NCBI RefSeq assembly: GCF_032116555.1
Contig: NZ_CP134949.1
Coordinates: 1,612,001 to 1,676,000, forward strand
From: Halobaculum sp. XH14
GTDB taxonomy: Archaea > Halobacteriota > Halobacteria > Halobacteriales > Haloferacaceae
Length of the DNA: 64,000 bases
Direction: 5' to 3'
The notes beneath the pieces are model-generated. The model made no database searches. It was not told the origin of the DNA and saw only the letters and a program-made list of their open reading frames with translations. Below, piece after piece: positions 1 through 64,000 of this stretch (position 1 is the stretch's first letter; the number at the start of each line of letters is the position of its first letter). A program made the translations under genes and the position numbers.

Positions 1-350
1 GGGAGGACGTGTCCCACGGTCCCGTTCGGGAGTGCGTCGGGTGCGTCCGTGAGGACGACCTGTCCCGGCCGGCCGCGGACGGTGACGGTCGATTCGCCGT
101 CGCTGATCGTCCAGTTGCCGTCCGGGAGCGAGAGGCGGACGTACTCGCCGCGGTCGTTCTCGGTCGGCGGGTTGGGGTAGAGTTCGACGATTCGGGGGTC
201 GACGCTCGTCGCGTTCTCGGGGTCGGCCGAGCGATGTGAGCCGTCGGTTGGCCGATCCGAGGATTGTTCCTGTGGCACTGCAGCGACCGGTGCGGCCGCT
301 GCACAGAGCAGCGCTACCACCACGATCGCCCGCGAGACGGCAGCCGGCAC
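1..350 (-). CDS. Secreted protein, N-terminal part, probable lamin-tail-like domain (truncated by window edge)
   Basis: The reading frame starts with GTG at 350 and runs off the left edge. The first ~24 residues are a plausible signal peptide: a short basic start, then a hydrophobic run (VVVALLCAAAAPVAA). After a polar linker comes PRIVELYPNPPTENDRGEYV and then WTISDGESTVTV. This is the look of the lamin-tail-like beta-sandwich domain found in haloarchaeal secreted nuclease or phospholipase-D-like proteins. Only the N-terminal ~116 residues are visible, so the catalytic part, if any, is outside the window. It is divergent from the small membrane protein at 421. The signal peptide is seen directly; the lamin-tail call is by resemblance. 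Confidence 0.6.
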   Translation of the reverse strand, partial: MPAAVSRAIVVVALLCAAAAPVAAVPQEQSSDRPTDGSHRSADPENATSVDPRIVELYPNPPTENDRGEYVRLSLPDGNWTISDGESTVTVRGRPGQVVLTDAPDALPNGTVGHVL

Positions 351-420
351 GGGAGTGCTGGTCCCGTTTCAGTACAAGAAGCTTCGGTGCGCTTTTGCCC
401 CCTCACGTCGGGGGCCGGGT

Positions 421-660
421 ATGGTCACGCTCGCAACGGGAGTGCGACTCGCCGGGGCCGCGCTCGGCGCGATCGGGGGCATGCTCGTGTTCATCGAGTT
501 CATGCAGTTACCCTCGTACGTCGAGTACCGCGCGGACGTCGACAGCTACGACCTCAACATCGCACCGCAGGAGCTCCGGGAACACACCTGGATGGGCCGC
601 GTCGGCGGACTGCTCGTCGGCAGCGGGTTCGCGTTGCTGTTCCTCGGCGAACTGCTGTAG
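421..660 (+). CDS. Small two-helix membrane protein
   Basis: This frame encodes 79 residues. It has an N-terminal hydrophobic segment (about residues 3-26), a short polar loop (about 30-55) containing YRADVDSYDLNIAPQELREH, and a second hydrophobic segment (about 58-79). The ATG at 421 was preferred over an in-frame upstream ATG at 355 because the upstream residues do not look like coding sequence. I do not recognise a function. It is probably a haloarchaeal conserved inner-membrane protein. It lies between a divergent secreted protein and a convergent HEAT-repeat gene, so it is likely monocistronic. Confidence 0.6.
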   Translation: MVTLATGVRLAGAALGAIGGMLVFIEFMQLPSYVEYRADVDSYDLNIAPQELREHTWMGRVGGLLVGSGFALLFLGELL

Positions 661-718
661 TTACGAAACACGACGAGCCGTTCCCGCCCGGACCCCGAAG
701 ATCGAACCCGCGTCAGTT

Positions 719-2026
719 CTAGGCCGCCGCCGTCTCCGTCTCGCTCCCGTCCTCCTCGAGCGCGTCGCCCGCCTTCTCCGCCTCGGCCTGGACGATGAAC
801 GAACGGTCGTCCGCGTGTTCGGCCGCGGCCTCGAGCGCGTCCGCGGTTCCGATCTGTCTGAGCGCCCACAGCGCCGCCGCACGCACGGAGTCGCTGTCGT
901 CGTCGGCCGCGGTGTCCGCCAGCGGGTCGACCGCGCGAGCGTCGCCGATCATGCCGAGCGCTCGGGCCGCAAGCGGGCGCACCTCGTCGTTCTCCATGAC
1001 GAGTTTGTCGGCGAGCGGCTGGACGGCGTCCTCGTGACCGATCTCGCCGAGCGCCCTGAACGTCACCTTCTGGAGCGCCGGGTCGGAGTCGGCGTCGACG
1101 TACTCGACGAGCGTCTCGACCGCGTCGGCGGCGGCCATCTTGCCGAGCGCGCGGACGGCGGGCTTGTCCCGCTTCCCGGCGCGCTGGTGCATCGCCTCGA
1201 ACGCGCCCTCGTCGTTCATCCGCGTGATCGCCTCCAGCGCGTGCCGCTCCATGAAGTCCGACTGGAACGAGTCGAGCGCGAGCAGCACCATCTCGACGTT
1301 GCCGCGCTTCTCCCACTCCTTCAGGGCGGCCCACTCGGGCGGGAAGTCCTTGTAGTGGCCGAGCGCGTCGTAGTAGCCCTGCGCCTGCAGCTGTTCGTGC
1401 GTCTCCAGGTCGTCCCACTCCTCGGCGTCCTCGAGGTCGCTCGTCAGCGAGTCGGTCGCCTCGAGGAGCGCGGCGATCGCCGCCGCGTCCTCGTCCGCGT
1501 CGAAATCCTCGGCTTCGACGGCCTCGACGGCCGCGTCGAGGTCCTCCGCGAGTTCGTCGGCGGTCTCGCCGTCCCGCGAGAGGTCGGCGTCCAACACCTC
1601 GTTCACGTCCGCGAGGAAGGAGTCGACGACGCCGGGAAGGCTGGCCGCTCCGTCCTCGGTCCACCGCGTGTCCCGGAGCGTCGCCCGGGCGTCCTCCACG
1701 TCGGCGACGACGTCCTCGGCGTACGGGCCGCGCTGCTCGGCGAGTTCGTCGCGCTGGTCCGAGAGACGGGACTCGAGTTCCTCGCGGGGGTCCTCCGCGT
1801 CATCGTCGTCCTCGTCCGGTTCCGGAAGGCTGGCGGCCTCGAGGTCACTCTCGATCCCGTCGAGGTCGGCCTCCACGTCGTCGAGGTCGGATTCGGTCTC
1901 GGCGGATTCGAGCGCCTCCGCGGTTTCGTCGAGACGCGCGTCGAGGTCCTCGGCGGAGACGTCGGGTGCCGGTTCGCTCTCGCCCGCCTCGTCGCTCGCG
2001 TCCTCGGCGGGTTCCTCGTCACTCAT
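719..2026 (-). CDS. HEAT-repeat protein with acidic coiled N-terminus
   Basis: 435 residues. Residues ~1-110 are very acidic and predicted helical (repeated Glu/Asp/Ala patterns such as ESRLSDQRDELAEQ). The C-terminal half carries several PBS-lyase-type HEAT repeats with the usual pattern VRxLALRALGxIGDxxAVxPL, for example VRPLAARALGMIGDARAV and VRAAALWALRQIGTADAL. Such alpha-solenoids are protein-interaction scaffolds; in phycobilin lyases they bind pigment, but no such pathway is expected here. The ATG at 2026 gives a typical acidic haloarchaeal N-terminus. No operon partner is obvious, as the neighbours point toward or away from it. A scaffold or adaptor role is inference. Confidence 0.8.
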   Translation of the reverse strand: MSDEEPAEDASDEAGESEPAPDVSAEDLDARLDETAEALESAETESDLDDVEADLDGIESDLEAASLPEPDEDDDDAEDPREELESRLSDQRDELAEQRGPYAEDVVADVEDARATLRDTRWTEDGAASLPGVVDSFLADVNEVLDADLSRDGETADELAEDLDAAVEAVEAEDFDADEDAAAIAALLEATDSLTSDLEDAEEWDDLETHEQLQAQGYYDALGHYKDFPPEWAALKEWEKRGNVEMVLLALDSFQSDFMERHALEAITRMNDEGAFEAMHQRAGKRDKPAVRALGKMAAADAVETLVEYVDADSDPALQKVTFRALGEIGHEDAVQPLADKLVMENDEVRPLAARALGMIGDARAVDPLADTAADDDSDSVRAAALWALRQIGTADALEAAAEHADDRSFIVQAEAEKAGDALEEDGSETETAAA

Positions 2027-2278
2027 GTGTCAGACTCCGCGTGTCGTCTACAAGGGCGTTTCCCTTCTCGTCCGGAGCGCACGACGAACGAGCGCGGGTC
2101 GGAAGACTGCGCACTACTCGCCTCCGTCTTTGCCCGGATGCGGTTCCCACGGACCTGTCCGCTCGGATTCGTTTCCACGGACCATCATCCACCTGCACCG
2201 CCTGACCCGTTCCGCGTCGGCTGGGCAGGAAGAACTGGTTGATCACCTACCACGAGGATCCCACTCCGACAACAATAT

Positions 2279-2292
2279 TTTGGAATACCTAA
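2279..2292. promoter_or_regulatory. DtxR/Idr-type operator upstream of dpsA
   Basis: The site reads TTTGG-AATA-CCTAA. It is a 5-4-5 inverted repeat with one mismatch from TTAGG-N4-CCTAA. It sits about 25 bp upstream of the putative TATA box of dpsA. The same architecture, perfect, occurs at 3191-3204. Haloarchaeal DtxR-family regulators (Idr1/Idr2, SirR) control iron genes including dpsA. Assigning this site to them is inference from the sequence match. Confidence 0.55.
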
Positions 2293-2316
2293 AGAGATAT
2301 TCTCGAGAAGCACAGA

Positions 2317-2323
2317 GTTAAGT
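2317..2323 (+). promoter_or_regulatory. TATA-like box of dpsA
   Basis: GTTAAGT is centred about 28 bp before the dpsA ATG at 2349. This spacing fits a leaderless transcript, the common haloarchaeal arrangement. The same TTAAGTG-type box precedes the gene at 7237. Confidence 0.5.
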
Positions 2324-2348
2324 GCCTTCCATCCCAAACGAGAGGTAC

Positions 2349-2897
2349 ATGAGCACACAAAAGCAGGTGCGACAGAGCCCGGGCGAAGTCGAAGGCAGCG
2401 AGGCGCTCCGCATGGACGCCGACAAGGCCGAACAGATCGTCGACGCACTCAACACCGACCTCGCGGCGACGTACGTCCTCTACCATCAGCTGAAGAAGCA
2501 CCACTGGAACGTCGAGGGCGCGGAGTTCCGCGACCTCCACCTGTTCCTCGACGAGGCGGCCGAGCACGCCGAACTGTTCGCGGACGCGCTGGCCGAGCGC
2601 GCCCAGGCCATCGGCGGCGTCCCGCACGCGAACATGCGGACGCTGGCCGAGAACGCTCCCGTCGAGGCGGAGGACGAGGACGTCTACGACATCCGGACGT
2701 CGCTGCGGAACGACATGGAGATGTACGGCGACATCATCGAGACGCTCCGCGAGCACGTCGAACTCGCGGACAACCTCGGCGACCCGGCGACGGCGGAACT
2801 CCTCCGACAGAACCTCGTTCAGGTCGAGGAGGACGCCCACCACTTCGAACACTACCTCGAGGACGACACGCTGGTCTTCCCCGAGGCGATGGACTGA
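2349..2897 (+). CDS. dpsA: DNA-protection ferritin-like protein DpsA
   Basis: 182 residues, close to the Halobacterium DpsA I remember, including the N-terminal MSTQK, EVEGS.ALRMDAD and the stretch YVLYHQLKKHHWNVEGAEF. Dps proteins form 12-subunit shells that oxidise Fe(II) with peroxide, store iron and protect DNA. The inter-subunit ferroxidase ligands lie in HHWNVEG and the downstream HLFLDEAAEHAE. The C-terminal VEEDAHHFEHYLEDDTLV is also typical. The start at 2349 was chosen over an in-frame ATG at 2322 because MSTQK matches the family N-terminus and fits the TATA spacing. Iron-responsive control is suggested by the DtxR-like operator at 2279-2292. Confidence 0.95.
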   Translation: MSTQKQVRQSPGEVEGSEALRMDADKAEQIVDALNTDLAATYVLYHQLKKHHWNVEGAEFRDLHLFLDEAAEHAELFADALAERAQAIGGVPHANMRTLAENAPVEAEDEDVYDIRTSLRNDMEMYGDIIETLREHVELADNLGDPATAELLRQNLVQVEEDAHHFEHYLEDDTLVFPEAMD

Positions 2898-3026
2898 GAT
2901 TCCGGGTCGAACTCGTCCCGAAACTATCGTTTTTCGGCCGCTCACTGCGGGAGAACAGCGTCTCGCTTCGAACTGCTTCGCGGAACCCGTCGACCCCGAT
3001 TCGCCCCCTCTGTCTGCGCTCGACCG

Positions 3027-3182
3027 CTACTCGGTCACCGAGACCGTGACGTCGGTCGAGATCCACGCGTCAGCGTTGCCGTCCTCGGTGAACACTGTCC
3101 GGTCGGGCGACGTCCGGTGGGCCGACACGTGCTCCGAAGCGTCGTCCGCGCCGGTGACCGCCTCGCGGTCTGGAACTGCCAT
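3027..3182 (-). CDS. 51-residue conserved haloarchaeal protein behind a DtxR-type operator
   Basis: The frame starts ATG at 3182 and encodes 51 residues, beginning MAVPDREAVTGADD and ending with RTVFTEDGNADAWISTD plus a short tail. I recall similar small haloarchaeal proteins with the VFTEDGNxDxWIxTD ending but know no function. It has no membrane segment and no Cys. The promoter is unusually clear: TATATA at 3208-3213, then a perfect TTAGG-N4-CCTAA palindrome at 3191-3204, then the ATG eight bases past the palindrome, so the expected start site lies beside or within the operator. This implies metal-dependent repression of a leaderless mRNA. The coding call rests on the promoter, start and conserved-looking tail. 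Confidence 0.7.
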   Translation of the reverse strand: MAVPDREAVTGADDASEHVSAHRTSPDRTVFTEDGNADAWISTDVTVSVTE

Positions 3183-3190
3183 TACGCGAG

Positions 3191-3204
3191 TTAGGTCGGC
3201 CTAA
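3191..3204 (-). promoter_or_regulatory. Perfect DtxR/Idr-type operator
   Basis: TTAGGTCGGCCTAA is an inverted repeat with half-sites TTAGG/CCTAA and a 4-bp spacer. It lies between the TATA box (3208-3213) and the start codon (3182) of the 51-residue gene. A bound repressor would block transcription initiation. The motif matches the iron-regulator operator known from haloarchaea (TTAGGYTARCCTAA-like). Which regulator binds is not encoded in this window. Confidence 0.7.
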
Positions 3205-3207
3205 TCG

Positions 3208-3213
3208 TATATA
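3208..3213 (-). promoter_or_regulatory. TATA box of the 51-residue gene
   Basis: TATATA is centred 28 bp upstream of the ATG at 3182, the spacing expected for a leaderless archaeal transcript. Confidence 0.6.
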
Positions 3214-3449
3214 GGTTTTGGTACGCCGAAAGATATCGCAGCGAGCCAGCACGATGCCCTTTCGGAGGTGCCTCCACCCAGTTTTCCCCGGTGGATTCCT
3301 CGGGACGGGCGACCACATCGGGACCGGCGAACCACATCGGGGCCGACAGTCACTGCGGCACCGGCCGACGTCCGACGGCCGGCGTCGGCGATGGAGGCAA
3401 TCCCGTCGCCCGACAACGGCCATTTAGGGCCCCTGCGCGTACGCCGCCC

Positions 3450-4556
3450 ATGGTCGAGACGCTGTTCTCTCCACTCACGCTCGGGGGGACGGAGATTCCG
3501 AACCGCGTGATGGTGTCGCCGATGTGCCAGTACTCCTCGCCCGAGGGGCTGGCGACGGACTGGCACCTCGTCCACCTCGGATCGCGCGCGGTCGGCGGGG
3601 CAGGGCTCGTGATGACCGAGGCGACGGCCGTGACGCCCGCGGGGCGCATCTCGCCGCAGGACCTGGGCATCTGGTCGGACGAGCACGCCGACGCGCTCGC
3701 CCCCGTCGCGGAGTTCGTTCGCTCGCAGGGCTCGGTGCCCGCGATCCAGCTGGCACACGCCGGCCGGAAGGCGTCGACCCGCCGTCCGTGGGAGGGCGGC
3801 GGGCCGGTGCCACTGGACGAGGGCGGCTGGGAGACGGTCGCGCCGAGCGAGACGCCCTACCCGCGGGACGGCGACGAGCAGCCGACCCGCAAACTGGATC
3901 GGGGGGACCTCGAGGACCTCGTCGCGGACTTTGCCGACGCGGCGGAGCGAGCGCTCGACGCCGGGTTCGAGGTCGCGGAGATCCACGCCGCACACGGCTA
4001 CCTCCTCCACGAGTTCCTCTCGCCGGTCGCCAACGCGCGGACCGACGAGTACGGCGGTTCCTTCCGGAACCGGACGCGACTCCTCCGGGAAGTGACGAGC
4101 GCCGTCCGGTCGGTGTGGCCCGACGAGAAACCCGTGTTCGTCCGGATCTCGGCGACCGACTGGATCGACGGGGAGCCCTCGTGGGACGTCGAGCAGTCCG
4201 CGCGGCTCGCACCGCTGCTCGCGGAGGCGGGTGCCGACCTCGTCGACGTGAGTTCGGGCGGCATCTCGCCGGCCCAGGACGTTCCCCACGCCGGACCGGG
4301 GTATCAGCTCCCCTACGCCGAGGTGATCAGGGAACACGTCCGTGAGGAGTCGGCCGACGTCGCCGTCGCCACGGTCGGCGGAATCACGTCGCCGGAGCAG
4401 GCACAGGAGATCGTCCGCAACGACCGGGCCGACGCCGTGCTGATGGCCCGCGAGTTCCTCCGCTCGCCGTACTGGCCGCTCCACGCGGCCCCCGAACTCG
4501 GCGAGGACGACGCCGTCGACTGGCCCGTCCAGTACCGCCGGGCGGTATCGGAGTGA
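3450..4556 (+). CDS. NADH:flavin oxidoreductase, Old Yellow Enzyme family (YqjM-like)
   Basis: 368 residues forming an FMN TIM barrel. Family signatures are the N-terminal LFSPLTLGGTEIPNR, the YqjM-type cysteine in SPMCQYSSPEG, QLAHAGRKAS, and HAAHGYLLHEFLSP followed by RTDEYGGS. Members reduce activated C=C bonds of enals, enones and related electrophiles with NAD(P)H. The start at 3450 was chosen over an in-frame upstream ATG at 3291 because MVETLFSPL aligns with the family start. It appears monocistronic. The upstream gap (3214-3449) contains a short direct repeat (ACCACATCGGG, twice) of unknown meaning. Physiological substrate unknown; detoxification of electrophiles is the usual guess. 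Confidence 0.9.
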   Translation: MVETLFSPLTLGGTEIPNRVMVSPMCQYSSPEGLATDWHLVHLGSRAVGGAGLVMTEATAVTPAGRISPQDLGIWSDEHADALAPVAEFVRSQGSVPAIQLAHAGRKASTRRPWEGGGPVPLDEGGWETVAPSETPYPRDGDEQPTRKLDRGDLEDLVADFADAAERALDAGFEVAEIHAAHGYLLHEFLSPVANARTDEYGGSFRNRTRLLREVTSAVRSVWPDEKPVFVRISATDWIDGEPSWDVEQSARLAPLLAEAGADLVDVSSGGISPAQDVPHAGPGYQLPYAEVIREHVREESADVAVATVGGITSPEQAQEIVRNDRADAVLMAREFLRSPYWPLHAAPELGEDDAVDWPVQYRRAVSE

Positions 4557-4663
4557 CACGATCGGACCCCGTTTCGGGGGACGGACCCGACGTTCCCACG
4601 GACGGTCCGGCTCCGAAACGGTTCGTGGGTAGGTTTTTCGCGCGTGCGGCGTAACGTCAGCAC

Positions 4664-5539
4664 ATGAGCGACCGCTCCCCCCGCGACGACGACGAGCTCG
4701 AGGCGCTCCTCTCGGAACTCGAGTCGACCCTCAGGGACCTGCGCTCGGAACTCGACGACCGGCCCGACGGTCGCGGACGCGGCCGACGTCGGTCCGACCG
4801 CCGTGCGTCCGGCCGGCGGGAACTGCCGCGCCCGCCCAGCGTCGGCGAACTGCTCCGGTTCACGAACGACTACACCATCCCGACCGTCATCGCCACCCTC
4901 CAGGCGACGATCGAGGCGCTCGAACTGTTTCGCCGGTTCCTCGAACTCGGCGTCGGCACCGACAGGGACCGGGGCAGGGTGGGCGACGACGACCGCTCGA
5001 TACTTCGGCCGGCGCTCTCGGGGGCGGGCGACCGCGCCGCCTCGGACGTCACCGACGCCCTCTCGCGGCTCCGGACGACGCTGGCGGAGGCGGATCTGCC
5101 CGAGGACGAGACCTCGCGGGACGTCATCGAGGACGCGCGCGACCTCTCGGCGCGGATCGAGGAGCGAATCGCGGACTCGCGCGAGACGGTTTCGCGGGAA
5201 CGCGACCGCGAGCGTGCGGAGAACGCTGACGGTGACGGCGCGGTCGTCATCGACGTGACGGACGGCGATGACAGAACCGGCGACGCGGACGGAGCGGACG
5301 CCGACGCGGGCGAACCCGAGGACGACCCCCCGCAGGTCGACGTCGAATCCGAACTGCGGTCCATCAAACGACGGATGGGGAAAGGGGAGTCGAGTGCGGA
5401 CGAGGACCCGGCCGCTGACGAGGGGAACGACGCGGCCGGCGCGGCCGACGACGGGGACGAGGGGGACACTGACGACGAGAACGGGGCCGACGCCGACGCC
5501 GACGCGACGACCGACCCGGACGACTCGCCGACCGAGTGA
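4664..5539 (+). CDS. Acidic haloarchaea-specific helical protein
   Basis: 291 residues. An N-terminal coiled segment (DELEALLSELESTLRDLRSEL, about 10-30) and an Arg-rich linker are followed by the best-conserved-looking block, GELLRFTNDYTIPTVIATLQ and then ALELFRRFLELG (about 65-105). More helix follows, and then a long Asp/Glu/Ala-rich low-complexity tail (about 190-291). I recall this block from haloarchaeal DUF proteins of unknown function and may be wrong about the family number (DUF7547). No enzymatic motif is visible. It is probably soluble or membrane-peripheral. It is monocistronic and convergent with the DUF35/thiolase pair. Confidence 0.7.
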   Translation: MSDRSPRDDDELEALLSELESTLRDLRSELDDRPDGRGRGRRRSDRRASGRRELPRPPSVGELLRFTNDYTIPTVIATLQATIEALELFRRFLELGVGTDRDRGRVGDDDRSILRPALSGAGDRAASDVTDALSRLRTTLAEADLPEDETSRDVIEDARDLSARIEERIADSRETVSRERDRERAENADGDGAVVIDVTDGDDRTGDADGADADAGEPEDDPPQVDVESELRSIKRRMGKGESSADEDPAADEGNDAAGAADDGDEGDTDDENGADADADATTDPDDSPTE

Positions 5540-5567
5540 CCGCCGGCGGTGTTCGGATCGTTCGGAC

Positions 5568-5981
5568 CTACTCGACCGGACGGAACCGGTAGCCGTCCCA
5601 CGACTGGCTCTCGGCCTCGCGGATCCCCGCGTCGGGGTCCCGGAGCTCCTCGCAGTACGTCGGTTCGACCGTGTCGCCGATCTCCACGTCGTCGTCGGCA
5701 ACCTGGCCGATTGCCCGCACCGGCTCGCCGTCCACGTCGAACTCGACGATCGCCAGGTGGTTCGGCTCGCGGACGCCCGGCGGGGTCGCGGTCGAGGTCG
5801 TCCAGGTCACCACCTCGGCGTCGTACTCGGCGAGGTCGACGGTCCCGACCGGGGCGTCGCCGCCCGGGCCGACCGGATGTGACGGGTAGGTGATGCTCCC
5901 GTCGGGGTAGCGTGCGGCCTCGAACGCCGGCCGGTCGGCGCCCTGGGGGGCGGGTTCCGGGGACTCGTCGGCTCCGGTCAT
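5568..5981 (-). CDS. DUF35/OB-fold acyl-CoA-binding partner protein, zinc ribbon lost
   Basis: 137 residues. The C-terminal part fits the OB fold of the DUF35 family (GTVDLAEYDAEVVTWTTST, then LAIVEFDVDGEPVRAIGQV and IGDTVEPTYCEELRD). In archaeal thiolase complexes DUF35 proteins bridge thiolase and HMG-CoA synthase and bind CoA. Family members normally begin with a zinc ribbon of four Cys. Here the equivalent region (EAARYPDGSITYPSHPVGPGG) has none, and the protein has a single Cys near the end. Its ATG overlaps the stop of the upstream thiolase by 4 bp, so the two are translationally coupled and probably bind each other. Confidence 0.8.
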   Translation of the reverse strand: MTGADESPEPAPQGADRPAFEAARYPDGSITYPSHPVGPGGDAPVGTVDLAEYDAEVVTWTTSTATPPGVREPNHLAIVEFDVDGEPVRAIGQVADDDVEIGDTVEPTYCEELRDPDAGIREAESQSWDGYRFRPVE

Positions 5982-7132
5982 GCTCCGGCCTCCAGAATGG
6001 TCGTCGTCACGCAGTTCCCGAACCCGCCGACGTTGCACGCCAGTCCGACGTCCGCGTCGACCTGACGGGCTCCGGCGTCGCCCATCACCTGCCGGTAGAT
6101 CTCGTACACCTGCGCGACGCCCGACGCGCCGAGCGGGTGGCCCTTCGACTTCAGCCCGCCCGAGGTGTTGACCGGAATCTCGCCGTCTCGCGCAGTGCTC
6201 CCGTCCTCGACCGCCTTCCAGCCCTCGCCCTTCGGCGCGAACCCGAGATCTTCGAACTGCAGGAACTCGAGGATGGTGAACATGTCGTGGAGCTCCGCGA
6301 CGTCGACGTCGTCCGGTTCGAGGTCCGCCATCCCGTAGGCCTGCTCGCTCGATTCGACCACCCCGCGCATCGTCGTCGGGTCGGCGCGCTCGTGGACGAC
6401 GTGGGTGTCAGTCGCGCCCGCGACGCCCGAGACGACCGCGTACTCGTCGGCGTACTCGCGGGCGACCGACTCCGGGCAGAACAGCAGCGCCGCCGAGCCG
6501 TCCGTGATGGGACAGAAGTCGTAGAGGCGAAGCGGGTCGGCCACGACTGGCGAGTCGAGCACGGTGTCCAGGTCCACCTCCTTCCTGAACTGTGCGTGCG
6601 GGTTGTCGACGCCGTTCCGGTGGTTCTTCACCGCGACCTTCCCGAGGCTCTCGCGCGGGGCGTCGTAGCTCTCCAGATAGAGGCGCGCCGTCAGCCCGGC
6701 GAACGACGGGAGCGTCACGCCGTGTTTGTACTCCACCGGGTGCGTGAGCGAGGCGATGACGTCGGTCGATTCGGCGGTCGACCGGTGGGTCATCTTCTCG
6801 CCGCCGACGAGCAGCGTCATCTCCGACGCGCCGGAGGCGACCGACTGCCAGGCGGCGTACGTGCCGGCTCCACCGGAGGAGGAGGTCTGGTCGATTCGAG
6901 CGGTGTAGGCGGGCATCGCCGCGAGGTCGTGTGCCAGCGCGTTCGGCACGCCGGTCTGGCCCTCGAACTCGCCGCTCGCCATGTTCGAGACGTAGAGGTG
7001 GTCGACGGCGTCCGGCGGCACGCCCGCGTCCGCGAGACACGCCTGCCCGGCTTCGGCCAGCAGTTCACGGATCCACGCGTCGCGCTGCCCGAACTGGGTC
7101 ATCGACGCGCCGACGACTGCGACTCGGTCCAT
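5978..7132 (-). CDS. Thiolase-superfamily protein with Ser in place of the nucleophilic Cys
   Basis: 384 residues with a full thiolase layout. The N-terminus is VAVVGASMTQFGQ, the GEKM motif is VGGEKMTHRS, and the catalytic His motifs ELHDMFTILE and KSKGHPLGASG are present, as is the C-terminal CNVGGFG loop. The acylated nucleophile region normally reads xxCASG; here it reads DQTSSSGGAG (codons TCC TCC TCC), putting Ser84 at the Cys position. The enzyme may therefore be a non-decarboxylating acyl binder, a slow Ser-based thiolase, or a structural partner. It overlaps the DUF35 gene by 4 bp. The start at 7132 (MDRVAVVG) fits the family better than the upstream in-frame ATG at 7156. Confidence 0.88.
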   Translation of the reverse strand: MDRVAVVGASMTQFGQRDAWIRELLAEAGQACLADAGVPPDAVDHLYVSNMASGEFEGQTGVPNALAHDLAAMPAYTARIDQTSSSGGAGTYAAWQSVASGASEMTLLVGGEKMTHRSTAESTDVIASLTHPVEYKHGVTLPSFAGLTARLYLESYDAPRESLGKVAVKNHRNGVDNPHAQFRKEVDLDTVLDSPVVADPLRLYDFCPITDGSAALLFCPESVAREYADEYAVVSGVAGATDTHVVHERADPTTMRGVVESSEQAYGMADLEPDDVDVAELHDMFTILEFLQFEDLGFAPKGEGWKAVEDGSTARDGEIPVNTSGGLKSKGHPLGASGVAQVYEIYRQVMGDAGARQVDADVGLACNVGGFGNCVTTTILEAGA

Positions 7133-7207
7133 GCAGGGCGAGCGGCCCGGGGCCACTTCGCCGTTTCCCTCCCGCCCGCTCGCCCGCCTGAGACCGAACG
7201 GACATCC

Positions 7208-7215
7208 GTTAAGTG
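7208..7215 (+). promoter_or_regulatory. TATA-like box for the membrane protein at 7237
   Basis: GTTAAGTG lies about 26 bp before the ATG at 7237, implying a leaderless mRNA. The sequence is nearly the same as the box before dpsA. Confidence 0.5.
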
Positions 7216-7236
7216 CCCGCCCTCCGGACGGCCCGT

Positions 7237-7653
7237 ATGGACATGCAGGACGCCGCGCCCGTCGCCGGCATCGGCGGCTGTCTCGCCACGCTGCTCGCGC
7301 TCGCCGCCCCGTACGTGCTGATCAGCGAGCCCGGGACCGGTCTCACGGTGTACTACGCGAGCGGCCCGCTGGGGGCGGCCGGGATCGGGTTCCTCGCGGC
7401 GCTGCTGGTCGTCGTGTTCCTCTCGGGCAAACAGGGACGGACGGCCCCGGACACGGTCGCCGGCATCGCGGTCGTCGCGTCGTTCGGGCTGTTCGTGTTG
7501 ACGCTCCTCTGGGCGCTCTCGGTCGACCCCACGAACGTCCTCTCGTTCCCGGCGAGCGCACGGTGGATGACCGGCCACCGGTGGATACTGCTCGCCTGTA
7601 GCGCGCTCGTCCCCGTTGCCGGCGCGGCGTACGTGTGGGCCGTGCTGCGCTGA
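7237..7653 (+). CDS. Four-helix haloarchaeal membrane protein
   Basis: 138 residues with four hydrophobic segments at about 8-28, 45-65, 75-98 and 115-136. Short polar loops separate them, for example GKQGRTAPD and SVDPTNVLSFPASARW. No catalytic motif is seen. I recall it as a haloarchaeal family of unknown function (possibly DUF7548). The start at 7237 is set by the TATA spacing. It is divergent from the thiolase/DUF35 pair, with a shared ~100-bp promoter region. Confidence 0.65.
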   Translation: MDMQDAAPVAGIGGCLATLLALAAPYVLISEPGTGLTVYYASGPLGAAGIGFLAALLVVVFLSGKQGRTAPDTVAGIAVVASFGLFVLTLLWALSVDPTNVLSFPASARWMTGHRWILLACSALVPVAGAAYVWAVLR

Positions 7654-7725
7654 GTTCGCGCCGTCAATCGGTCATCGTGTGCCGGCCAACGCGTTCCGGC
7701 CATCGCTCCGGATGGAACGCGAGCG

Positions 7726-8319
7726 TCAGTCCACGGTCGGTTCCCGGAGCGCGGCCGAGTCGAGCGCCGACGCCAGCCGTGAGCCGACCGGGACCAGTTC
7801 GGCGAAGCCGTCGGTTCGGACGTCGACGTCCCCGTTGACGGTGACGAACCCGAGCCCGCCGTTCGCTGCGTCGTCCAGGTTCGTCAGGAACGCGACCTTC
7901 CTGTCCGCGGGAATCGCCGCGACCGTCCCCGACTCCTCGACCGAGCCGTACAGCCTGCGGAACTCGTGGACGTGTTCGACACATCGCGGGGTGGGCGCGA
8001 ACAGCAGCAGAACGCGGACGCCCGGCCCGGTGCGCCGCACGGATCGCCGGAGTTCGTGCTCGTCGTCCTTGTAGAAGTAGCGCTCCATCCGACGGTACTG
8101 GCGGAGGACTTCGTTCGCGCCGGTCACGTGTCCCAGCGCGGCGTCGCCCTTGAGTTCGATGAGGTACTCGACGGGATCGGGTGTTCGGACGCGGACGTAC
8201 ACGTCGACCGAGCCCCGGTTGCCGTAGTGGTCGTACGGCTCCTCCAGCCGGATCGTCGCGTCCTCGAACGCCGCCCGGAAGTGTTCGACCACCCGGGTCG
8301 CCAGCGTGTCCTCCCGCAT
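7726..8319 (-). CDS. Hypothetical protein with PD-(D/E)XK nuclease-like core
   Basis: 197 residues. Near the N-terminus is GSVDVYVRVRTPDPVEYLIELKGDA, written here in parts: GSVDVYVRV then EYLIELKGDA. The spacing of the Asp and the E-x-K triad resembles the PD-(D/E)XK restriction-endonuclease fold. It is followed by a helix with ANEVLRQYRRMERYFY. The rest is mixed alpha/beta with no motif that I recognise (VLLLFAPTPRCVEHVHEF). The start at 8319 (MREDTLATR) was preferred to the in-frame upstream ATG at 8427, whose extension is Arg/Pro-rich and overlaps the SRP RNA promoter. The nuclease fold is an inference from a short motif. Confidence 0.65.
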   Translation of the reverse strand: MREDTLATRVVEHFRAAFEDATIRLEEPYDHYGNRGSVDVYVRVRTPDPVEYLIELKGDAALGHVTGANEVLRQYRRMERYFYKDDEHELRRSVRRTGPGVRVLLLFAPTPRCVEHVHEFRRLYGSVEESGTVAAIPADRKVAFLTNLDDAANGGLGFVTVNGDVDVRTDGFAELVPVGSRLASALDSAALREPTVD

Positions 8320-8431
8320 CGATCGACCGATGGAACGCCGTCGACGCCCAAAGCCTTCGCGGTTCCCCGAGGGGGGACGCCGAGGCGTCTGGTGAAACCG
8401 GCCGGCGGGAGCGGGCCGGGACCGCAAGGCC

Positions 8432-8439
8432 CATAAGTG
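8432..8439 (+). promoter_or_regulatory. TATA-like box of the SRP RNA gene
   Basis: CATAAGTG lies about 22-26 bp upstream of the predicted 5' end of the 7S RNA at ~8457. It is of the same TTAAGTG class as other promoters in this window. Confidence 0.5.
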
Positions 8440-8456
8440 GGTCCGAACTATCCCGA

Positions 8457-8768
8457 GGTGGACTAGGTCGGGCAGTTAGGCCCTGCTCGTCACCCGTGAG
8501 AGAGTCTTCAGCGGGGACCGAACGCCGGCGGCGTCCGGGGTGCCCGTCGCGGGCCCCGGAAGCCGACGTCGAAGCCTCGTCCGCCGGGGACAGCGGTCCG
8601 CCGGGCCGCACCCGCAGGGGTGCGCGCCCGCGGTTCGTCGGCGGCACCGGGTCAGGCGCGGAAGCGAGCAGCCCACCGCCGAACGCCCGTCGCTCGTCGG
8701 GTCGCGGGGTCGAGGAGGCACCCGGGATTCCCCGTGGCGGAATCCCCGGGCAATGCCGGTCGTCCACC
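8457..8768 (+). ncRNA. ffs: Signal recognition particle 7S RNA
   Basis: About 312 nt. The ends pair (GGTGGAC at 8457-8463 with GTCCACC at 8762-8768) to form the archaeal closing helix. The diagnostic domain IV core is at ~8651-8672: GTCAGG, then GGAAG, then AGCAGC, the SRP54/Ffh-binding loop. The 5' domain contains CAGTTAGG and CACCCG. The stretch CCGGGGACAGCGGTCCG and the 3' GGGATTCC...GGAATCCCC stem resemble the Halobacterium 7S RNA that I remember (~304 nt). It scaffolds SRP19 and SRP54 for co-translational membrane targeting. Exact ends are predicted from pairing. Confidence 0.93.
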
Positions 8769-8854
8769 ATTCATACCGGAGTCCCGTCCCGACCAGCGGG
8801 TGGTCCGCGGGACGCTTCCGAAGTTTCGAGTACCCGTCGCTCCAGTCACAACGT

Positions 8855-9124
8855 ATGAGCGAAGCCGACGCGAACGGCGTCACGGCGACGTACGAGGAGA
8901 CGGACGCCGAGCGCGTGCTGGCGTTCGAGCGCGACGGCCGGACGGCCGTCGTCGCACAGAACGTCGAGGGGTACGCGATGTTGAAGGTCCGAACCGGCGT
9001 CGCGAGCGACGAACTGGAGCGATACTACGGGTTCGACATGGCCCTGGACCACGCTGCGGAACTGCTCGGCGTCCCGGTCGGTTCGCTCCCCGTTCCGGAG
9101 GACGCCGCCGACATGGGAATGTAG
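8855..9124 (+). CDS. Conserved 89-residue haloarchaeal protein
   Basis: 89 residues: an N-terminal beta-rich part (VTATYEETDAERVLAFERDG, then TAVVAQNVEGYAMLKVR) and a C-terminal helix (LERYYGFDMALDHAAELLG) ending PVPEDAADMGM. The sequence matches my memory of a widely conserved haloarchaeal family of unknown function (DUF7111). There is no Cys and no membrane segment. It starts ~86 bp after the SRP RNA. Whether the association with SRP RNA is functional is unknown. Confidence 0.85.
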   Translation: MSEADANGVTATYEETDAERVLAFERDGRTAVVAQNVEGYAMLKVRTGVASDELERYYGFDMALDHAAELLGVPVGSLPVPEDAADMGM

Positions 9125-9594
9125 CACTGGTCGGTTGGCGGGCCCGTCGGCTCCGCAACCGTGCTCACGACCGCCAGATCCGGACTGGACACCGTGCTGT
9201 TCGACCGCCAGCGCGTCTCGGAGATCATCAACGGCGACCTCCGAGCGTGGCCGCGAGCGATCCACCGGACCACGGGGAACACGACCGCGACGGGACGGCC
9301 GGCGATCACGAACCGCTGCCAGGGTTCGAGGCGGTCGTCTCCGAGGCGGGCGCGGCGTACAACGTCCTGGAGACGGAATCGCTCTCCGAGATCAGTGCCT
9401 GTCTCCGGAACTGATCGGCGGTCGGTGATCGAGGTTCGAGTCGTTCCCCGGGCGAAGGCCGGGAGGGGCCCCGTGGTTTCACCGACGCGGACGACCGGCG
9501 GCCGCGTGGAACGTTCTCCGAACGGTCGATACGCGCTCGAGGCTATGGTACACCCTGACAGTAGGGTTATGTGGGTGTCGACCGTCCTTGGTTC
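9125..9594. other. Gene-poor stretch, possible decayed coding remnants
   Basis: In 470 bp no frame has a start, RBS and haloarchaeal protein character throughout. Short protein-like fragments appear, for example a frame ending at 9414 with GFEAVVSEAGAAYNVLE, and DTVLFDRQRVSEIING in another frame at ~9189-9237. This would fit an old, frame-shifted gene remnant, but I cannot name it. The last ~30 bp contain a TATA-like GGTTATGTG before the pseudogene at 9595. Confidence 0.4.
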
Positions 9595-10416
9595 ATGTCT
9601 ACTCCGCACGAGGACGTCCGCTTTCTGGCGGACTCGGAGAACTGATCCACCGCGCTCGAAGCCCTCGCGGCAGGTCCCCGCACGAGGTCGGAACTACGGA
9701 GCACAACCGGAGCCTCGAAAGCCACGATCAGTCGCCTGCTCGGCGATTTCGAGGAACGGGGCTGGGTGGGGAGGGACGGGAACCGATACGCGTCGACCCC
9801 GCTCGGGGAGTACGTCTCGGGAGCCTTCCTTGAGCTTCACGACCGGATGAGGACTGCGGGCGATCTGCGGGCGCTGCTCCCGTGGTTTCCGCTCGGCGAA
9901 CTGGACGTCCGGTTCGATCTCGAGATCCTGACCGGGGCGCGGATCACCGCGGCGACCCCCGAGGACCCGATGGCGCCGATGGCCCGCGTGCTGGAGATCG
10001 AGCGCGAGTCGGCCACGACGAGCACGCTCGCGGATCGGCTCCCCGAGCCGTGCATCAAGGCGAGACACGAGGCAGTGGTCGACGGCACGCAGACGTGCGA
10101 GCTGGTGACCACGCCGGCGGTGATCGAATCCGTGGTGGCGTCATCGTATGCCGAGCCGTTCGAGGAGATCGTCGCCGCCGACCGCTCCACGGTGTTCGTC
10201 TCCGACGGTGACGTCGAGCCCGGGGGCGTGTACGACGGGACGGGCTATCTGATCGTCGCCGACGATCGGGACGTCAACGTCGGCGTGATCGAATCCGACG
10301 GTTCCGAGTTCCTCGACCACCTCACGGAGACGTTCGCGGAGCACCGGGACGGTGCGACCAGACTCACCGCGTCGGCCCTCGAGAGCGATCGGGAATCCAT
10401 TCGAACGGAATCCTAG
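9595..10416 (+). pseudogene. FilR1-like winged-helix transcriptional regulator interrupted by in-frame TGA
   Basis: From the ATG at 9595 one frame reads MSTPHEDVRFLADSEN, then TGA (9643-9645), and continues without shift as STALEALAAGPRTRSELR through a clear winged helix (GASKATISRLLGDFEERGWV). A ~190-residue domain follows, typical of haloarchaeal FilR1-like regulators (PLGELDVRFDLEIL near its start, DGDVEPGGVYDGTGYLIVAD near its end). The family usually has Arg/Pro after ExN, so CGA-to-TGA is the likely change. No downstream start rescues the HTH: a GTG at 9766 would begin inside the wing. The gene is probably inactive, or the base is a sequencing error. It could have regulated the methyltransferase downstream. 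Confidence 0.8.
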
Positions 10417-10715
10417 CGGTAATCCTGACAGGACGGCGGATCCGTGACCGGGTCGCGAGCTCCCGGGACGTCCGTCGAACCCGACTGTCCGGGACGGCCT
10501 CACTCTCGGGCCGTCCTCTCCGCGGAGAACACTCGACGCCGAGTGGAGCGCGTGCTACTGGGTGGAGCGTGTGCTGCAGAGCGGATTCGTGTTGCAGGGT
10601 GAGTTCGCGTTGCACGGCGTGAAACGGTTCCAGCGGATGGCTATACCCGGCTCGCCACCGAAGTCGCTCGTCGGGTACCGAACCCGGCCGACCGACGGCA
10701 CCACCGAGACAGATC
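10417..10715. other. Intergenic region before the methyltransferase
   Basis: 299 bp without a supportable gene. It includes two closely spaced copies of GTGGAGCGYGTGCT (about 10540-10575) and a run of TTGCA-type repeats after them. The meaning is unknown. They could be regulator-binding repeats for the methyltransferase promoter. Confidence 0.4.
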
Positions 10716-11774
10716 ATGGCACTCGACCGAGAACGATTGAACCGACACGTACAGACGGCCCTGAGTGACTTCGGAGCGACGGCGCACGCGCCGCTGGTCG
10801 TCATCGGCGACGAGCTCGGGCTGTACGGGATGCTCGCCGACGCGGGGCCGCTCACGTCGGCCGGACTGGCCGAGGAGACCGACACCGCCGAACGGTACGT
10901 CCGCGAGTGGCTGCGCTCGCAGGCGGCCGGCGGGTACGTCACCTACGATCCCGAGACCGACCGCTACAGCCTCACCCCCGAACAGACCGCGTTGCTGGCC
11001 GACGAGACCAGCCCGGCGTTCATGGTGGATAACTTTCGGGTCGCCCTGTCGGCCGCGACCATCGAACCACGGCTGGCGGAAGCGTTCCGCACGGGCGAGG
11101 GCGTGGGCTGGCACGAACACGACGAGGACCTCTTTCACGCCATCGAGCACTCCTGGCGACCGCAGTACGCGGCGAACCTCGTCGACGAGTGGATCCCCGC
11201 GCTCGACGGCGTGGAGGCGACGCTCGAAACCGGGGGGCGCGTCGCTGACGTGGGGTGTGGCCACGGCGCGTCGACGATCCTGATGGCCGAGGCGTACCCC
11301 GAGTCGACGTTCGTCGGCGTCGACACCCACGAACCGTCGATAGCGGCGGCCCGGCGGCGAGCCGAGGAAGCCGGCGTCGCCGACCGCGTGCGCTTCGAGG
11401 CGGCGGCGGCCAAGTCGTACGACGGTGCACGGTACGACTTCGTGGCCACGTTCGACGCCTTCCACGACATGGGCGACCCCGTGGATGTGGCGGCGCACGT
11501 CCGCGACACGCTCGCTGACGACGGCACGTGGATGATCGTCGAACTCTTCGCGAACGATCGCGTCGAGGACAACCTCAATCCGATGGGTCGGGCGGCCTAC
11601 TCCATCTCGACGCTGATCTGCACGCCGTGCGCGCTCGACCAGGAAGCCGAGCACGTGCTGGGGGCACAGGCCGGCGAGGCCGGCATCGGCGAGGCCGTCA
11701 CTGACGGCGGCTTCGCCCGGTTCCGCCGGGCGGCGGAGACGCCCATGAAGCTCGTGTTCGAAGCAAAACCGTAG
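10716..11774 (+). CDS. Class I SAM-dependent methyltransferase with N-terminal winged helix
   Basis: 352 residues. The first ~95 form a winged-helix dimerisation domain (GLYGMLADAGPLTSAGLAEE, then YVREWLRSQAAGGYVTYD), as in Rv2258c-like and O-methyltransferase families. The Rossmann domain has motif I VADVGCGHGAST (about 169-180), the acidic GVDTHE after beta-2, DFVATFDAFHDM, and DGTWMIVELF. Such enzymes methylate small molecules; substrate unknown. The ATG at 10716 is clear. The upstream regulator is broken at 9643, which may leave this gene constitutive or silent. A short C-terminal part (GGFARFRRA, then PMKLVFEAKP) is typical. Confidence 0.85.
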   Translation: MALDRERLNRHVQTALSDFGATAHAPLVVIGDELGLYGMLADAGPLTSAGLAEETDTAERYVREWLRSQAAGGYVTYDPETDRYSLTPEQTALLADETSPAFMVDNFRVALSAATIEPRLAEAFRTGEGVGWHEHDEDLFHAIEHSWRPQYAANLVDEWIPALDGVEATLETGGRVADVGCGHGASTILMAEAYPESTFVGVDTHEPSIAAARRRAEEAGVADRVRFEAAAAKSYDGARYDFVATFDAFHDMGDPVDVAAHVRDTLADDGTWMIVELFANDRVEDNLNPMGRAAYSISTLICTPCALDQEAEHVLGAQAGEAGIGEAVTDGGFARFRRAAETPMKLVFEAKP

Positions 11775-11974
11775 ATGACGACGAGCGGCGACCGGGTATC
11801 CTCGCGGGGAGACGGGGTGGGAGTTCCCCACGAAGTCCCATCACCGCTCGCAGGTCCTGAGGCGGAACTCAGGAGGGACGTCGCTCCCGCGTGAAAACGC
11901 CGCCCGGAACACGACCGGACGAGTTTCGACGGCGGGGGAGTTCCCTTCCTCCGGAACCGTGCTTCAGTGACCAC

Positions 11975-12883
11975 TCACCGTCTCGGAGCGAGAACGAGTT
12001 CCGCACACCGTCCCGGATGCCCCAGCCACGGGAGGTGCCCGGCATCGAGCGTCTCGAGGCGGCTGTTCGGAATCCGGCCGACGACGGAGCGCACCGCGTC
12101 GGGCCCCCCAAGCAAATCGTTCTCACCCCAGATCGCGAGGGTGGGAGATCGGACGTCGGCTAACTCGTCTTCCCGGAGCCGGGTCGAGGGACGCCATCCG
12201 CGAAGCCGCACGACTGAGCGTAACTCGCTGATTTCGACGTGGTCAGACCGCGGATTCCGGGCCTGGGCCACGAACAACTGCACGAGCGACGGATAGTTCC
12301 GGATCGTCCCCCCTTCACCGAACGTTTCGAGATTTTCGACGACGTCGGCCTCGCTCGCGTCTCCGAGCCCGGCTACCACTCGGTTCAACAGGGGCATCGA
12401 AAACAACCTGAGCGGAAGCGGGGGGCGGGTTCCCGGGAGCGTGGGGGCGCTTCCGAGCAGCGTGAGGTGACGGACCCGCTCGGGTCGGGCTAACGCGAAC
12501 ACCAGGCTCCAGTACCCGCCTGCGGAACTGCCGACGAGATTGACCCGTTCTATCTCGAGTTCGTCGAGGATCTCTTCGAGAACGGTCACTGCGGTTTCTC
12601 GCGTGGTTCTGGGAGCGTACGTGAAGTCGCCGCTGAGGCCGTACCCCGGACGGTCGATGGCGATCGTCCATGCGCCGTCGAGGTTGGCGATCAACGGGGA
12701 AAACAGTGCCCCGAACGCTCCAGTTCCGTGGACGCAGAAAACGGGGACGTCGTCGCTCTCCTCCCTGCCGGATTCGAGCACGTGAGTTCTGACTCCTGGT
12801 CGGTCGAGGTCGACGTATCGTGACTCCGCCTCGATGCCCGCTTCCTCGAACACTCGATCCTGTGCCGCCCTGAAGTCCGTCAT
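11975..12883 (-). CDS. Alpha/beta hydrolase
   Basis: 302 residues with the alpha/beta-hydrolase fold. The oxyanion strand is FCVHGTGAFG, then DRPGYGLSG. The nucleophile elbow is GSSAGG (Ser in VNLVGSSAGGYWSLVF), the acid is likely the Asp in WGENDLLGG, and the His is in DAGHLPWLGHP. The cap region runs roughly 140-215 (PPLPLRLFSMPLLNRVVAGL). Likely an esterase or C-C hydrolase of unknown substrate. Both flanks are gene-poor (200 bp downstream, 537 bp upstream). It is transcribed toward the methyltransferase, so it is not in its operon. Confidence 0.85.
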   Translation of the reverse strand: MTDFRAAQDRVFEEAGIEAESRYVDLDRPGVRTHVLESGREESDDVPVFCVHGTGAFGALFSPLIANLDGAWTIAIDRPGYGLSGDFTYAPRTTRETAVTVLEEILDELEIERVNLVGSSAGGYWSLVFALARPERVRHLTLLGSAPTLPGTRPPLPLRLFSMPLLNRVVAGLGDASEADVVENLETFGEGGTIRNYPSLVQLFVAQARNPRSDHVEISELRSVVRLRGWRPSTRLREDELADVRSPTLAIWGENDLLGGPDAVRSVVGRIPNSRLETLDAGHLPWLGHPGRCAELVLAPRR

Positions 12884-13420
12884 GCGGTAGCACTCCTCGT
12901 ACCTGGGAGGGCGGGAAAGCGTAAATAGCGGACGGTAGCACCCGGCTTTTCGAGCCGTGTCTGATGGAGCCGAAGGCCGCGTTCGTCAGCGACGTGCAAC
13001 CCCGGCAACCCACCGGAGTCGCCGTTCCAGCCCTTCGCCGTCGCCACCTCCCGGACGAGGCGGCGAACCGCCGGCACACTTCACGCGAGTCAGTTGCTCG
13101 ACGGTTCTGGAGATGACGTCTCCGAGACGTTCACAGACGTCACTACCAGCAGGATCGAAATGTGCGCCCGGAACACTAACGTCCGACCTCATCCCTGGCG
13201 GCGTGCCGAGTCGGCCGGGAAACCCTCGTGCCGGGCGGTGTCGTCGGATGCGGCCGACGATGGGCCGGGCCGCTGACGCGACCGGTGTCGCGCGCCCGGG
13301 TTCTCCGCGCTGTCATCGCACCCTGCCGGGTGAACTCGGGCGGGGACTAGAGGCGCGCACTCCGCGATAGGCGTTCCGAGCACAAGGGGCTACCGACTCA
13401 CGCCCCCCTCCGGGCGGCCG
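12884..13420. other. 537-bp gene-poor region
   Basis: No convincing gene on either strand. Several frames are open only because GC-rich sequence has few stops. Their products are Arg/Pro-rich or lack family resemblance. There is an inverted repeat GACGTCT...AGACGTC at about 13114-13140 within GATGACGTCTCCGAGACG and ACAGACGTC. No tRNA or known structured RNA was recognised. It could be a decayed gene or a control region for the hydrolase. Confidence 0.4.
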
Positions 13421-13915
13421 CTATCGAAGGAAGTCCGAGAGCCGGCCGGTGATGCCGCCGTCCTCACCGAGCCGCAGGTAGTAGGCCGAGCCGCCGTCCT
13501 CGTAGTAGTCGTCGATGCGGCGGACGACCTCGAAGCCGACGTGTCGGTAGAAGCCGAGCGCGTCCTCGTTCGTCGTCCGGGCGTGACAGGTGACGCTGCC
13601 GTTCGCCTCGGCGACGTCCGCGATCAGGCGCCGGGCGTAGCCGCTCCCGCGGCGTTCCGGCGCGACGGCGAGAAAGAGCACGTAGCCGTCGCGCCGGACC
13701 GAGGCGAACGCGACGAGCGTCTCGTCGTCCTCGTGGAACGGAGTCTCCTCGTAGAGCAGGTACGTCGTCGAGCGCCGGTACGCGTCGGTGAAGAAACCGC
13801 GACGCTGCTTGAGGACGCCCTCGTTCGCACGGATGCGCTCTTTCAGGGCCCAGGCGTCCCCCGCGTGGGTGGCGTCTCCGGGCCTGTCAACGCGCTTCTC
13901 GACGTTGACGCTCAC
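13421..13915 (-). CDS. GNAT family N-acetyltransferase
   Basis: 164 residues. The start is GTG at 13915 (MSVNVEKRVDRPGDATHAGDA), which is how I recall the haloarchaeal orthologues beginning. The acetyl-CoA-binding motif A is LFLAVAPERRGSGYARRLI (R/Q-x-x-G-x-G/A type). It is followed by VTCHARTTNEDALGFYRHVG and FEVVRRIDDYYEDGGSAYYL, which resemble RimI-type N-acetyltransferases. The substrate is unknown; N-terminal protein acetylation is plausible. It is divergent from the DUF502-archease operon at 14033, sharing a 117-bp promoter region. Confidence 0.88.
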   Translation of the reverse strand: MSVNVEKRVDRPGDATHAGDAWALKERIRANEGVLKQRRGFFTDAYRRSTTYLLYEETPFHEDDETLVAFASVRRDGYVLFLAVAPERRGSGYARRLIADVAEANGSVTCHARTTNEDALGFYRHVGFEVVRRIDDYYEDGGSAYYLRLGEDGGITGRLSDFLR

Positions 13916-14032
13916 TACCACACGGTTGTCGTGAGGGGGATATAACTCCACCGTCGGTAGCGATCGACGCGGTCCCGGACCCGGGTCACCCAGGCAGAAC
14001 CGTTTTGGACCCCCTTCTCCACGTTGCACGTG

Positions 14033-15382
14033 ATGGAACGGGACTGGTCGCCCCGGACGGTGGGGACCTCGCTTCGGAATACGGTCCGGGGAGCGTTCGT
14101 CACGGGGGTCGCGGTCGTCGTGCCGCTGCTCATCACGGCCATCGTCCTCGCGGTCGCGGGACAGTACGTCTACACCTACCTCGATCTCGTCTCCGACGGC
14201 GTTCTCGGGCTCAGCCAGGAGACCCAGTTCACGATCCCCGTCGGCAACTTCGGGTTCCTGACGGTGGACCGGGCGAGCGTCATCGAGCTCACGACGCCGG
14301 TCGTGCTCCTCTCGCTCATCTTCCTCGTCGGCCTGTTCGTGAACTCGACGCGCTTTGGGGGCGTCGCCATCGGCTACTTCGACGCTGCCATCGCGGCCAT
14401 CCCCGCGGTCGGCTCCGTCTACGAGTCGTTCCGACAGATGTCGGACGTGATGCTGGAGGAGGACACCCAGAACTTCCGGGACGTGAAGCTCGTCGAGTTC
14501 CCGCACGAGGGAGCCTACACGCTCGGGTTTCTCACGACCGAAACGCCGGACGCGTTGCGAGAGCCAGCGGGTCACCCCGAGATGCAGACACTGTTCCTCC
14601 CGCTCGCGCCGAATCCGGTCATGGGCGGACACCTCGTCCACATGCCCACCGAGAAGGTGATGGACGTGGACATGACCGTCGAGGAGGGCATCCGCGCGGT
14701 CGTCACCAGCGGCGTGGCGGTGTCGGAGGGCTCCGCGACGTCGAGCGGGCTCTCGGAGTCGGAGCTGCGGGAGCTCTCCAGCGTCGAACACGCGGACCAG
14801 CAGTTCGACCCGGACGTCGACTCCCACGACGTGCGTCGGGACGACGACGTGGACGTGAGCCGCGACGACGAGTGGGACCGGCAGGTGTCGCCCGAGCAGT
14901 CGACGACCCCGACCGACATCGCCAGACGAACCCGCGCACAGCGGGACGATCCGGAGGACGACCTCGAGGAACTCGACGACGAGGAGCAGCCGTTCTCGCT
15001 GTACGGCAGGGAGGAGACGACGGTGACGCCGGCGCGTGAAGCCGGCCGATACGACCCGGAAACCGAAAACGAGGACGAACGGCCGGCGGCCGAAGCCGAC
15101 CGCGAGGCGGAGCTTCGAACCGACGAAGGCTCGCGTCCGGAAACCGCGGCCGACCGGCCGGCCGAACGCCGCGAGCCGGAGCGCCGGGAGCCCGCCGAGA
15201 TCGGTGACCGCGAACCCGAGAAGCGCGAGCGGACGACCGATCGCCCGGCGGCCGCCGCGGATCGCCCGGAGTCGGACCGGGAGCGGACCGACACGCCGCC
15301 GGCCGAGATCACCGACGAAAGCGAACTCGCGTCGAACGGATCGGACGGCGACGACGAGGACGAGGGCGACGGGGACGCCTGA
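14033..15382 (+). CDS. DUF502 membrane protein with long acidic tail
   Basis: 449 residues. It has two transmembrane segments (about 20-45, VTGVAVVVPLLITAIVLAVAG; and about 82-103, TTPVVLLSLIFLVGLFV) and then the DUF502 soluble domain. Family signatures there are DAAIAAIPAVGSVYESFRQM, VKLVEFPHEGAYTLGFLT, FLPLAPNPVMGGHL and MTVEEGIRAVVTSG. The C-terminal ~220 residues are an Asp/Glu/Arg-rich low-complexity tail that bacterial homologues lack. Function unknown. The stop overlaps the ATG of archease by one base (TGATG), so the two are cotranslated. The start at 14033 fits better than the ATG nine bases earlier. Confidence 0.85.
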   Translation: MERDWSPRTVGTSLRNTVRGAFVTGVAVVVPLLITAIVLAVAGQYVYTYLDLVSDGVLGLSQETQFTIPVGNFGFLTVDRASVIELTTPVVLLSLIFLVGLFVNSTRFGGVAIGYFDAAIAAIPAVGSVYESFRQMSDVMLEEDTQNFRDVKLVEFPHEGAYTLGFLTTETPDALREPAGHPEMQTLFLPLAPNPVMGGHLVHMPTEKVMDVDMTVEEGIRAVVTSGVAVSEGSATSSGLSESELRELSSVEHADQQFDPDVDSHDVRRDDDVDVSRDDEWDRQVSPEQSTTPTDIARRTRAQRDDPEDDLEELDDEEQPFSLYGREETTVTPAREAGRYDPETENEDERPAAEADREAELRTDEGSRPETAADRPAERREPERREPAEIGDREPEKRERTTDRPAAAADRPESDRERTDTPPAEITDESELASNGSDGDDEDEGDGDA

Positions 15383-15807
15383 TGGATCCGGCGGGAACGT
15401 TCACGCTCCGCGAGCACACCGCCGACGTCGCCGTCGAGGCCGACGGGCCGAGCATCGACGCGGCGTTCGGCGCGGTGGCCGACGGGCTCGCGGCGGCGAT
15501 GGCCGAATCCGTCCCGGAAGTCGGCGACCGCTTCTCGTTCAGCGTTCGCGCCGAGAGCCGCGAGGCGCTTCTGTTCGACTACCTCGACCAGCTCATCTAC
15601 GAACGCGACGTCCGGAGCGTGCTCCCGGTTGACAACGCCGCTGCGGTATCGACGGACCGGGACGAGTGGGTCGTCGAGGCCAGCGCGCGCGGCGTCCCGT
15701 TCGCCGCGGCGGCGGGTGCCAGGGACGTGAAGGCAGTCACGTACTCCGAGATGGAACTCGGGGAGACGGCCGACGGCTGGCGCGCGTACGTCGTCTTCGA
15801 CGTGTGA
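15382..15807 (+). CDS. Archease, RtcB cofactor
   Basis: 141 residues. Signatures are REHTADVAVEADGPSIDAAF, the DYLDQLIYERD segment, and the C-terminal VKAVTYSEMELGETADGWRA. Archease promotes guanylylation and multiple turnover of the RNA ligase RtcB, whose gene follows 55 bp downstream. Metal-binding acidic residues are expected at Asp in HTADVA and near the C-terminus (VVFDV). Start and stop overlap the DUF502 gene upstream. The pairing with RtcB supports a role in tRNA splicing and RNA repair. Confidence 0.93.
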   Translation: MDPAGTFTLREHTADVAVEADGPSIDAAFGAVADGLAAAMAESVPEVGDRFSFSVRAESREALLFDYLDQLIYERDVRSVLPVDNAAAVSTDRDEWVVEASARGVPFAAAAGARDVKAVTYSEMELGETADGWRAYVVFDV

Positions 15808-15862
15808 CTCGCGGACGCGGCGAGCGGAAACGCTCTTCCCTCGCCCGAGCCGATGTCACGTA

Positions 15863-17377
15863 ATGACCGAGACTCGTGAGTTCGACGGGATCCGGCTCGA
15901 GAAGGTCCGGGAGCACGTCTGGGAGATCCCGCAGGAGGGCGGGATGAACGCGCCCGCCAGGGTGCTCGCCAGCGAACCGCTCCTCGAACAGATCGGCGAC
16001 GACGACACGCTCCAGCAGCTGAAGAACGCGACCCACCTCCCCGGGATCACGAAGTACGCCGTCTGCATGCCCGACGGCCACCAGGGGTACGGCTTTCCGG
16101 TCGGGGGCGTCGGCGCGACCGACACGGCCGACGGCTGCATCTCGCCGGGCGCGGTCGGCTACGACATCAACTGCGGGGTCAGGATGGTCCGGACCGATCT
16201 CACCTACGACGACGTCGCCGGTCGGGAGGAGGAACTGGTCGACTCGCTGTTCGCCAACATCCCCTCCGGGCTCGGCGGCGGCGGCGTCGTGGAGGAGGGG
16301 ATCGACACCGTCCACGCGGTGCTCGAACGCGGGATGGACTGGGCGCTCGACGAGGGGTACGCAACCGAGGACGACCTCGCACACTGTGAGGACGAGGGCC
16401 ATCGGCCCGACGCCCGTCCCGAGTTCGTCTCCCAGAAGGCGAAGGATCGCGGAAAGAACCAGCTCGGGAGTCTCGGGTCGGGGAACCACTTCCTCGAGGT
16501 CCAGCGCGTGACCGACGTGTTCGACGCCGCGGTGGCGGAGTCGTTCGGGCTCCGCGAGGACCGGATCGTCGTCCTGATCCACTGCGGCTCACGCGGGCTC
16601 GGCCACCAGGTCTGTTCGGACTACCTCCGGAAGATCGAGCGGGAACACGGCGACCTGCTGGATCGACTGCCCGACAAGGAGCTCGCGGCGGCTCCGGCGG
16701 GCTCGCGGCTCGCCGAGGAGTACTACGGCGCGATGTGTGCGGCGATCAACTTCGCCTGGGTGAACCGACAGCTCATCACCCACCGGACGCGCCGGGTGTT
16801 CGAGCGCGTCTTCGGTGCGGACCACGGTGACCTCGGGATGGAACTCCTCTACGACGTGGCACACAACATCGCCAAACGGGAGGTCCACGACGTCGAGGTC
16901 GACGCCGACGGCACCGCCGTCAGCGGCGACACGGCCGACGTCGTCGGAACCGAGGAGCGCGAACTGTACGTCCACCGGAAGGGGGCCACGCGCGCGTTCC
17001 CGGCCGGCCGCGAGGAGGTCCCACCGGCCTACCGCGACGTGGGCCAACCGGTCATCATCCCCGGCAGCATGGGTTCGGGCAGCTACGTCCTCGTCGGCGG
17101 TGAGCGGTCGCTCGCGGAGACGTTCGGGTCGACCGCCCACGGTGCCGGGCGCGTGATGTCACGGACTCAGGCGAAACAGGAGTTCTGGGGGGAGACGGTC
17201 CAGGAGGAGTTGCGCGAGGGGAACGCCATCTACGTGAAGGCCCAGTCGGGCGCGACCGTCGCGGAGGAGGCACCCGGCGTGTACAAGGACGTGGACGAGG
17301 TGGTCCGCGTGAGCGACGACCTCGGCATCGGGGACAAGGTGGTCCGGACCTATCCGGTCTGCAACATCAAGGGCTGA
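15863..17377 (+). CDS. rtcB: tRNA-splicing RNA ligase RtcB
   Basis: 504 residues, the normal full length. It joins 2',3'-cyclic phosphate and 5'-OH RNA ends in tRNA splicing using GTP and Mn2+. Visible signatures are MPDGHQGYGFPVGGV, YDINCGVRMVR (metal-binding Asp and Cys), LGSGNHFLEVQ, IHCGSRGLGHQ, and HGAGRVMSR carrying the guanylylated His. No intein interrupts it, unlike RtcB of some archaea. An Asp/Glu/Ala insertion around 325-375 is typical for halophiles. It probably forms one unit with archease 55 bp upstream. Confidence 0.96.
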   Translation: MTETREFDGIRLEKVREHVWEIPQEGGMNAPARVLASEPLLEQIGDDDTLQQLKNATHLPGITKYAVCMPDGHQGYGFPVGGVGATDTADGCISPGAVGYDINCGVRMVRTDLTYDDVAGREEELVDSLFANIPSGLGGGGVVEEGIDTVHAVLERGMDWALDEGYATEDDLAHCEDEGHRPDARPEFVSQKAKDRGKNQLGSLGSGNHFLEVQRVTDVFDAAVAESFGLREDRIVVLIHCGSRGLGHQVCSDYLRKIEREHGDLLDRLPDKELAAAPAGSRLAEEYYGAMCAAINFAWVNRQLITHRTRRVFERVFGADHGDLGMELLYDVAHNIAKREVHDVEVDADGTAVSGDTADVVGTEERELYVHRKGATRAFPAGREEVPPAYRDVGQPVIIPGSMGSGSYVLVGGERSLAETFGSTAHGAGRVMSRTQAKQEFWGETVQEELREGNAIYVKAQSGATVAEEAPGVYKDVDEVVRVSDDLGIGDKVVRTYPVCNIKG

Positions 17378-17538
17378 CAGGCGGCACCGGTTCGATCATC
17401 GACGATCGACCGAAAGGGCTCCCGGCGGTCGACCTCGATGGCGTCCGAGGGTCGTGGTCCCGCGCAATCGCGTGCGACCCCCGGCGACGGCAATGTCACG
17501 GGGGGGTCTGGTCCCGGCTTCCGGTTTGAACCCTCGGG

Positions 17539-17901
17539 TCAGTAGAACCCGCCCTTCGGCCCGTCTGGTCCGCCCGGACCTCCGGGGCCACGTGAGTCGT
17601 CTCGCTCCGCGAGTTCGACGTACTTGCTCTGGCGCCTCGGGTCGAGTTCCTCCCCGTCGACGAATCGGACGAACGAGAGGTAGAACGACTCGCCGCACCC
17701 GCTCTCGTCCGCCTTCAGCGTCCCGTCCCGGCCACAGGTGAACCGGACGCCGTCGGCGTCCTCGAACGCCCCGTCGGGCGCGGCGTACTCCCACCCCTCG
17801 AACGGAAACGGCGTCACGGCCTTGTCGTCGAGATACCCCTCCCGTTCGAGTTCGACGAGCGCCTCGCAGTGGGGGCAGTAGTACGTCACCGGGAAGCCCA
17901 T
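17539..17901 (-). CDS. Zinc-ribbon-containing haloarchaeal protein
   Basis: 120 residues starting MGFPVTYYCPHCEALVELE. A CPHC knuckle near the N-terminus pairs with later Cys residues in RFTCGRDGTLKADESGCGE, a likely zinc ribbon. The C-terminus is disordered and Gly/Pro/Arg-rich (DSRGPGGPGGPDGPKGG). The start at 17901 is set by the CPHC motif; longer frames upstream are Arg-rich shadows. It is divergent from the NTF2-like gene at 17989. Function unknown, possibly a nucleic-acid- or protein-binding adaptor. Confidence 0.75.
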   Translation of the reverse strand: MGFPVTYYCPHCEALVELEREGYLDDKAVTPFPFEGWEYAAPDGAFEDADGVRFTCGRDGTLKADESGCGESFYLSFVRFVDGEELDPRRQSKYVELAERDDSRGPGGPGGPDGPKGGFY

Positions 17902-17988
17902 GGTCACCGGGGAAGCGGCCGACCCACTTCGCCCTGTCGGCGCGCGTCGAACGCGGTTTTCAAGCCCCCGGCGACCCAGCGTACGGCC

Positions 17989-18369
17989 ATGACACCCGAG
18001 GAGACCGTCCGGGCCTACTACGACGCCGTCCGGGACGGGGACCCGCTCGCACGGTTCTTCGTCGAGTCCCCGGACGTCGTGAAGTTCGGCGTCGGGGAAC
18101 GGCTGACCGGCTACGCCGAGATAGCACGCGGGCTCCGCGAACAGACCCGGACGACCGAGGACTGGACGCTCGAGAGCGACGCGCTCCGCGTCGTGGACCG
18201 CGGCGAACACGCGGCGTTCTCGGACGACGTGCGGATGGCCTGGTTCGACGCCGAATCGTTCGCCGAGCACGACTACCGGACGCGCTGGAGCGGCACGCTC
18301 ACGCGGGTCGACGGGGAGTCGACCTGGAAGTTCCTCGGGATGCACGTCTCGGCGGAGGTCGACCGCTGA
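17989..18369 (+). CDS. NTF2/SnoaL-like protein
   Basis: 126 residues with the cone-shaped NTF2 fold pattern: an N-terminal helix TPEETVRAYYDAVRDGD, then FGVGERLTGYAEIARGLREQ, strands with AAFSDDVRMAWFD, and a C-terminal TRWSGTLTRVDGESTWKF. These folds serve as ketosteroid-isomerase-like enzymes or as binding modules; no catalytic dyad is certain. The stop TGA overlaps the ATG of the next small membrane protein by one base (TGATG), so the two form an operon. Confidence 0.8.
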   Translation: MTPEETVRAYYDAVRDGDPLARFFVESPDVVKFGVGERLTGYAEIARGLREQTRTTEDWTLESDALRVVDRGEHAAFSDDVRMAWFDAESFAEHDYRTRWSGTLTRVDGESTWKFLGMHVSAEVDR

Positions 18370-18608
18370 TGGTCGGCCCGTCCATGACGGAGGAGGACCG
18401 GCGACTGGCCAGCAGGCGATTGAAGGGCGGATTCGTGCTCCTCGTCGGCGCGTCCGCGGCGCTCGTCTCGCTCCAGGCCGACGCGTCGCTCGTCCAGACC
18501 GCCGTCGCCGTCGTCGTCGCGCTGGTCGTCGGCGTCGCGTTGCTCTGGTTCGTCCTGCGACTGCTTCGGGAGCTTCAACCGCCGGAACGGCGGCCGCCGC
18601 CACGGTAA
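18369..18608 (+). CDS. Small two-helix membrane protein
   Basis: 79 residues. It has hydrophobic segments at about 20-38 (GGFVLLVGASAALVSL) and 45-65 (AVAVVVALVVGVALLWFVL), and a basic/Pro-rich C-terminus. It starts within the stop of the NTF2-like gene. An internal ATG at 18384 (MTEEDRR) is an alternative start. I do not recognise the family. Confidence 0.65.
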   Translation: MVGPSMTEEDRRLASRRLKGGFVLLVGASAALVSLQADASLVQTAVAVVVALVVGVALLWFVLRLLRELQPPERRPPPR

Positions 18609-18709
18609 CGCACCCGGTCCGTTCTCACTCACGGTCAGTACGGGTCGATTCTCGCTCCCGGTCCGTGCGGATCGAGACGGGCGAGCGCGGCGACCGTCGG
18701 TCGGTCCGG

Positions 18710-19666
18710 TCAGGCGACGCGTGAAAGCCAGCGCTGCGGATGGTTCAACTCCGCTTCCGTCGGAAGGTTGTCGGGGTCCTCCCAGACGAGCGTCGCGGTG
18801 GCGAGGTCGCGCTCGTCCGCGACCGCCTCGAAGAAGGCGGCGCCGCGCTCGTACTGCTCCCGCTTCATCTCGAACCCGAGCACGCGCTTGAGCAGGCGGG
18901 TCAGCGGGTCGCCGCCCCCGCGGCGCTCGTCGAGTTTCTCGCGCAGGTCCGCGTACTCCTCGTCGAACGCGCGGTCCATCAGGAGTTCGGCGTACCCCTC
19001 GACGGCGGTCATCGCGGTGTTGAGCTCCGAGAACGCGTCGCGGTCGAGGCTGCCGGCGGCGAGCGCCTCGACGCCCTCCTCCATCCGCGCTTCGAGGTAC
19101 GAGGAGAGCCACGGGGCCGCGGCGAACTCCGCGGCATGGGCGACCTCGTGGAACGCGATCCAGCGGCGGAACCGCGGGTAGCCCACGCCGAGTTCGACCG
19201 CCACGCGCTGAATGTTCGGCCGGACGAAGTAGAGGCCGTGGTCGTCCCGGTCGGCCAGCAGCAGCGGGTCGTACTGACCGAGGACGTTCCTGGCGAGAAA
19301 CGCGAGCGTCACCGCCATCGTGCCGGAGTTCACCGAGCGGGCGACGCCCGGGAACAGGCCGCCGGCCTGGTCCTCCAGCGGGCGAAGGACGCGCTCGAAC
19401 GTGGCGACGTTGGCGTCGATCCAGTGGTGTCTGCTCTGGACCTCGACGCTGTCCGGAAGCGCGAACTCGACGCCGCTCGCCGCCCTGAGGCCGTCCCTTG
19501 CCGCACGGACGTCCGCGGCGATCGCCTCCTGCTCGGCGGGCTCCATCCTGATGTCGCCCGGCTCCACGCCCCCCTTCGCCGCCTCCGCGACGCTCGCCCA
19601 GTCGATGACGCCGCCGGGAGCATCCGCCGCGTCCGCGATCGCCCGGATGCTCCGCGTGATGTCCAT
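18710..19666 (-). CDS. Zinc metalloprotease-like protein of the F420-associated DUF2342 family
   Basis: 318 residues. The HExxH motif is FHEVAHAAEF (about 169-178), with a downstream Glu in VEGYAELLMDRAF as possible third ligand. Signatures such as ITRSIRAIADAADAPGGVIDWA and SVNSGTMAVTLAFLARNVLGQYD (quoted in part) fit the DUF2342 family. Its members are often annotated as coenzyme-F420-biosynthesis-associated proteins because of genome context. The true substrate is unknown. In this window cofD lies 40 kb away, not adjacent. It is divergent from the flavoprotein at 19763. Confidence 0.88.
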   Translation of the reverse strand: MDITRSIRAIADAADAPGGVIDWASVAEAAKGGVEPGDIRMEPAEQEAIAADVRAARDGLRAASGVEFALPDSVEVQSRHHWIDANVATFERVLRPLEDQAGGLFPGVARSVNSGTMAVTLAFLARNVLGQYDPLLLADRDDHGLYFVRPNIQRVAVELGVGYPRFRRWIAFHEVAHAAEFAAAPWLSSYLEARMEEGVEALAAGSLDRDAFSELNTAMTAVEGYAELLMDRAFDEEYADLREKLDERRGGGDPLTRLLKRVLGFEMKREQYERGAAFFEAVADERDLATATLVWEDPDNLPTEAELNHPQRWLSRVA

Positions 19667-19762
19667 ACCGTCAGTCGGCGGCGACGGCGGATAGGCCTTG
19701 TCCCGCGCGGTCCCGCGATCGGTTCGGGGGGTTTAATACCGAAACGTCGCCCCGTATGCCGT

Positions 19763-21142
19763 ATGGAACGAGTCGACGTCGCCATCGTCGGCGGGGGACC
19801 GGCGGGCTCGGCCGCGGCCCACGCGGCCGCCGAGGGCGGAGCTTCGGCCCTCGTGCTCGAAAAGGGGGTGCCGCGTGCGGACCGCGAGGGGCCCGGCCCG
19901 GACTCCACCGACGCGGCGGGCATCCTCGACTACTGGGTCGACATCATGGGCATCCACCCGGACGAGTTCCCGGACGGCGTCTTCCAGCAGGAACTCGACC
20001 GGGCGGAGTTCATCGGCCCGAACGAGGCCTGTACGCTGCGGGCGACCGGCATCGAGTCCACTTACGACGGCTTCGGGTTCACGATGCACCGCGCACGCTT
20101 CGACGACTTCATGCGCGACCGCGCGGAGGAGGCCGGCGCCGAGTACCGCGTGCAGGCGTCGGTGAAGGACGTCGAAACGGATCGGAACGGCGAGCCGAGA
20201 CACGTCCTCTCGCTCGGGTCCGGGGAGGAGGTGGGCGCGGACTTTCTCGTCCTCGCGGACGGCCCGCAGCGGACGGTGACGAACCGGGTGCTTGACCGGT
20301 TCCTGCCGGCCGACCAGTCCGCCTCGGAGCGGCTCGCATCGACCGAGAACAACCACATCGCCTATCAGGAGTACCGGAAGTTCCCCGAGGAGGTGTACGA
20401 GGAGGTCTCGGGCGCGATCAAGTTCTGGTGGGGCGTGATGCCCGGCCACACCGCCTACCCCTGGATCTTCCCGAACGCCGAGCGCGTGTGCCGGGTCGGG
20501 CTGACGATGCCGATCGGGATGGACCTCGACGCCGTCGAGGACCGCGAGGAGTACGCGCTCATCCGCCCCGAGGACGAGCGGATCCCGTCGGGCTCCGAGT
20601 ACGTCCGGCGGCTCCTCGAACGGGAGTACGGCGACGAGTACGACGTCGAGACCGACTTCCCGCTGATCGAGGACGCGGGCAAGTCGAAGGGGACCGAGAC
20701 GTACCCGATCTCCTCGACGAACCCCATCGAGTCGCCCGTCGAGGCCGGCGTCGCGGTCACCGGCGGCGCGATGGGCGCGACCTCCGCGTTCCACGAGGGC
20801 GGCGACCACGTCGCCGTCAGGACCGGCACGATCGCCGGGGAACTCGCCGCGAACGGCGATCTCTCCGCCTACAACGACCGCTGGCACGACGCCATCGGCG
20901 AGGAGGTCCTGCGGAACGTGACGATGGCGAAGCTGTGTCGGGACTACGGGCCGAGCGACTGGGACGGCGCGTTCAGGACGGGCAGGAAGATGCTCGCCGG
21001 ATCGAGCGGCTACGAGATGTTCGAACAGCGATTCTCCGCCGGCTGGGGCGCGATGAAGCTGCTCCTCGCGTACAAGTGGCACAAGCGCGGGTTCAGGAAC
21101 CGACGATACGTGCAGTTGCGCGCCGACGAGTACGTGTACTGA
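19763..21142 (+). CDS. FAD-dependent oxidoreductase of the geranylgeranyl reductase type
   Basis: 459 residues. The N-terminal Rossmann motif is VDVAIVGGGPAGSAAAHAAA with LEKG. The internal GADFLVLADGPQR and late VTGGAMGATSAFHEGGDHVA correspond to the second FAD motif. This class includes digeranylgeranyl-glycerophospholipid reductases that saturate archaeal lipid chains, and FixC-like proteins. Which of these applies here is not certain. The start at 19763 follows a second ATG out of frame 8 bp upstream. A TATA-like TTTAATACC lies at ~19731-19739. It is monocistronic and convergent with the dehydrogenase at 21189. Confidence 0.85.
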   Translation: MERVDVAIVGGGPAGSAAAHAAAEGGASALVLEKGVPRADREGPGPDSTDAAGILDYWVDIMGIHPDEFPDGVFQQELDRAEFIGPNEACTLRATGIESTYDGFGFTMHRARFDDFMRDRAEEAGAEYRVQASVKDVETDRNGEPRHVLSLGSGEEVGADFLVLADGPQRTVTNRVLDRFLPADQSASERLASTENNHIAYQEYRKFPEEVYEEVSGAIKFWWGVMPGHTAYPWIFPNAERVCRVGLTMPIGMDLDAVEDREEYALIRPEDERIPSGSEYVRRLLEREYGDEYDVETDFPLIEDAGKSKGTETYPISSTNPIESPVEAGVAVTGGAMGATSAFHEGGDHVAVRTGTIAGELAANGDLSAYNDRWHDAIGEEVLRNVTMAKLCRDYGPSDWDGAFRTGRKMLAGSSGYEMFEQRFSAGWGAMKLLLAYKWHKRGFRNRRYVQLRADEYVY

Positions 21143-21188
21143 CCGTCCCGGAGCGCGACGTTTCGACGGTCCGAACGAGTCCGGAGGT

Positions 21189-22133
21189 TCAGACGACCCT
21201 GTTCTCTAACTCCGCCTCGCCGGCGGCCAGTCGCTCGACGTTGCCGGCCAGGATGTCCGCCACGCGCTCGAAGTACTGCGGCGTGTGGCCGGCGTTGTGC
21301 GGCGTGATGTGGACGTCCTCGAACCCCCAGAGCGGATGGTCCTCGGGGAGCGGTTCGGGGTCCGTGACGTCGAGGAACGCGCCCGCGAGGAGGTTCCGCC
21401 GGATCGCCGAGACGAGGTCGTCGGTGTCGACGACGGGACCCCGCGCGATGTTCACGAGCCGCGCGTTGGGCGGCAACGTCTTGATCGCGTCCGCGTCGAC
21501 CAGCCCCTCGGTTTCGTCGGTGAGCGGGCAGGCGAGCACGAGGTAGTCGGTCCGCGCGAGGGCGTCGTGGAACTCGTCGAAGCCAAACACCTCGTCGGTC
21601 GGTCCGCCTTTCTCCGGCGAGTAGCGGACGCCGAGCGTCTCCACGCCGAACGGGTCGAGCCGCTCGACGAGCGCCCGCCCGATGGCACCCAGCCCGACGA
21701 CGGTGACCGTCGAGCCGTAGAGCTCCCGGGAAGGGTAGGCTCGCCACTCGCGCCGGTCCTGCTGGCGCGTCGCCCGGCGGAAGTCCCGTGCCATCGTGAC
21801 CAGCGCGCCGATCACGTACTCGGAGATGTTCGGCCCGTGGACGCCCGAAGCGTTCGTCACGGCCACCCCCGCCTCGCGGAACGCGTCGAGGTCGAGGTGC
21901 CCCGTTCCGGCGTAGACGCCGGCGAACAGGCGGAGCGACTCGGCGGACTCGAGTAGCGACGCCGTCGTGAAGCCCTGCCCCGTCACGACGTCCGCGTCGA
22001 CGACGGCCTCGCGCTCCTCCACCGGCGTTTCGGCGAGGACGACCTCGTGTCCGGGGAGTCGCTCCCGAAGCGTCTCGGCGTACTCGCTCGCGGCGTGGCC
22101 GTGGATCTTCTGCCGCGTGACCAGGATTCGCAT
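21189..22133 (-). CDS. D-2-hydroxyacid dehydrogenase
   Basis: 314 residues. NAD(P) binding is by VVGLGAIGRALVERL with RYSPEKGG after beta-2, which lacks the Asp typical of NAD preference. The catalytic Arg is in NIARGPVVDTDDL, the Glu in FLDVTDPEPLPEDHPLW, and the His in HITPHNAGHTPQYF. Members reduce 2-keto acids such as glyoxylate, hydroxypyruvate or phosphoglycerate precursors; the exact substrate is unknown. The start MRILVTRQ at 22133 was chosen over an ATG four codons upstream. It is one of several genes here touching 2-hydroxy or glyoxylate-type acids. Confidence 0.9.
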   Translation of the reverse strand: MRILVTRQKIHGHAASEYAETLRERLPGHEVVLAETPVEEREAVVDADVVTGQGFTTASLLESAESLRLFAGVYAGTGHLDLDAFREAGVAVTNASGVHGPNISEYVIGALVTMARDFRRATRQQDRREWRAYPSRELYGSTVTVVGLGAIGRALVERLDPFGVETLGVRYSPEKGGPTDEVFGFDEFHDALARTDYLVLACPLTDETEGLVDADAIKTLPPNARLVNIARGPVVDTDDLVSAIRRNLLAGAFLDVTDPEPLPEDHPLWGFEDVHITPHNAGHTPQYFERVADILAGNVERLAAGEAELENRVV

Positions 22134-22232
22134 GCGCGAGGCCACGACGCGGGGTCACTTAGTCGCGCCGGGGGCGGCGCGAACCGCCGCAAGTGGGCGG
22201 ATCGGCGGGCAGAGCTGCCCGAACGGGCGGCG

Positions 22233-22940
22233 CTATCGGACCGTGTTGACCAGCGTCCCGACGCCCTCGTAGGTGATCTCGACGGTGTCGCCCGGCTCCA
22301 CGAGCCCGGGGTTCGCGGGGCTGCCGAACGCGACCGCGTCTCCCGGGCGGAGCCGGAACCGCCCCGAGAGGAACGAGACGACCTCGTACGGGTCGAACAG
22401 CATCAGTTCCGTGTTCGCCTCCTGTCGTCGCTCGCCGGCGACGTCCGTGTGCACGTCGATGCCGGTCGGGTCGACGTCGGTCTCCAGCCACGGGCCGAGC
22501 GGTCCCGAGCCGGTGAACGCTTTCCTGGCCGTGCGGCCCCCCTGATCGAGCGCATCCACGTCGTTCATGATCGTGTAGCCGCGCACGTACTCGGGGACCT
22601 CTTCGGGCGAAACCGACTCGCACGGCTCGTCGATGACGGCGACGAGTTCTCCCGCGTAGGTGAGTTCGTCGGTCCAGTCGGGGTACGGAATCGGGTCGCG
22701 GTGGCCCAGCAGCGAGTGTGGCGGCTTGATGAAGAAGTCCGGCTCCTCGGGCCGCTCGTAGTCCATCTGTTCCAGCGTCGCCGCGAAGTTGCGGCCGACA
22801 CAGAACAGGGCGTCCGGGTCACACGGCGCGAGGAGGTCCGCTTGGGACACCTGGTAGTCCGCGTCGTCGGTCAGGAGTCGGCCCTCGCGGTACTCCCCCT
22901 CCCTGACGCCGTCCTCGGTCCGGGCGCGTGCGAGTCGCAT
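22233..22940 (-). CDS. Fumarylacetoacetate hydrolase family protein
   Basis: 235 residues. The family core is FCVGRNFAATLEQM, DFFIKPPHSLLG, ELTYAGELVAVIDEPCESVS, GYTIMNDVDALDQ, and GPLGPWLETD near the middle. FAH-family metal ligands (E-x-E and D) are only partly obvious: the usual ExE reads GELVAVI with a single Glu. Members act as 2-keto acid decarboxylases, hydratases or acylpyruvases. Close to, and on the same strand as, the D-2-hydroxyacid dehydrogenase (gap 99 bp), so a shared pathway for keto acids is possible. Confidence 0.85.
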   Translation of the reverse strand: MRLARARTEDGVREGEYREGRLLTDDADYQVSQADLLAPCDPDALFCVGRNFAATLEQMDYERPEEPDFFIKPPHSLLGHRDPIPYPDWTDELTYAGELVAVIDEPCESVSPEEVPEYVRGYTIMNDVDALDQGGRTARKAFTGSGPLGPWLETDVDPTGIDVHTDVAGERRQEANTELMLFDPYEVVSFLSGRFRLRPGDAVAFGSPANPGLVEPGDTVEITYEGVGTLVNTVR

Positions 22941-23021
22941 ACGCTGCGGTCACGACCCGCCGTGAAAGTAGTTCCCGGTCCGGCCGAACGAACGCGCTGC
23001 CCGTTCGGTCGGCGCCCCCTC

Positions 23022-23462
23022 TCACGGGTTCCCGAACTCGCGCATCAGATCGACCAACTCCCGTGCGGAGGCGATCCGCTCCCGTCGAACCGCCTCTTCG
23101 TACGTGGGTTCGGACAGCGACTCGATGGCGTTGATCGCCCGGTCGAGCGCGTGGACCTCCTCGACGATCGTGACGCCCGCCTCGTACTCGATCGTCCCCG
23201 TCCGGATTCGCTTGATCAGCGCCATCCGGCGACGACGGAGATACGAGAGGATCTCTTCGATACGAGCGGCCTCGTCCTCCGCGACGTCGTCCCGATCCGC
23301 CATCGACACGTACCACTCGCGGAGCGGGACCGTCTCGCCGTCGATCTCGATGCGTTCCGGCATTCGCTCCCCCAGCGTCGAGGTCCCCCGATACACCTTC
23401 TCCAGCAGTTCGTCCCGCTCACGTTCGGTCAGCGTTCCGTCGGGAAGTGATTCGTCGGACAT
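23022..23462 (-). CDS. Helical haloarchaeal protein (DUF5788-like)
   Basis: 146 residues, largely alpha-helical and charged: TERERDELLEKVYRGTSTLG, VPLREWYVSMADRDD, EEILSYLRRRRMALIKRIR and EEVHALDRAINAIESL. No catalytic motif and no membrane segment. I recall this as a conserved haloarchaeal family (DUF5788). The start at 23462 (MSDESLPDG) was chosen because the upstream extension is poor in coding character. It is divergent from the winged-helix regulator at 23639. Confidence 0.75.
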   Translation of the reverse strand: MSDESLPDGTLTERERDELLEKVYRGTSTLGERMPERIEIDGETVPLREWYVSMADRDDVAEDEAARIEEILSYLRRRRMALIKRIRTGTIEYEAGVTIVEEVHALDRAINAIESLSEPTYEEAVRRERIASARELVDLMREFGNP

Positions 23463-23638
23463 CGTCTCGGTACCGTGTCGACGGACGTTCCCTCCCCGGA
23501 CGACGTATCGCCCGGGGGACGGAACCCGTCCACCGTGTGACAGAGTTGCCGCCGGCCGACACGTAAGCGTTCGGAGCAATTCGATACTCAAAGGACGCTG
23601 ACACAAGCGTTACCGCATCCGGTGCACTGTGTCGGCCA

Positions 23639-24499
23639 ATGACCGAGCCCCCGACCGAAGACGATGCGTTCTTCGACACCGTCAGCAACACCACTCGACG
23701 GGAAATCCTTCGAGGCCTGGCCGGCGCGTCCGGCGACGATCCGACGGATCCGTGGGTAGGGTACGCCGAACTCCGGGAGGCAGTCGGAATCCGGGACACG
23801 GGGAACTTCAACTACCACCTCGATCGGCTCGGTTCGCTGATCGAGAAGGGTGATCCGGGCTATCGGGTCACGCGAACCGGCATGGAAGCGATCGCGACCG
23901 TCGCGACCGGCGATCTCGATCCCGACTACGCGTGGGGTCCCGTCGAGGCGCCGGGCAGCTGTCACGTGTGCGGTGATCCGGTACGGCTCGTCTACGGGAG
24001 CGGCGTCCTCCGACTCACGTGCGGGGCAGAGGATCACGAGCGCCGATTCTCCATCTCGCCGGCACTGCTGGAGACGCACCCCGACGGGAGACTCGTCGAA
24101 CACGTCGCGTTCGCGGTCAACCGGTTGGGTGCCCTGTTGCGACACGGAATCTGCTCGGAGTGTCAGGGCTACGTCGACGGGACGGTTGAACCACACCCAC
24201 GGCACGTGGACCGGTACCACTACCATGGCCGGTGTGAGCGGTGCGAGTTTCGCCACGGCCAGTGGATCGGGGGGTACCTGATCAGCCACCCTGACGTCGT
24301 CTCCTTCTACCGGGACCACGACGTCGACGTCCGGTCGGTACCCCACTGGACGCTGGAGTTCTGTGATCCGGGTAGCGAAACCGTCGTCTCGACGGACCCG
24401 CTTCGGCTCCGAGTCGAGATCACGCACGAAGACACGACGTTCGACGTGACGGTCGACGGCGATGGATCCGTCACCCGAACGAATCCGCGCGCGCACTGA
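23639..24499 (+). CDS. Winged-helix ArsR-type regulator with zinc ribbons
   Basis: 286 residues. The N-terminal winged helix has VSNTTRREILRGLAG, then YAELREAVGIRDTGNFNYHL, DRLGSLIEKGDPGYRVT. The C-terminal half holds Cys pairs CHVCGDPVR, CSECQGYVDG and CERCEFRHGQ, separated by His-rich segments (HPRHVDRYHYHGR), so zinc binding is likely. Haloarchaea have many such HTH regulators with C-terminal ligand domains. The regulated genes are unknown; the nearest is malate synthase, convergent at 24625. Confidence 0.85.
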   Translation: MTEPPTEDDAFFDTVSNTTRREILRGLAGASGDDPTDPWVGYAELREAVGIRDTGNFNYHLDRLGSLIEKGDPGYRVTRTGMEAIATVATGDLDPDYAWGPVEAPGSCHVCGDPVRLVYGSGVLRLTCGAEDHERRFSISPALLETHPDGRLVEHVAFAVNRLGALLRHGICSECQGYVDGTVEPHPRHVDRYHYHGRCERCEFRHGQWIGGYLISHPDVVSFYRDHDVDVRSVPHWTLEFCDPGSETVVSTDPLRLRVEITHEDTTFDVTVDGDGSVTRTNPRAH

Positions 24500-24624
24500 G
24501 AACCCACGGGACCGTCCCCGTCCGCCCGCGGGTGCTCCCCGGGGAGGACTCGTCGGGGACCACGGTGGCTCGGCAAGGAAGTTCGAGGCGGCCGCCTCGG
24601 GGGCGGTCGACCGTGGATACTGTC

Positions 24625-25929
24625 TCAGTTCCCCACGTCCATCGCCCGTTGGACGACGTCGGGGCCGTACATCTCCTCGAGTTCCGCGTGCTGGTCGGGT
24701 CGGTGCTCGTAGACGTCCTGGAACAGCGTGATCGGCGTCTGGGCCGCCTGGTAGGTCGCCTCGTCCCACATCCGATCCGTGCTGAACGCCACCTCGACGC
24801 CGTCGAGGACGAGCGTCGTGGACTGGGTCATGGCGATCGCGCCCCTGCCCGCCTCCTTTGCGGCCTCGAACTCCTCCATCGAGTCGACGATGTCGTCCAT
24901 GCTCGGCACGTACGAGATGCGGTCGAGCAGTTCCTCGTGCAGGCCGTCGGCGTCCAGTTCGTGCTCGTCGCCGTCGACACCCAGGACGTACCCGTCGTCG
25001 GTCTCCGCCAGCGAGAGGTCCTCGCCGTCGTAGACGGCCCGGTCGCCCTCGGCGGGGAGGTCGACCTCGTCGTCCCCGACCGAGAGCAGCCAGCTTCCGG
25101 TTGTCGGCGGGAGCGGGTCGGTGTTCGCCACTTCGACCTGTGTGGGCGTCAGCGACCAGATGCCGGTCATCCCCTTGGCCCGATTGTCCCGCATCCGGTC
25201 GCGATAGCCCTCGACGTCGCGGATGTCGTCGTACGGGCCGTCCACGGCGATCAGGCCGGCGGCGCTGGCACCGCGGGAGGTGTTGTGCCGGAGTTCGGGC
25301 CAGGGCGGCAGTTCGCCGGTCGGCGTCATCGCCCGCATGTCCTTGGTGTAGTCGACCTCGCCGTCGACGAGCATGAACAGCCGTTCGAGATTGTTCGAGG
25401 GCTTGCCCATCTCCTCGCGGAGGTCGGCCATGGCGAGTTCGGCCTCGCCGCTCTCGACGATCACGGACATCGAGAGGCTCCCCTCCTCCAGTCCGTGCTC
25501 GGTCTCGACGATGGTGAGGAACTCGTCGGCCTTCTTCCAGTCGTCGACGTCACCCACTTCCGGAATGACGAACCCGTCGACGTGCTCGACCGCGCCGTTG
25601 TCGGGGTCGGCGATCTCCATGATCTGCTGGAACCCCGAGTGACGCGTGGTGGGGCTGTCGCGGTGCCAGACGACGCGGGGGTGGATCTCGCCGGGGAACT
25701 CGGCACCGTGCTCGGCGACGACCTCGACGATGTTCTCGACGCCCTCCTCACGCATGGCGGGCGCGGTCGCGTCCTCGTTGTCGGGGACCCAGACGTCGGG
25801 GGCCTGGAGCCCGCGGAGTCCGGCCGCGCTGCGGATCATCTTGGCGGAGTCGTCCTCCCCCTTCACCGCGGTCGGAGACGTGAAGAACGTTCGAACGAAC
25901 TCGCGTTCGTACTGCCGTTGTGTACTCAT
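24625..25929 (-). CDS. aceB: Malate synthase, short archaeal isoform
   Basis: 434 residues, the size of the Haloferax malate synthase (isoform H), far smaller than bacterial A or G forms. It condenses glyoxylate with acetyl-CoA to malate. The sequence (KMIRSAAGLRGLQAPDVWVP, HPRVVWHRDSPTTRHSGFQQ, MTPTGELPPWPELRHNTSRG) agrees with the haloarchaeal enzyme. No isocitrate lyase gene is nearby, so glyoxylate comes from elsewhere (methylaspartate cycle, unlinked aceA, or the oxidase at 26538). An AT-rich stretch at ~25955-25978 supplies the TATA box. Confidence 0.93.
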   Translation of the reverse strand: MSTQRQYEREFVRTFFTSPTAVKGEDDSAKMIRSAAGLRGLQAPDVWVPDNEDATAPAMREEGVENIVEVVAEHGAEFPGEIHPRVVWHRDSPTTRHSGFQQIMEIADPDNGAVEHVDGFVIPEVGDVDDWKKADEFLTIVETEHGLEEGSLSMSVIVESGEAELAMADLREEMGKPSNNLERLFMLVDGEVDYTKDMRAMTPTGELPPWPELRHNTSRGASAAGLIAVDGPYDDIRDVEGYRDRMRDNRAKGMTGIWSLTPTQVEVANTDPLPPTTGSWLLSVGDDEVDLPAEGDRAVYDGEDLSLAETDDGYVLGVDGDEHELDADGLHEELLDRISYVPSMDDIVDSMEEFEAAKEAGRGAIAMTQSTTLVLDGVEVAFSTDRMWDEATYQAAQTPITLFQDVYEHRPDQHAELEEMYGPDVVQRAMDVGN

Positions 25930-26050
25930 GTCGGTCGTTTCGACCGTGGCTCGGAATCATCATAAACATTAATCATGGACACAGTTTTGCCCGACTGAAC
26001 GACCGACCGGGAATCGGGGTGCGTCGGCGCCCGAACCCGCCCGGAATCGA

Positions 26051-26416
26051 CTACTCCAGCGGCTCGACCAGTTCGACGACGTGGCCGTCCGGGTCCTTCA
26101 GAAACGCCGTTCGGGCCCCGGCCGCGTTGTTGTCGCCGGGCTCTTCCACCACGCCGTGGTCGTCTATCGCCGCGAACGCCTCGTCCACGTCGTCGACCCC
26201 GACCGCGAAGTGGTCCACGCCGGTCCCCTCGTGGAACTCGTCCTCGCCCTCGGTGTCGGAAAGCTGGAGTTCGACTCCGTCCTCGTCCGCGACGTAGACA
26301 TTCCGCGTCCCGCCGCTCTCGAACTCCCAGCTATACCCGAACCCGAGGTTCTCGACGTACCAGTCGGCCGCGGCGTCGGCGTCGGCGACGTTCAAACAGA
26401 CGTGCAGGAATCCCAT
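26051..26416 (-). CDS. VOC (glyoxalase-like) protein
   Basis: 121 residues in two beta-alpha-beta-beta-beta modules. The start is MGFLHVCLNVADADAAADWY, with paired metal-type residues in FLHVCLNV (His), VELQL (Glu), VDHFAVGV (His) and GHVVELVEP (Glu). The His-Glu-His-Glu set matches glyoxalase I and related enzymes. It may act as lactoylglutathione lyase-like or on another small substrate; haloarchaea lack glutathione. Divergent from the large D-lactate/glycolate dehydrogenase at 26538, which suggests methylglyoxal or hydroxyacid metabolism, but this is inference. Confidence 0.85.
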   Translation of the reverse strand: MGFLHVCLNVADADAAADWYVENLGFGYSWEFESGGTRNVYVADEDGVELQLSDTEGEDEFHEGTGVDHFAVGVDDVDEAFAAIDDHGVVEEPGDNNAAGARTAFLKDPDGHVVELVEPLE

Positions 26417-26537
26417 CGTCGGCCACGACAGGCCCAGAACCCATACCCGTTCCGGCGGCGGCAACACCCCTTCCCCGCGTTCCCGCGAACGTCATCATCT
26501 ACCAAAGGGTTTTGCGGCACGGAGGCAAGACCCGAGC

Positions 26538-29500
26538 ATGGCAACCGAGCGGCGAGACGACCGGTGGGACACATCGGCGGAAGCGCTCGGCCACGAGCGC
26601 CCGGACGTCCCCGCCCACGCGGCGCTCGCGGACGACCTCCGCGAACGGGTTCGCGGCGAGGTACAGTTCGACGAGTACGCGCAGGTGCTGTACGCGACCG
26701 ACGGGAGCGTCTACGGGGCCAGACCTGCCGGCGTCGTCTGTCCGAAGGACACCGACGACGTGCGCGAGGCGGCCAGGGTCGCCGCCGAGCACGACGTGCC
26801 GGTGCTCCCGCGGGGTGCCGGCTCCTCGCTCGCGGGGCAGGCCGTCGGCCCGGGCTGTGTCGTGCTGGACCTCTCCCGGCACATGGACGACGTTCTCGAG
26901 GTCGATCCGGGCGCGCGGCGGGCGACCGTCCAGCCCGGCGTCGTCCAGGACCACCTCGACGACCGCCTCGCCGAGGACGGCCTGAAGTTCGCCCCGGACC
27001 CTGCCTCGTCCGCAAGGGCGACCGTGGGTGGCGGGCTCGGCAACAACTCGACGGGCGCCCACTCGGTTCGATACGGCATCAGCGACGCCTACACGGAGGA
27101 GCTTCGCGTGGTACTCGCCGACGGCTCCCTCGTTCACGCCCGCGAGATCGTGCTCGACTCGCCCGAGTGGGAGGCGGTCGTCGGGAAGTTCGACCGCGAG
27201 GCGGACCTCTGCCGGACGGTTCGGGGGCTCGTCGAGGACAACGAGGCCGAGATCGAGGAGCGCTACCCGACGCTGAAACGCTCCGTGTCCGGGTACAACC
27301 TGCACAAGGTCATCTACGAGAACGACGACGGCGAGGAAGTCATCAACCTCTCGAAGCTGTTCGTCGGCGCCGAGGGAACGCTCGGCGTGATCGTCGAGGC
27401 GACCGTCTCGCTCGTCACGAGACCCGAGGAGACCGCCCTCGCGCTGTACTGCTTCGAGGACCTCGTCGACGCGATGCGGGCGGTTCCGGTGGCCCTGGAG
27501 TACCCCGTCTCCGCGGTGGAACTCATGGACGAGGAGGTGTTCAGGCTCGCCCGGGAGTCGACCGAGTACGCCCAGTACGCCGAGCCGATTCCGGACGGCA
27601 CGGCCGCGGCGCTGATGCTGGAGTGGGACTCGGAGGTCGTCTCCCGCTCGCCCGGCGACGGGGGGCCGGACGAGACGCCGGATTTCGAATCGGCCTTCGC
27701 CGACGCGACCCGGGAGTTCGTCACCGACGGCGACGCGTTCGAGGTGCTGGAGGCGTACACCGACGAGGCGCAGTCGGACCTCTGGAAGCTCCGCAAGGCC
27801 GCCATCCCGCTGCTGATGAGCCTCCAGGGCGACCCGAAGCCGTACCCGTTCATCGAGGACGCATCCGTTCCACCCGACGAACTCGCGGAGTACGTCCAGC
27901 AGTTCGAGGCGGTGCTCGACGAACACGGCACCTCAGCCGCCTACTTCGCTCACGCGGGCGCCGGGACGCTCCACATCCGGCCCATCCTGTCGCTGAAGGA
28001 GGGGGAGGGCATCGAGACGATGCACTCGATCGCCGAGGACGTGACCGACCTCGTGCTCGAACACCACGGGTCGTTCTCGGGCGAGCACGGCGACGGCCTC
28101 GCGCGCACCGAGTTCAACCCGGAGATGTACGGGCCGGCGCTGTGGACCGCGTTCCAGGACCTCAAGTCGGCGTTCGACCCGGACTGGCGGATGAACCCCG
28201 GGAAGGTGGTTTACACCGACCCGGAGACGGCGAGCGAGCGCGGCTATCCGGACACCGCGGCGAACACGGACATGCGCGACGACCTCCGGTACGGCGCGGA
28301 CTACCAGTCGATCGAACCCCGAACCGCACTGGACTTCTCGGAGGAGGGCGGGTTCTCACACCTCGTCGAACTCTGCAACGGCTGTGGCACCTGCCGGCAG
28401 ACGCGCGGGGACGTCATGTGTCCGACGTACCGCGCCTCGAAGGAGGAGATCCAGACGACCCGTGGCCGGGCCAACATGCTCCGGGCGGCCATCTCGGGGG
28501 ACCTCGACGAGAACGAGATTCACTCCGATCGGTTCCAGGAGGAGGTGCTGGGGCTCTGTGTCGGCTGCAAGGGCTGTCAGTCGGACTGTCCCACCGGCGT
28601 CGACCTGGCCAAACTGAAAGCGGAGGTGAAACACCAGCACCACGAGGAGGACGGCTCGAGCCTCCGGGAGCGACTGTTCGCCGACATCGACGCGGCGAGC
28701 CGGCTCGGCTCGACGCTCGCGCCGCTCTCGAACCTGGCGACATCCGTGCCCGGCGCGCGCTGGGCGATGGAGAAGACGCTCGGTATCGCGGCCGACAGGG
28801 AGCTCCCGTCGTTCACGCGGGCCACGTTCGTGGACCAGTTCCGTGCCCGGAGCGGCCCGGCGATCGCCGGAGACGACGCGGAAGCGACCGTGGTGCTGTT
28901 CCCGGACACGTACTCCAACTACAGCACCCCCGAGGTCGGGATGGCGGCCGTCGAGGTACTGGAGGCGGCTGGCTGCCGGGTCGAGGTTCCCGACGACCTC
29001 GCGCCGTCCGGACGGGCCGCGTTTTCGAGCGGCTTCCTCGACCGCGCCCGGGACCGCGCGGAACGAAACGTCGACGCGTTGCTCCCGCACGTCGAGTCCG
29101 GAGCGGCCGTCGTCTTCGTCGAACCGTCGGACGCGGTGATGTTCCAGGACGAGTACCGCGACCTGCTCGACGGGGAGGCGGTGGAGGCGGTTTCGGCGGC
29201 GAGCTACGGGGTGCTGGAGTACCTCGACGTCTCGCGGGCGGACGAGCGCGCGTCGTTCGACGCGCCCGGCGGCGCGTTCGCCTACCACGGCCACTGCAAC
29301 CAGAAGGCGACGAACAAGGACCACCACGCGGTCGGCGTCCTCCGGCGGGCCGGCTACGAGGTGGACCCGCTGGACACGACCTGCTGTGGCATGGCGGGGA
29401 GTTTCGGCTACGAGGCCGAGCACTACGACCTCTCGAAGGCCATCGGGTCGCTGTTGTTCGACGCCGTGGACGGGAGCGACGCCCACCGCGTGACCGCGCC

Positions 29501-29597
29501 GGGAGCGTCGTGTCGGTCACAGCTTGGCGACAGGGAGGGGCGAGCGGAGCGACCCCCGCACCCGGTCGAACTGCTGCAAGCGGCGCTCGAACGATAG
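26538..29597 (+). CDS. FAD-linked D-lactate/glycolate dehydrogenase fused to FeS and CCG domains
   Basis: 1019 residues. Residues ~50-220 form a PP-loop FAD domain (PRGAGSSLAGQAVGPG, DLSRHMDDVLEVD, GGGLGNNSTGAHSVRYG). The FAD-oxidase C-terminal domain follows (to ~560; FAHAGAGTLHIRPIL, HHGSFSGEHGDGLART). Two 4Fe-4S ligand sets are CNGCGTCRQTRGDVMCPTYR (~612) and CVGCKGCQSDCP (~674). A Cys-rich CCG-type domain ends the protein (HCNQKATNKDHHAVG, TTCCGMAGSFGY). This GlcD-plus-GlpC fusion oxidises D-lactate, glycolate or similar and passes electrons to the quinone pool. It is like the haloarchaeal Dld. The first CCG unit lacks its Cys pair. Confidence 0.93.
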   Translation: MATERRDDRWDTSAEALGHERPDVPAHAALADDLRERVRGEVQFDEYAQVLYATDGSVYGARPAGVVCPKDTDDVREAARVAAEHDVPVLPRGAGSSLAGQAVGPGCVVLDLSRHMDDVLEVDPGARRATVQPGVVQDHLDDRLAEDGLKFAPDPASSARATVGGGLGNNSTGAHSVRYGISDAYTEELRVVLADGSLVHAREIVLDSPEWEAVVGKFDREADLCRTVRGLVEDNEAEIEERYPTLKRSVSGYNLHKVIYENDDGEEVINLSKLFVGAEGTLGVIVEATVSLVTRPEETALALYCFEDLVDAMRAVPVALEYPVSAVELMDEEVFRLARESTEYAQYAEPIPDGTAAALMLEWDSEVVSRSPGDGGPDETPDFESAFADATREFVTDGDAFEVLEAYTDEAQSDLWKLRKAAIPLLMSLQGDPKPYPFIEDASVPPDELAEYVQQFEAVLDEHGTSAAYFAHAGAGTLHIRPILSLKEGEGIETMHSIAEDVTDLVLEHHGSFSGEHGDGLARTEFNPEMYGPALWTAFQDLKSAFDPDWRMNPGKVVYTDPETASERGYPDTAANTDMRDDLRYGADYQSIEPRTALDFSEEGGFSHLVELCNGCGTCRQTRGDVMCPTYRASKEEIQTTRGRANMLRAAISGDLDENEIHSDRFQEEVLGLCVGCKGCQSDCPTGVDLAKLKAEVKHQHHEEDGSSLRERLFADIDAASRLGSTLAPLSNLATSVPGARWAMEKTLGIAADRELPSFTRATFVDQFRARSGPAIAGDDAEATVVLFPDTYSNYSTPEVGMAAVEVLEAAGCRVEVPDDLAPSGRAAFSSGFLDRARDRAERNVDALLPHVESGAAVVFVEPSDAVMFQDEYRDLLDGEAVEAVSAASYGVLEYLDVSRADERASFDAPGGAFAYHGHCNQKATNKDHHAVGVLRRAGYEVDPLDTTCCGMAGSFGYEAEHYDLSKAIGSLLFDAVDGSDAHRVTAPGASCRSQLGDREGRAERPPHPVELLQAALER

Positions 29598-29661
29598 GAT
29601 CAAAACAGTTCCCTCCCCCCGATCCGGACCGAATCCGTCCGACGCGGCCCGCGATCGACCC

Positions 29662-30702
29662 TTAGATCCAGCCTTCCGCCGCGAGCAGTTCGCCGTTGAG
29701 CACCGACGCGCCCGCGGCACCGCGGACGGTGTTGTGCGCGAGGCAGTTGTACTTCACGCCCTCGGCCGTGGTCCGGACGCCGCCGGCGACGATCTGCATG
29801 CCGTCGCCCCGCATCCGGTCCATCCGGGGCTGGGGGCGGTCGGGGTCCTCCGGGCCGAACACGTGGATGAGCGGGTCGGGCGAGGACGGGAGGTCCCCAC
29901 CGGGGAGGGCGGCCATCGCGTCCCGTACCTCGTCCGGGTCGGGGTCGGCAGTCGTCTCGGCGAACACGTTCTCCAGGTGACCATCGAGCGTCGGGATGCG
30001 GTTACAGGAGGCGGCAACGTCCGCGTCGTGGAGCGATAGCTCCGCGCCGTCGAAGGAGCCGAGCAGCTTCCGGGATTCGGACTCCATCTTCTCCTCCTCG
30101 CCGCCGATGTGGGGGACCGCGTTGTCGATGATCTCCATCGAGGTGACACCCGAGTAGCCCGCGCCCGACACCGCCTGGAGCGTCGAGACGTGGACGCGTT
30201 CGAGGCCGAACTCGTCGAGCGCGGCCAGCGTCGGCACCATCGTGATGGTCGAGCAGTTCGGGTTCTTGATGAGCGCGCCGTCCCAGCCGCGCTCGTCCCG
30301 CTGAACCTCGATGAGGCCGAGGTGGTCCGGGTTGATCTCGGGGATGGTGAGCGGGACGTCCGCCGCCATCCGGTCGTTCGAGGAGTTCGAGGAGACGACG
30401 TAGCCCGCCTCACAGAGCCCGGGTTCCACCTCGGCGGCGACGCCGGAGGGGAGCGAGGAAAAGAGCAGGTCGACGTCGTCCGGGATCGCTTCGGGGCTCG
30501 TCTCGCGGACGATCAGATCCGCGACGTCGTCGGGGATTGGCGTGTCGACGCGCCACTTCGCCGCGTCGCCGTATGACTTGCCCGCGCTCTCGTCGCTCGC
30601 CGTCACGCAGGCGAGTTCGAACCCCTCGTGGTTTTCGAGTAGCTGGATGAACCGCTGGCCCACGGCGCCCGTCGCGCCGAGGATGCCGACTCGCGTGGTC
30701 AT
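29662..30702 (-). CDS. asd: Aspartate-semialdehyde dehydrogenase
   Basis: 346 residues. It reduces aspartyl phosphate to aspartate semialdehyde for Lys, Thr and Met synthesis. The NADP motif is VGILGATGAVGQRFIQLL, the nucleophile is Cys150 in IKNPNCSTITMV, and the substrate part has QAVSGAGYSGV and the late SCNRIPTLDGH. The start MTTRVG at 30702 was chosen over ATG six codons upstream. It is on the same strand as, and 195 bp downstream of, the MetB-type gene, so the two may share a role in methionine supply. Confidence 0.95.
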   Translation of the reverse strand: MTTRVGILGATGAVGQRFIQLLENHEGFELACVTASDESAGKSYGDAAKWRVDTPIPDDVADLIVRETSPEAIPDDVDLLFSSLPSGVAAEVEPGLCEAGYVVSSNSSNDRMAADVPLTIPEINPDHLGLIEVQRDERGWDGALIKNPNCSTITMVPTLAALDEFGLERVHVSTLQAVSGAGYSGVTSMEIIDNAVPHIGGEEEKMESESRKLLGSFDGAELSLHDADVAASCNRIPTLDGHLENVFAETTADPDPDEVRDAMAALPGGDLPSSPDPLIHVFGPEDPDRPQPRMDRMRGDGMQIVAGGVRTTAEGVKYNCLAHNTVRGAAGASVLNGELLAAEGWI

Positions 30703-30897
30703 TGTGTGCCCCTGTGTCACACGAGCATAAGACGGTTCGGATTCGGGTGAGGGCGGCCAGATTTACCGTAACAGCGAGTCGTCATGGAACGGTCGCGCCC
30801 GGCGACGAATCGTCGAACTCGGGCGTGATCTGGCGACGGTTCGACGGTCGCCCGCGAGCCGCGACGATGGGGTGGACGTGGTCATGCGCGTTCGGAC

Positions 30898-32064
30898 TTA
30901 CAGTGCCGCGTCGAACGCGCGCTGGAGGTCCGACTTCATGTCGTCGACGTGCTCGACGCCGACCGAGACGCGGACGAGTCCGTCCGTGAGCCCCGCCGCG
31001 AGCCGCTCCTCGCGGGGGATGGCGGCGTGGGTCATCGAGGCCGGCTGCTCGATGAGGCTCTCGACGCCGCCGAGACTCTCGGCGAGCGTGAACACGTCCG
31101 TCTCCGAGACGACGGTGCTGGCCTGCTCCAGCGTCCCGTCGAACTCGAAGGAGAGCATCCCGCCGAAGTCGTCCATCTGTTCGGCCGCGAGGTCGTGTTG
31201 CGGGTGGGAGTCGAGGCCGGGATAGAACACCTCCGAGACGTGCTCGTGCTCGTCGAGCCAGCGTGCGAGTTCGGTCGCGTTCTCGCAGTGGCGGTCCATC
31301 CTGACGGGGAGCGTCTTCGTCCCGCGGAGCACGAGAAAGCAGTCGAACGGCGAGGGCGTCGCGCCGACGGAGTTCTGGTAGAAGCCGATGCGCTCGTCGA
31401 GCGTCTCGTCGTCGGTGACGAGCGCGCCGCCCACCACGTCCGAGTGGCCGCCGAGGTACTTCGTGAGCGAGTGTGAGACGACGTCCGCGCCGTGCTCCAG
31501 TGGCCGCTGGAGGTACGGCGTGGCGAACGTGTTGTCGACCGCACAGAGCGCGTCGAACTCGTGGGCCAGGTCGGCGAGCGCGCCGATGTCGTTGACGTTC
31601 ATCCGGGGGTTGGTCGGCGTCTCGACCCAGAGGAGTTCAGTCGAATCGCCCATCGCGTCGCGCACGGCGTCGTGGTCGGTCGTGTCCACGAAGTCGAACG
31701 AGAGGTCGTACTCCTCGTACACCTGCGTGAAGATGCGGTGGGTGCCGCCGTACACGTCGTCGCCGGCGACGACGTGGTCGCCCGCCTCCAGCAGGTTCAG
31801 GACGGTGTTGATGGAGCCCATCCCCGAGGAGAACGCGCGGCCGAACTCGCCGCCCTCCAGGGCCGCGAGGTTCGCCTCCAGGTCGGTCCGCGTCGGGTTC
31901 CCGGTCCTGCTGTACTCGTAGCCGCGGTGGTCGCCCGGCGCGTCCTGCTCGTACGTGGAGTTGGCGTAGATGGGCGTCATCAGCGCGCCCGTCTCCTCGT
32001 CCGGGTCCTGTCCGGCGTGGACCGCGTTCGTCTCGATACGGAACGTCTCGGGTTCCTCGGTCAT
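30898..32064 (-). CDS. Cystathionine gamma-synthase/lyase family PLP enzyme
   Basis: 388 residues. Fold type I PLP signatures are YEYSRTGNPTRTDLEANLAA, SSGMGSINTVLNLLEAGDHV, DDVYGGTHRIF, ETPTNPRMNV, and HSLTKYLGGHSDVVGG with the PLP-Lys202. The C-terminal LGGVESLIEQPASMTHA and RVSVGVEHVDDMKSDL are typical. Function is gamma-synthase, gamma-lyase, or O-acetylhomoserine sulfhydrylase in trans-sulfuration; sequence alone cannot decide. Same strand as asd downstream, consistent with Met/Cys metabolism. The ATG at 32064 (MTEEPETF) was preferred to one 13 codons upstream. Confidence 0.92.
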   Translation of the reverse strand: MTEEPETFRIETNAVHAGQDPDEETGALMTPIYANSTYEQDAPGDHRGYEYSRTGNPTRTDLEANLAALEGGEFGRAFSSGMGSINTVLNLLEAGDHVVAGDDVYGGTHRIFTQVYEEYDLSFDFVDTTDHDAVRDAMGDSTELLWVETPTNPRMNVNDIGALADLAHEFDALCAVDNTFATPYLQRPLEHGADVVSHSLTKYLGGHSDVVGGALVTDDETLDERIGFYQNSVGATPSPFDCFLVLRGTKTLPVRMDRHCENATELARWLDEHEHVSEVFYPGLDSHPQHDLAAEQMDDFGGMLSFEFDGTLEQASTVVSETDVFTLAESLGGVESLIEQPASMTHAAIPREERLAAGLTDGLVRVSVGVEHVDDMKSDLQRAFDAAL

Positions 32065-32211
32065 GTTCCCCGGTGTGCGGGCCCGCCGTGTCACTCTTGC
32101 CATCCGGGACGCGTCCCGTCCGCTCGGGCGGTCGGAGCGTCCCTCCCGCGCGCAGTCGTTTCGGGGGCGTTCGGAGCGCGGATTTAAAAGTCGTCACCGA
32201 ATAGGAGGTGC

Positions 32212-32736
32212 ATGGCCAAGTACTCCACCGGCAGCGGGGGCGGTGGCGACGGCGCGGACGCCTGCGAACTCTGCGGCCGCGAGGGCTCGTCGCTGACCCG
32301 CGCCAACGTCGCGGGCGCGGACCTGCTCGTCTGCTCGAACTGTGCGCCCCACGGCGAGAACCGCAGCCAGCGCCGGAAGAAGTCCGAGCAGGAGGGCGGC
32401 TCCCGCGACGACACCGAGACGAACCGGAAGAAGCGCGCCGCACAGAACACGGCCCGCGTGTACGACGCCTCCCGCGCGAACACCAAGCGCTGGGAGGAGG
32501 AGGGGACCGACTACGAGGAGGACCGCCTCCCGTACCTCGTCGACGAATACGGCGATCGCGCCGAGACGGCTCGACGGGACGAGGGACTGACCGTCGAGGA
32601 GCTCGCGGACGAGATCGCCGTCGACGAGGACGACCTGCACGCCGTCGAGGAGGGCCGGGCCTCCCGCGCGAACGTCGGCGGCTCGGTCATCGGCAAGCTC
32701 GAGGAGCGGCTCGGCGTCGAACTGGCCGACGAGTAA
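32212..32736 (+). CDS. Archaeal multiprotein bridging factor 1 (aMBF1)
   Basis: 174 residues. An N-terminal zinc ribbon (CELCGREG, then CSNCAPHG), a basic linker, and a C-terminal Cro/C1-type helix-turn-helix (DEGLTVEELADEIAVDEDDL, then VEEGRASRAN, GKLEERLGVEL) match aMBF1. In archaea it associates with the translation machinery and possibly TBP. A TATA-like TTTAAAAG precedes it at ~32182. The downstream AlaX gene starts 40 bp later on the same strand. Confidence 0.92.
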   Translation: MAKYSTGSGGGGDGADACELCGREGSSLTRANVAGADLLVCSNCAPHGENRSQRRKKSEQEGGSRDDTETNRKKRAAQNTARVYDASRANTKRWEEEGTDYEEDRLPYLVDEYGDRAETARRDEGLTVEELADEIAVDEDDLHAVEEGRASRANVGGSVIGKLEERLGVELADE

Positions 32737-32775
32737 CCCCGAGCGATTTTTCTCGCCCGCCGGACATCTCCCTCC

Positions 32776-33981
32776 ATGAGCGGAACGCTCGCCCCAGAGG
32801 CGCCCGAGGTCCGCGAGTTCACGGCAACCGTCGAACGGGTCGACGGCGACGCGGTCGAACTCGACGAGACGTACTTCTACGCCGAGTCCGGCGGCCAGCC
32901 GGCCGACCGCGGCACGCTCGACGGCGTCGCCGTCGAGACTGTCCAGGTCGAGGACGGGACCGTGACCCACGAACTCGCGGAGTCCCCCGACTTCGCTGCC
33001 GGCGACGAGGTGGCTGGCGTCGTCGACGACGACTTCCGGACGTACTGCATGCGGGCCCACACGGCGAGCCACCTGCTGTACGGCGCGGGGCAACGCCTCC
33101 TCGACGACCTCGGGTACGGCGGCTTCGACATCTCCCCCGAGAAGGTCCGGGTCGACTTCACCACGACGACCGACATCGACGACGGGACGCTCGTGGAACT
33201 CGAACGGCTGGTCAACCGCGCCGTCTGGGACTCGCTCCCCGTCTCCTGGGCCGAACTGCCCGTCGGGGAGGCGCGCGCCCAGGCCGACGTCGCGTTCAAC
33301 ACGAAGACCGAGGAGGGGGTCATGGCGGACGCCGCGACCGTTCGCGTCGTCACCATCGAGGGGTGGGACCGGGCCGCCTGCGGCGGGACCCACGTCTCGA
33401 ACACGGCCGAAATCGGCCCCGTCACGGTCCGGTCGCGCTCGAACCCCGGCGAGGGGATGACGAGAGTCGAGTTCTCGGTCGGGCCGCCCGCGGTCCGCGC
33501 GGCGGCCGAGCGCCACGGTGCCGCGCGCACGACGGCACGCGAACTCGATAGCTCGACGGCCGAGATGCCGACCGTCGCCGCCGCGCTCCGGGAGGAGCGG
33601 GACGAACTCGAAGCCGAACTGACCGAACTCCGGGGCGAAGTGGTCGAAACCGAACTCCGATCGTTCGAGCGGGTCGAGGCCGACGGCGCGACGTGGCTCC
33701 TCGGGAGCGTGTCGGGCTTCGACGCGAACACGGTGGGCGAGCGGGCGAAAGCCGTCGCGTCCGAGCGCGATCTGGTGGTGGCCGCGGTCGAGGCGGGCCC
33801 GTCCCCCTTCGTCGTCGTCGCCGCCGAGGGTGACGTTCACGCCGGCGACGTGGTCGAGGAACTGACTGACGTCTTCGGCGGCGGCGGCGGCGGTGGCCCG
33901 CCGTTCGCACAGGGGGGCGGCGTGAACGCGGACGCGTCGGAACTGCTGGACTGGCTCCGCACCTACGCGTCAGAGAAGTAA
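32776..33981 (+). CDS. alaX: Alanyl-tRNA editing protein AlaX with DHHA1 domain
   Basis: 401 residues. Editing-site metal ligands are HTASH (His95, His99) and CGGTH (Cys202, His206), the four-ligand zinc site of AlaRS/ThrRS second additional domain. The N-terminal ETYFYAESGGQPADRGTL is the family hallmark. A coiled coil (~265-300) leads to a C-terminal DHHA1-like domain with a glycine run and AQGGGVNADASELL. It hydrolyses Ser- or Gly-tRNA(Ala) formed by error. Length and the DHHA1 domain make it the long AlaX form. The end overlaps by 19 bp the convergent gene at 33963. Confidence 0.94.
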   Translation: MSGTLAPEAPEVREFTATVERVDGDAVELDETYFYAESGGQPADRGTLDGVAVETVQVEDGTVTHELAESPDFAAGDEVAGVVDDDFRTYCMRAHTASHLLYGAGQRLLDDLGYGGFDISPEKVRVDFTTTTDIDDGTLVELERLVNRAVWDSLPVSWAELPVGEARAQADVAFNTKTEEGVMADAATVRVVTIEGWDRAACGGTHVSNTAEIGPVTVRSRSNPGEGMTRVEFSVGPPAVRAAAERHGAARTTARELDSSTAEMPTVAAALREERDELEAELTELRGEVVETELRSFERVEADGATWLLGSVSGFDANTVGERAKAVASERDLVVAAVEAGPSPFVVVAAEGDVHAGDVVEELTDVFGGGGGGGPPFAQGGGVNADASELLDWLRTYASEK

Positions 33982-34208
33982 TCGAGCGCGACGTAGAGGA
34001 GCCACATCAGCGCGAAGAAGCCGACGATGACGGGGCCGAGCTCCGGCGACCCGAGCGCCGCGGCGACGAGCCAGAGCAGGATCCCGACGGCCGCGAAGAC
34101 GACCCCCGCGCCGAGTTCGTTCAGTTCGTCCTCGCCGCCGGGCGGGAGTCGACGTCGGATCCTGAGGTAGAGCCGTTCGGACTCGTCGTGTTCGTGGTCG
34201 GCCGACAT
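33963..34208 (-). CDS. Small two-helix membrane protein
   Basis: 81 residues. An acidic/basic N-terminus (SADHEHDESERLYLRIRRRL) is followed by two transmembrane segments at about 33-52 (GAGVVFAAVGILLWLVAAAL) and 57-76 (LGPVIVGFFALMWLLYVAL). It is divergent from the acyl-CoA dehydrogenase at 34312 and overlaps AlaX tail to tail. It appears haloarchaea-specific, and no function is known to me. Confidence 0.75.
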   Translation of the reverse strand: MSADHEHDESERLYLRIRRRLPPGGEDELNELGAGVVFAAVGILLWLVAAALGSPELGPVIVGFFALMWLLYVALDYFSDA

Positions 34209-34311
34209 GGGAATCGGTTCGCCGGACAGCCGGAAGTGTGTTCCCCGTTCCGGGCCGAGTCGGGAGTTTCGAGTCGGGTACGTTTAACCTCGGCCGCCCG
34301 AACGGGCGCAC

Positions 34312-35466
34312 ATGACGGACGCTTACGGCCACTCGGACTCGCTGCTCACCGAGGAGCAGCGGGCCATCCGCGAGGTGGTCCGCGAGTTCGCACTCGAGGA
34401 GATCCGCCCCGGCGCGCGGGAGGCCGACGAGACCGAGACGTTCCCGGAAGACGCGTGGGACGACCTCGCCGATCTCGACCTGACTGGACTTACCGTCCCC
34501 GCGGAGTACGGCGGGTTCGACGCCGACCGGCGGACGTACGCGCTGGTGAACGAGGAGCTCGCCTACGGCCAGCTCGCGGTCGCAACCGCGCTCTCGGTCC
34601 ACAGTCTCGCCACCTCGTGCATCGCCGAGTTCGGAAGCGAGGCGGTCCGGGAGGAGTGGCTCCCCAAGATGGTCGAGGGCCGTCCGGTCGGCGCGTTCTG
34701 TCTCTCCGAGCCCCACGCGGGGTCGAACCCCGCGGAGATGTCGACGACCGCGGTCAGGGACGGTGACGAGTACGTCCTGAACGGCGACAAGCAGTGGATC
34801 ACGAACGGCGAGCGCGCCGGCGTCTACGTCGTCTTCGCCAGGGCCGACCCGGAGGATCCGGGGTCGATCACGCAGTTCCTCGTCCCGGCCGACTACGACG
34901 GCGTCACCGTCGGCAGGAAGGAGGACAAACTCGGCCTCAGGGCGTCCGACACCACGGCGATGCAGTTCGACGACGTCCGGCTCCCGGAACGCTACCGTCT
35001 CACCGAGGAGGGGAAGGGGCTGAGCGCGGCGTTCCGCATCCTCACGGGCGGTCGCATCGCCATCGCGGCACAGGCGGTTGGCCTCGCGCAGGCGGCCATC
35101 GACGAGGCGGTCGAGTACGCGTGGGAGCGCGAGCAGTTCGACGGGCCGATCGCGGAGATTCAGAGCGTTCGCCACAAGGTCTCCGAGATGGCGACGAACG
35201 CGCAGGCCGCTCGGCTGCTCGTTCGTGAGGCCGCAAGACAGGCCGACGCGGGCGAGGACCCACGTCTCGTCGCGGCGATGGCGAAGTACTTCGCCAGCGA
35301 GACGGCCGTCGACGTGACGAACGAGGCGGTCCAGATCCACGGCGGCTACGGCTACATGTCCGAGTTCGACGTGGAGCGGTTCTACCGCGACGCGAAGATC
35401 ACGACCATCTACGAGGGGACCACGGAGATCCAGAAGAAGATCATCGCGCGCGAGGTCCTGGGGTAA
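34312..35466 (+). CDS. Acyl-CoA dehydrogenase
   Basis: 384 residues, the standard length. Signatures are GLTVPAEYGGFDAD, FCLSEPHAGSNPAEM (FAD contact), YVLNGDKQWITNGERAG, QSVRHKVSEMA, and IHGGYGYMSEFDVERFYRDA. The catalytic base Glu368 is in IYEGTTEIQ. It oxidises acyl-CoA to trans-enoyl-CoA in fatty-acid or branched-chain amino-acid breakdown, giving electrons to an ETF. The window encodes an ETF-like Fix system at 50-55 kb, although that system is more likely NADH-driven. Chain-length preference cannot be read from sequence. Confidence 0.95.
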   Translation: MTDAYGHSDSLLTEEQRAIREVVREFALEEIRPGAREADETETFPEDAWDDLADLDLTGLTVPAEYGGFDADRRTYALVNEELAYGQLAVATALSVHSLATSCIAEFGSEAVREEWLPKMVEGRPVGAFCLSEPHAGSNPAEMSTTAVRDGDEYVLNGDKQWITNGERAGVYVVFARADPEDPGSITQFLVPADYDGVTVGRKEDKLGLRASDTTAMQFDDVRLPERYRLTEEGKGLSAAFRILTGGRIAIAAQAVGLAQAAIDEAVEYAWEREQFDGPIAEIQSVRHKVSEMATNAQAARLLVREAARQADAGEDPRLVAAMAKYFASETAVDVTNEAVQIHGGYGYMSEFDVERFYRDAKITTIYEGTTEIQKKIIAREVLG

Positions 35467-35571
35467 CGCGTCGCCGTCCCGTGGGATACCACGCGTCGCG
35501 TCCGCGAACCTCCGGAGAAATCACGGCAGGCCGACCGTACGCTTTTATCGCCGTGGCGCATCCGACCGGGC

Positions 35572-36102
35572 GTGAACCGGGCCGACTTCCGCGAGTTCGA
35601 CGCAGTCGTCTACGACCTCGACGGGACGCTGGTTCGACTCGCGGTCGACTGGGACGAGGCGACCCGGGACGTCGTGACGCTGTTCGAGCGGCACGGACAC
35701 GAGACGAACGGGATGGGTCTCTGGGAGCTCCTCGAACGCGCCGACGACGTCGGCCTTCGAACCGAACTGGAGGAGATTCTCGCCGAACACGAGAGGGACG
35801 GGGCTCGCCTGTCGGAACGCCTCTCCCCGGCCGACGACCTCCCGCTGTCCGTGGCGACGGGGGTCTGCTCGCTGAACTGTGAGTCGGCCTGTCGCGTCGC
35901 GCTCGAGGGCCATCGCCTGAGCGACCACGTCGACGCGGTGGTCGGGCGGGACACGGTCGGGACGTACAAACCGGATCCCGAGCCGCTGCTCGCTACGCTC
36001 CGGATGCTCGAAACGCCGCCCGAGGAGGCACTGTTCGTCGGCGATTCCGAGCGGGACGAGCTGACCGCGGACCGGGCCGGCGTCGCGTTCGAGTGGGTCT
36101 GA
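35572..36102 (+). CDS. HAD-superfamily hydrolase
   Basis: 176 residues starting with GTG at 35572. Motif I is VVYDLDGTLVRL (nucleophile Asp), motif II SVATGVCSLN, Lys in GTYKPDPEP, and motif IV FVGDSERDELTADRAG. It is a small phosphatase/phosphoglycolate-phosphatase-like enzyme with a short helical cap (~45-90). If it acts on phosphoglycolate, it would produce glycolate, a possible substrate for the dehydrogenase at 26538; this is only a speculation. The GTG start is supported by the TTTTATCG TATA-like element ~27 bp upstream. Confidence 0.88.
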   Translation: MNRADFREFDAVVYDLDGTLVRLAVDWDEATRDVVTLFERHGHETNGMGLWELLERADDVGLRTELEEILAEHERDGARLSERLSPADDLPLSVATGVCSLNCESACRVALEGHRLSDHVDAVVGRDTVGTYKPDPEPLLATLRMLETPPEEALFVGDSERDELTADRAGVAFEWV

Positions 36103-36120
36103 CGGGAGTCCGGGGCCGAG

Positions 36121-36351
36121 TTACCGGGTCCACCGGGCGTAAAAGTACACCGAGAGCGCCGTGAGGAACCAGATTACGGCACCGACGCGGACGGCGAACT
36201 CCGCGCGTGCTCCCCACGTCGGGAGGGTCGCGAACGTCGAGAGCCCGGTCACGACGGGCGCGCCGACGACGATGGTCACGACGAACGTCGTCTGCATGAC
36301 CCAGGCGTAGTCGATCCCGTCGGGGTTCGTCGTCTCGACGCGCTGTGGCAC
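36121..36351 (-). CDS. Small membrane protein (DUF5822-like)
   Basis: 76 residues. It has two hydrophobic segments at about 18-42 (VMQTTFVVTIVVGAPVVTGL) and 52-72 (VRVGAVIWFLTALSVYFYA). I recall it as a haloarchaeal membrane family (DUF5822) often found near panB. It is divergent from panB (36483), sharing a ~130-bp promoter. Function unknown. Confidence 0.75.
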   Translation of the reverse strand: MPQRVETTNPDGIDYAWVMQTTFVVTIVVGAPVVTGLSTFATLPTWGARAEFAVRVGAVIWFLTALSVYFYARWTR

Positions 36352-36482
36352 GGATCGACGTTCGGGTCGCCGCGCTAAGTGGTGTCGGTTCGGAGCGTAT
36401 GCCGGGACCAGTCCCCGAGAGACCGGGGTGGCGACGTTCCGGAACCGAGAGAGTTTATCACGTCACCCTCGAACACGCTCGC

Positions 36483-37295
36483 ATGACCACGACGCGGACG
36501 GTCAGGGAGATGGCCGGCGAGGAGCCGATCACGATGCTCACGGCCTACGACGCGCCGACCGCCGAGGTGATAGAGGAAGCCGGCGTCGACGTGATCCTCG
36601 TCGGCGACAGCATGGGGAACGCCGTGCTCGGCTACGATTCGACCCTCCCCGTCACCGTCGATGAGGTTGCGAGTCGGACCGGCGCAGTCGCTCGCGCGAC
36701 CGACGACGCGCTCGTCGTCGCCGACATGCCGTTCCTCTCGTTCGGCGTCGACGACGCCGAGAGCATCGAGAACGCCGGTCGGATGCTCAAGGAGGCGGAT
36801 GCGGACGCTGTCAAGCTAGAGAGCGGGCCCCACACGGTCGAGTTGACGCGGCGGCTCACGGACCTCGGGATTCCCGTGATGGCACACCTCGGGTTGACTC
36901 CACAGCACGTCAATCAGCTCGGCGGATACACTCGGCAGGGGACCGAGCGCGACGCCGCCGAGGAGATCGTCGAGCTCGCACGTGACCACGAGGAAGCCGG
37001 CGCGTTCTCGCTCGTGCTCGAGCACGTCCCGTCGAACCTGGCCCGTCAGGTGACCGAGGCGCTCTCGATTCCCACGATCGGCATCGGTGCCGGACCGGAC
37101 ACCGACGGACAGGTGCTCGTCGTCACCGACGTGCTGGGTCTGGACGACTGGTCGCCGCCGTTTTCGAAGCAGTTCGGCGACGTGCGCGGGGAGATGCAGC
37201 GGGCCGTTTCCGAGTACAGACGAGCGGTCGAATCGGGAGAGTTTCCGGCCGAGGAGCACAGTCACGTCGAGCACGACGTCGACGACGTGTACTGA
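36483..37295 (+). CDS. panB: 3-methyl-2-oxobutanoate hydroxymethyltransferase
   Basis: 270 residues. It adds the hydroxymethyl group to ketoisovalerate in pantothenate/CoA synthesis. Mg-binding Asp42 is in ILVGDSMGNAVLGYDSTLPV, and Asp81 in VVADMPFLSFG. Further signatures are VKLESG, VMAHLGLTPQHVNQLGGY, and IGIGAGPDTDGQVLVVTDVLG. The start at 36483 is set by MTTTRTVREM and a TTTATCAC TATA-like box ~28 bp upstream. It seems monocistronic; the rest of the haloarchaeal pantothenate path (pantoate kinase, phosphopantothenate synthetase) is not in this window. Confidence 0.96.
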   Translation: MTTTRTVREMAGEEPITMLTAYDAPTAEVIEEAGVDVILVGDSMGNAVLGYDSTLPVTVDEVASRTGAVARATDDALVVADMPFLSFGVDDAESIENAGRMLKEADADAVKLESGPHTVELTRRLTDLGIPVMAHLGLTPQHVNQLGGYTRQGTERDAAEEIVELARDHEEAGAFSLVLEHVPSNLARQVTEALSIPTIGIGAGPDTDGQVLVVTDVLGLDDWSPPFSKQFGDVRGEMQRAVSEYRRAVESGEFPAEEHSHVEHDVDDVY

Positions 37296-37445
37296 ACCCG
37301 CTCGGTCCGCGGATGGGGGCGAACAGGTGGTTCCCGTCGATCGAGTCAGGGTCCCGAAGCGGTGAACCACGCGACTGCGGACGCTCCGGGGCGATCGGTC
37401 ACGTCACACCGGCCGTGGTCCCGTTCCCGTATTTGAACGTTCGCC

Positions 37446-38216
37446 TCAGACGTCGTCGAGCCAGTCGGCCAGCGAGTCGTTGAACGCCTCCGGTCGTTCG
37501 AGCATGGCGAGGTGCGCGGCGTCCTTGAGGACGGCGAGCTCCCCGTTCGGGATCCGTTCGGCGAGATACTCGTGGTACGACAGCGGCGTCAGGTGGTCGT
37601 GTTCGCCAACGAGCGCCAGCGTGGGGACGTCGATCTCATCGAGCCGTTCGCGGACGTCGAACGTGTGGCAGGTCCGGAAGTCGCGTTCGACGACGGGGCG
37701 TCCGGTCTCGCGCATCGCCCGCCGCGAGAGGTCGAGGTGGCGCGCGTCGACGTCGTGGAAGAACCGGTCCTCCGCGTGAAGGAACTCGATCGCCCGGTCG
37801 AAATCGTCCGCGAGCCACGCGAGCAGGTCCTCGAGGACGGCGAGTTTGGCACCGGTCCCCGCGAGCACCAGTCCGTCGAGGTTGAGGTCGCGTTCGAGCG
37901 CCGCCCACATCGCCACCGCGCCGCCCAGCGAGTTGCCGACGAGAACGCTCGCGCCGGTCTCGTCCGCGATCGCGACGATGTCGTCGGCGTACGCCTCCAG
38001 CGCGTCCGGCCCCCCGGTCGCGCCCACGTCGTCGCTCTCCCCGTGGCCGCTGAGCTCCAGGGCCACGACGGGGTAGTCGTCGGCGAGCCTCGGCTGGGAC
38101 TTCCAGACGTCGGCGGAACCGCCGCTCCCGTGAACGAACAGCAACCCGGGCCCGTCGCCCCCGCGGTCCGAGACCCGATACGCCGTCCCGCGACCGTGGT
38201 GCGTGACTCGGTTCAT
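37446..38216 (-). CDS. Alpha/beta hydrolase
   Basis: 256 residues. The oxyanion HG motif is LLFVHGSGGSADVW. The nucleophile elbow is VGNSLGGAVAMW (Ser), the acid is in LVGEHDHLTPLSYHEY, and the His in KDAAHLAMLERP. The cap includes LLAWLADDFDRAIEFLHAED. It resembles esterases, haloperoxidase-like enzymes and MhpC-type hydrolases. Substrate unknown. The ATG at 38216 was chosen over an ATG 19 codons upstream because MNRVTHHGRG begins the conserved-looking part. It is divergent from the cdcH operon. Confidence 0.88.
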   Translation of the reverse strand: MNRVTHHGRGTAYRVSDRGGDGPGLLFVHGSGGSADVWKSQPRLADDYPVVALELSGHGESDDVGATGGPDALEAYADDIVAIADETGASVLVGNSLGGAVAMWAALERDLNLDGLVLAGTGAKLAVLEDLLAWLADDFDRAIEFLHAEDRFFHDVDARHLDLSRRAMRETGRPVVERDFRTCHTFDVRERLDEIDVPTLALVGEHDHLTPLSYHEYLAERIPNGELAVLKDAAHLAMLERPEAFNDSLADWLDDV

Positions 38217-38330
38217 GGCCGTAGTCGGGGGCGCTGTTGCATAAAGCACGGTGCTCGTTTCCGCGTGAACCACAATTCCACCTTGGAACCCGCTGGACCA
38301 CTACTGTACTGCGATTCGTTGGAGAAAGGC

Positions 38331-38338
38331 TTATATAT
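38331..38338 (+). promoter_or_regulatory. TATA box of the Hsp20-like/cdcH operon
   Basis: TTATATAT at 38331-38338 is the clearest TATA box in the window. It lies ~32 bp before the ATG at 38370, which implies a very short leader (under ~10 nt). Confidence 0.6.
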
Positions 38339-38369
38339 TAATGCGTATTACCTTGAGTTAGGACATTCC

Positions 38370-38618
38370 ATGAACCAGCCACAATACTCCGGCCGCGCCG
38401 AGCGGTTCGTTCGTCGGTACGACTACGACGATCGGACCGTCCTCGCGGCCGACACCGGCGCTGCCGACGACGCCCTCTCGGTCGACATCCTCGAGGAGAC
38501 GGCGATCGTCGTCGTCGACCGTGACGGCGACGAGGAGGAGTTCGAACTCGACCTCCCCGGATCGGCCGCAACAGTTGACACCCAGAACGGCGTACTCACC
38601 ATCACGATCCCCCAATGA
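38370..38618 (+). CDS. Small Hsp20-like protein paired with CdcH
   Basis: 82 residues. It has an acidic beta-rich sequence: [57 protein letters not shown] and ending LTITIP. The pattern (alternating strands, final LTITIPQ like the I-x-I motif) resembles a minimal alpha-crystallin/Hsp20 domain. I recall it as DUF7127. Its stop overlaps the ATG of cdcH by 4 bp (ATGA), so it is coupled to the AAA+ unfoldase and may serve as an adaptor. That role is inference. Confidence 0.8.
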
Positions 38619-40873
38619 AACTCACCGTCAAACCACTGAAGCAGAAGGACGCGGGCAGGCGGCTTGCGGCCATCGACCGCGTCGCGGCCGAGGAACTCGA
38701 CCTCGCGGGAGGCGACTACATCCGGCTCGAAGGTGACTCGACGGCCATCGCGCGCGTCTGGCCGGGCTACCCCGAGGACGACGACACGGGCGTCGTCCGC
38801 ATCGACGGCCAGCTTCGACAGGAGGCCGGCGCCGGGATCGACGACCGCGTGACCGTCGAGTCGGCGGACGTCGAACCCGCACAGCGCATCACCATCGCGC
38901 TGCCCCAGCAGTTCGGGATCCGCGGCAACGTCGGCTCGATCATCCGCGACAAGCTCTCGGGCCAGCCAGTCACGCAGGGCCAGACCATCCGGTTCCCGCT
39001 CGGGCTCGGACTGATGGGCGGCGGGTCGCAGGCCGTGCCGCTGAAGATCGCCTCGACCCAGCCGAGCGGGACGGTCGTCATCACCGACTCGACCGACGTG
39101 GACATCTCCGAGAAACCGGCAGAAGAGATCGCCGAGAGCGCCGCGACCGGCGCGGAGACGCCCGACGTCACCTACGAGGACATCGGCGGGCTCGACAACG
39201 AACTCGAGCAGGTCCGCGAGATGATCGAACTGCCGATGCGCCACCCGGAGCTGTTCAAGCGCCTCGGCATCGAACCGCCGAAGGGCGTGCTCCTCCACGG
39301 ACCGCCCGGCACCGGGAAGACGCTCATCGCCAAGGCCGTCGCCAACGAGATCGACGCGCACTTCCAGACGCTCTCGGGCCCCGAGATCATGTCGAAGTAC
39401 TACGGGGAGTCCGAAGAGCAGCTTCGCGAGGTGTTCGAGGAGGCAGAGGAGAACGCCCCCGCGATCATCTTCATGGACGAACTCGACTCCATCGCGGCCA
39501 AGCGCGAGGAGGCCGGCGGCGACGTCGAGCGCCGCGTCGTCGCACAGCTACTCTCGCTGATGGACGGGCTGGAGGACCGCGGCGAGGTCGTCGTCATCGG
39601 CGCGACGAACCGGGTCGACGCCATCGACCCCGCGCTCCGGCGCGGCGGGCGCTTCGACCGCGAGATCGAGATCGGCGTGCCCGACCGTGACGGCCGCAAG
39701 GAGATCCTGCAGGTCCACACGCGCAACATGCCGCTCACGGAAGATATCGACCTCGACGAGTACGCGGAGTCGACCCACGGCTTCGTGGGCGCGGACCTCG
39801 AATCGCTGGCGAAGGAGGCCGGGATGAACGCGCTCCGGCGCATCCGCCCGCAACTGGATCTCGACGCAGAGGAGATCGACGCCGAGGTGCTCGACTCCAT
39901 CGAGGTCCGCGAGTCGGACGTGAAGGACGCGATGAAGGGCATCGAGCCCTCCGCGCTGCGGGAGGTGTTCGTCGAGGTACCGGACGTGACCTGGGCCGAC
40001 GTCGGGGGCCTCGAGGACACGAAGGAGCGCCTCCGCGAGACGATCCAGTGGCCCCTCGAGTACCCCGAGGTGTTCGAGGCCATGGACATGCAGTCCGCGA
40101 AGGGCGTGATGATGTACGGCCCGCCGGGGACCGGCAAGACGCTGCTCGCGAAGGCCATCGCCAACGAGTCGGAGTCGAACTTCATCTCGGTGAAGGGGCC
40201 CGAACTGCTCAACAAGTTCGTCGGCGAGTCGGAGAAGGGCGTCCGCGAGGTGTTCAGCAAGGCGCGCGAGAACGCCCCGACGGTCATCTTCTTCGACGAG
40301 ATCGACTCGCTCGCCACCGAGCGTGGCCGCAACACGGGCGACTCGGGCGTCTCCGAGCGGGTCGTCTCACAGCTCCTGACCGAACTGGACGGCCTGGAGA
40401 CGCTGGAGGACGTAGTGGTCATCGCGACGACGAACCGCCCGGACCTCATCGACTCGGCGCTGCTGCGGCCGGGCCGCCTGGACCGCCACGTCCACGTGCC
40501 GGTGCCGGACGAGGAGGCCCGCAGGGCCATCTTCGGGGTCCACACCCAGCAGAAGCCGCTGGCCGACGACGTCGACCTCGATTCACTGGCTCGCCGGACG
40601 GACGGCTACGTCGGCGCCGACATCGAGGCCGTGACCCGCGAGGCGTCGATGAACGCCTCCCGGGAGTTCATCGAGTCGGTGGCCCCCGACGAGGTCGCCG
40701 ACTCGGTCGGCAACGTCCGCATCACGATGGACCACTTCGAGACGGCCCTGGACGAGGTGAATCCCTCGGTCACCCCCGAGACCATCGAGCGCTACGACGA
40801 GATCGAGAAGCGGTTCCGGCAGGCCGAGACGGCCGAGCCCGAGGAAGGGGAACTGGGTCGGACGTTCCAGTAG
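38615..40873 (+). CDS. cdcH: CDC48/p97-type AAA+ ATPase CdcH
   Basis: 752 residues. An N-terminal double-psi barrel (~1-180, [20 protein letters not shown]) is followed by two AAA domains. Walker A of D1 is GPPGTGKT (229-236), with Walker [12 protein letters not shown]. Walker A of D2 is again GPPGTGKT (~502-509), with [11 protein letters not shown]. Arg fingers are in GGRFDRE and PGRLDRH. It unfolds proteins for degradation, alone or with the proteasome. It is translationally coupled to the Hsp20-like gene upstream. Confidence 0.97.
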
Positions 40874-41060
40874 ACCGACCGCTTTTGACCGGGGTCCTCC
40901 TCGGTCGGCCGCGTTCGCCGCGCGTCCCTCGCTCGCGGTGCGGACGCTGCTGACGACTGCACCGGGCGTCTTCCGAGCGACCGACCAACGTTGCTTCGGA
41001 TCGCGGACACGGTTGCCTCCTCGCGGATACTTATCGACGGTACCGACTTGCCAGATTTCG

Positions 41061-41234
41061 ATGGTATATCAATCCACCTCCTCGGGTGGAGAACCGGAGC
41101 TATTCATAAAATGCACTGAATGTGGCCAAATACTAACCGGTCAGGAGACGGAGGACGGGTCCCTCCGGCCGATCGGAACCGACGGAACCTGTCCCTGCGG
41201 GAGTACGGAGTTCAGCTCGTTCAGCGAGCGCTGA
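41061..41234 (+). CDS. 57-residue zinc-finger protein
   Basis: 57 residues beginning MVYQSTSSGGEPELFIKC. Cys ligands are CTECGQ and CPCGS, separated by ~22 residues, giving a compact zinc ribbon. Haloarchaea have many such one- or two-finger micro-proteins, some linked to biofilm and motility control. The gene and its leader are less GC-rich than the neighbours (for example CTATTCATAAAATGCACTG), which may mark later transfer or relaxed codon use. A TATA-like GGATACTTATCG lies ~30 bp upstream of the ATG. Confidence 0.8.
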   Translation: MVYQSTSSGGEPELFIKCTECGQILTGQETEDGSLRPIGTDGTCPCGSTEFSSFSER

Positions 41235-41306
41235 GCGTCGTCGAACGGTTCGACCGACGAAATCGACGACCTGCTCCCGCTCGTTGCGGATCGTGGTCCC
41301 GCTCGC

Positions 41307-41642
41307 CTACTCCCGTTTCAACCCGCCGCGCTGTTTGATCTGCATGATGCGCCGCACGTTCAGGTAGATCTCCTCGGGCGAGGTGTCCTCCGCGGGGTCA
41401 TAGAGGTCGGAGACGCGGTAGAGCAGCGCCGAGAGCTGTTTCGACTCGCTGGACTCGTCGCGGACGTCCTCCGCGATCGCCCGGATGAACTCCCGTCGCG
41501 TCTCGTCGGGGACGAACTCGGCGGCCGAATCCGGCGCGAGCGCCCAGTCCTCGTCGTCCTGACGGTCGGACGGGAGCTCGTCCGCGTCGGACACGGCGCC
41601 GGCTTCCGAACTCCCGTCGGAACCGTCGTCCGGGTCGGTCAT
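41307..41642 (-). CDS. Acidic haloarchaeal protein linked to Mrp
   Basis: 111 residues. A disordered acidic N-terminus (~1-45) is followed by a helical part: VPDETRREFIRAIAEDVRDE, SKQLSALLYRVSDLYDPAED and IYLNVRRIMQIKQRGGLKRE. No catalytic motif. It is 32 bp downstream of the Mrp gene on the same strand, so the two are probably cotranscribed. It may be a partner of the FeS carrier, but there is no direct evidence. Confidence 0.75.
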   Translation of the reverse strand: MTDPDDGSDGSSEAGAVSDADELPSDRQDDEDWALAPDSAAEFVPDETRREFIRAIAEDVRDESSESKQLSALLYRVSDLYDPAEDTSPEEIYLNVRRIMQIKQRGGLKRE

Positions 41643-41674
41643 GGGGGATTCGTGTTCCGCGGCCGCCTAAGCCC

Positions 41675-42745
41675 TTACTGAGTCGGGGCGTCGGTGGTCG
41701 AGTGACTGCTCACTTTCCGTCGCTGCACGACGCCGACGTTGTTGGCGACGTTCTCGGTGACGAGTTTGAACGCGTCCGCCGTCTCCGAGTCCTCGCGCAA
41801 CACGATGGGCTCCCCGCCGTCGCCGCCCTTCCTGACCGCCGGGTCGAGCGGGACGCCGCCGAGGAACGGCAGGTCGTTGTCCGCGGCGAACGCCTTCCCG
41901 CCGCCCTTGCCGAACACCTCGTGCTCGCTGCCGCAGTCGGGACAGACGAACCCGCTCATGTTCTCGACGATGCCGAGCACGTTCGTCTCGTGCTTGCCGA
42001 ACATCCGCAGGCCCTTGTTCGCGTCGTCGAGCGCGACGTCCTCGGGCGTCGTGGCGATGACCGCGCCCGTGAGCGGCATCGTCTGGAGGATGGTCAGCTG
42101 CGTGTCGCCCGTCCCCGGCGGCAGGTCGAGCACCATGTAGTCGAGGTGGCCCCACTCGACGTCCTCGACGAGCTGGGTGAGCACCTTGTGGACCATCGGC
42201 CCGCGCCAGATGACGGGGTCGTCCTCCCCGACGAGGAACGCCATGCTCATCAGGCGCATCCCGTACTTCTCGGGGGGCACGATCGTCTCCTCGCCCGTCG
42301 CCTTCGGTGCCTCGTCGGCGTCGACCATCCGCGGCACGTTCGGCCCGTACACGTCGGCGTCGAACAGGCCGACTCTCGCACCCAGTTTCGAGAGCCCGGC
42401 CGCGAGGTTCACCGCGACCGTCGACTTCCCGACCCCGCCCTTTCCGGACGCGACCGCGATGACGTTCGTCACGTTCGGCAACACCGCGTCCTCCCCCGCC
42501 ACCTCGCCGGGGATGTTCGCCGAGAGGTCGACGTCGTAGCCGGTCCCGTCGAGTTCCTCCCGGACCCGGCCGGCCATCGCCGTCTCGTCGGGCGAGTACG
42601 GCGCGCCGAGCGCGAGCGAGACGCGAACCTCGCCCGCGTCGTCGTCCACCTCGACGGCGTTCACCAGCCCCAGCGAGACGATGTCGTCGCCGAGCGCGGG
42701 GTCCTCGACGGCCGTGAGTCGCTCACGAACCGTTGCTTCGTCCAT
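41675..42745 (-). CDS. Mrp/NBP35-type iron-sulfur cluster carrier
   Basis: 356 residues. An N-terminal MIP18/DUF59-like domain (~1-85, ERLTAVEDPALGDDIVSLGL) is fused to a P-loop ATPase. Its deviant Walker A is VASGKGGVGKSTVAVNLA (~98-115), with FDADVYGPNVPRM, the switch-like LDLPPGTGDTQLT, and the cluster-binding CPDCG in MSGFVCPDCGSEHEVFG. It assembles and transfers 4Fe-4S clusters to apoproteins, of which this window encodes several (MoaA, ferredoxin, FixC::X, Dld). It is divergent from moaA. Confidence 0.95.
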   Translation of the reverse strand: MDEATVRERLTAVEDPALGDDIVSLGLVNAVEVDDDAGEVRVSLALGAPYSPDETAMAGRVREELDGTGYDVDLSANIPGEVAGEDAVLPNVTNVIAVASGKGGVGKSTVAVNLAAGLSKLGARVGLFDADVYGPNVPRMVDADEAPKATGEETIVPPEKYGMRLMSMAFLVGEDDPVIWRGPMVHKVLTQLVEDVEWGHLDYMVLDLPPGTGDTQLTILQTMPLTGAVIATTPEDVALDDANKGLRMFGKHETNVLGIVENMSGFVCPDCGSEHEVFGKGGGKAFAADNDLPFLGGVPLDPAVRKGGDGGEPIVLREDSETADAFKLVTENVANNVGVVQRRKVSSHSTTDAPTQ

Positions 42746-42891
42746 GTCCCACCCTCGGCGAGCGCGGCGAATAAGGATTGTGAAGGGGTGACAGCGAGTT
42801 CGACGGTCGCGGCCCGTCGTAACTTCGATCGGTTACGTTTTCCTCCGAGTGTGCCACAGGTTCAAGTCCGTCCGCGCCGAGAATTCATCCC

Positions 42892-43860
42892 ATGGAGACG
42901 CCCCTGGCGGACGACTTCGGGCGCGCCGTGACCGGGGTGCGCGTCTCGCTCACGGACCGGTGCAACTTCGACTGCGTCTACTGTCACAACGAGGGGCTGG
43001 GAGACACGCGCGGCCCGATGGACCCGCAGGACGACGAGATGTCGGCTGACGACGTCGTCCGCTTTCTGGAGGTCGCCGCCGAGTTCGGCGTCGACTCCGT
43101 GAAGTTCACGGGCGGCGAGCCGATGCTCCGCGATGACCTGGAGGAGATCGTCCGCCGCACGCCGGACTCGATGGAGACGTCCATGACGACGAACGGGACG
43201 TTCCTCCCGGGTCGCGCCGAGGGACTGGTCGACGCCGGCCTCGACCGCGTGAACGTCTCGCAGGACGCGCTCGACCCGGACGAGTTCGCCGAGATCACGA
43301 AGTCGGGCGCGTACGACAGGGTGATGGAAGGGGTCGAGGCCGCCCTGGACGCGGGGCTCGCCCCGCTGAAGCTGAACATGGTCGTGTTCGAGCACACCGC
43401 CGGCTACGTCGAGGGGATGGTCGAGCACGTCGCCGACAACAACGGCCTCCAGCTCCAGCTCATCGAGTACATGCCCGAACTCACGGGCCGGCCCGAGTGG
43501 AACGTCGACATCGGGCGCGTCCACGACTGGCTCGCCGACATCGCGGACCGCGTCGAGCACCGCGAGATGCACGACCGGCGGCGCTACTTCGTGGCCGGCG
43601 GGATGGTCGAGATCGTCGATCCCGTCGAGAACGAGACGTTCTGTGCCAACTGCGGGCGCGTCCGGGTCACCCACGAGGGCTACCTGAAGGGCTGTCTCAA
43701 CCGCAACGACGACCTGAAGTCGATGGGCGAGATGACGAAGCCGGAGATCAGGGAGGCGTACCGCGAGGTCGTCGCCGACCGCGTCCCGTACTACGGCGAG
43801 TACCTCGTCGAGAACGACCGCGGCGAGTACGAGATCAACGAGGAGTACATCGGCGCGTAA
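42892..43860 (+). CDS. moaA: GTP 3',8-cyclase (MoaA), molybdenum cofactor synthesis
   Basis: 322 residues. The radical-SAM cluster is [11 protein letters not shown] (Cys24, 28, 31), with GGEP in [13 protein letters not shown]. The C-terminal cluster that binds GTP is [18 protein letters not shown], with the usual Cx2Cx13C spacing. The final two Gly of bacterial MoaA are replaced by YIGA. It converts GTP to the cyclic intermediate for molybdopterin. Orthologues in archaea have the same length. It is divergent from Mrp, with a 146-bp shared upstream region. Confidence 0.95.
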
Positions 43861-43920
43861 CCCGATCGCCGGTCCCGTCGACCACCCCGGTTTTTGGCGT
43901 CCTGGTCCGTTCCTGCTGGC

Positions 43921-44313
<393 letters not shown>

Positions 44314-44432
44314 TCGAGCGTCCGACACGTCTCGCTGCCCGAGCGTCCGTCGACTCACGTCGGCGACTCACGCCCGGTGACACCGACGTCACCGACGGCC
44401 ACACCTAAGCGACCGGCGGGCCGATGACGCGT

Positions 44433-44627
44433 ATGACCTGTCCACACCTGGAGTATCGCGACTCGCACGGCGAGAGGGAGTTCGAGACGGCGCGCGCGTT
44501 CTGCACCGTCACTGACACGTTCGTCCAGCCGGTGCGCGCGGACATCTGCAACGAGCGGTACGACCTCGACCCCGAGGCCGACTGCAAGTACTTCCGCGAG
44601 CACGCGGGGCTCGACTGGGACGAATGA
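44433..44627 (+). CDS. Cys-rich 64-residue protein coupled to the BKACE gene
   Basis: 64 residues starting MTCPHLEYRDSHGEREFETA, with Cys in FCTVTDTFV, DICNERYDLD and DCKYFREH; four Cys plus His suggest a metal site. An in-frame ATG lies 9 bp upstream at 44424. The ATG at 44433 is favoured because a CCTAAGC TATA-like box (~44404-44410) is then 26 bp away, fitting a leaderless mRNA. Its stop overlaps the start of the BKACE gene (ATGA). I recall it as conserved in haloarchaea, function unknown. Confidence 0.78.
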   Translation: MTCPHLEYRDSHGEREFETARAFCTVTDTFVQPVRADICNERYDLDPEADCKYFREHAGLDWDE

Positions 44628-45457
44628 CCTACGAAGAGTACCTCGACGGCAAACCCGTCGTCATCACGGCGGCGCTGACGGGAGGTATCCAGGGGAAGGA
44701 GACGCATCCGGGGCTGCCGGAGACCCCCGACGAGATCGCGGCGGCGGCCGCTGCCTGCGAGGAGGCAGGCGCGGCGGTCGTCCACCTCCACGCGCGCAGA
44801 GAGAACGGCGAGCGCGCGTTCTCGACCGAGCGCTTCCAGGCGGTGACCGACGCCGTGCGCGAGGCGACCGGGAATCTCATCATCCAGCACTCGACCGGCG
44901 GGACGGCCGCGCCGGACGCGCTCCGCGCCGAACCCCTCCGGACTGACCCGGCACCTGAGATGGCGAGCCTCGACATGGGCCCGATGAACCGCGGGCGACG
45001 CCTGACGAGCGAGAACACCCGCGACACGATCGACGGCCTCCACGCCGAGATGCGCGAGCGGGGGATCAAGCCCGAACTGGAGGTGTTCAACAGCGGCCAC
45101 CTCAACGAGTCGTTCCGCATCGTCGAGGAACTGGACGCTCCGCCGTACCTGAACCTCATCTTCGGCCCCGGGACGCTCTCGCCGCCGTCGCCGGCGAACG
45201 TCCAGAACATGGTCGACCAGCTCCCCGACGGCGCGGAGTTCAACGTCATCGGGTTCGGTCCCCACCAGCTCCCGCTGACGACCCAGTCGCTGCTGCTGGG
45301 CGGCCACGTCCGCGTCGGCCTCGAGGACAACAGCTACTACCGGAAAGGCGAGCGCGCGACGAACGAGCGACTCGTCGAGCGCGCGGCCCGGATCGCCGAG
45401 GAACTGGGCCGGCCCGTCGCCTCGCCCGCGGCGGCGCGCGACCTGCTCGGCATCTGA
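44624..45457 (+). CDS. Beta-keto acid cleavage enzyme (BKACE, DUF849)
   Basis: 277 residues. It is a TIM-barrel zinc enzyme family that cleaves beta-keto acids with acetyl-CoA. The N-terminal VVITAALTGGIQGKETHPGL, the metal-binding VVHLHARRENGERAF (two His), QHSTGG, and LEVFNSGHLNE are typical. Later GFGPHQLPLTTQSLLLGGHVRVGLEDN contains the conserved Glu-Asp pair. The precise keto acid is unknown; known members act on 3-keto-5-aminohexanoate, dehydrocarnitine and others. It overlaps a Cys-rich small gene by 4 bp. Confidence 0.93.
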   Translation: MTYEEYLDGKPVVITAALTGGIQGKETHPGLPETPDEIAAAAAACEEAGAAVVHLHARRENGERAFSTERFQAVTDAVREATGNLIIQHSTGGTAAPDALRAEPLRTDPAPEMASLDMGPMNRGRRLTSENTRDTIDGLHAEMRERGIKPELEVFNSGHLNESFRIVEELDAPPYLNLIFGPGTLSPPSPANVQNMVDQLPDGAEFNVIGFGPHQLPLTTQSLLLGGHVRVGLEDNSYYRKGERATNERLVERAARIAEELGRPVASPAAARDLLGI

Positions 45458-45549
45458 CTCCGATCGACCGTCGCGCTCCGACCGGGGCCGACCATCGCGT
45501 CCGTGGATTCCGCCAGAACGTCTTTCCCCTCCCACCCACAGGCTCCGGT

Positions 45550-46944
45550 ATGAACGAGGGACGGTGGGACGGGCCCGAGGCGGTGGCCCGTCGTCTCGCG
45601 GACCGCGCGCGGTCACTGTCCGGCGACGACACCCGCCCGGCGTTCCCCCCCGTCGAACCGGCTCGGCGGGTGGACCCCCACGACGCGTTCGCACGCGCCA
45701 TCGAGACGCCCGAAGCGGTCGAGGGTCCCCTCGGGGACCTCGACGTCTCGACGAAGGACAACGTCGCGGTCCGGGGAGTCACCCACCGGGCGGGGACCGG
45801 CGGGCTGGCCTGGGAGCCGACCCACGACGCGACCGTCGTCGAGCGACTCCGGGCTGCCGGCGCCGACCTCGTGGGCACGACCCGGATGGACCCGTTCGCG
45901 CTCGGCGTGACCGGGGAGGCCTGCGTCGCGGGCAGGACGGAGAACCCGACCGTCCCCGGCGCGGTTCCGGGCGGCTCCTCGAGCGGGAGCGCGGCCACGG
46001 TGGCTACCGGTGCCGCCGACGCGTCACTCGGCACCGACACCGCCGGTAGCGTCCGCGTGCCGGCCGCGTTCTGTGGCGTCGTCGGCGTGAAACCGACGTT
46101 CGATCTCGTCCCGCGGACCGGCGTCCTCGACCTGGCGCCGACGCTCGATCACGTCGGCGTGCTGGCCGAGGACGTCGAGACTGCGAGCCGGGTGCTCGAG
46201 GTCGTCAGCGGCGGCGACCCGCTCAGGCCCGCGACGGCCCACGCCGAGCGCCTCTCGCTCGCCGAGTCGCTCGATTCCCGACTCGGCCGGGTCCGCGTCG
46301 GCGTCCCGGAGCCGTTCGTCGGCGCGGCCGGGACCGGCGTGCGGGCGACGTTCGAGGGGACGCTGGCGGAACTCTCGGGCCGCCCCGGCGTGACCGTCGA
46401 ACGGGTCGCGTTCCCCGAGCACGACGACGCTCGGATCCTCAACCAGCTCCACACGCTGCGGGAGTTCGCCGAACTGCGCGAACGCGGCGGTCACCCGGTC
46501 GGTGACGGTCGCTTCCCGGAGATGCGTGCCGCACTGTCGACGAGCCTCGCGGAGGCTGACGTCCCGCCGCGCGTTCGCCGGCTCGCGGCGGCCGGCGAGC
46601 GGTTGCGGACCGAGGGGCGGGACGCGTACGGCGCGGCCTGGGACGCCCGTCGCCGGCAGGTCCGCCGGGTCGAGGCGTGCTTCGACCGGGTCGACGTACT
46701 CGCGACGCCGACGACGCCCGTGACGGCTCCGGCGTTCGGAACCGTCGGGGACCGCGCCGGACACGACGTCTCGCCCGCCGAGATCGTCTCGAACACCGCG
46801 CCGTTCAACAACACCGGTTCGCCCGCGGTCTCGGTCCCGTGCGGTCGGCACGCGGGCTCGCCGGTCGGTCTGCAGATCGCCGCGCCGCGCGGCGAGGACG
46901 CGCTCGCGCTCCGGGTCGCGCTCGCGGTCGAGCGCCTCGATTGA
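45550..46944 (+). CDS. Amidase-signature family hydrolase
   Basis: 464 residues. Catalytic triad Ser-cisSer-Lys: Lys69 in DVSTKDNVAV, the cis-Ser in [11 protein letters not shown] (~143-145), and the nucleophile Ser167 in GTDTAGSVRVPA. The rest (VGVKPTFDLVPRTGVLDLAP, FNNTGSPAVSVPCGR, PVGLQIAAPRGEDALAL) is standard. It is a non-GatA amidase, since GatB/GatC are absent nearby. It hydrolyses an unknown amide. Same strand as BKACE (gap 92 bp), so beta-keto and amide catabolism could be linked, but this is inference. Confidence 0.92.
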   Translation: MNEGRWDGPEAVARRLADRARSLSGDDTRPAFPPVEPARRVDPHDAFARAIETPEAVEGPLGDLDVSTKDNVAVRGVTHRAGTGGLAWEPTHDATVVERLRAAGADLVGTTRMDPFALGVTGEACVAGRTENPTVPGAVPGGSSSGSAATVATGAADASLGTDTAGSVRVPAAFCGVVGVKPTFDLVPRTGVLDLAPTLDHVGVLAEDVETASRVLEVVSGGDPLRPATAHAERLSLAESLDSRLGRVRVGVPEPFVGAAGTGVRATFEGTLAELSGRPGVTVERVAFPEHDDARILNQLHTLREFAELRERGGHPVGDGRFPEMRAALSTSLAEADVPPRVRRLAAAGERLRTEGRDAYGAAWDARRRQVRRVEACFDRVDVLATPTTPVTAPAFGTVGDRAGHDVSPAEIVSNTAPFNNTGSPAVSVPCGRHAGSPVGLQIAAPRGEDALALRVALAVERLD

Positions 46945-47018
46945 CGCGTGTCCGTTGACGAGTATCAGTCGACGTGTCGCCGTCGAGGCGTTTCGGCAGG
47001 TGCCTCCGTCGACCAGTC

Positions 47019-47543
47019 TCAGTTGAGGAGCAGGACGAAGACGACGAACCCCACGAGCATCGAGAACGTCAGGAGGAACTGGGCCGCGGCGGAGGCGAGC
47101 AGCCCCACGATCGTCCATCCCGACGTCACGGCCGCCTCCTCGAACTCCTTTCCGGCGTACAGCTCCGAGCCGAGGACGACGGCGACGACGCCGAGCACCA
47201 CCCCGAGCGGGCCGAAGACGAACAGGAGGGCGAACGACGCCACGGCGGCGAGAACCATCGTCTTCGTCTCGGCCCCGCCGGCCTTCGACGCCAGCGCGCC
47301 GCCGAAGTGGTCGACGGCCGCCGTGAGCAGCCCGACGACCGTGAACCCGAGCAGGAGCCAGAGTCCGAGGTCGTTCCCCCCGCCCGGTGCGTCGAAGACG
47401 TAGTAGACGTATACGCCCGCCAGCGAGGCGAGCCCCGCCGGGACGAGCGGGACCACGCTCCCGACGACGCCGGCGACGAGGAGGAGGAGGGCGACGACCG
47501 TGACGAGTTCGACCATGTCGTCGCGGACGCCGGCGAACGGCAT
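47019..47543 (-). CDS. DUF456 membrane protein
   Basis: 174 residues with about four hydrophobic segments at 11-50, 60-80, 92-122 and 145-174. The family hallmark is VVGSVVPLVPAGLASLAGVY and LGLWLLLGFTVVGLLTAAVD, then a Gly-rich ..GVVLGVVAVVLGSELYAGKE. An in-frame internal ATG at 47516 (MVELVTV) is an alternative start, directly before the first helix. It lies 21 bp downstream of tmcA on the same strand, so it is likely cotranscribed. Function unknown. Confidence 0.85.
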   Translation of the reverse strand: MPFAGVRDDMVELVTVVALLLLVAGVVGSVVPLVPAGLASLAGVYVYYVFDAPGGGNDLGLWLLLGFTVVGLLTAAVDHFGGALASKAGGAETKTMVLAAVASFALLFVFGPLGVVLGVVAVVLGSELYAGKEFEEAAVTSGWTIVGLLASAAAQFLLTFSMLVGFVVFVLLLN

Positions 47544-47564
47544 GAACCCACGGGTCGGGCGGCG

Positions 47565-49799
47565 TCAGTCGAACCGTTCGCGTTCCGTTCGTGCCACCTC
47601 GCCGCCGTACTCGGTCACGAGGGCCCGATACGCCTCCCCCAGCGCCCGCATGCACTGTCTCGTCGAGACGAACTCGAGTTCCTCGGCGACCTGCTCCCAC
47701 GAGTGAGCCTGCAACACCTTGCGGACGAGCAACCGTTCCGCTCTCGGTTCGAGCGGCACGCGGTCCTCCAGCAGGTGCGCGAGCGCGAGCCGACGGAACG
47801 GCCCCGGCGACGCGTCGTACAGCCCGGGGCCGAACGACGCGCCGACGGCGACGCGCCACTCGTACTCGGAGAGGTCCGGCAGCGGCGCGGCGTCGGCCGC
47901 ACAGGCGCGGAGGACGGTCCGAACCACGTCCGGGTCGACCGCACGGAGCGCGTCCTGAAGGACGGCCACGAGCCGGTCGCGGAACCGTGCGGCGTTGCGG
48001 TCGTGGAGCGCCCGACCCGCTTCGGATTCGGGTCGGAGCATCACCGCCGAGTGTTCGCCGCTCGCCTCGTTTCGGGTGGTCGCCAGGTGGACCGGCCGGT
48101 AGCCGTTCCGCCGCCAGAACCGGAGGAGTTCGGGCGTCGCCCCGAAGCCGGTGCTGAGGTAGTCCACGTCGTCGCCGAACTCCTCGCGGATCTCTCCGAG
48201 GAGCAGCGAGCCCAGTCCCTCGGAGCGAACCGCGTGGTGGGTCGCGATCCGCATGACGCGGATGCCGACCGGCGCGGCCGCCCGGCGGTCCCTGAGCTGG
48301 CTCGTCAGCACGTCGGGGACCATGTTTCCCCGGACGCGGACGCCCTCGTACATCGACTCGCGCGTCTCGCGCTCGAGGCCGCCCTCCCGCGCGAGCAGCG
48401 CGACCGAAACCACGTTCCCCTCGTGGGTGAGTGCCCGGACGGAGACGTTCGGCGCGTCGAGCAGTCGCGCGAGGTCGTTCGGTTCGGTCCGGTAGTGGGC
48501 CAGCACGAGCAGCCCGAACGTTTCCCTCAGCAGCCGCTCGTCCGAACGCAGGGCCTCCCGTTCGAGCACGTCGTAGCGGGCGGAGCCCGGCGACGCGTCG
48601 GCGACGGCCTCGTCGACCGCCGGCCGCGCGTCGAGCAACAGCGCGCGGAACGCCCACGATTCGACCGGGTCGCCCCGGGCATACCGGATCGGGTCCTCCA
48701 GCCGGATCTCGGAGCCGTCGTGGCCGGACCGGCGCAGGCGGTCGCGGAACCGGACGGAGAACCCGCGGCCGGCACCCTCGTACCCGTGGACGGTCGTGAC
48801 GAAGGCGGCCGACGGGGCGTCGAGGAAGCGTTCGAGCAGGCGGACCGGGAGCGCCGCCGCCTCGTCGACGATGGCCACGTCGGCGTCGGCCGCCTCGGCC
48901 GCGGCGTCGGCGGCGGGGTGGAATCGGACTGTCCCGCCGGTCGTCGTTCGGAGCCGCCGCTCCTCGCCCGACGCGAGGTTCCCCTCCTCGGACAGCAGCG
49001 CCCGCGCCCGGTCGAACAGCGCCGCCGCGCCGCCGAACTCGGGAGCCGTCACGAGCACGTCCCTGCCCTCGCCGGCGAGGCTCCCTGCGGCGAGGCCGGC
49101 CGCGCTGGACTTGCCGCGCCCGCGGTCCGCCTCGATCACGACCGCGCTGTCCGGCTCCGCGAGCCGTTCGAGTTCCCTGACGGCCCGCGACTGGTCGCGG
49201 GTGAGACAGGCTCCGTACGCACGCTCGGGGAACCGCGTCCCGGCCGGAACCCGCGGCTCTGGCTCCGAGGGCGGCGCTCCCCCGCCGGTCAGCCCGTCGC
49301 GTTCGAGGACCGCCGCGTCGGCGTCGTAGACGGCGACGCCGGGGTGCCCGCGGATCGTCTCGACGAGCCGCGTGCGGAACCGACCGGTCACGTCGTCGAG
49401 ATCGAACGGCGGGACCGCAAGCGACTCGTCGAAGCCGTCCCGCCGGTCGGGCCACTCGTCCAGCGGCGGTGCGAGCAGCACGTAGAGCCCGCCGCCGTCG
49501 ACGGCGCCGACGGACTGCCCCAGCGCGTTCGGCGAGAACTCCGCGAACGCGTCCACGACGACGGCCTCGCGCGTCGTGCCGAGCAGCCGGTCGGCGTGTT
49601 TCGGGCGCAGTCGCTCGTACCTGAACCCCTCCCGCGTCGTCAACAGCGTCGCGTCCTCGGCGTCGACGTCGGCCGAGTCGAGGACCGTGTAGGCGGCGTC
49701 GACGCAGCGGTCGCGGTCGCCGTGGACGACGAGCAGCCGTCGCTGGTCGGTCTCGCGGGCCTCCGCACGAATGGCCTCGACCGCCGCGTTCAGCGACAT
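47565..49799 (-). CDS. tmcA: tRNA(Met) cytidine acetyltransferase TmcA
   Basis: 744 residues. It makes N4-acetylcytidine in tRNA and, in archaea, rRNA. The N-terminal DUF1726 part (~1-185) precedes a RecD-like helicase whose Walker A is VIEADRGRGKSSAAGLAAG. Walker B is likely VAIVDEAAALPV, and Arg-rich DRLRR follows. The GNAT domain has GIRVMRIATHHAVRSEGLGS, with YLSTGFGATPELLRFWRRNG. The C-terminal ~130 residues form the tRNA-binding part. It is common in haloarchaea as a single gene. Confidence 0.95.
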   Translation of the reverse strand: MSLNAAVEAIRAEARETDQRRLLVVHGDRDRCVDAAYTVLDSADVDAEDATLLTTREGFRYERLRPKHADRLLGTTREAVVVDAFAEFSPNALGQSVGAVDGGGLYVLLAPPLDEWPDRRDGFDESLAVPPFDLDDVTGRFRTRLVETIRGHPGVAVYDADAAVLERDGLTGGGAPPSEPEPRVPAGTRFPERAYGACLTRDQSRAVRELERLAEPDSAVVIEADRGRGKSSAAGLAAGSLAGEGRDVLVTAPEFGGAAALFDRARALLSEEGNLASGEERRLRTTTGGTVRFHPAADAAAEAADADVAIVDEAAALPVRLLERFLDAPSAAFVTTVHGYEGAGRGFSVRFRDRLRRSGHDGSEIRLEDPIRYARGDPVESWAFRALLLDARPAVDEAVADASPGSARYDVLEREALRSDERLLRETFGLLVLAHYRTEPNDLARLLDAPNVSVRALTHEGNVVSVALLAREGGLERETRESMYEGVRVRGNMVPDVLTSQLRDRRAAAPVGIRVMRIATHHAVRSEGLGSLLLGEIREEFGDDVDYLSTGFGATPELLRFWRRNGYRPVHLATTRNEASGEHSAVMLRPESEAGRALHDRNAARFRDRLVAVLQDALRAVDPDVVRTVLRACAADAAPLPDLSEYEWRVAVGASFGPGLYDASPGPFRRLALAHLLEDRVPLEPRAERLLVRKVLQAHSWEQVAEELEFVSTRQCMRALGEAYRALVTEYGGEVARTERERFD

Positions 49800-49910
49800 G
49801 GCTCCACCTTTCGCGGTGGGGAGGTTGGGTCTTTCCGTCCGGCCCGCGGCCGCGACCGACCCGGCCCGAACTGTCGGGGACTTTAATTACAGTGGGGCCC
49901 TTGCCGTTAG

Positions 49911-50246
<336 letters not shown>

Positions 50247-50417
50247 GGGTCGGGGACGAGCGGGACGACGAGTTCGCGCCGGGAACGTCCGGCCGCGTTC
50301 GCTCCGTGACGACGTCCGCCTAGCGGCCGTGCCGTGGCGAATTCGGCCGATTCGGCAGTTCACCGCAGCAACAGTTATTAATTTTCGTTAGGAAACGGGG
50401 GACGACGAGTGTTTCCA

Positions 50418-51269
50418 ATGCACACGGTAGTTCTGACGAAAGGTGTTCCCGACTTCCGCGAGGGGGTGGTGTCGTTCGACGAGGACGGCCACCTCGAGCG
50501 CGGGAACACCCCCACGACGATGAATCCGAACGACGAACACGCCCTGCGCGCGGCGTTACAGACCCGCGTCCGCCACGGCGGGCAGGTGGACGTGATGAGC
50601 ATGGGCCCGCCCGGCTACAAGGACGTCCTGCGCGAGGCGATGGAGTCGGTGTACGCCGACGACCTGTATCTCGTCTCCGACAAACAGTTCGCCGCCGCCG
50701 ACACCTGGGCGACGGCGATCACCCTGGCGACCGCCATCCAGCACCGGGGCGAACCGGACCTGGTGTTCGCGGGGTTCAAGACCGCAGACGGGGAGACGGG
50801 CCACACCGGCCCCCAGACCTGCTGGTGTCTGGACGTGCCGATCATCACCCACGTCGTCGCGCTCGACGTGGATCAGGAGGAGGAGCGAGTGCGGGCAAAG
50901 CGGCTCGTCGAGGGCGACGTCTCCGAGATTGAGACGGTCGAGGCGCCGATGCCGGCCTTCATCGTCGCGGACCCGGAGTTCGAGCCGTCCTACCGCACCG
51001 CGCGGGACCGACTGGAGCGCAAGCGACTCCGCGCCGACGCCCGCGACCGGGCCGAGACCGCCGAGGAGCACGTGACGATGTGGGACCACTCGGAACTGAA
51101 CCTCGACCCGGACTACGTCGGACTGGACGGCTCGCCGACCATCGTGAGTTCCGTCGACCCCATCCCGAAGGCACCCTCCGAGCGGGAGGCGACCGTCGTC
51201 GACCCCGACGACGCCGATGGGATGTCCGCGGTCGTGGACGAACTCGCGCCGTTCGCGGGGGGTGACTGA
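50418..51269 (+). CDS. fixA: Electron-transfer flavoprotein beta subunit, FixA type
   Basis: 283 residues. Family signatures are VVLTKGVPDFREGVVSFDED, MNPNDEHALRAALQTR, VMSMGPPGYKDVLREAMESV, and ADTWATAITLATAIQHRGEPDL. The ADGETGHTGPQTCWCLDVPI loop binds nucleotide or flavin, and in bifurcating FixA carries the site for NADH. It is followed 3 bp later by fixB and then fixC::X. A TATA-like TTATTAAT lies ~40 bp before the ATG, implying a short leader; a GTG nine bases upstream is an alternative start. Confidence 0.93.
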   Translation: MHTVVLTKGVPDFREGVVSFDEDGHLERGNTPTTMNPNDEHALRAALQTRVRHGGQVDVMSMGPPGYKDVLREAMESVYADDLYLVSDKQFAAADTWATAITLATAIQHRGEPDLVFAGFKTADGETGHTGPQTCWCLDVPIITHVVALDVDQEEERVRAKRLVEGDVSEIETVEAPMPAFIVADPEFEPSYRTARDRLERKRLRADARDRAETAEEHVTMWDHSELNLDPDYVGLDGSPTIVSSVDPIPKAPSEREATVVDPDDADGMSAVVDELAPFAGGD

Positions 51270-51271
51270 CC

Positions 51272-53011
51272 GTGCCGTCGTTCGACCCGTCGGAGTTCGA
51301 CGTCTCCGAACTCGGACCGAAGGTCCAGGGCATCGAGGACGTCGAGGAACTGGAGGAGCTGCTCGCGGCCGAGGAGGATGGCGAGAACCGAGCGGCCGTC
51401 CTGACGGTCATCGAGAGCCGAATCGAGTCGCTCTCGGCGGACGACGAGGAGGGGGACGCGGACCTCGACCTCGCGGAGATGAGCGCCGCCGACGTCGGCA
51501 ACGCGCTGCAGGGCATCGACGACGTCGAGCGACTCCGGGACATGCTCGACCGCGAGGAGTCCGGCGAGGATCGCGACGCCGTGACGCGGCTGATCCGGCG
51601 ACGCATCGACTCGCTGGAGGGCGGGGACGGGGAGGATGAGGAGGCCGGCGACGAGGAACCCGAGAGCCCCGAGGAGCGCCATCCCGATCTCGACCACCCG
51701 ACCGCCGACAAGCGGTACGTCAAGGCCCTCGAGAGTGGCTCCTTCGGCGACATGTGGGTGTACTGTGAGACGCAGGCGGGCGAACTGCTCGACGTGACGC
51801 GCGAGATGCTCGGGCACGCTCGCACGATGATGGACGACTACAACGAGACGTACGTCGACGACGACGCCGAGGACGAGCGCGTCGTCGCGGTGCTCATCGG
51901 CGACGACCCGGCCCGACACGCCGACGACTGCATCGCGCTCGGCGCGGACGTCGTCGTCTACCACGAGGACGAGCGCCTCGACCGGTTCCGACACAAGCCC
52001 TACACCGAGATCTTCGCGGACATGGCCCGCTGGGGTGCCGACCCGCCGAACCGGGCGGGCTCGGAGGGCCACGGCGGCGAGACGGCCGACTGGCGCGACT
52101 ACGACGAGCCGCGGTACACGCTCTACCCCGCCACGAACAACGGCCGTGACCTCTCCGCGCTCGCGCAGGCCGAACTCGACTCGGGGCTCGCCTCGGACTG
52201 TTCGGGGCTCTACATCGAGGAGACGGTCATCTCGAACCCGGTGAAGACCGGCAGCGCCGGCACGAACCGGACGTTCGAGCGCGTGCTCCACATGAAGCGC
52301 CCGGACTTCTCGGGCTTCGAGTACTCGACCATCCTCTGTCTCGACAACCCGAACCGCGAGTTCCACCCGCAGGGCGCCTCGGTCATCCCGGGGAGCTTCG
52401 ACCTCCCGGACCCCGACGATGACCGCGAGGGGCTGGTGGTCGAACACGACGCGGACCTCGATGACGACTGGTTCCGCGTCGACGTGACTGAGTTCGACCG
52501 GCTGGAGGGTGGCGTCGACCTCACGGGCCACGACGTGGTCGTCGCCGTCGGCCGCGGCATCGGCGACGACCCGACGCGTGGCATCGAACTCGCGGTCGAC
52601 CTGGCGGAGGCGTTCGAGGACGCCGACGTCGGCGTCTCGCGGGGCATCGTCACCGGGTCGTACAACTTCGACGGCCACGTCGAACGGTACACCGAGGAGG
52701 AGCGACAGATCGGCGAGACGGGGCAGGTGATCGAACCGGAGATCTACATCGCGGCGGGCATCTCCGGCGCCGTCCAGCACAAGGTCGGCTGTGACGAGTC
52801 GGACACCATCGTCGCGGTGAACACCGACCCGGACGCCCGCATCTTCGACTGGTCCGACTACTTCATCGAGGGCGACCTGTTCGAGGTGCTGCCGGAACTC
52901 ACGGAGGCGGTGAAGGCCGGGGAACTGAGCGTGGCCGCCGACGGCGGAATCGTGCGGGGCGGAACCGACGACGATGCTGCCGAGGGGCGACGGGGTGATT
53001 CCGATGAGTGA
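51272..53011 (+). CDS. fixB: Electron-transfer flavoprotein alpha subunit, FixB type, with N-terminal repeat extension
   Basis: 579 residues starting with GTG at 51272, much longer than usual FixB (~330-370). Residues 13-54 and 74-115 are two copies of a ~42-residue helical unit, roughly QGIxDVExLxxxL..E..GE.R.AV...I..RIxSL. An acidic linker follows. The FixB body starts at ~145 (DMWVYCETQAGELLDVTREM) and carries the C-terminal FAD motif SGAVQHKVGCDESDTIVAVN and NTDPDARIFDWSDYFIEGD. The stop overlaps fixC by 8 bp. Confidence 0.93.
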   Translation: MPSFDPSEFDVSELGPKVQGIEDVEELEELLAAEEDGENRAAVLTVIESRIESLSADDEEGDADLDLAEMSAADVGNALQGIDDVERLRDMLDREESGEDRDAVTRLIRRRIDSLEGGDGEDEEAGDEEPESPEERHPDLDHPTADKRYVKALESGSFGDMWVYCETQAGELLDVTREMLGHARTMMDDYNETYVDDDAEDERVVAVLIGDDPARHADDCIALGADVVVYHEDERLDRFRHKPYTEIFADMARWGADPPNRAGSEGHGGETADWRDYDEPRYTLYPATNNGRDLSALAQAELDSGLASDCSGLYIEETVISNPVKTGSAGTNRTFERVLHMKRPDFSGFEYSTILCLDNPNREFHPQGASVIPGSFDLPDPDDDREGLVVEHDADLDDDWFRVDVTEFDRLEGGVDLTGHDVVVAVGRGIGDDPTRGIELAVDLAEAFEDADVGVSRGIVTGSYNFDGHVERYTEEERQIGETGQVIEPEIYIAAGISGAVQHKVGCDESDTIVAVNTDPDARIFDWSDYFIEGDLFEVLPELTEAVKAGELSVAADGGIVRGGTDDDAAEGRRGDSDE

Positions 53012-54770
53012 CACACGAGACGCCACGACGGACCGGGGAACCGACACCGTGACCGACGGGGGGACGGCGACTGCGGCCGGCTCCGCGGGGGCCGACGCGG
53101 CCGACGTGACCGACGCCGAGCAGTTCGAGGCGGTCGTCGTCGGGGCCGGGCCGGGCGGCGCGGCCGCCGCAGCGGTGCTGGCGAACAACGGCATCGAGAC
53201 GCTGGTGCTGGAGCGGGGCGTCGAGGCCGGCTCGAAGAACGTCTCGGGCGGGCTCATCTACGCCGAACAGTCGGCCGCCTACACCGTCGACGACCTGTTC
53301 CCCGAGTTCCGCGAGGGCGCCAGCGAGCGCCCGGTCACGCGGAACCACATGGACAACATCGCGGGCGAGACGGTCCACACGGTGGACCTGAAGGGCGTCC
53401 ACGAGCACGACACCGAGTGGTGTGACTCCGTGCTGCGCCGACCGATGGACGCCTGGCTCGCGGAGCGGGTTCACGAGATGACCGCGGAGACGGGCGGCGG
53501 GCTGCTCACGGACGTCCGGGTGAACGGCCTGCTGTGGGACGACGGCGAGATCGTCGGCGTCACCTGCGACGAACTCGACCCGATCCGCGCGGATCTGGTC
53601 GTCGCGGCCGACGGCGTCAACAGCGAACTGGCCCGCGCCGCGGGCCTCATGGACTGGGACGAACCCGACGAGTGGTTCCAGGGCGTGAAGGCCGTCGTGG
53701 ACGTCGAGCCGGACGTCATCGACGAGCGGTTCGGCATCGACGAGGACGAGGGCGTCGCCCGGCTGTTCGGCGGCGACCTGTTCGACGGCGTGCGCGGGGG
53801 CGGCTTCCTCTACACGAACCGCGACTCGCTCTCGATCGGGACCGTCTTCCACCTCGACAGCCTCGCGGACGAGCGCGCGGAACCACACGAACTGCTCGAC
53901 AACCTGCTCACTCACCCGCACCTCGGCCAGTGGCTCCCGGACGAGTACGAGGAGCGCGAGTACTCCGCGAAGCTCGTGCCGGACTCGAAGAAGGTCGCCC
54001 ACGGCTCGCCCCACCGCGACAGGCTGCTGCTGGTCGGCGACGCCGCCGGCCAGATGCAGGCTCAGGGGCCGATCATCAAGGGGATGAACCACGCGGTCAA
54101 CGCGGGCGGGCTGGCGGCCGAGGCGTACGTCGAGGCCAAGTCGCGCAACGCGCCCCACCGCGCGGGCGAGCGGTACGAGACCAAGCTCCGCGAGGAGGGC
54201 GTGATGGACAAGCTTCGCCCGACCAGGTACGAACTCTCCCGGCCGCTCAGCGAGTCCGGCGTCGTGACCGGCGCGCTCGACGGCCTCGCTCGCTCGGCCG
54301 TCGGTCGGTTCGGCGTCAGGGCCGTCGGGGGGCTCACGGAGCGGGTGTTCAACTCGCCGTTCGCGCTCGGGATGCTCCCCGATACGCACACGTCCTACGT
54401 CACCGTGCCGACCATCCTCGCCGAGGAACTCGGCGAGCCCGTCACCTCGGAGAACGACGCCGACCCTCCGACCCTGGAGGAGCGAATCGGGGAGCTCACC
54501 TACGACACCGACGTCGGGAACCCCCACATCGAACTGCGCGACAACTCCTACGAGGCCAGCGGCGTCGCCGTCACGGCCTGCCCGGTCAGCGCAGACGGGT
54601 TCGGCGGGGGCTGCTACCGCGAGGAGACCGTCAAGTCGAACGGGAGCGAGGAGCGCGTCGTCAGCCTCGACACCCAGCCCTGCGTCGAGTGCGGGACCTG
54701 CGCGGTCGTCGCCGACACGACCTGGACGCACCCGCGCGGCGGCAAGGGCGTCGAGTACGATCAAGGATGA
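53004..54770 (+). CDS. fixC: FixC-FixX fusion: flavoprotein quinone oxidoreductase with ferredoxin-like domain
   Basis: 588 residues. A ~40-residue acidic leader precedes the FAD motif VVVGAGPGGAAAAAVLANNG with VLERG (~46-75). The FixC body includes VSGGLIYAEQSAAY, VVAADGVNSELARA, and LLLVGDAAGQMQAQGPIIKG. The last ~65 residues are FixX-like: ACPVSADGF gives one Cys, and CVECGTC the other three, the arrangement of ETF-quinone oxidoreductase. HPRGGKGVEYD follows. FixC and FixX are separate genes in diazotrophs; here they are one chain. The end overlaps the next gene by 4 bp. Confidence 0.94.
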   Translation: MSDTRDATTDRGTDTVTDGGTATAAGSAGADAADVTDAEQFEAVVVGAGPGGAAAAAVLANNGIETLVLERGVEAGSKNVSGGLIYAEQSAAYTVDDLFPEFREGASERPVTRNHMDNIAGETVHTVDLKGVHEHDTEWCDSVLRRPMDAWLAERVHEMTAETGGGLLTDVRVNGLLWDDGEIVGVTCDELDPIRADLVVAADGVNSELARAAGLMDWDEPDEWFQGVKAVVDVEPDVIDERFGIDEDEGVARLFGGDLFDGVRGGGFLYTNRDSLSIGTVFHLDSLADERAEPHELLDNLLTHPHLGQWLPDEYEEREYSAKLVPDSKKVAHGSPHRDRLLLVGDAAGQMQAQGPIIKGMNHAVNAGGLAAEAYVEAKSRNAPHRAGERYETKLREEGVMDKLRPTRYELSRPLSESGVVTGALDGLARSAVGRFGVRAVGGLTERVFNSPFALGMLPDTHTSYVTVPTILAEELGEPVTSENDADPPTLEERIGELTYDTDVGNPHIELRDNSYEASGVAVTACPVSADGFGGGCYREETVKSNGSEERVVSLDTQPCVECGTCAVVADTTWTHPRGGKGVEYDQG

Positions 54771-55186
54771 CGGGAACCGGGACGGGGTCGGACGCCGCCG
54801 GCGACGGGGACGGCGCCGACGGCCGTCGCTCGGACGCGCTCCCGTCCATCGAACGGCTCGCCGCCGACGCGCGCGAAGCGCGCGAGGCGGCGGACGCACC
54901 AACGGACCCGCCCGACTCCGAGGCGGCCCTCGTCGCGGCCCGGGACGGGCTCGGACCGGTCGTCGCCCGGTACATCGCGGCGCGGACGGGGGAGACGGAG
55001 CGACTCTCGGCGCGACAGCTCGACGGGCTCGATCGTGCGACGAACGACTGGCTCGCGGCGTACGCGCGCCACCACGGCGTCGAAACCGACCCGGACGTCA
55101 CCGTTCGGACGGCCGCGGAACTCGTCATCGAGACGCATGACGTCGTGGCGACGGCACGGCTGCTGACCGACGTTCCCGACCGCTGA
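54767..55186 (+). CDS. Small helical protein encoded in the fix operon
   Basis: 139 residues. An acidic disordered N-terminus (~1-25) is followed by helices: PSIERLAADAREAREAADAP, LGPVVARYIAARTGETERLS, LDGLDRATNDWLAAYARHHG and ELVIETHDVVATARLLTDV. It overlaps fixC::X by ATGA and so belongs to the operon. I do not recognise it. It may be an assembly factor or subunit of the Fix complex; only its position supports that. Confidence 0.78.
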   Translation: MTGTGTGSDAAGDGDGADGRRSDALPSIERLAADAREAREAADAPTDPPDSEAALVAARDGLGPVVARYIAARTGETERLSARQLDGLDRATNDWLAAYARHHGVETDPDVTVRTAAELVIETHDVVATARLLTDVPDR

Positions 55187-55246
55187 GCCGCCTCGCACCG
55201 GGTTCGGGCACGTACAGTTAAGTGATGTTAATTGTTATCATCGTTC

Positions 55247-55981
55247 ATGGAGTTGACCGAGCGGCTGTCGTTCACCGACGACGACCGAAAGGACCTGTAC
55301 CAGTACGTCGAGCAGCACGGGACGGTGCGCGAGGACGCGGCCCGGCGCGCGCTCAACATGGACCAGACGGCGTTCGGCCACCACGTCACGGTGCTCCAGC
55401 GGGACGGCTACGTCAGGCGCGTCGACGGCAAACTCACCGTGGCGTACGGCGAGGAGGAGTCCCGCGAGCATAGCGCGGGCGGCGTGGACTACGTCATCCG
55501 CCAGGCCGGGCAGGCCGACCTCTCCGGCCTCGTGGACGTCATCCGCCGGGTCGCGGGCGACGGCAGCTACATCGAGGCCGAAACGGTCGCCGACGTGGTC
55601 GAGTCCGAGGAGGTCGTCCTCCGGCACAACCAGCTCGGCTCCCGGCTGTTCTTCGTCGCCGTCGTCGACGACGCGGTCGTCGGCTGGGTCCACCTCGACC
55701 TGCCCGAGGCCAGGAAGCTCGCTCACACGGCCGTGTTGACGGTCGGCCTGCTCGCGGAGTATCGGGACAAGGGAATCGGGGAGCAACTCCTCGCCCGGGG
55801 CGAGGAGTGGGCCACGGAACAGGGGTTCGAGAAGCTGTACAACAGCGTCCCCTCCACGAACGAGAACGCCATCGCGTTCCTGGAAGCACACGGCTGGGAG
55901 ACCGAGGCGGTCCGGGACGACCACTACCGGATCGACGACGAGTACGTCGACGAGGTGATGATGGCCAAACGGCTCGACTAG
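55247..55981 (+). CDS. Winged-helix domain fused to GNAT acetyltransferase
   Basis: 244 residues. The first ~70 form a winged helix (YQYVEQHGTVREDAARRALN, FGHHVTVLQRDGYVRRVDG). The rest is a GNAT domain with motif A LTVGLLAEYRDKGIGEQLLA and NENAIAFLEAHGWETE. Such DNA-binding/acetyltransferase fusions occur across haloarchaea; the substrate could be a protein or small molecule. The start at 55247 (MELTERL) is favoured over one 5 codons upstream. An AT-rich promoter, TTAAGTGATGTTAATTG, precedes it. It lies 60 bp after the fix operon. Confidence 0.88.
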   Translation: MELTERLSFTDDDRKDLYQYVEQHGTVREDAARRALNMDQTAFGHHVTVLQRDGYVRRVDGKLTVAYGEEESREHSAGGVDYVIRQAGQADLSGLVDVIRRVAGDGSYIEAETVADVVESEEVVLRHNQLGSRLFFVAVVDDAVVGWVHLDLPEARKLAHTAVLTVGLLAEYRDKGIGEQLLARGEEWATEQGFEKLYNSVPSTNENAIAFLEAHGWETEAVRDDHYRIDDEYVDEVMMAKRLD

Positions 55982-56142
55982 GGCCACTCCGAGTCGGTCC
56001 CCTCCAGCGGCTCCGCGACGACGCCGTCCTGCTGGACGAGCGCCCTGGCGTGGGCCGCACAGACGCTCCGGTCGGCGTCCCAGGGGACGTGGAGGCGGAC
56101 GCTCGCGGCCGCCTCACAGTCGTCCTCGGTACACTCCGCCAT
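55978..56142 (-). CDS. 54-residue zinc-knuckle-like protein
   Basis: 54 residues: MAECTEDDCEAAASVRLHVP, then WDADRSVCAAHARALVQQDG, and a final EPLEGTDSEWP. Cys4, Cys9, Cys28 and His31 make a plausible zinc site. The sequence is close to my memory of conserved haloarchaeal small proteins. It overlaps the 3' end of the GNAT gene by 4 bp, tail to tail. Function unknown. Confidence 0.78.
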   Translation of the reverse strand: MAECTEDDCEAAASVRLHVPWDADRSVCAAHARALVQQDGVVAEPLEGTDSEWP

Positions 56143-56248
56143 CGCTCGGTCATTCTCCGCCGCCCGTTATCGGTCTGTCGCCCGTGGGAGCGGTGACTCC
56201 GACTGGACTCCGTGGTGTTTTGTGGGCTCGGCGTCTCCCGCTCGACGA

Positions 56249-56926
56249 ATGGCGCTCCACGACCTCACGCGGCCCATCGAGGACGGCATGGCCACGTATC
56301 CGGACGACCCGTCCGTCGCCGTGTCGCCCCACGCGAGGATGGACGCTGACGGCTACCGGGTCAGTGAACTTCGGCTCGGAACCCACGCCGGGACGCACGT
56401 CGACGCGCCGAGCCACGTGCTCGCGGGCGGCGCGAGCCTGGGGGAGTTCGACCCCGAGGCGTTCCGGTTCGACGCGCACGTCGTCGACGTGAGCGACCTG
56501 GGCGCGCGGGCGGAGATTCCGGCCGAGGCGGTTCCCGCGACCACCGCCGACCTCGTCCTGTTCTACACCGGCTGGGCGGCGCACTGGGGAACCGACCGCT
56601 ACCGGGCACACCCGTACCTCTCGCGGCGGGCCGCCGAGCGCTGTGCGGGGCGGGGACTCGCCGTCGGGCTGGACTGCTTCGGGCCGGACCCGACGCCGCT
56701 CGCTCCCGGATTCGTCGTCGAGACGGACCGCGACGACGACGCCGAACCGGACCTCGACGGGTACGGGACGCCCGCTCATCGAGCGCTCCTGGAGAAAGGC
56801 TGCCTGATCCTCGAGAACCTCGTCGAGCTCGACGGGCTCCCCGAGCGGTGCTCCGTCACCGCACACCCGCTCAGCGTCGACGCGGACGGGGCGCCCGCGC
56901 GGGTCGTCGCGGAGACCGGCGAATAG
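56249..56926 (+). CDS. Cyclase family (kynurenine formamidase-like) protein
   Basis: 225 residues. The family metal motif is [19 protein letters not shown] (HxGTHxDxPxH), preceded by [17 protein letters not shown]. Other parts are [22 protein letters not shown] and [16 protein letters not shown]. Members are metal-dependent hydrolases, including kynurenine formamidase and isatin hydrolase. The actual amide or ester is unknown. The start MALHDLTRP at 56249 was chosen over an upstream ATG at 56222. Confidence 0.9.
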
Positions 56927-57024
56927 GGTCGGGAGCCGGCCCCCGGCGGCGATCTCGGGACCCCGGTGTGAGCCCGCCACGCCACCGTGTATCGACGTCA
57001 CATGGACGGGATACTTTGAAAGCG

Positions 57025-57030
57025 TTTATA
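57025..57030 (+). promoter_or_regulatory. TATA box of the rpl7ae operon
   Basis: TTTATA at 57025-57030, in AAAGCGTTTATACGG, places transcription start near 57051-57055. The start codon is at 57144, so the mRNA has a leader of about 90 nt, unlike most promoters in this window. Confidence 0.55.
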
Positions 57031-57050
57031 CGGCAACCCGGCCTACCGAT

Positions 57051-57143
57051 GGAGTACAACCTTCCCGGGGTCGTGACCCTCCCCGTCGTCAGGGATTTAC
57101 AGCGGCGGGGAAGTCGAGCCGCCGGGAGGGAGGAGATCCACAA
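57051..57143 (+). promoter_or_regulatory. Structured 5' leader of rpl7ae with Shine-Dalgarno
   Basis: Two hairpins compete for CGGCGG at 57103-57108. Hairpin A pairs CCCCGTCG (57081-57088) with CGGCGGGG (57103-57110), loop of 14. Hairpin B pairs CGGCGG (57103-57108) with CCGCCG (57119-57124), loop of 10. Just 3' of hairpin B lies GGAGGGAGGAG (57126-57135), a strong Shine-Dalgarno ~10 nt before the ATG. The layout suggests translational control, possibly by L7Ae itself, which binds kink-turns; no classical k-turn was found by eye. Confidence 0.5.
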
Positions 57144-57506
57144 ATGTCAGTCTACGTCGACTACGATGTACCCGCGGACCTCGCGGAGCGAAGCCTCGAC
57201 GCGCTCGAGGTCGCCCGCGACACAGGCACCGTCAAGAAAGGAACCAACGAAACGACCAAAGCCGTCGAGCGCGGCAACGCCGACCTCGTCTACGTCGCCG
57301 AGGACGTCGAACCCGAGGAGATCGTGATGCACCTCCCCGAACTGTGCGAGGAGAAAGGCATCGCCTACGTCTTCATCGAGACCCAGGACGACGTCGGCCA
57401 CGCCGCCGGCCTCGAAGTCGGCTCGGCCGCCGCCGCCGTTACGGACGCCGGCGACGCCGACGAGGACGTCGAGGACATCGCGGACAAGGTCGAGGAACTC
57501 CGGTAA
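57144..57506 (+). CDS. rpl7ae: Ribosomal protein L7Ae
   Basis: 120 residues. The RNA-binding core is [20 protein letters not shown], then [20 protein letters not shown] and [20 protein letters not shown]. It binds kink-turns in 23S rRNA, box C/D and H/ACA sRNPs and archaeal RNase P. First gene of the operon rpl7ae-rps28e-rpl24e-ndk. A structured leader with Shine-Dalgarno precedes it. Acidic C-terminus ([16 protein letters not shown]) is the haloarchaeal variant. Confidence 0.97.
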
Positions 57507-57512
57507 CCGACC

Positions 57513-57737
57513 ATGTCGGCTGAAGAACAAGAGAGCGGCTCCACGCCCGCCGAGGTCATCGAGATCGTCGGCAAGACCGGGATGCACGGCGAGGCCATGC
57601 AGGTCAAGTGCCGGATCCGGGAGGGCGACAACCAGGGCCGCATCATCACGCGAAACGTCCTCGGTCCCGTGCGGGAGGGCGACGTCCTCCAGCTGCGCGA
57701 GACCCAGCGGGACGCGGACGCGATCGGAGGTCAGTAA
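57513..57737 (+). CDS. rps28e: Ribosomal protein S28e
   Basis: 74 residues. An OB-fold small-subunit protein with [40 protein letters not shown] and [13 protein letters not shown]. It is 6 bp after rpl7ae. The short acidic extension [11 protein letters not shown] is a halophile feature. A few bases later rpl24e begins. Confidence 0.96.
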
Positions 57738-57740
57738 CCA

Positions 57741-57917
57741 ATGCCACAGCATCGAAACTGCGACTACTGCGGCGCGGACATCGAACCCGGTACGGGCACG
57801 ATGTTCGTCGGGACGGACGGGAGCATCACGCACTTCTGCTCCGCGAAGTGTGAGAAGAACGCTGATCTCGGGCGCGAGGCCCGGGATCTGGAGTGGACCG
57901 AGGCGGGGAGCGAATGA
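57741..57917 (+). CDS. rpl24e: Ribosomal protein L24e
   Basis: 58 residues, beginning [20 protein letters not shown]. The four zinc Cys are CDYC near the N-terminus and CSAKC in [11 protein letters not shown]. Archaeal L24e is of this length. It lies 3 bp after rps28e. Its stop overlaps the ATG of ndk by 4 bp (ATGA). Confidence 0.96.
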
Positions 57918-58396
57918 GCGACGCCGCGGAACGCACCTTCGTGATGGTGAAACCCGACGGCGTCCAGCGGGGGCTCATCGGGGAGATAGTCTCCCGATTC
58001 GAGCAGCGCGGCCTGAAGCTCGTCGGCGGGAAGTTCATGCAAATCGACGAGGAGCTAGCCCACGAACACTACGGCGAGCACGAGGGCAAGCCGTTCTTCG
58101 AGGGGCTCGTCGAGTTCATCACCTCCGGGCCCGTCTTCGCGATGGTCTGGGAGGGCGCGGACGCGACGCGGCAGGTCCGCAGCATGATGGGCGAGACGGA
58201 CCCGGCCGAGTCTGCCCCGGGGACGATCCGTGGCGACCTCGGGCTCGACCTGGGTCACAACGTGATTCACGGTTCCGACCACGAGGACGAGGGCGCGAAC
58301 GAGCGCGAGATCGCGCTGTTCTTCGACGACGAGGAGCTGGTCGACTGGGACCTCGACGCCGCGGAGTGGGTGTACGAGGACGCCGGCGGTCACTGA
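57914..58396 (+). CDS. ndk: Nucleoside diphosphate kinase
   Basis: 160 residues. It transfers phosphate from NTPs to NDPs through a phospho-His. The active-site loop is [18 protein letters not shown], and the N-terminal [20 protein letters not shown] and FKLVGGKFM-like segment ([19 protein letters not shown]) are standard. The acidic C-terminus is halophile-typical. Cotranscribed with the ribosomal genes, a common archaeal arrangement. The ATG overlaps rpl24e by 4 bp. Confidence 0.97.
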
Positions 58397-58515
58397 GTAG
58401 CTGCACTGACTTCTGCGGCACGTCACTCTCGAGCTCCGTGCGATACCGTCAACAGCATCGGTGCGACCGTTGTGACGACCGCGGAAGCCCCCGCGACTCT
58501 CGGCTCCCGCGACCA

Positions 58516-58555
58516 CGCTGCGCTCCTCGCTCCCTCCGGTCGCTGTGGTGCTTGC
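58516..58555 (-). repeat. Left arm of 40-bp inverted repeat
   Basis: Its reverse complement reads GCAAGCACCACAGCGACCGG and then AGGGAGCGAGGAGCGCAGCG. It matches the arm at 58834-58872 in ~36 of 40 positions. The CAGCGACCGAGGGAG-type motif is one I recall from many haloarchaeal intergenic regions. Confidence 0.65.
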
Positions 58556-58833
58556 GGGGTCGGGGTTCCCCGAGAGCCGCGGCCCCTTCCAAGTCCCACC
58601 CTGCCGGCTTTCCGGCCGAGCGTCGGTCCTCTGACCACCGGCTGCGCACGCCGGGGGTAGTCCAGCGTAACGCTGGCCGGCCGACGGTCGGTGGGATGCG
58701 GCCGGCGCACACGCGAGCGACCCGTGGGAGCGAGCCTGCGCCCGCGGGAGGCGTGGGGAGCATACGCGATGTAGCCCGACCTTCCACGGGACGGGACCGA
58801 AAGGGGCCGAGCGCTCGAACCGTCCCGGACGAC

Positions 58834-58872
58834 GCAAGCACCGCAGCGACCGAGGGAGTGAGGAGCGCAGTG
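58834..58872 (+). repeat. Right arm of 40-bp inverted repeat
   Basis: Reads GCAAGCACCGCAGCGACCGA and then GGGAGTGAGGAGCGCAGTG, the partner of 58516-58555. The two arms could pair over ~280 nt of internal hairpins. Confidence 0.65.
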
Positions 58873-59009
58873 AGGCCCGGAGGGTCGAGCGCCCGGGGCT
58901 TTCGAGGTCACGGTATTGGTCCCCACGGTCTGCTCACCAACCTCCCAGCCACACGCACATGGCTCCGGTATCGCAAGGGTCCAAGTCCCCCCGGACCCAC
59001 CGAACACCC

Positions 59010-59999
59010 ATGGTCACGTTCCTCGCCGGCGGCACCGGCACGCCGAAGTTGCTGGAGGGTGCCGCCCCCGTCTTCGCCCCCGCGGACACGACGGTCGTCG
59101 GCAACACCGGCGACGACGTCGAACTCGGGGGGAACCTCGTCTGCCCCGACGTCGACACGGTGCTGTTCGCCGGCGGCGGCGTCCTCGACCGCGAGCGCTG
59201 GTGGGGAATCGCCGACGACACGACGGCGACCCACGACGAACTCGCGCGACTCGCGGAACGGGCCGACCTCGAACCGGGGCCACGATACCTGCCCGACGAG
59301 GCACAGACCGCCGGCCGCGACATCGCGCGCTGGCGCCGGTTCTCGGGCGTCGCGGAGTTCATGGAGATCGGCGACCGGGACCGCGCCGTCCACGTCACTC
59401 GCACCTCGCTGCTCGACGAGGGCCGCTCGCTCACGGAGGTCACCCGGACCCTTGCGGCCGCGTTCGAACTCGACGTCGACCTCGTGCCGATGAGCGACGA
59501 CCCCGTGGCGAGCATCGTCCACACCCCCGAGGGGGAGATGCACTTTCAGGAGTTCTGGGTCGCGAGACGCGCCGAACCGACCGTCGAGAACGTGGAGTTC
59601 CGCGGGGCCGACGCGGCCGAACCCGCGGCCGCGGCCCTCGACGCGCTCGCCGACGACGTGGTCGTCGGCCCCTCGAACCCCGTGACGAGCATCGGGCCGA
59701 TGCTCGCGGTTCCGGGCATCGAGGAGGCCCTGCGGGAAACCCGCGTCGTCGCCGTCTCCCCGTTCGTCGAGGACGAGGCGTTCTCGGGACCCGCCGCCGA
59801 CCTCATGGAGGGGGTCGGGTACGAGTCGAGCACCGCCGGCGTCGCCGACGCCTACCCGTTCGTCGACGCGTTCGTGCTCGACGACTCGGACGGGACCGAC
59901 CTCGACCGGCCGGTCGTCCGGACCGACACGCGGATGGACGAGGAGGCTGACGCGGAGCGGGTCGCCGGCGCCTGTGACACGGCGCTGGAGGCGGTCTGA
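59010..59999 (+). CDS. cofD: 2-phospho-L-lactate transferase CofD (coenzyme F420 synthesis)
   Basis: 329 residues. It joins the lactyl phosphate moiety to FO, giving F420-0. The N-terminal [20 protein letters not shown], the [19 protein letters not shown] motif, and [12 protein letters not shown] are diagnostic, as are FQEFWVARR and [15 protein letters not shown]. The start at 59010 was chosen because [10 protein letters not shown] is the family start. It opens an operon in which each gene overlaps the next by 1-4 bp. The upstream 613 bp are non-coding and hairpin-rich. Confidence 0.96.
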
Positions 60000-60784
60000 T
60001 GTCCGGCTCCGGGCGACCGTTCGACCCGCCAGTCGCGCTCGCGTCGCTATCGGGCGAGTCCGTCCACGAGTGGGCCGAACGCGGTGCGGAGTACGCCGGG
60101 GCGGCGTTCCTCGGGGGCATCGCGATCGACGAGGAAAGCCGGGAGGCGGCCCGGGCGATGGTTGCCGACCGCGACCGAACCGAGTTTCTGCCGGCGGACC
60201 CGCTGGCGTGGATCGACCGCCAGCTCTCGGCGCTCGCGGATGCCGACGTCCGGCCCGCCGTGAACGTTCGAAGCGCGACCGTCCCACCCGTTCGCGCCGC
60301 AGCCGAAGCCTGTGTAGCCCACGGCGCGATCCTCGAAATCAACGCGCACTGTCGCCAGGCGGAACTGTGCGCGGCGGGCTGTGGCGAGACGCTGCTTCGT
60401 GATGCCGACAGGCTCGCGGAGTACGTGAGGGCCGCGAGCGAGGCGGGCGCGACGGTTTCGGTCAAAGTGCGCGCCGAGGTGGCGGGCGTCGAACTGCGTG
60501 AGACGGCCGCCGCCGTCGAAGCCGCCGGCGCCGACTGTCTCCACGTCGACGCCATGGACTCGGAGGGCGTGGTCGCGTCGGTCGTCGAGGCCGTCCCCGA
60601 CCTGTTCGTCGTCGCGAACAACGGGGTCAGGGACGCACGAACCGTCCGCGAGTATCTCACGTACGGTGCCGACGCCGTGAGCGTCGGCAGGCCGAGCGAC
60701 GACCCGCGCGTGCTCCGGCGCGTTCACGACGCGACCGCCGAGTGGTTCACCGAGTCCGAGCAGAGACGGGAGGTCCAGCCGTGA
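59999..60784 (+). CDS. TIM-barrel protein related to tRNA-dihydrouridine synthase/DHOD
   Basis: 261 residues. The core has EYAGAAFLGGIAIDEESRE, ADVRPAVNVRSATVPPVRAA, ILEINAHCRQAELCAAGCGE and ADCLHVDAMDSEG, and ends NNGVRDARTVREYLTYGADA and VSVGRPSDD. The Ax-N-x-HCRQ segment and VSVKVRAEV resemble the FMN-binding dus-like archaeal family found with cofD or CitG-like genes. The catalytic Cys of Dus could be that in HCRQ. Substrate unknown. Start ATG overlaps the cofD stop (TGATG). Confidence 0.82.
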   Translation: MSGSGRPFDPPVALASLSGESVHEWAERGAEYAGAAFLGGIAIDEESREAARAMVADRDRTEFLPADPLAWIDRQLSALADADVRPAVNVRSATVPPVRAAAEACVAHGAILEINAHCRQAELCAAGCGETLLRDADRLAEYVRAASEAGATVSVKVRAEVAGVELRETAAAVEAAGADCLHVDAMDSEGVVASVVEAVPDLFVVANNGVRDARTVREYLTYGADAVSVGRPSDDPRVLRRVHDATAEWFTESEQRREVQP

Positions 60785-61608
60785 GCGACCACGCCGCGAA
60801 CGCCGAACTCGCGCTGCTGCTGGAGGTCGCCGGGACCCCGAAGCCGGGCAACGTGGACCGCCAGCGCGACCTGCCGAACCTCCGGTTCGAGCAGTTCCTC
60901 GCCGGGGCGGTCGGCGCGCGGGAGGGACTGGAACGCGCCGCCGCCGGTGAGCCGGTGGGAGAGGCGTTCGAGACGGCGGTCGCCGGGATGAGCGAGCGAT
61001 CGGGCGACAACACGCAGTTCGGTTGTCTCCTCCTGCTGGTTCCCTTGGTTCGTGCAGCGGCTGCGGGCGATCTCTCGCGGGCGGGCGTTCGCGGGGTCCG
61101 TGCGGAAACCACCGTCGCGGACGCGGTCCGCTTCTACCGGGCGTTCGACCACGTCGACGTCGCGGTCGCGGACCCGCCGGAGGGGATGGACGAACTGGAC
61201 GTACGCCGCGGGGGCGACGCGGCGGCGACGCTGCGCGACCGCGGACTCACGCTCGCGGACGTGATGGCCCGGTCGGAGGGGGACGCGAACGCACGCGAGT
61301 GGGCCGAGGGGTTCCCCCGGACGTTCCGCGCGGCCGAAGCCATCCTCGCTGACGAGGGGCCGGTCACCGACCGCGCCGCCCGCGCGTTCCTCGACCTGCT
61401 CGCGGAGTCCGAGGACACCCTCGTCCGGATCAATCACGGCGAGTCGGTGGCCACGGAGATCCGCGAAGGCGCCCGCGAAATCGGTTCGCTCGCCGAGGCG
61501 GAGGCCTGGGCCGACGAACTCGTCGAGCGGGGAATCAACCCGGGGACCACCGCCGACCTGACTGCGGCGGCGCTGTTCGTCGCGCTCGAACGGGGAGTCG
61601 AACCGTGA
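60781..61608 (+). CDS. Triphosphoribosyl-dephospho-CoA synthase-like protein (CitG family)
   Basis: 275 residues starting GTG at 60781, overlapping the preceding stop (GTGA). The N-terminal ALLLEVAGTPKPGNVDRQRD is the CitG/MdcB hallmark, followed by RFEQFLAGAVGAREGLERAA, SGDNTQFGCLLLLVPL and RINHGESVATEIREG. No citrate lyase or malonate decarboxylase genes are nearby, so the classical role is unlikely. Archaeal and methylotroph relatives have been linked to C1-carrier/tetrahydromethanopterin-type cofactor synthesis; this is from memory. Confidence 0.88.
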   Translation: MSDHAANAELALLLEVAGTPKPGNVDRQRDLPNLRFEQFLAGAVGAREGLERAAAGEPVGEAFETAVAGMSERSGDNTQFGCLLLLVPLVRAAAAGDLSRAGVRGVRAETTVADAVRFYRAFDHVDVAVADPPEGMDELDVRRGGDAAATLRDRGLTLADVMARSEGDANAREWAEGFPRTFRAAEAILADEGPVTDRAARAFLDLLAESEDTLVRINHGESVATEIREGAREIGSLAEAEAWADELVERGINPGTTADLTAAALFVALERGVEP

Positions 61609-62240
61609 CCGACGAGGACTCGATCCCGAGGGCGAACGGGACCGTCGAGTGGCCGGTGCGCCTCCGGGGCGTCACCGAGTCCGTCGTGGCGACGCTCGGG
61701 CCGAACGACCTCTGGAACCTCGCGGCACTGGGGCTCCACGCGCCCGAGGAGGACGGCCGTGACGCGGGCGACCCCGTCCGGGCGCGAACCTGGGGGCACA
61801 CCAGAACCAGGCGGAACTTCGAGGCGCGTGGCGAGGGCGTCGTCCAGTTCGTGACCGATCCGCGGGAGTTCGTCGACGCCGCGGTGACCGTTCGGGAGGA
61901 GCCGGAACCGGTGCTCGACTCGGCCGAGGCCTGGGCCCGCGTCACGGTCGAACGAGTCGGTTCCGGGACGGAGGGTGACACGGAGTGGCTCGACTGGCAC
62001 CTCGCCCCGGTCGAGACTGTTTCGCGGGAGCCCGAACCGACGACGATCGATCGCGGCTTCGCCGCCGTGATCGAGGCGACGGTCGTGGCCTCCCGGCTCG
62101 ACGTTTCCGGATACGACACGGGGGAACTGCTCGACCGACTCGCGTACTTCGCGGACGTGGTCGATCGCTGTGGGGGACCGCGCGAGCGGGCGGCCTTCGA
62201 GACGCTCTCGACGGCGACCGAGTGGCGGAAGCGCCGGTGA
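61605..62240 (+). CDS. DUF447 family protein
   Basis: 211 residues starting GTG at 61605, overlapping the CitG-like stop (GTGA). The fold is a flavin-reductase-like split barrel: RLRGVTESVVATLGPNDLWN, VRARTWGHTRTRRNFEARGE, VVQFVTDPREFVDAAVTV and TIDRGFAAVIEATVVASRLD. The family is DUF447, known in archaea and methylotrophs near methanopterin genes. Last of the cofD operon. FMN binding is expected from fold only. Confidence 0.88.
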   Translation: MTDEDSIPRANGTVEWPVRLRGVTESVVATLGPNDLWNLAALGLHAPEEDGRDAGDPVRARTWGHTRTRRNFEARGEGVVQFVTDPREFVDAAVTVREEPEPVLDSAEAWARVTVERVGSGTEGDTEWLDWHLAPVETVSREPEPTTIDRGFAAVIEATVVASRLDVSGYDTGELLDRLAYFADVVDRCGGPRERAAFETLSTATEWRKRR

Positions 62241-62283
62241 GCGTTTCGAACGCTTTTAGTTCTCGTCAGGAGAACCGTTCCAC

Positions 62284-62481
62284 ATGGCGATCAAACCGAA
62301 GTACATCAAGCAGCTGGCGAACGTGCTGCTCGAGGAGTACCCCCAGTCGTTCAACCAGGACTTCGAGACGAACAAGGAGAGCGTGGAGACGCTGACGAAC
62401 GTCGAATCCAAGGGCGTCCGGAACCGCATCGCGGGCTACATCACGCGCAAGAAGTCCGGCGCGGCCGCGAAGGCGGCGTAA
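62284..62481 (+). CDS. rps17e: Ribosomal protein S17e
   Basis: 65 residues. Small-subunit archaeal/eukaryotic protein: IKPKYIKQLANVLLEEYPQS, then FETNKESVETLTNVESKGVR and RNRIAGYITRKKSG. The start MAIKP at 62284 follows 43 bp after DUF447. An AACGCTTTTAG TATA-like element ~30 bp upstream suggests its own promoter. Length matches other archaeal S17e. Confidence 0.96.
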   Translation: MAIKPKYIKQLANVLLEEYPQSFNQDFETNKESVETLTNVESKGVRNRIAGYITRKKSGAAAKAA

Positions 62482-62623
62482 TCGGGTCACCGTTCTCGCT
62501 CGTACCGTCGACGGTCAGCGACGGCGTCGACCGGATCCGGCCACGGTGGAGGGCGGTCCGGCCCCGCGACCGCGTCGCGCTCGGGACCGACACCTTGAAC
62601 GATGAGGCGGCCCCCGCTCCGCT

Positions 62624-63790
62624 ATGTCACGACTCGCGGACAGGCTCGGAACCTCCACGCTCGGCGCGTATCTCCTCGCCGTCGGTGCCGGTGTCCTGGC
62701 GCTCGTCCTCGGTTCGTTGCTGTTCCCGCGGACGGTGTACGACGGCTTCGTCTGGCACTACTTCTGGGGGCCCGTTCAGGCGGACGCGAACAACGCCGTC
62801 TGTGCCGTGCGGGAGGCGGGAGAAACGGTGTATCTGGGGAGCGCGTCGGCCTGCGGGTCGGCGGCCGAGCCGGTCGCGTACCCCGGCTACACGCTCGTCT
62901 CCGAGGCCGGCTACGTCATCGTGTTGCTGGTCGCACTCTCGGGGCTCGTGTTGCTCCTCCGGGAACTGGATCTGGGGAGCAGGATCGACTTCTTCTACGC
63001 GCTCGTGCCCTTCTTCCTCTTCGGCGGCGCGCTCCGGGTGCTCGAGGACGCCGACAACGCGCTCGGCGACACGCTGTTCCCGTACCCCTGGGACACGCTG
63101 CTCATCTCGCCGATCATCTACTTCACCGTCTTCTTCATCACGCTCGCCACCATTCTGGTCGCGGTCGCGCTGGTCCAGCGCGACGTCGTCTCGGATCACA
63201 ACCGGGTGGTCCTGTGGACCGGCATCGGCCTGAACGTCCTCACGGTCGGCGCGCTGTTCGTCCTCGGGCTCGGCGGCGTCGGACCCGCGACGTTCCACCC
63301 GCAGGTGCTGCTCGTCGCGCTCGGACTGACGGCGGTCTCGACCGCGGTGGCCTGGTACGGGACGAAGCGGTACGCGCCCTGGGTCCACCACGGCACGGGA
63401 ACGGCCGGCGTCGTCGTCATCGCCGCTCACGCGCTCGACGGGGCCGCGAACGTCATCGGCCTGAACTGGATGTCCGCGCTCGTCTACGGCGGCGGGTTCG
63501 CCCCACGGCCGCCCAGCGTGAACGGGAACCTGATTCCGAAACACCCGGTGAACGCCGGCATCGTGAACTTCGCGCAGGCGAACTTCCCCGACGTGGTGCT
63601 CGCGACGCTGGGCGACGCCTGGCCGTTCCTGATCGTGAAACTCGTCGCCGCGGTCGCCGTCCTCGCCATCTTCGAGGAGGAGATGTTCGAGGAGTCACCC
63701 CGCTACGCGATCATGCTGCTGATCGCAGTGACGGCCGTCGGGATGGGGCCAGGATCGCGTGACCTGCTGCGGGCGACGTTCGGGGTCTGA
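62624..63790 (+). CDS. DUF63 membrane protein
   Basis: 388 residues with ~8-9 hydrophobic segments (for example 16-38, 100-122, 132-150, 165-192, 205-230, 240-262). The DUF63 hallmark is an N-terminal [19 protein letters not shown] and the late [14 protein letters not shown] segment. Function unknown; it is widely conserved in archaea. The start at 62624 (MSRLADRL) is preferred to another ATG 22 bp upstream in a different frame. It appears monocistronic, downstream of rps17e by 142 bp. Confidence 0.88.
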
Positions 63791-63933
63791 GTCGACCGTT
63801 CTTTCACGCCGTCGGCACCACCCAGTTCCCGGGCGGAACCGCTTGCCTGAACCGTGGACGCCCGGCCGGGACGTGTCACTGAACCTACCTCCGTCAGTAG
63901 TGTTTTCATCGTTCTCGGGGTAGTCTCCCGACG

Positions 63934-64000
63934 ATGAGTTCGTTTACCGACTCGGTCGTCGTGGTAACGGGTGCCGGATCCGGGATCGGCCGGACGACTG
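63934..64000 (+). CDS. Short-chain dehydrogenase/reductase, N-terminal fragment (window edge)
   Basis: Only 22 residues are in the window: MSSFTDSVVVVTGAGSGIGR plus two Thr. The TGAGSGIG glycine motif is the SDR cofactor-binding loop. Most likely a classic SDR of ~250 residues. A TATA-like box is not obvious in the 143 bp upstream. Confidence 0.85.
   Translation, partial: MSSFTDSVVVVTGAGSGIGRTT

Follow-up and report, generated by a model that had tools for sequence, protein, structure and literature searches.

A thiolase gene and a coupled DUF35 gene in Halobaculum sp. XH14

The window, a stretch of 64,000 nucleotides from Halobaculum sp. XH14, carries two overlapping genes on the minus strand. 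The upstream gene (5978..7132, 384 aa) encodes a thiolase that we refer to as alpha, the putative catalytic subunit of a haloarchaeal-type beta-ketothiolase, as judged from its translation, Pfam matches and motif columns; the downstream gene (5568..5981, 137 aa) encodes a DUF35-type OB-fold protein lacking zinc ligands, identified by translation and PF01796, that we refer to as beta. The beta start and the alpha stop overlap as ATGA. The flanking genes, at 4664-5539 and 7213-7653, encode DUF7547 and DUF7548, which are of unknown function; of 80 related loci, 39 have a DUF7547 homologue close to the pair and 37 a DUF7548 homologue.

The alpha translation (window 7132..5978, minus strand) contains RIDQTSSSGGAGTYAAW and matches Thiolase_N (E=1.2e-58) and Thiolase_C_1 (E=2.3e-51). 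When alpha is aligned with Cys-type relatives and with the solved thiolases 7yvy and 6esq, the catalytic Cys of CASG falls on residue 84, and the alpha motif TSSSGG places Ser84 in the nucleophile column; its TCC codon lies at 6881..6883 on the minus strand, counted from the start at 7132, where ordinary thiolases encode the catalytic Cys. The HDMF, GHPLGASG and CNVGGFG motifs start at residues 282, 331 and 366, and the motif columns of the alignment show that His282 (HDMF), His332 (GHPLG) and Cys366 (CNVGGFG) are retained. A sequence-only reading of this DNA had described a Ser at the thiolase nucleophile position together with intact catalytic His motifs and an intact CNVGGFG loop, and the alignment bears out both points. 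Alpha combines the thiolase domains with the Ser-His-His set (Ser84, His282, His332) of haloarchaeal-type beta-ketothiolases, and has Ser84 and HDMF instead of the catalytic Cys and HDCF of SCP2-type and archaeal Cys thiolases. The predicted model of alpha has low confidence around the active site and was left unused.

The degenerate zinc site of beta

The sole Pfam match in beta is the OB domain PF01796 (E=2.6e-6), with no match to the zinc-ribbon model in the Pfam search. The ATGA overlap and this domain confirm the earlier description of a coupled DUF35 partner with an OB fold and, together with the fold model, give alpha the adjacent OB-fold subunit typical of haloarchaeal-type ketothiolases. 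The zinc ribbon is reduced to a degenerate hairpin (residues 25-37, Y-PDG-S-ITYPSHPV; 5871..5909, minus strand, counted from the start at 5981); in the H. mediterranei homologue encoded on a plasmid, the aligned stretch reads C-PNG-H-VSYPTHPR-C-RK-C. The ligand positions are now Tyr25, Ser29, Gly38 and Gly or a gap, and the one Cys in beta is located in the OB domain. The sequence-only reading had all four zinc-ribbon Cys lost; it is right that no ligands remain, but the ancestral-looking set of the subfamily is three Cys and one His (C-x3-H-x8-C-x2-C), not four Cys.

Searched as a single sequence, beta hit none of the solved structures; a profile of its family picks up the DUF35 chain in the thiolase/HMG-CoA synthase complex 6esq (E=3.5e-32). 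The predicted beta model has a pLDDT of 85 overall and of 95-97 across residues 21-60, and its top fold matches are DUF35 chains in thiolase, acyltransferase and aldolase complexes, including 6esq; the two structure predictions were run without sequence rows from the plasmid collection. From the quality of this model and its DUF35 fold matches, the ribbonless hairpin is predicted to keep its place.

Distribution and constraint of the pair

The thiolase was found in 271 of 292 haloarchaeal genomes at a match threshold of E<=1e-100, and viral contigs gave no match to the pair. The close members considered here are 136 thiolases that have a partner gene. None of them departs from Ser84, His282, Met284 or His332, and beta starts 10 bases or fewer from the alpha stop in 134 members. 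The Ser84 codon is TCN in 87 members and AGY in 49, and since a switch between these needs two base changes, the codon mix speaks for selection for Ser. For alpha, dN/dS against the nearest relatives is about 0.10-0.15; beta gives 0.20-0.32. An origin by chance or decay is ruled out by the retention of Ser84 in 136 homologues and by the low dN/dS. The earlier suggestion that recurrence in haloarchaea with intact His motifs would mark a distinct subfamily is thus upheld by the genome count, the invariance and the dN/dS values, and the opposing case that it named, Ser and ribbon loss in a single genome undergoing general decay, does not apply.

Could alpha nonetheless be a decayed or non-catalytic thiolase homologue, concerned only with acyl-CoA binding or channeling? 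Its canonical nucleophile is lost, and in related archaeal groups this position is taken by Asp or Pro. We consider this very improbable, however, given the invariant catalytic His motifs, the purifying selection, the near-universal presence of the thiolase in haloarchaea and the H. mediterranei relatives, which are reported to be genetically required for PHA synthesis (PMC7137286, PMC6631277).

In G009 (L124, L147) and G033 (L125, L146) the Ser-type thiolase is read as two fragments that overlap but lie in different frames, and in G033 this split reading occurs in two tandem copies. These are frameshifts or assembly errors.

Serine and ribbon loss vary independently

The sequence-only reading suggested that Ser and ribbon loss had co-evolved. 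Both traits are present in the window pair, and zinc ligands are absent in 103 of the 136 Ser84/HDMF pairs (perhaps 102, as a wrong-frame beta call, L106, stayed in the counts), which is what would be seen if the two had arisen jointly as one module with changed chemistry. It had also proposed checking whether Ser84 and the missing ribbon co-occur and are conserved, and here the idea fails: Ser84 is invariant but the other 33 pairs have an intact C-x3-H-x8-C-x2-C, there are no partial ligand sets among the 136, and the partners of two Cys-type thiolases, L149 and L150, lack the ribbon as well, each of the four ligands having been substituted. The probable BktB-beta of H. mediterranei is one of the ribbon-bearing Ser-type partners.

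The tree gives the same picture. It was built with the active-site columns masked, and three truncated gene calls (L195, L201, L206) were left out of its count. On it the nucleophile residue undergoes four changes, of which one is to Ser, and the ribbon state eight (or seven, depending on L106). The Ser state has one origin, with a support of 90 from a short search, in a clade that includes Sulfolobus ST0096, the exact place of which is uncertain on a tree with long branches. In roughly five independent pairs with contrasting ribbon states, the nucleophile is essentially always the same within the pair. The single Ser origin and the eight ribbon changes indicate that Ser is the older and stable state and the ribbon the variable one. 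Strict coupling is refuted by the pair counts and the tree, and we assign a joint origin a negligible probability. The zinc ribbon of beta is apparently dispensable in the Ser-type ketothiolase family.

Active-site residues that accompany serine

A different set of residues does track Ser. HDCF and a His at 366 are shared by all 33 Cys-type rows, and the Ser-type close members have HDMF in 136 of 136 and Cys366 in 134, the exceptions being two Halogranum members with Thr. This association of HDMF and Cys366 with Ser, and of HDCF and His with Cys, points to an active site that is rebuilt around Ser, with HDCF replaced by HDMF and the loop His by Cys366. In thiolases the same acid/base role can be filled by either the cysteine of HDCF or that of CxG, so Cys366 may stand in for the lost HDCF cysteine. 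In bacterial thiolases the second acetyl-CoA is deprotonated by the CxG cysteine, acting as acid/base.

We propose that Ser84, activated by His332, would be acylated to form an oxyester, that His282 would sit in the oxyanion hole, and that Cys366 would act as the acid/base and deprotonate the second acetyl-CoA. By analogy with what is reported for BktB-beta and PhaA-beta, the OB-fold beta would dock on alpha and be required for activity. The interest that remains is chemical. Claisen condensation should be harder with an oxyester than with a thioester, and Ser is nevertheless kept at this position in nearly all haloarchaea, with a matched change of neighbouring residues.

Other potential nucleophiles are Cys366 in the CxG position, Cys207 and Cys374, in which case Ser84 would only support binding. 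Cys366 occupies a position at which Cys-type paralogues have His, and within the clade Cys207 and Cys374 never vary. However, the two Halogranum members with Thr366 have Ser84 intact, and a sister Ser-type group with HDAF has Val, Ile or Leu at 366 in nine of ten members (one has Cys) and Asn at 374. The best solved match to alpha, ST0096 of Sulfolobus tokodaii (PDB 4yzo, E=3.9e-87; PMC6392133), groups with the Ser clade and shares the Ser in the nucleophile column (TSGSGG) and GHP, but has HDMA for HDMF, no Cys at 366 and Thr at 207. The existence of Ser-type members without Cys366 makes this residue a less likely nucleophile and, among the candidates, only Ser84 occurs in all Ser-type rows. 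We therefore regard a nearby Cys as unlikely to be the nucleophile and favor Ser84.

Further nucleophile variants were observed. The sister Ser-type group (SASG/SATG, HDAF; L007, L126, L127, L128, L189, L191-L195) has 45-49% identity to window alpha, and its DUF35 partners are ribbon-bearing, mostly with four Cys. Asp is present at the nucleophile position (GDASGG/ADASGG, with HDSF/HDSY) in the archaeal homologues L198, L203, L207, L129 and L130, which pair with four-Cys DUF35 proteins and arose at least twice according to the tree. Pro is present (GPASGS, HDAF) in L204, L205 and L206, which adjoin short DUF35 proteins.

Relationship to the PhaA and BktB ketothiolases

Two haloarchaeal-type beta-ketothiolases are described in H. 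mediterranei, PhaA (HFX_1023-1022) and BktB (HFX_6004-6003), each having a catalytic alpha subunit with Ser-His-His and an OB-fold beta needed for activity and for PHA synthesis, and a strain with both pairs knocked out is reported to make no PHA; we take this work (Hou 2013) from three reviews and one research paper (PMC7137286, PMC9049629, PMC8387396, PMC6631277). The sequence-only reading had missed these published two-subunit enzymes. A pair on the H. mediterranei plasmid pHME505 (E6P09_RS15515/15520), with an alpha 77% identical to that of the window, is probably BktB, an identification inferred from its gene order, alpha, beta, sagB and orc1, which fits HFX_6004 down to HFX_6001. This plasmid pair is absent from all 15 Haloferax genomes examined. 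Other Haloferax species have a single chromosomal copy, presumed to encode PhaA-alpha, with 88-90% identity to the window pair, and the higher identity to this copy than to the pHME505 pair suggests that the window pair is probably a PhaA-type orthologue.

Homology, the invariance of Ser84, His282 and His332, the tight alpha-beta pairing and the single Ser origin make it very likely that the window pair encodes a haloarchaeal beta-ketothiolase of the PhaA/BktB kind, Ser-type and heteromeric, and enzymes of this kind are already known. The analysis guards against mistaking an enzyme kind already in the literature for a new one, and it uncouples two traits that had seemed to go together.

Metabolic context

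The window genome has no match to class III PHA synthase C at E<=1e-60, and a PHA-specific role in this organism is unsupported. Across the haloarchaea PhaC (TIGR01836) is present in 161 of 292 genomes, a lower number than for the thiolase, and by hand count in 15 of 21 genomes without the thiolase versus 146 of the 271 that carry it, so neither gene depends on the presence of the other. The pair does lie within about 4 kb of phaC in 13 genomes, and a PHA link therefore exists in some lineages. In the absence of a class III PHA synthase match we propose that the product of the window enzyme probably enters the mevalonate pathway or the general metabolism of acyl-CoA. A mevalonate role would not be exclusive, since the same genome has three further thiolase-DUF35 pairs, all Cys-type; the window enzyme probably acts as a general-purpose acetoacetyl-CoA thiolase, perhaps sharing its role with these. 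More tentatively, the haloarchaeal and Sulfolobales enzymes may represent an ancient archaeal thiolase lineage with a Ser oxyester, a re-formed CxG cysteine base and a central part in acetoacetyl-CoA supply beyond PHA alone.

Comparison with other thiolase and DUF35 systems

The window pair resembles PhaA and BktB in its Ser-His-His alpha, its OB-fold beta and its neighbouring genes, which are cotranscribed in H. mediterranei; it differs in the missing PHA synthase match and in a beta without the ribbon that the probable BktB-beta keeps. The acetoacetyl-CoA thiolase/DUF35/HMG-CoA synthase complex of Methanothermococcus thermolithotrophicus (6esq, 6et9) has homologous thiolase and DUF35 subunits, but with a Cys nucleophile, HDCF, a zinc ribbon and an included HMG-CoA synthase. 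The window pair has Ser, HDMF and no ribbon, and no linked synthase gene; the sole PF01154 (HMG-CoA synthase) match in the genome is at C1:1883166, about 264 kb away.

In the steroid hydratase-aldolase CtShy-CtSal (9myr) the DUF35 partner is an aldolase, and its C3H1 zinc finger has the C-x3-H-x8-C-x2-C spacing of the ribbon-bearing haloarchaeal betas, whereas window beta has lost the zinc site. This Cys3His1 finger was reported as novel in the Comamonas steroid aldolase complex (PMC12329534). DUF35 partners with the same spacing (L005, L136, L157 and about 40 others) are common in haloarchaea, beside Ser-type and Cys-type thiolases alike.
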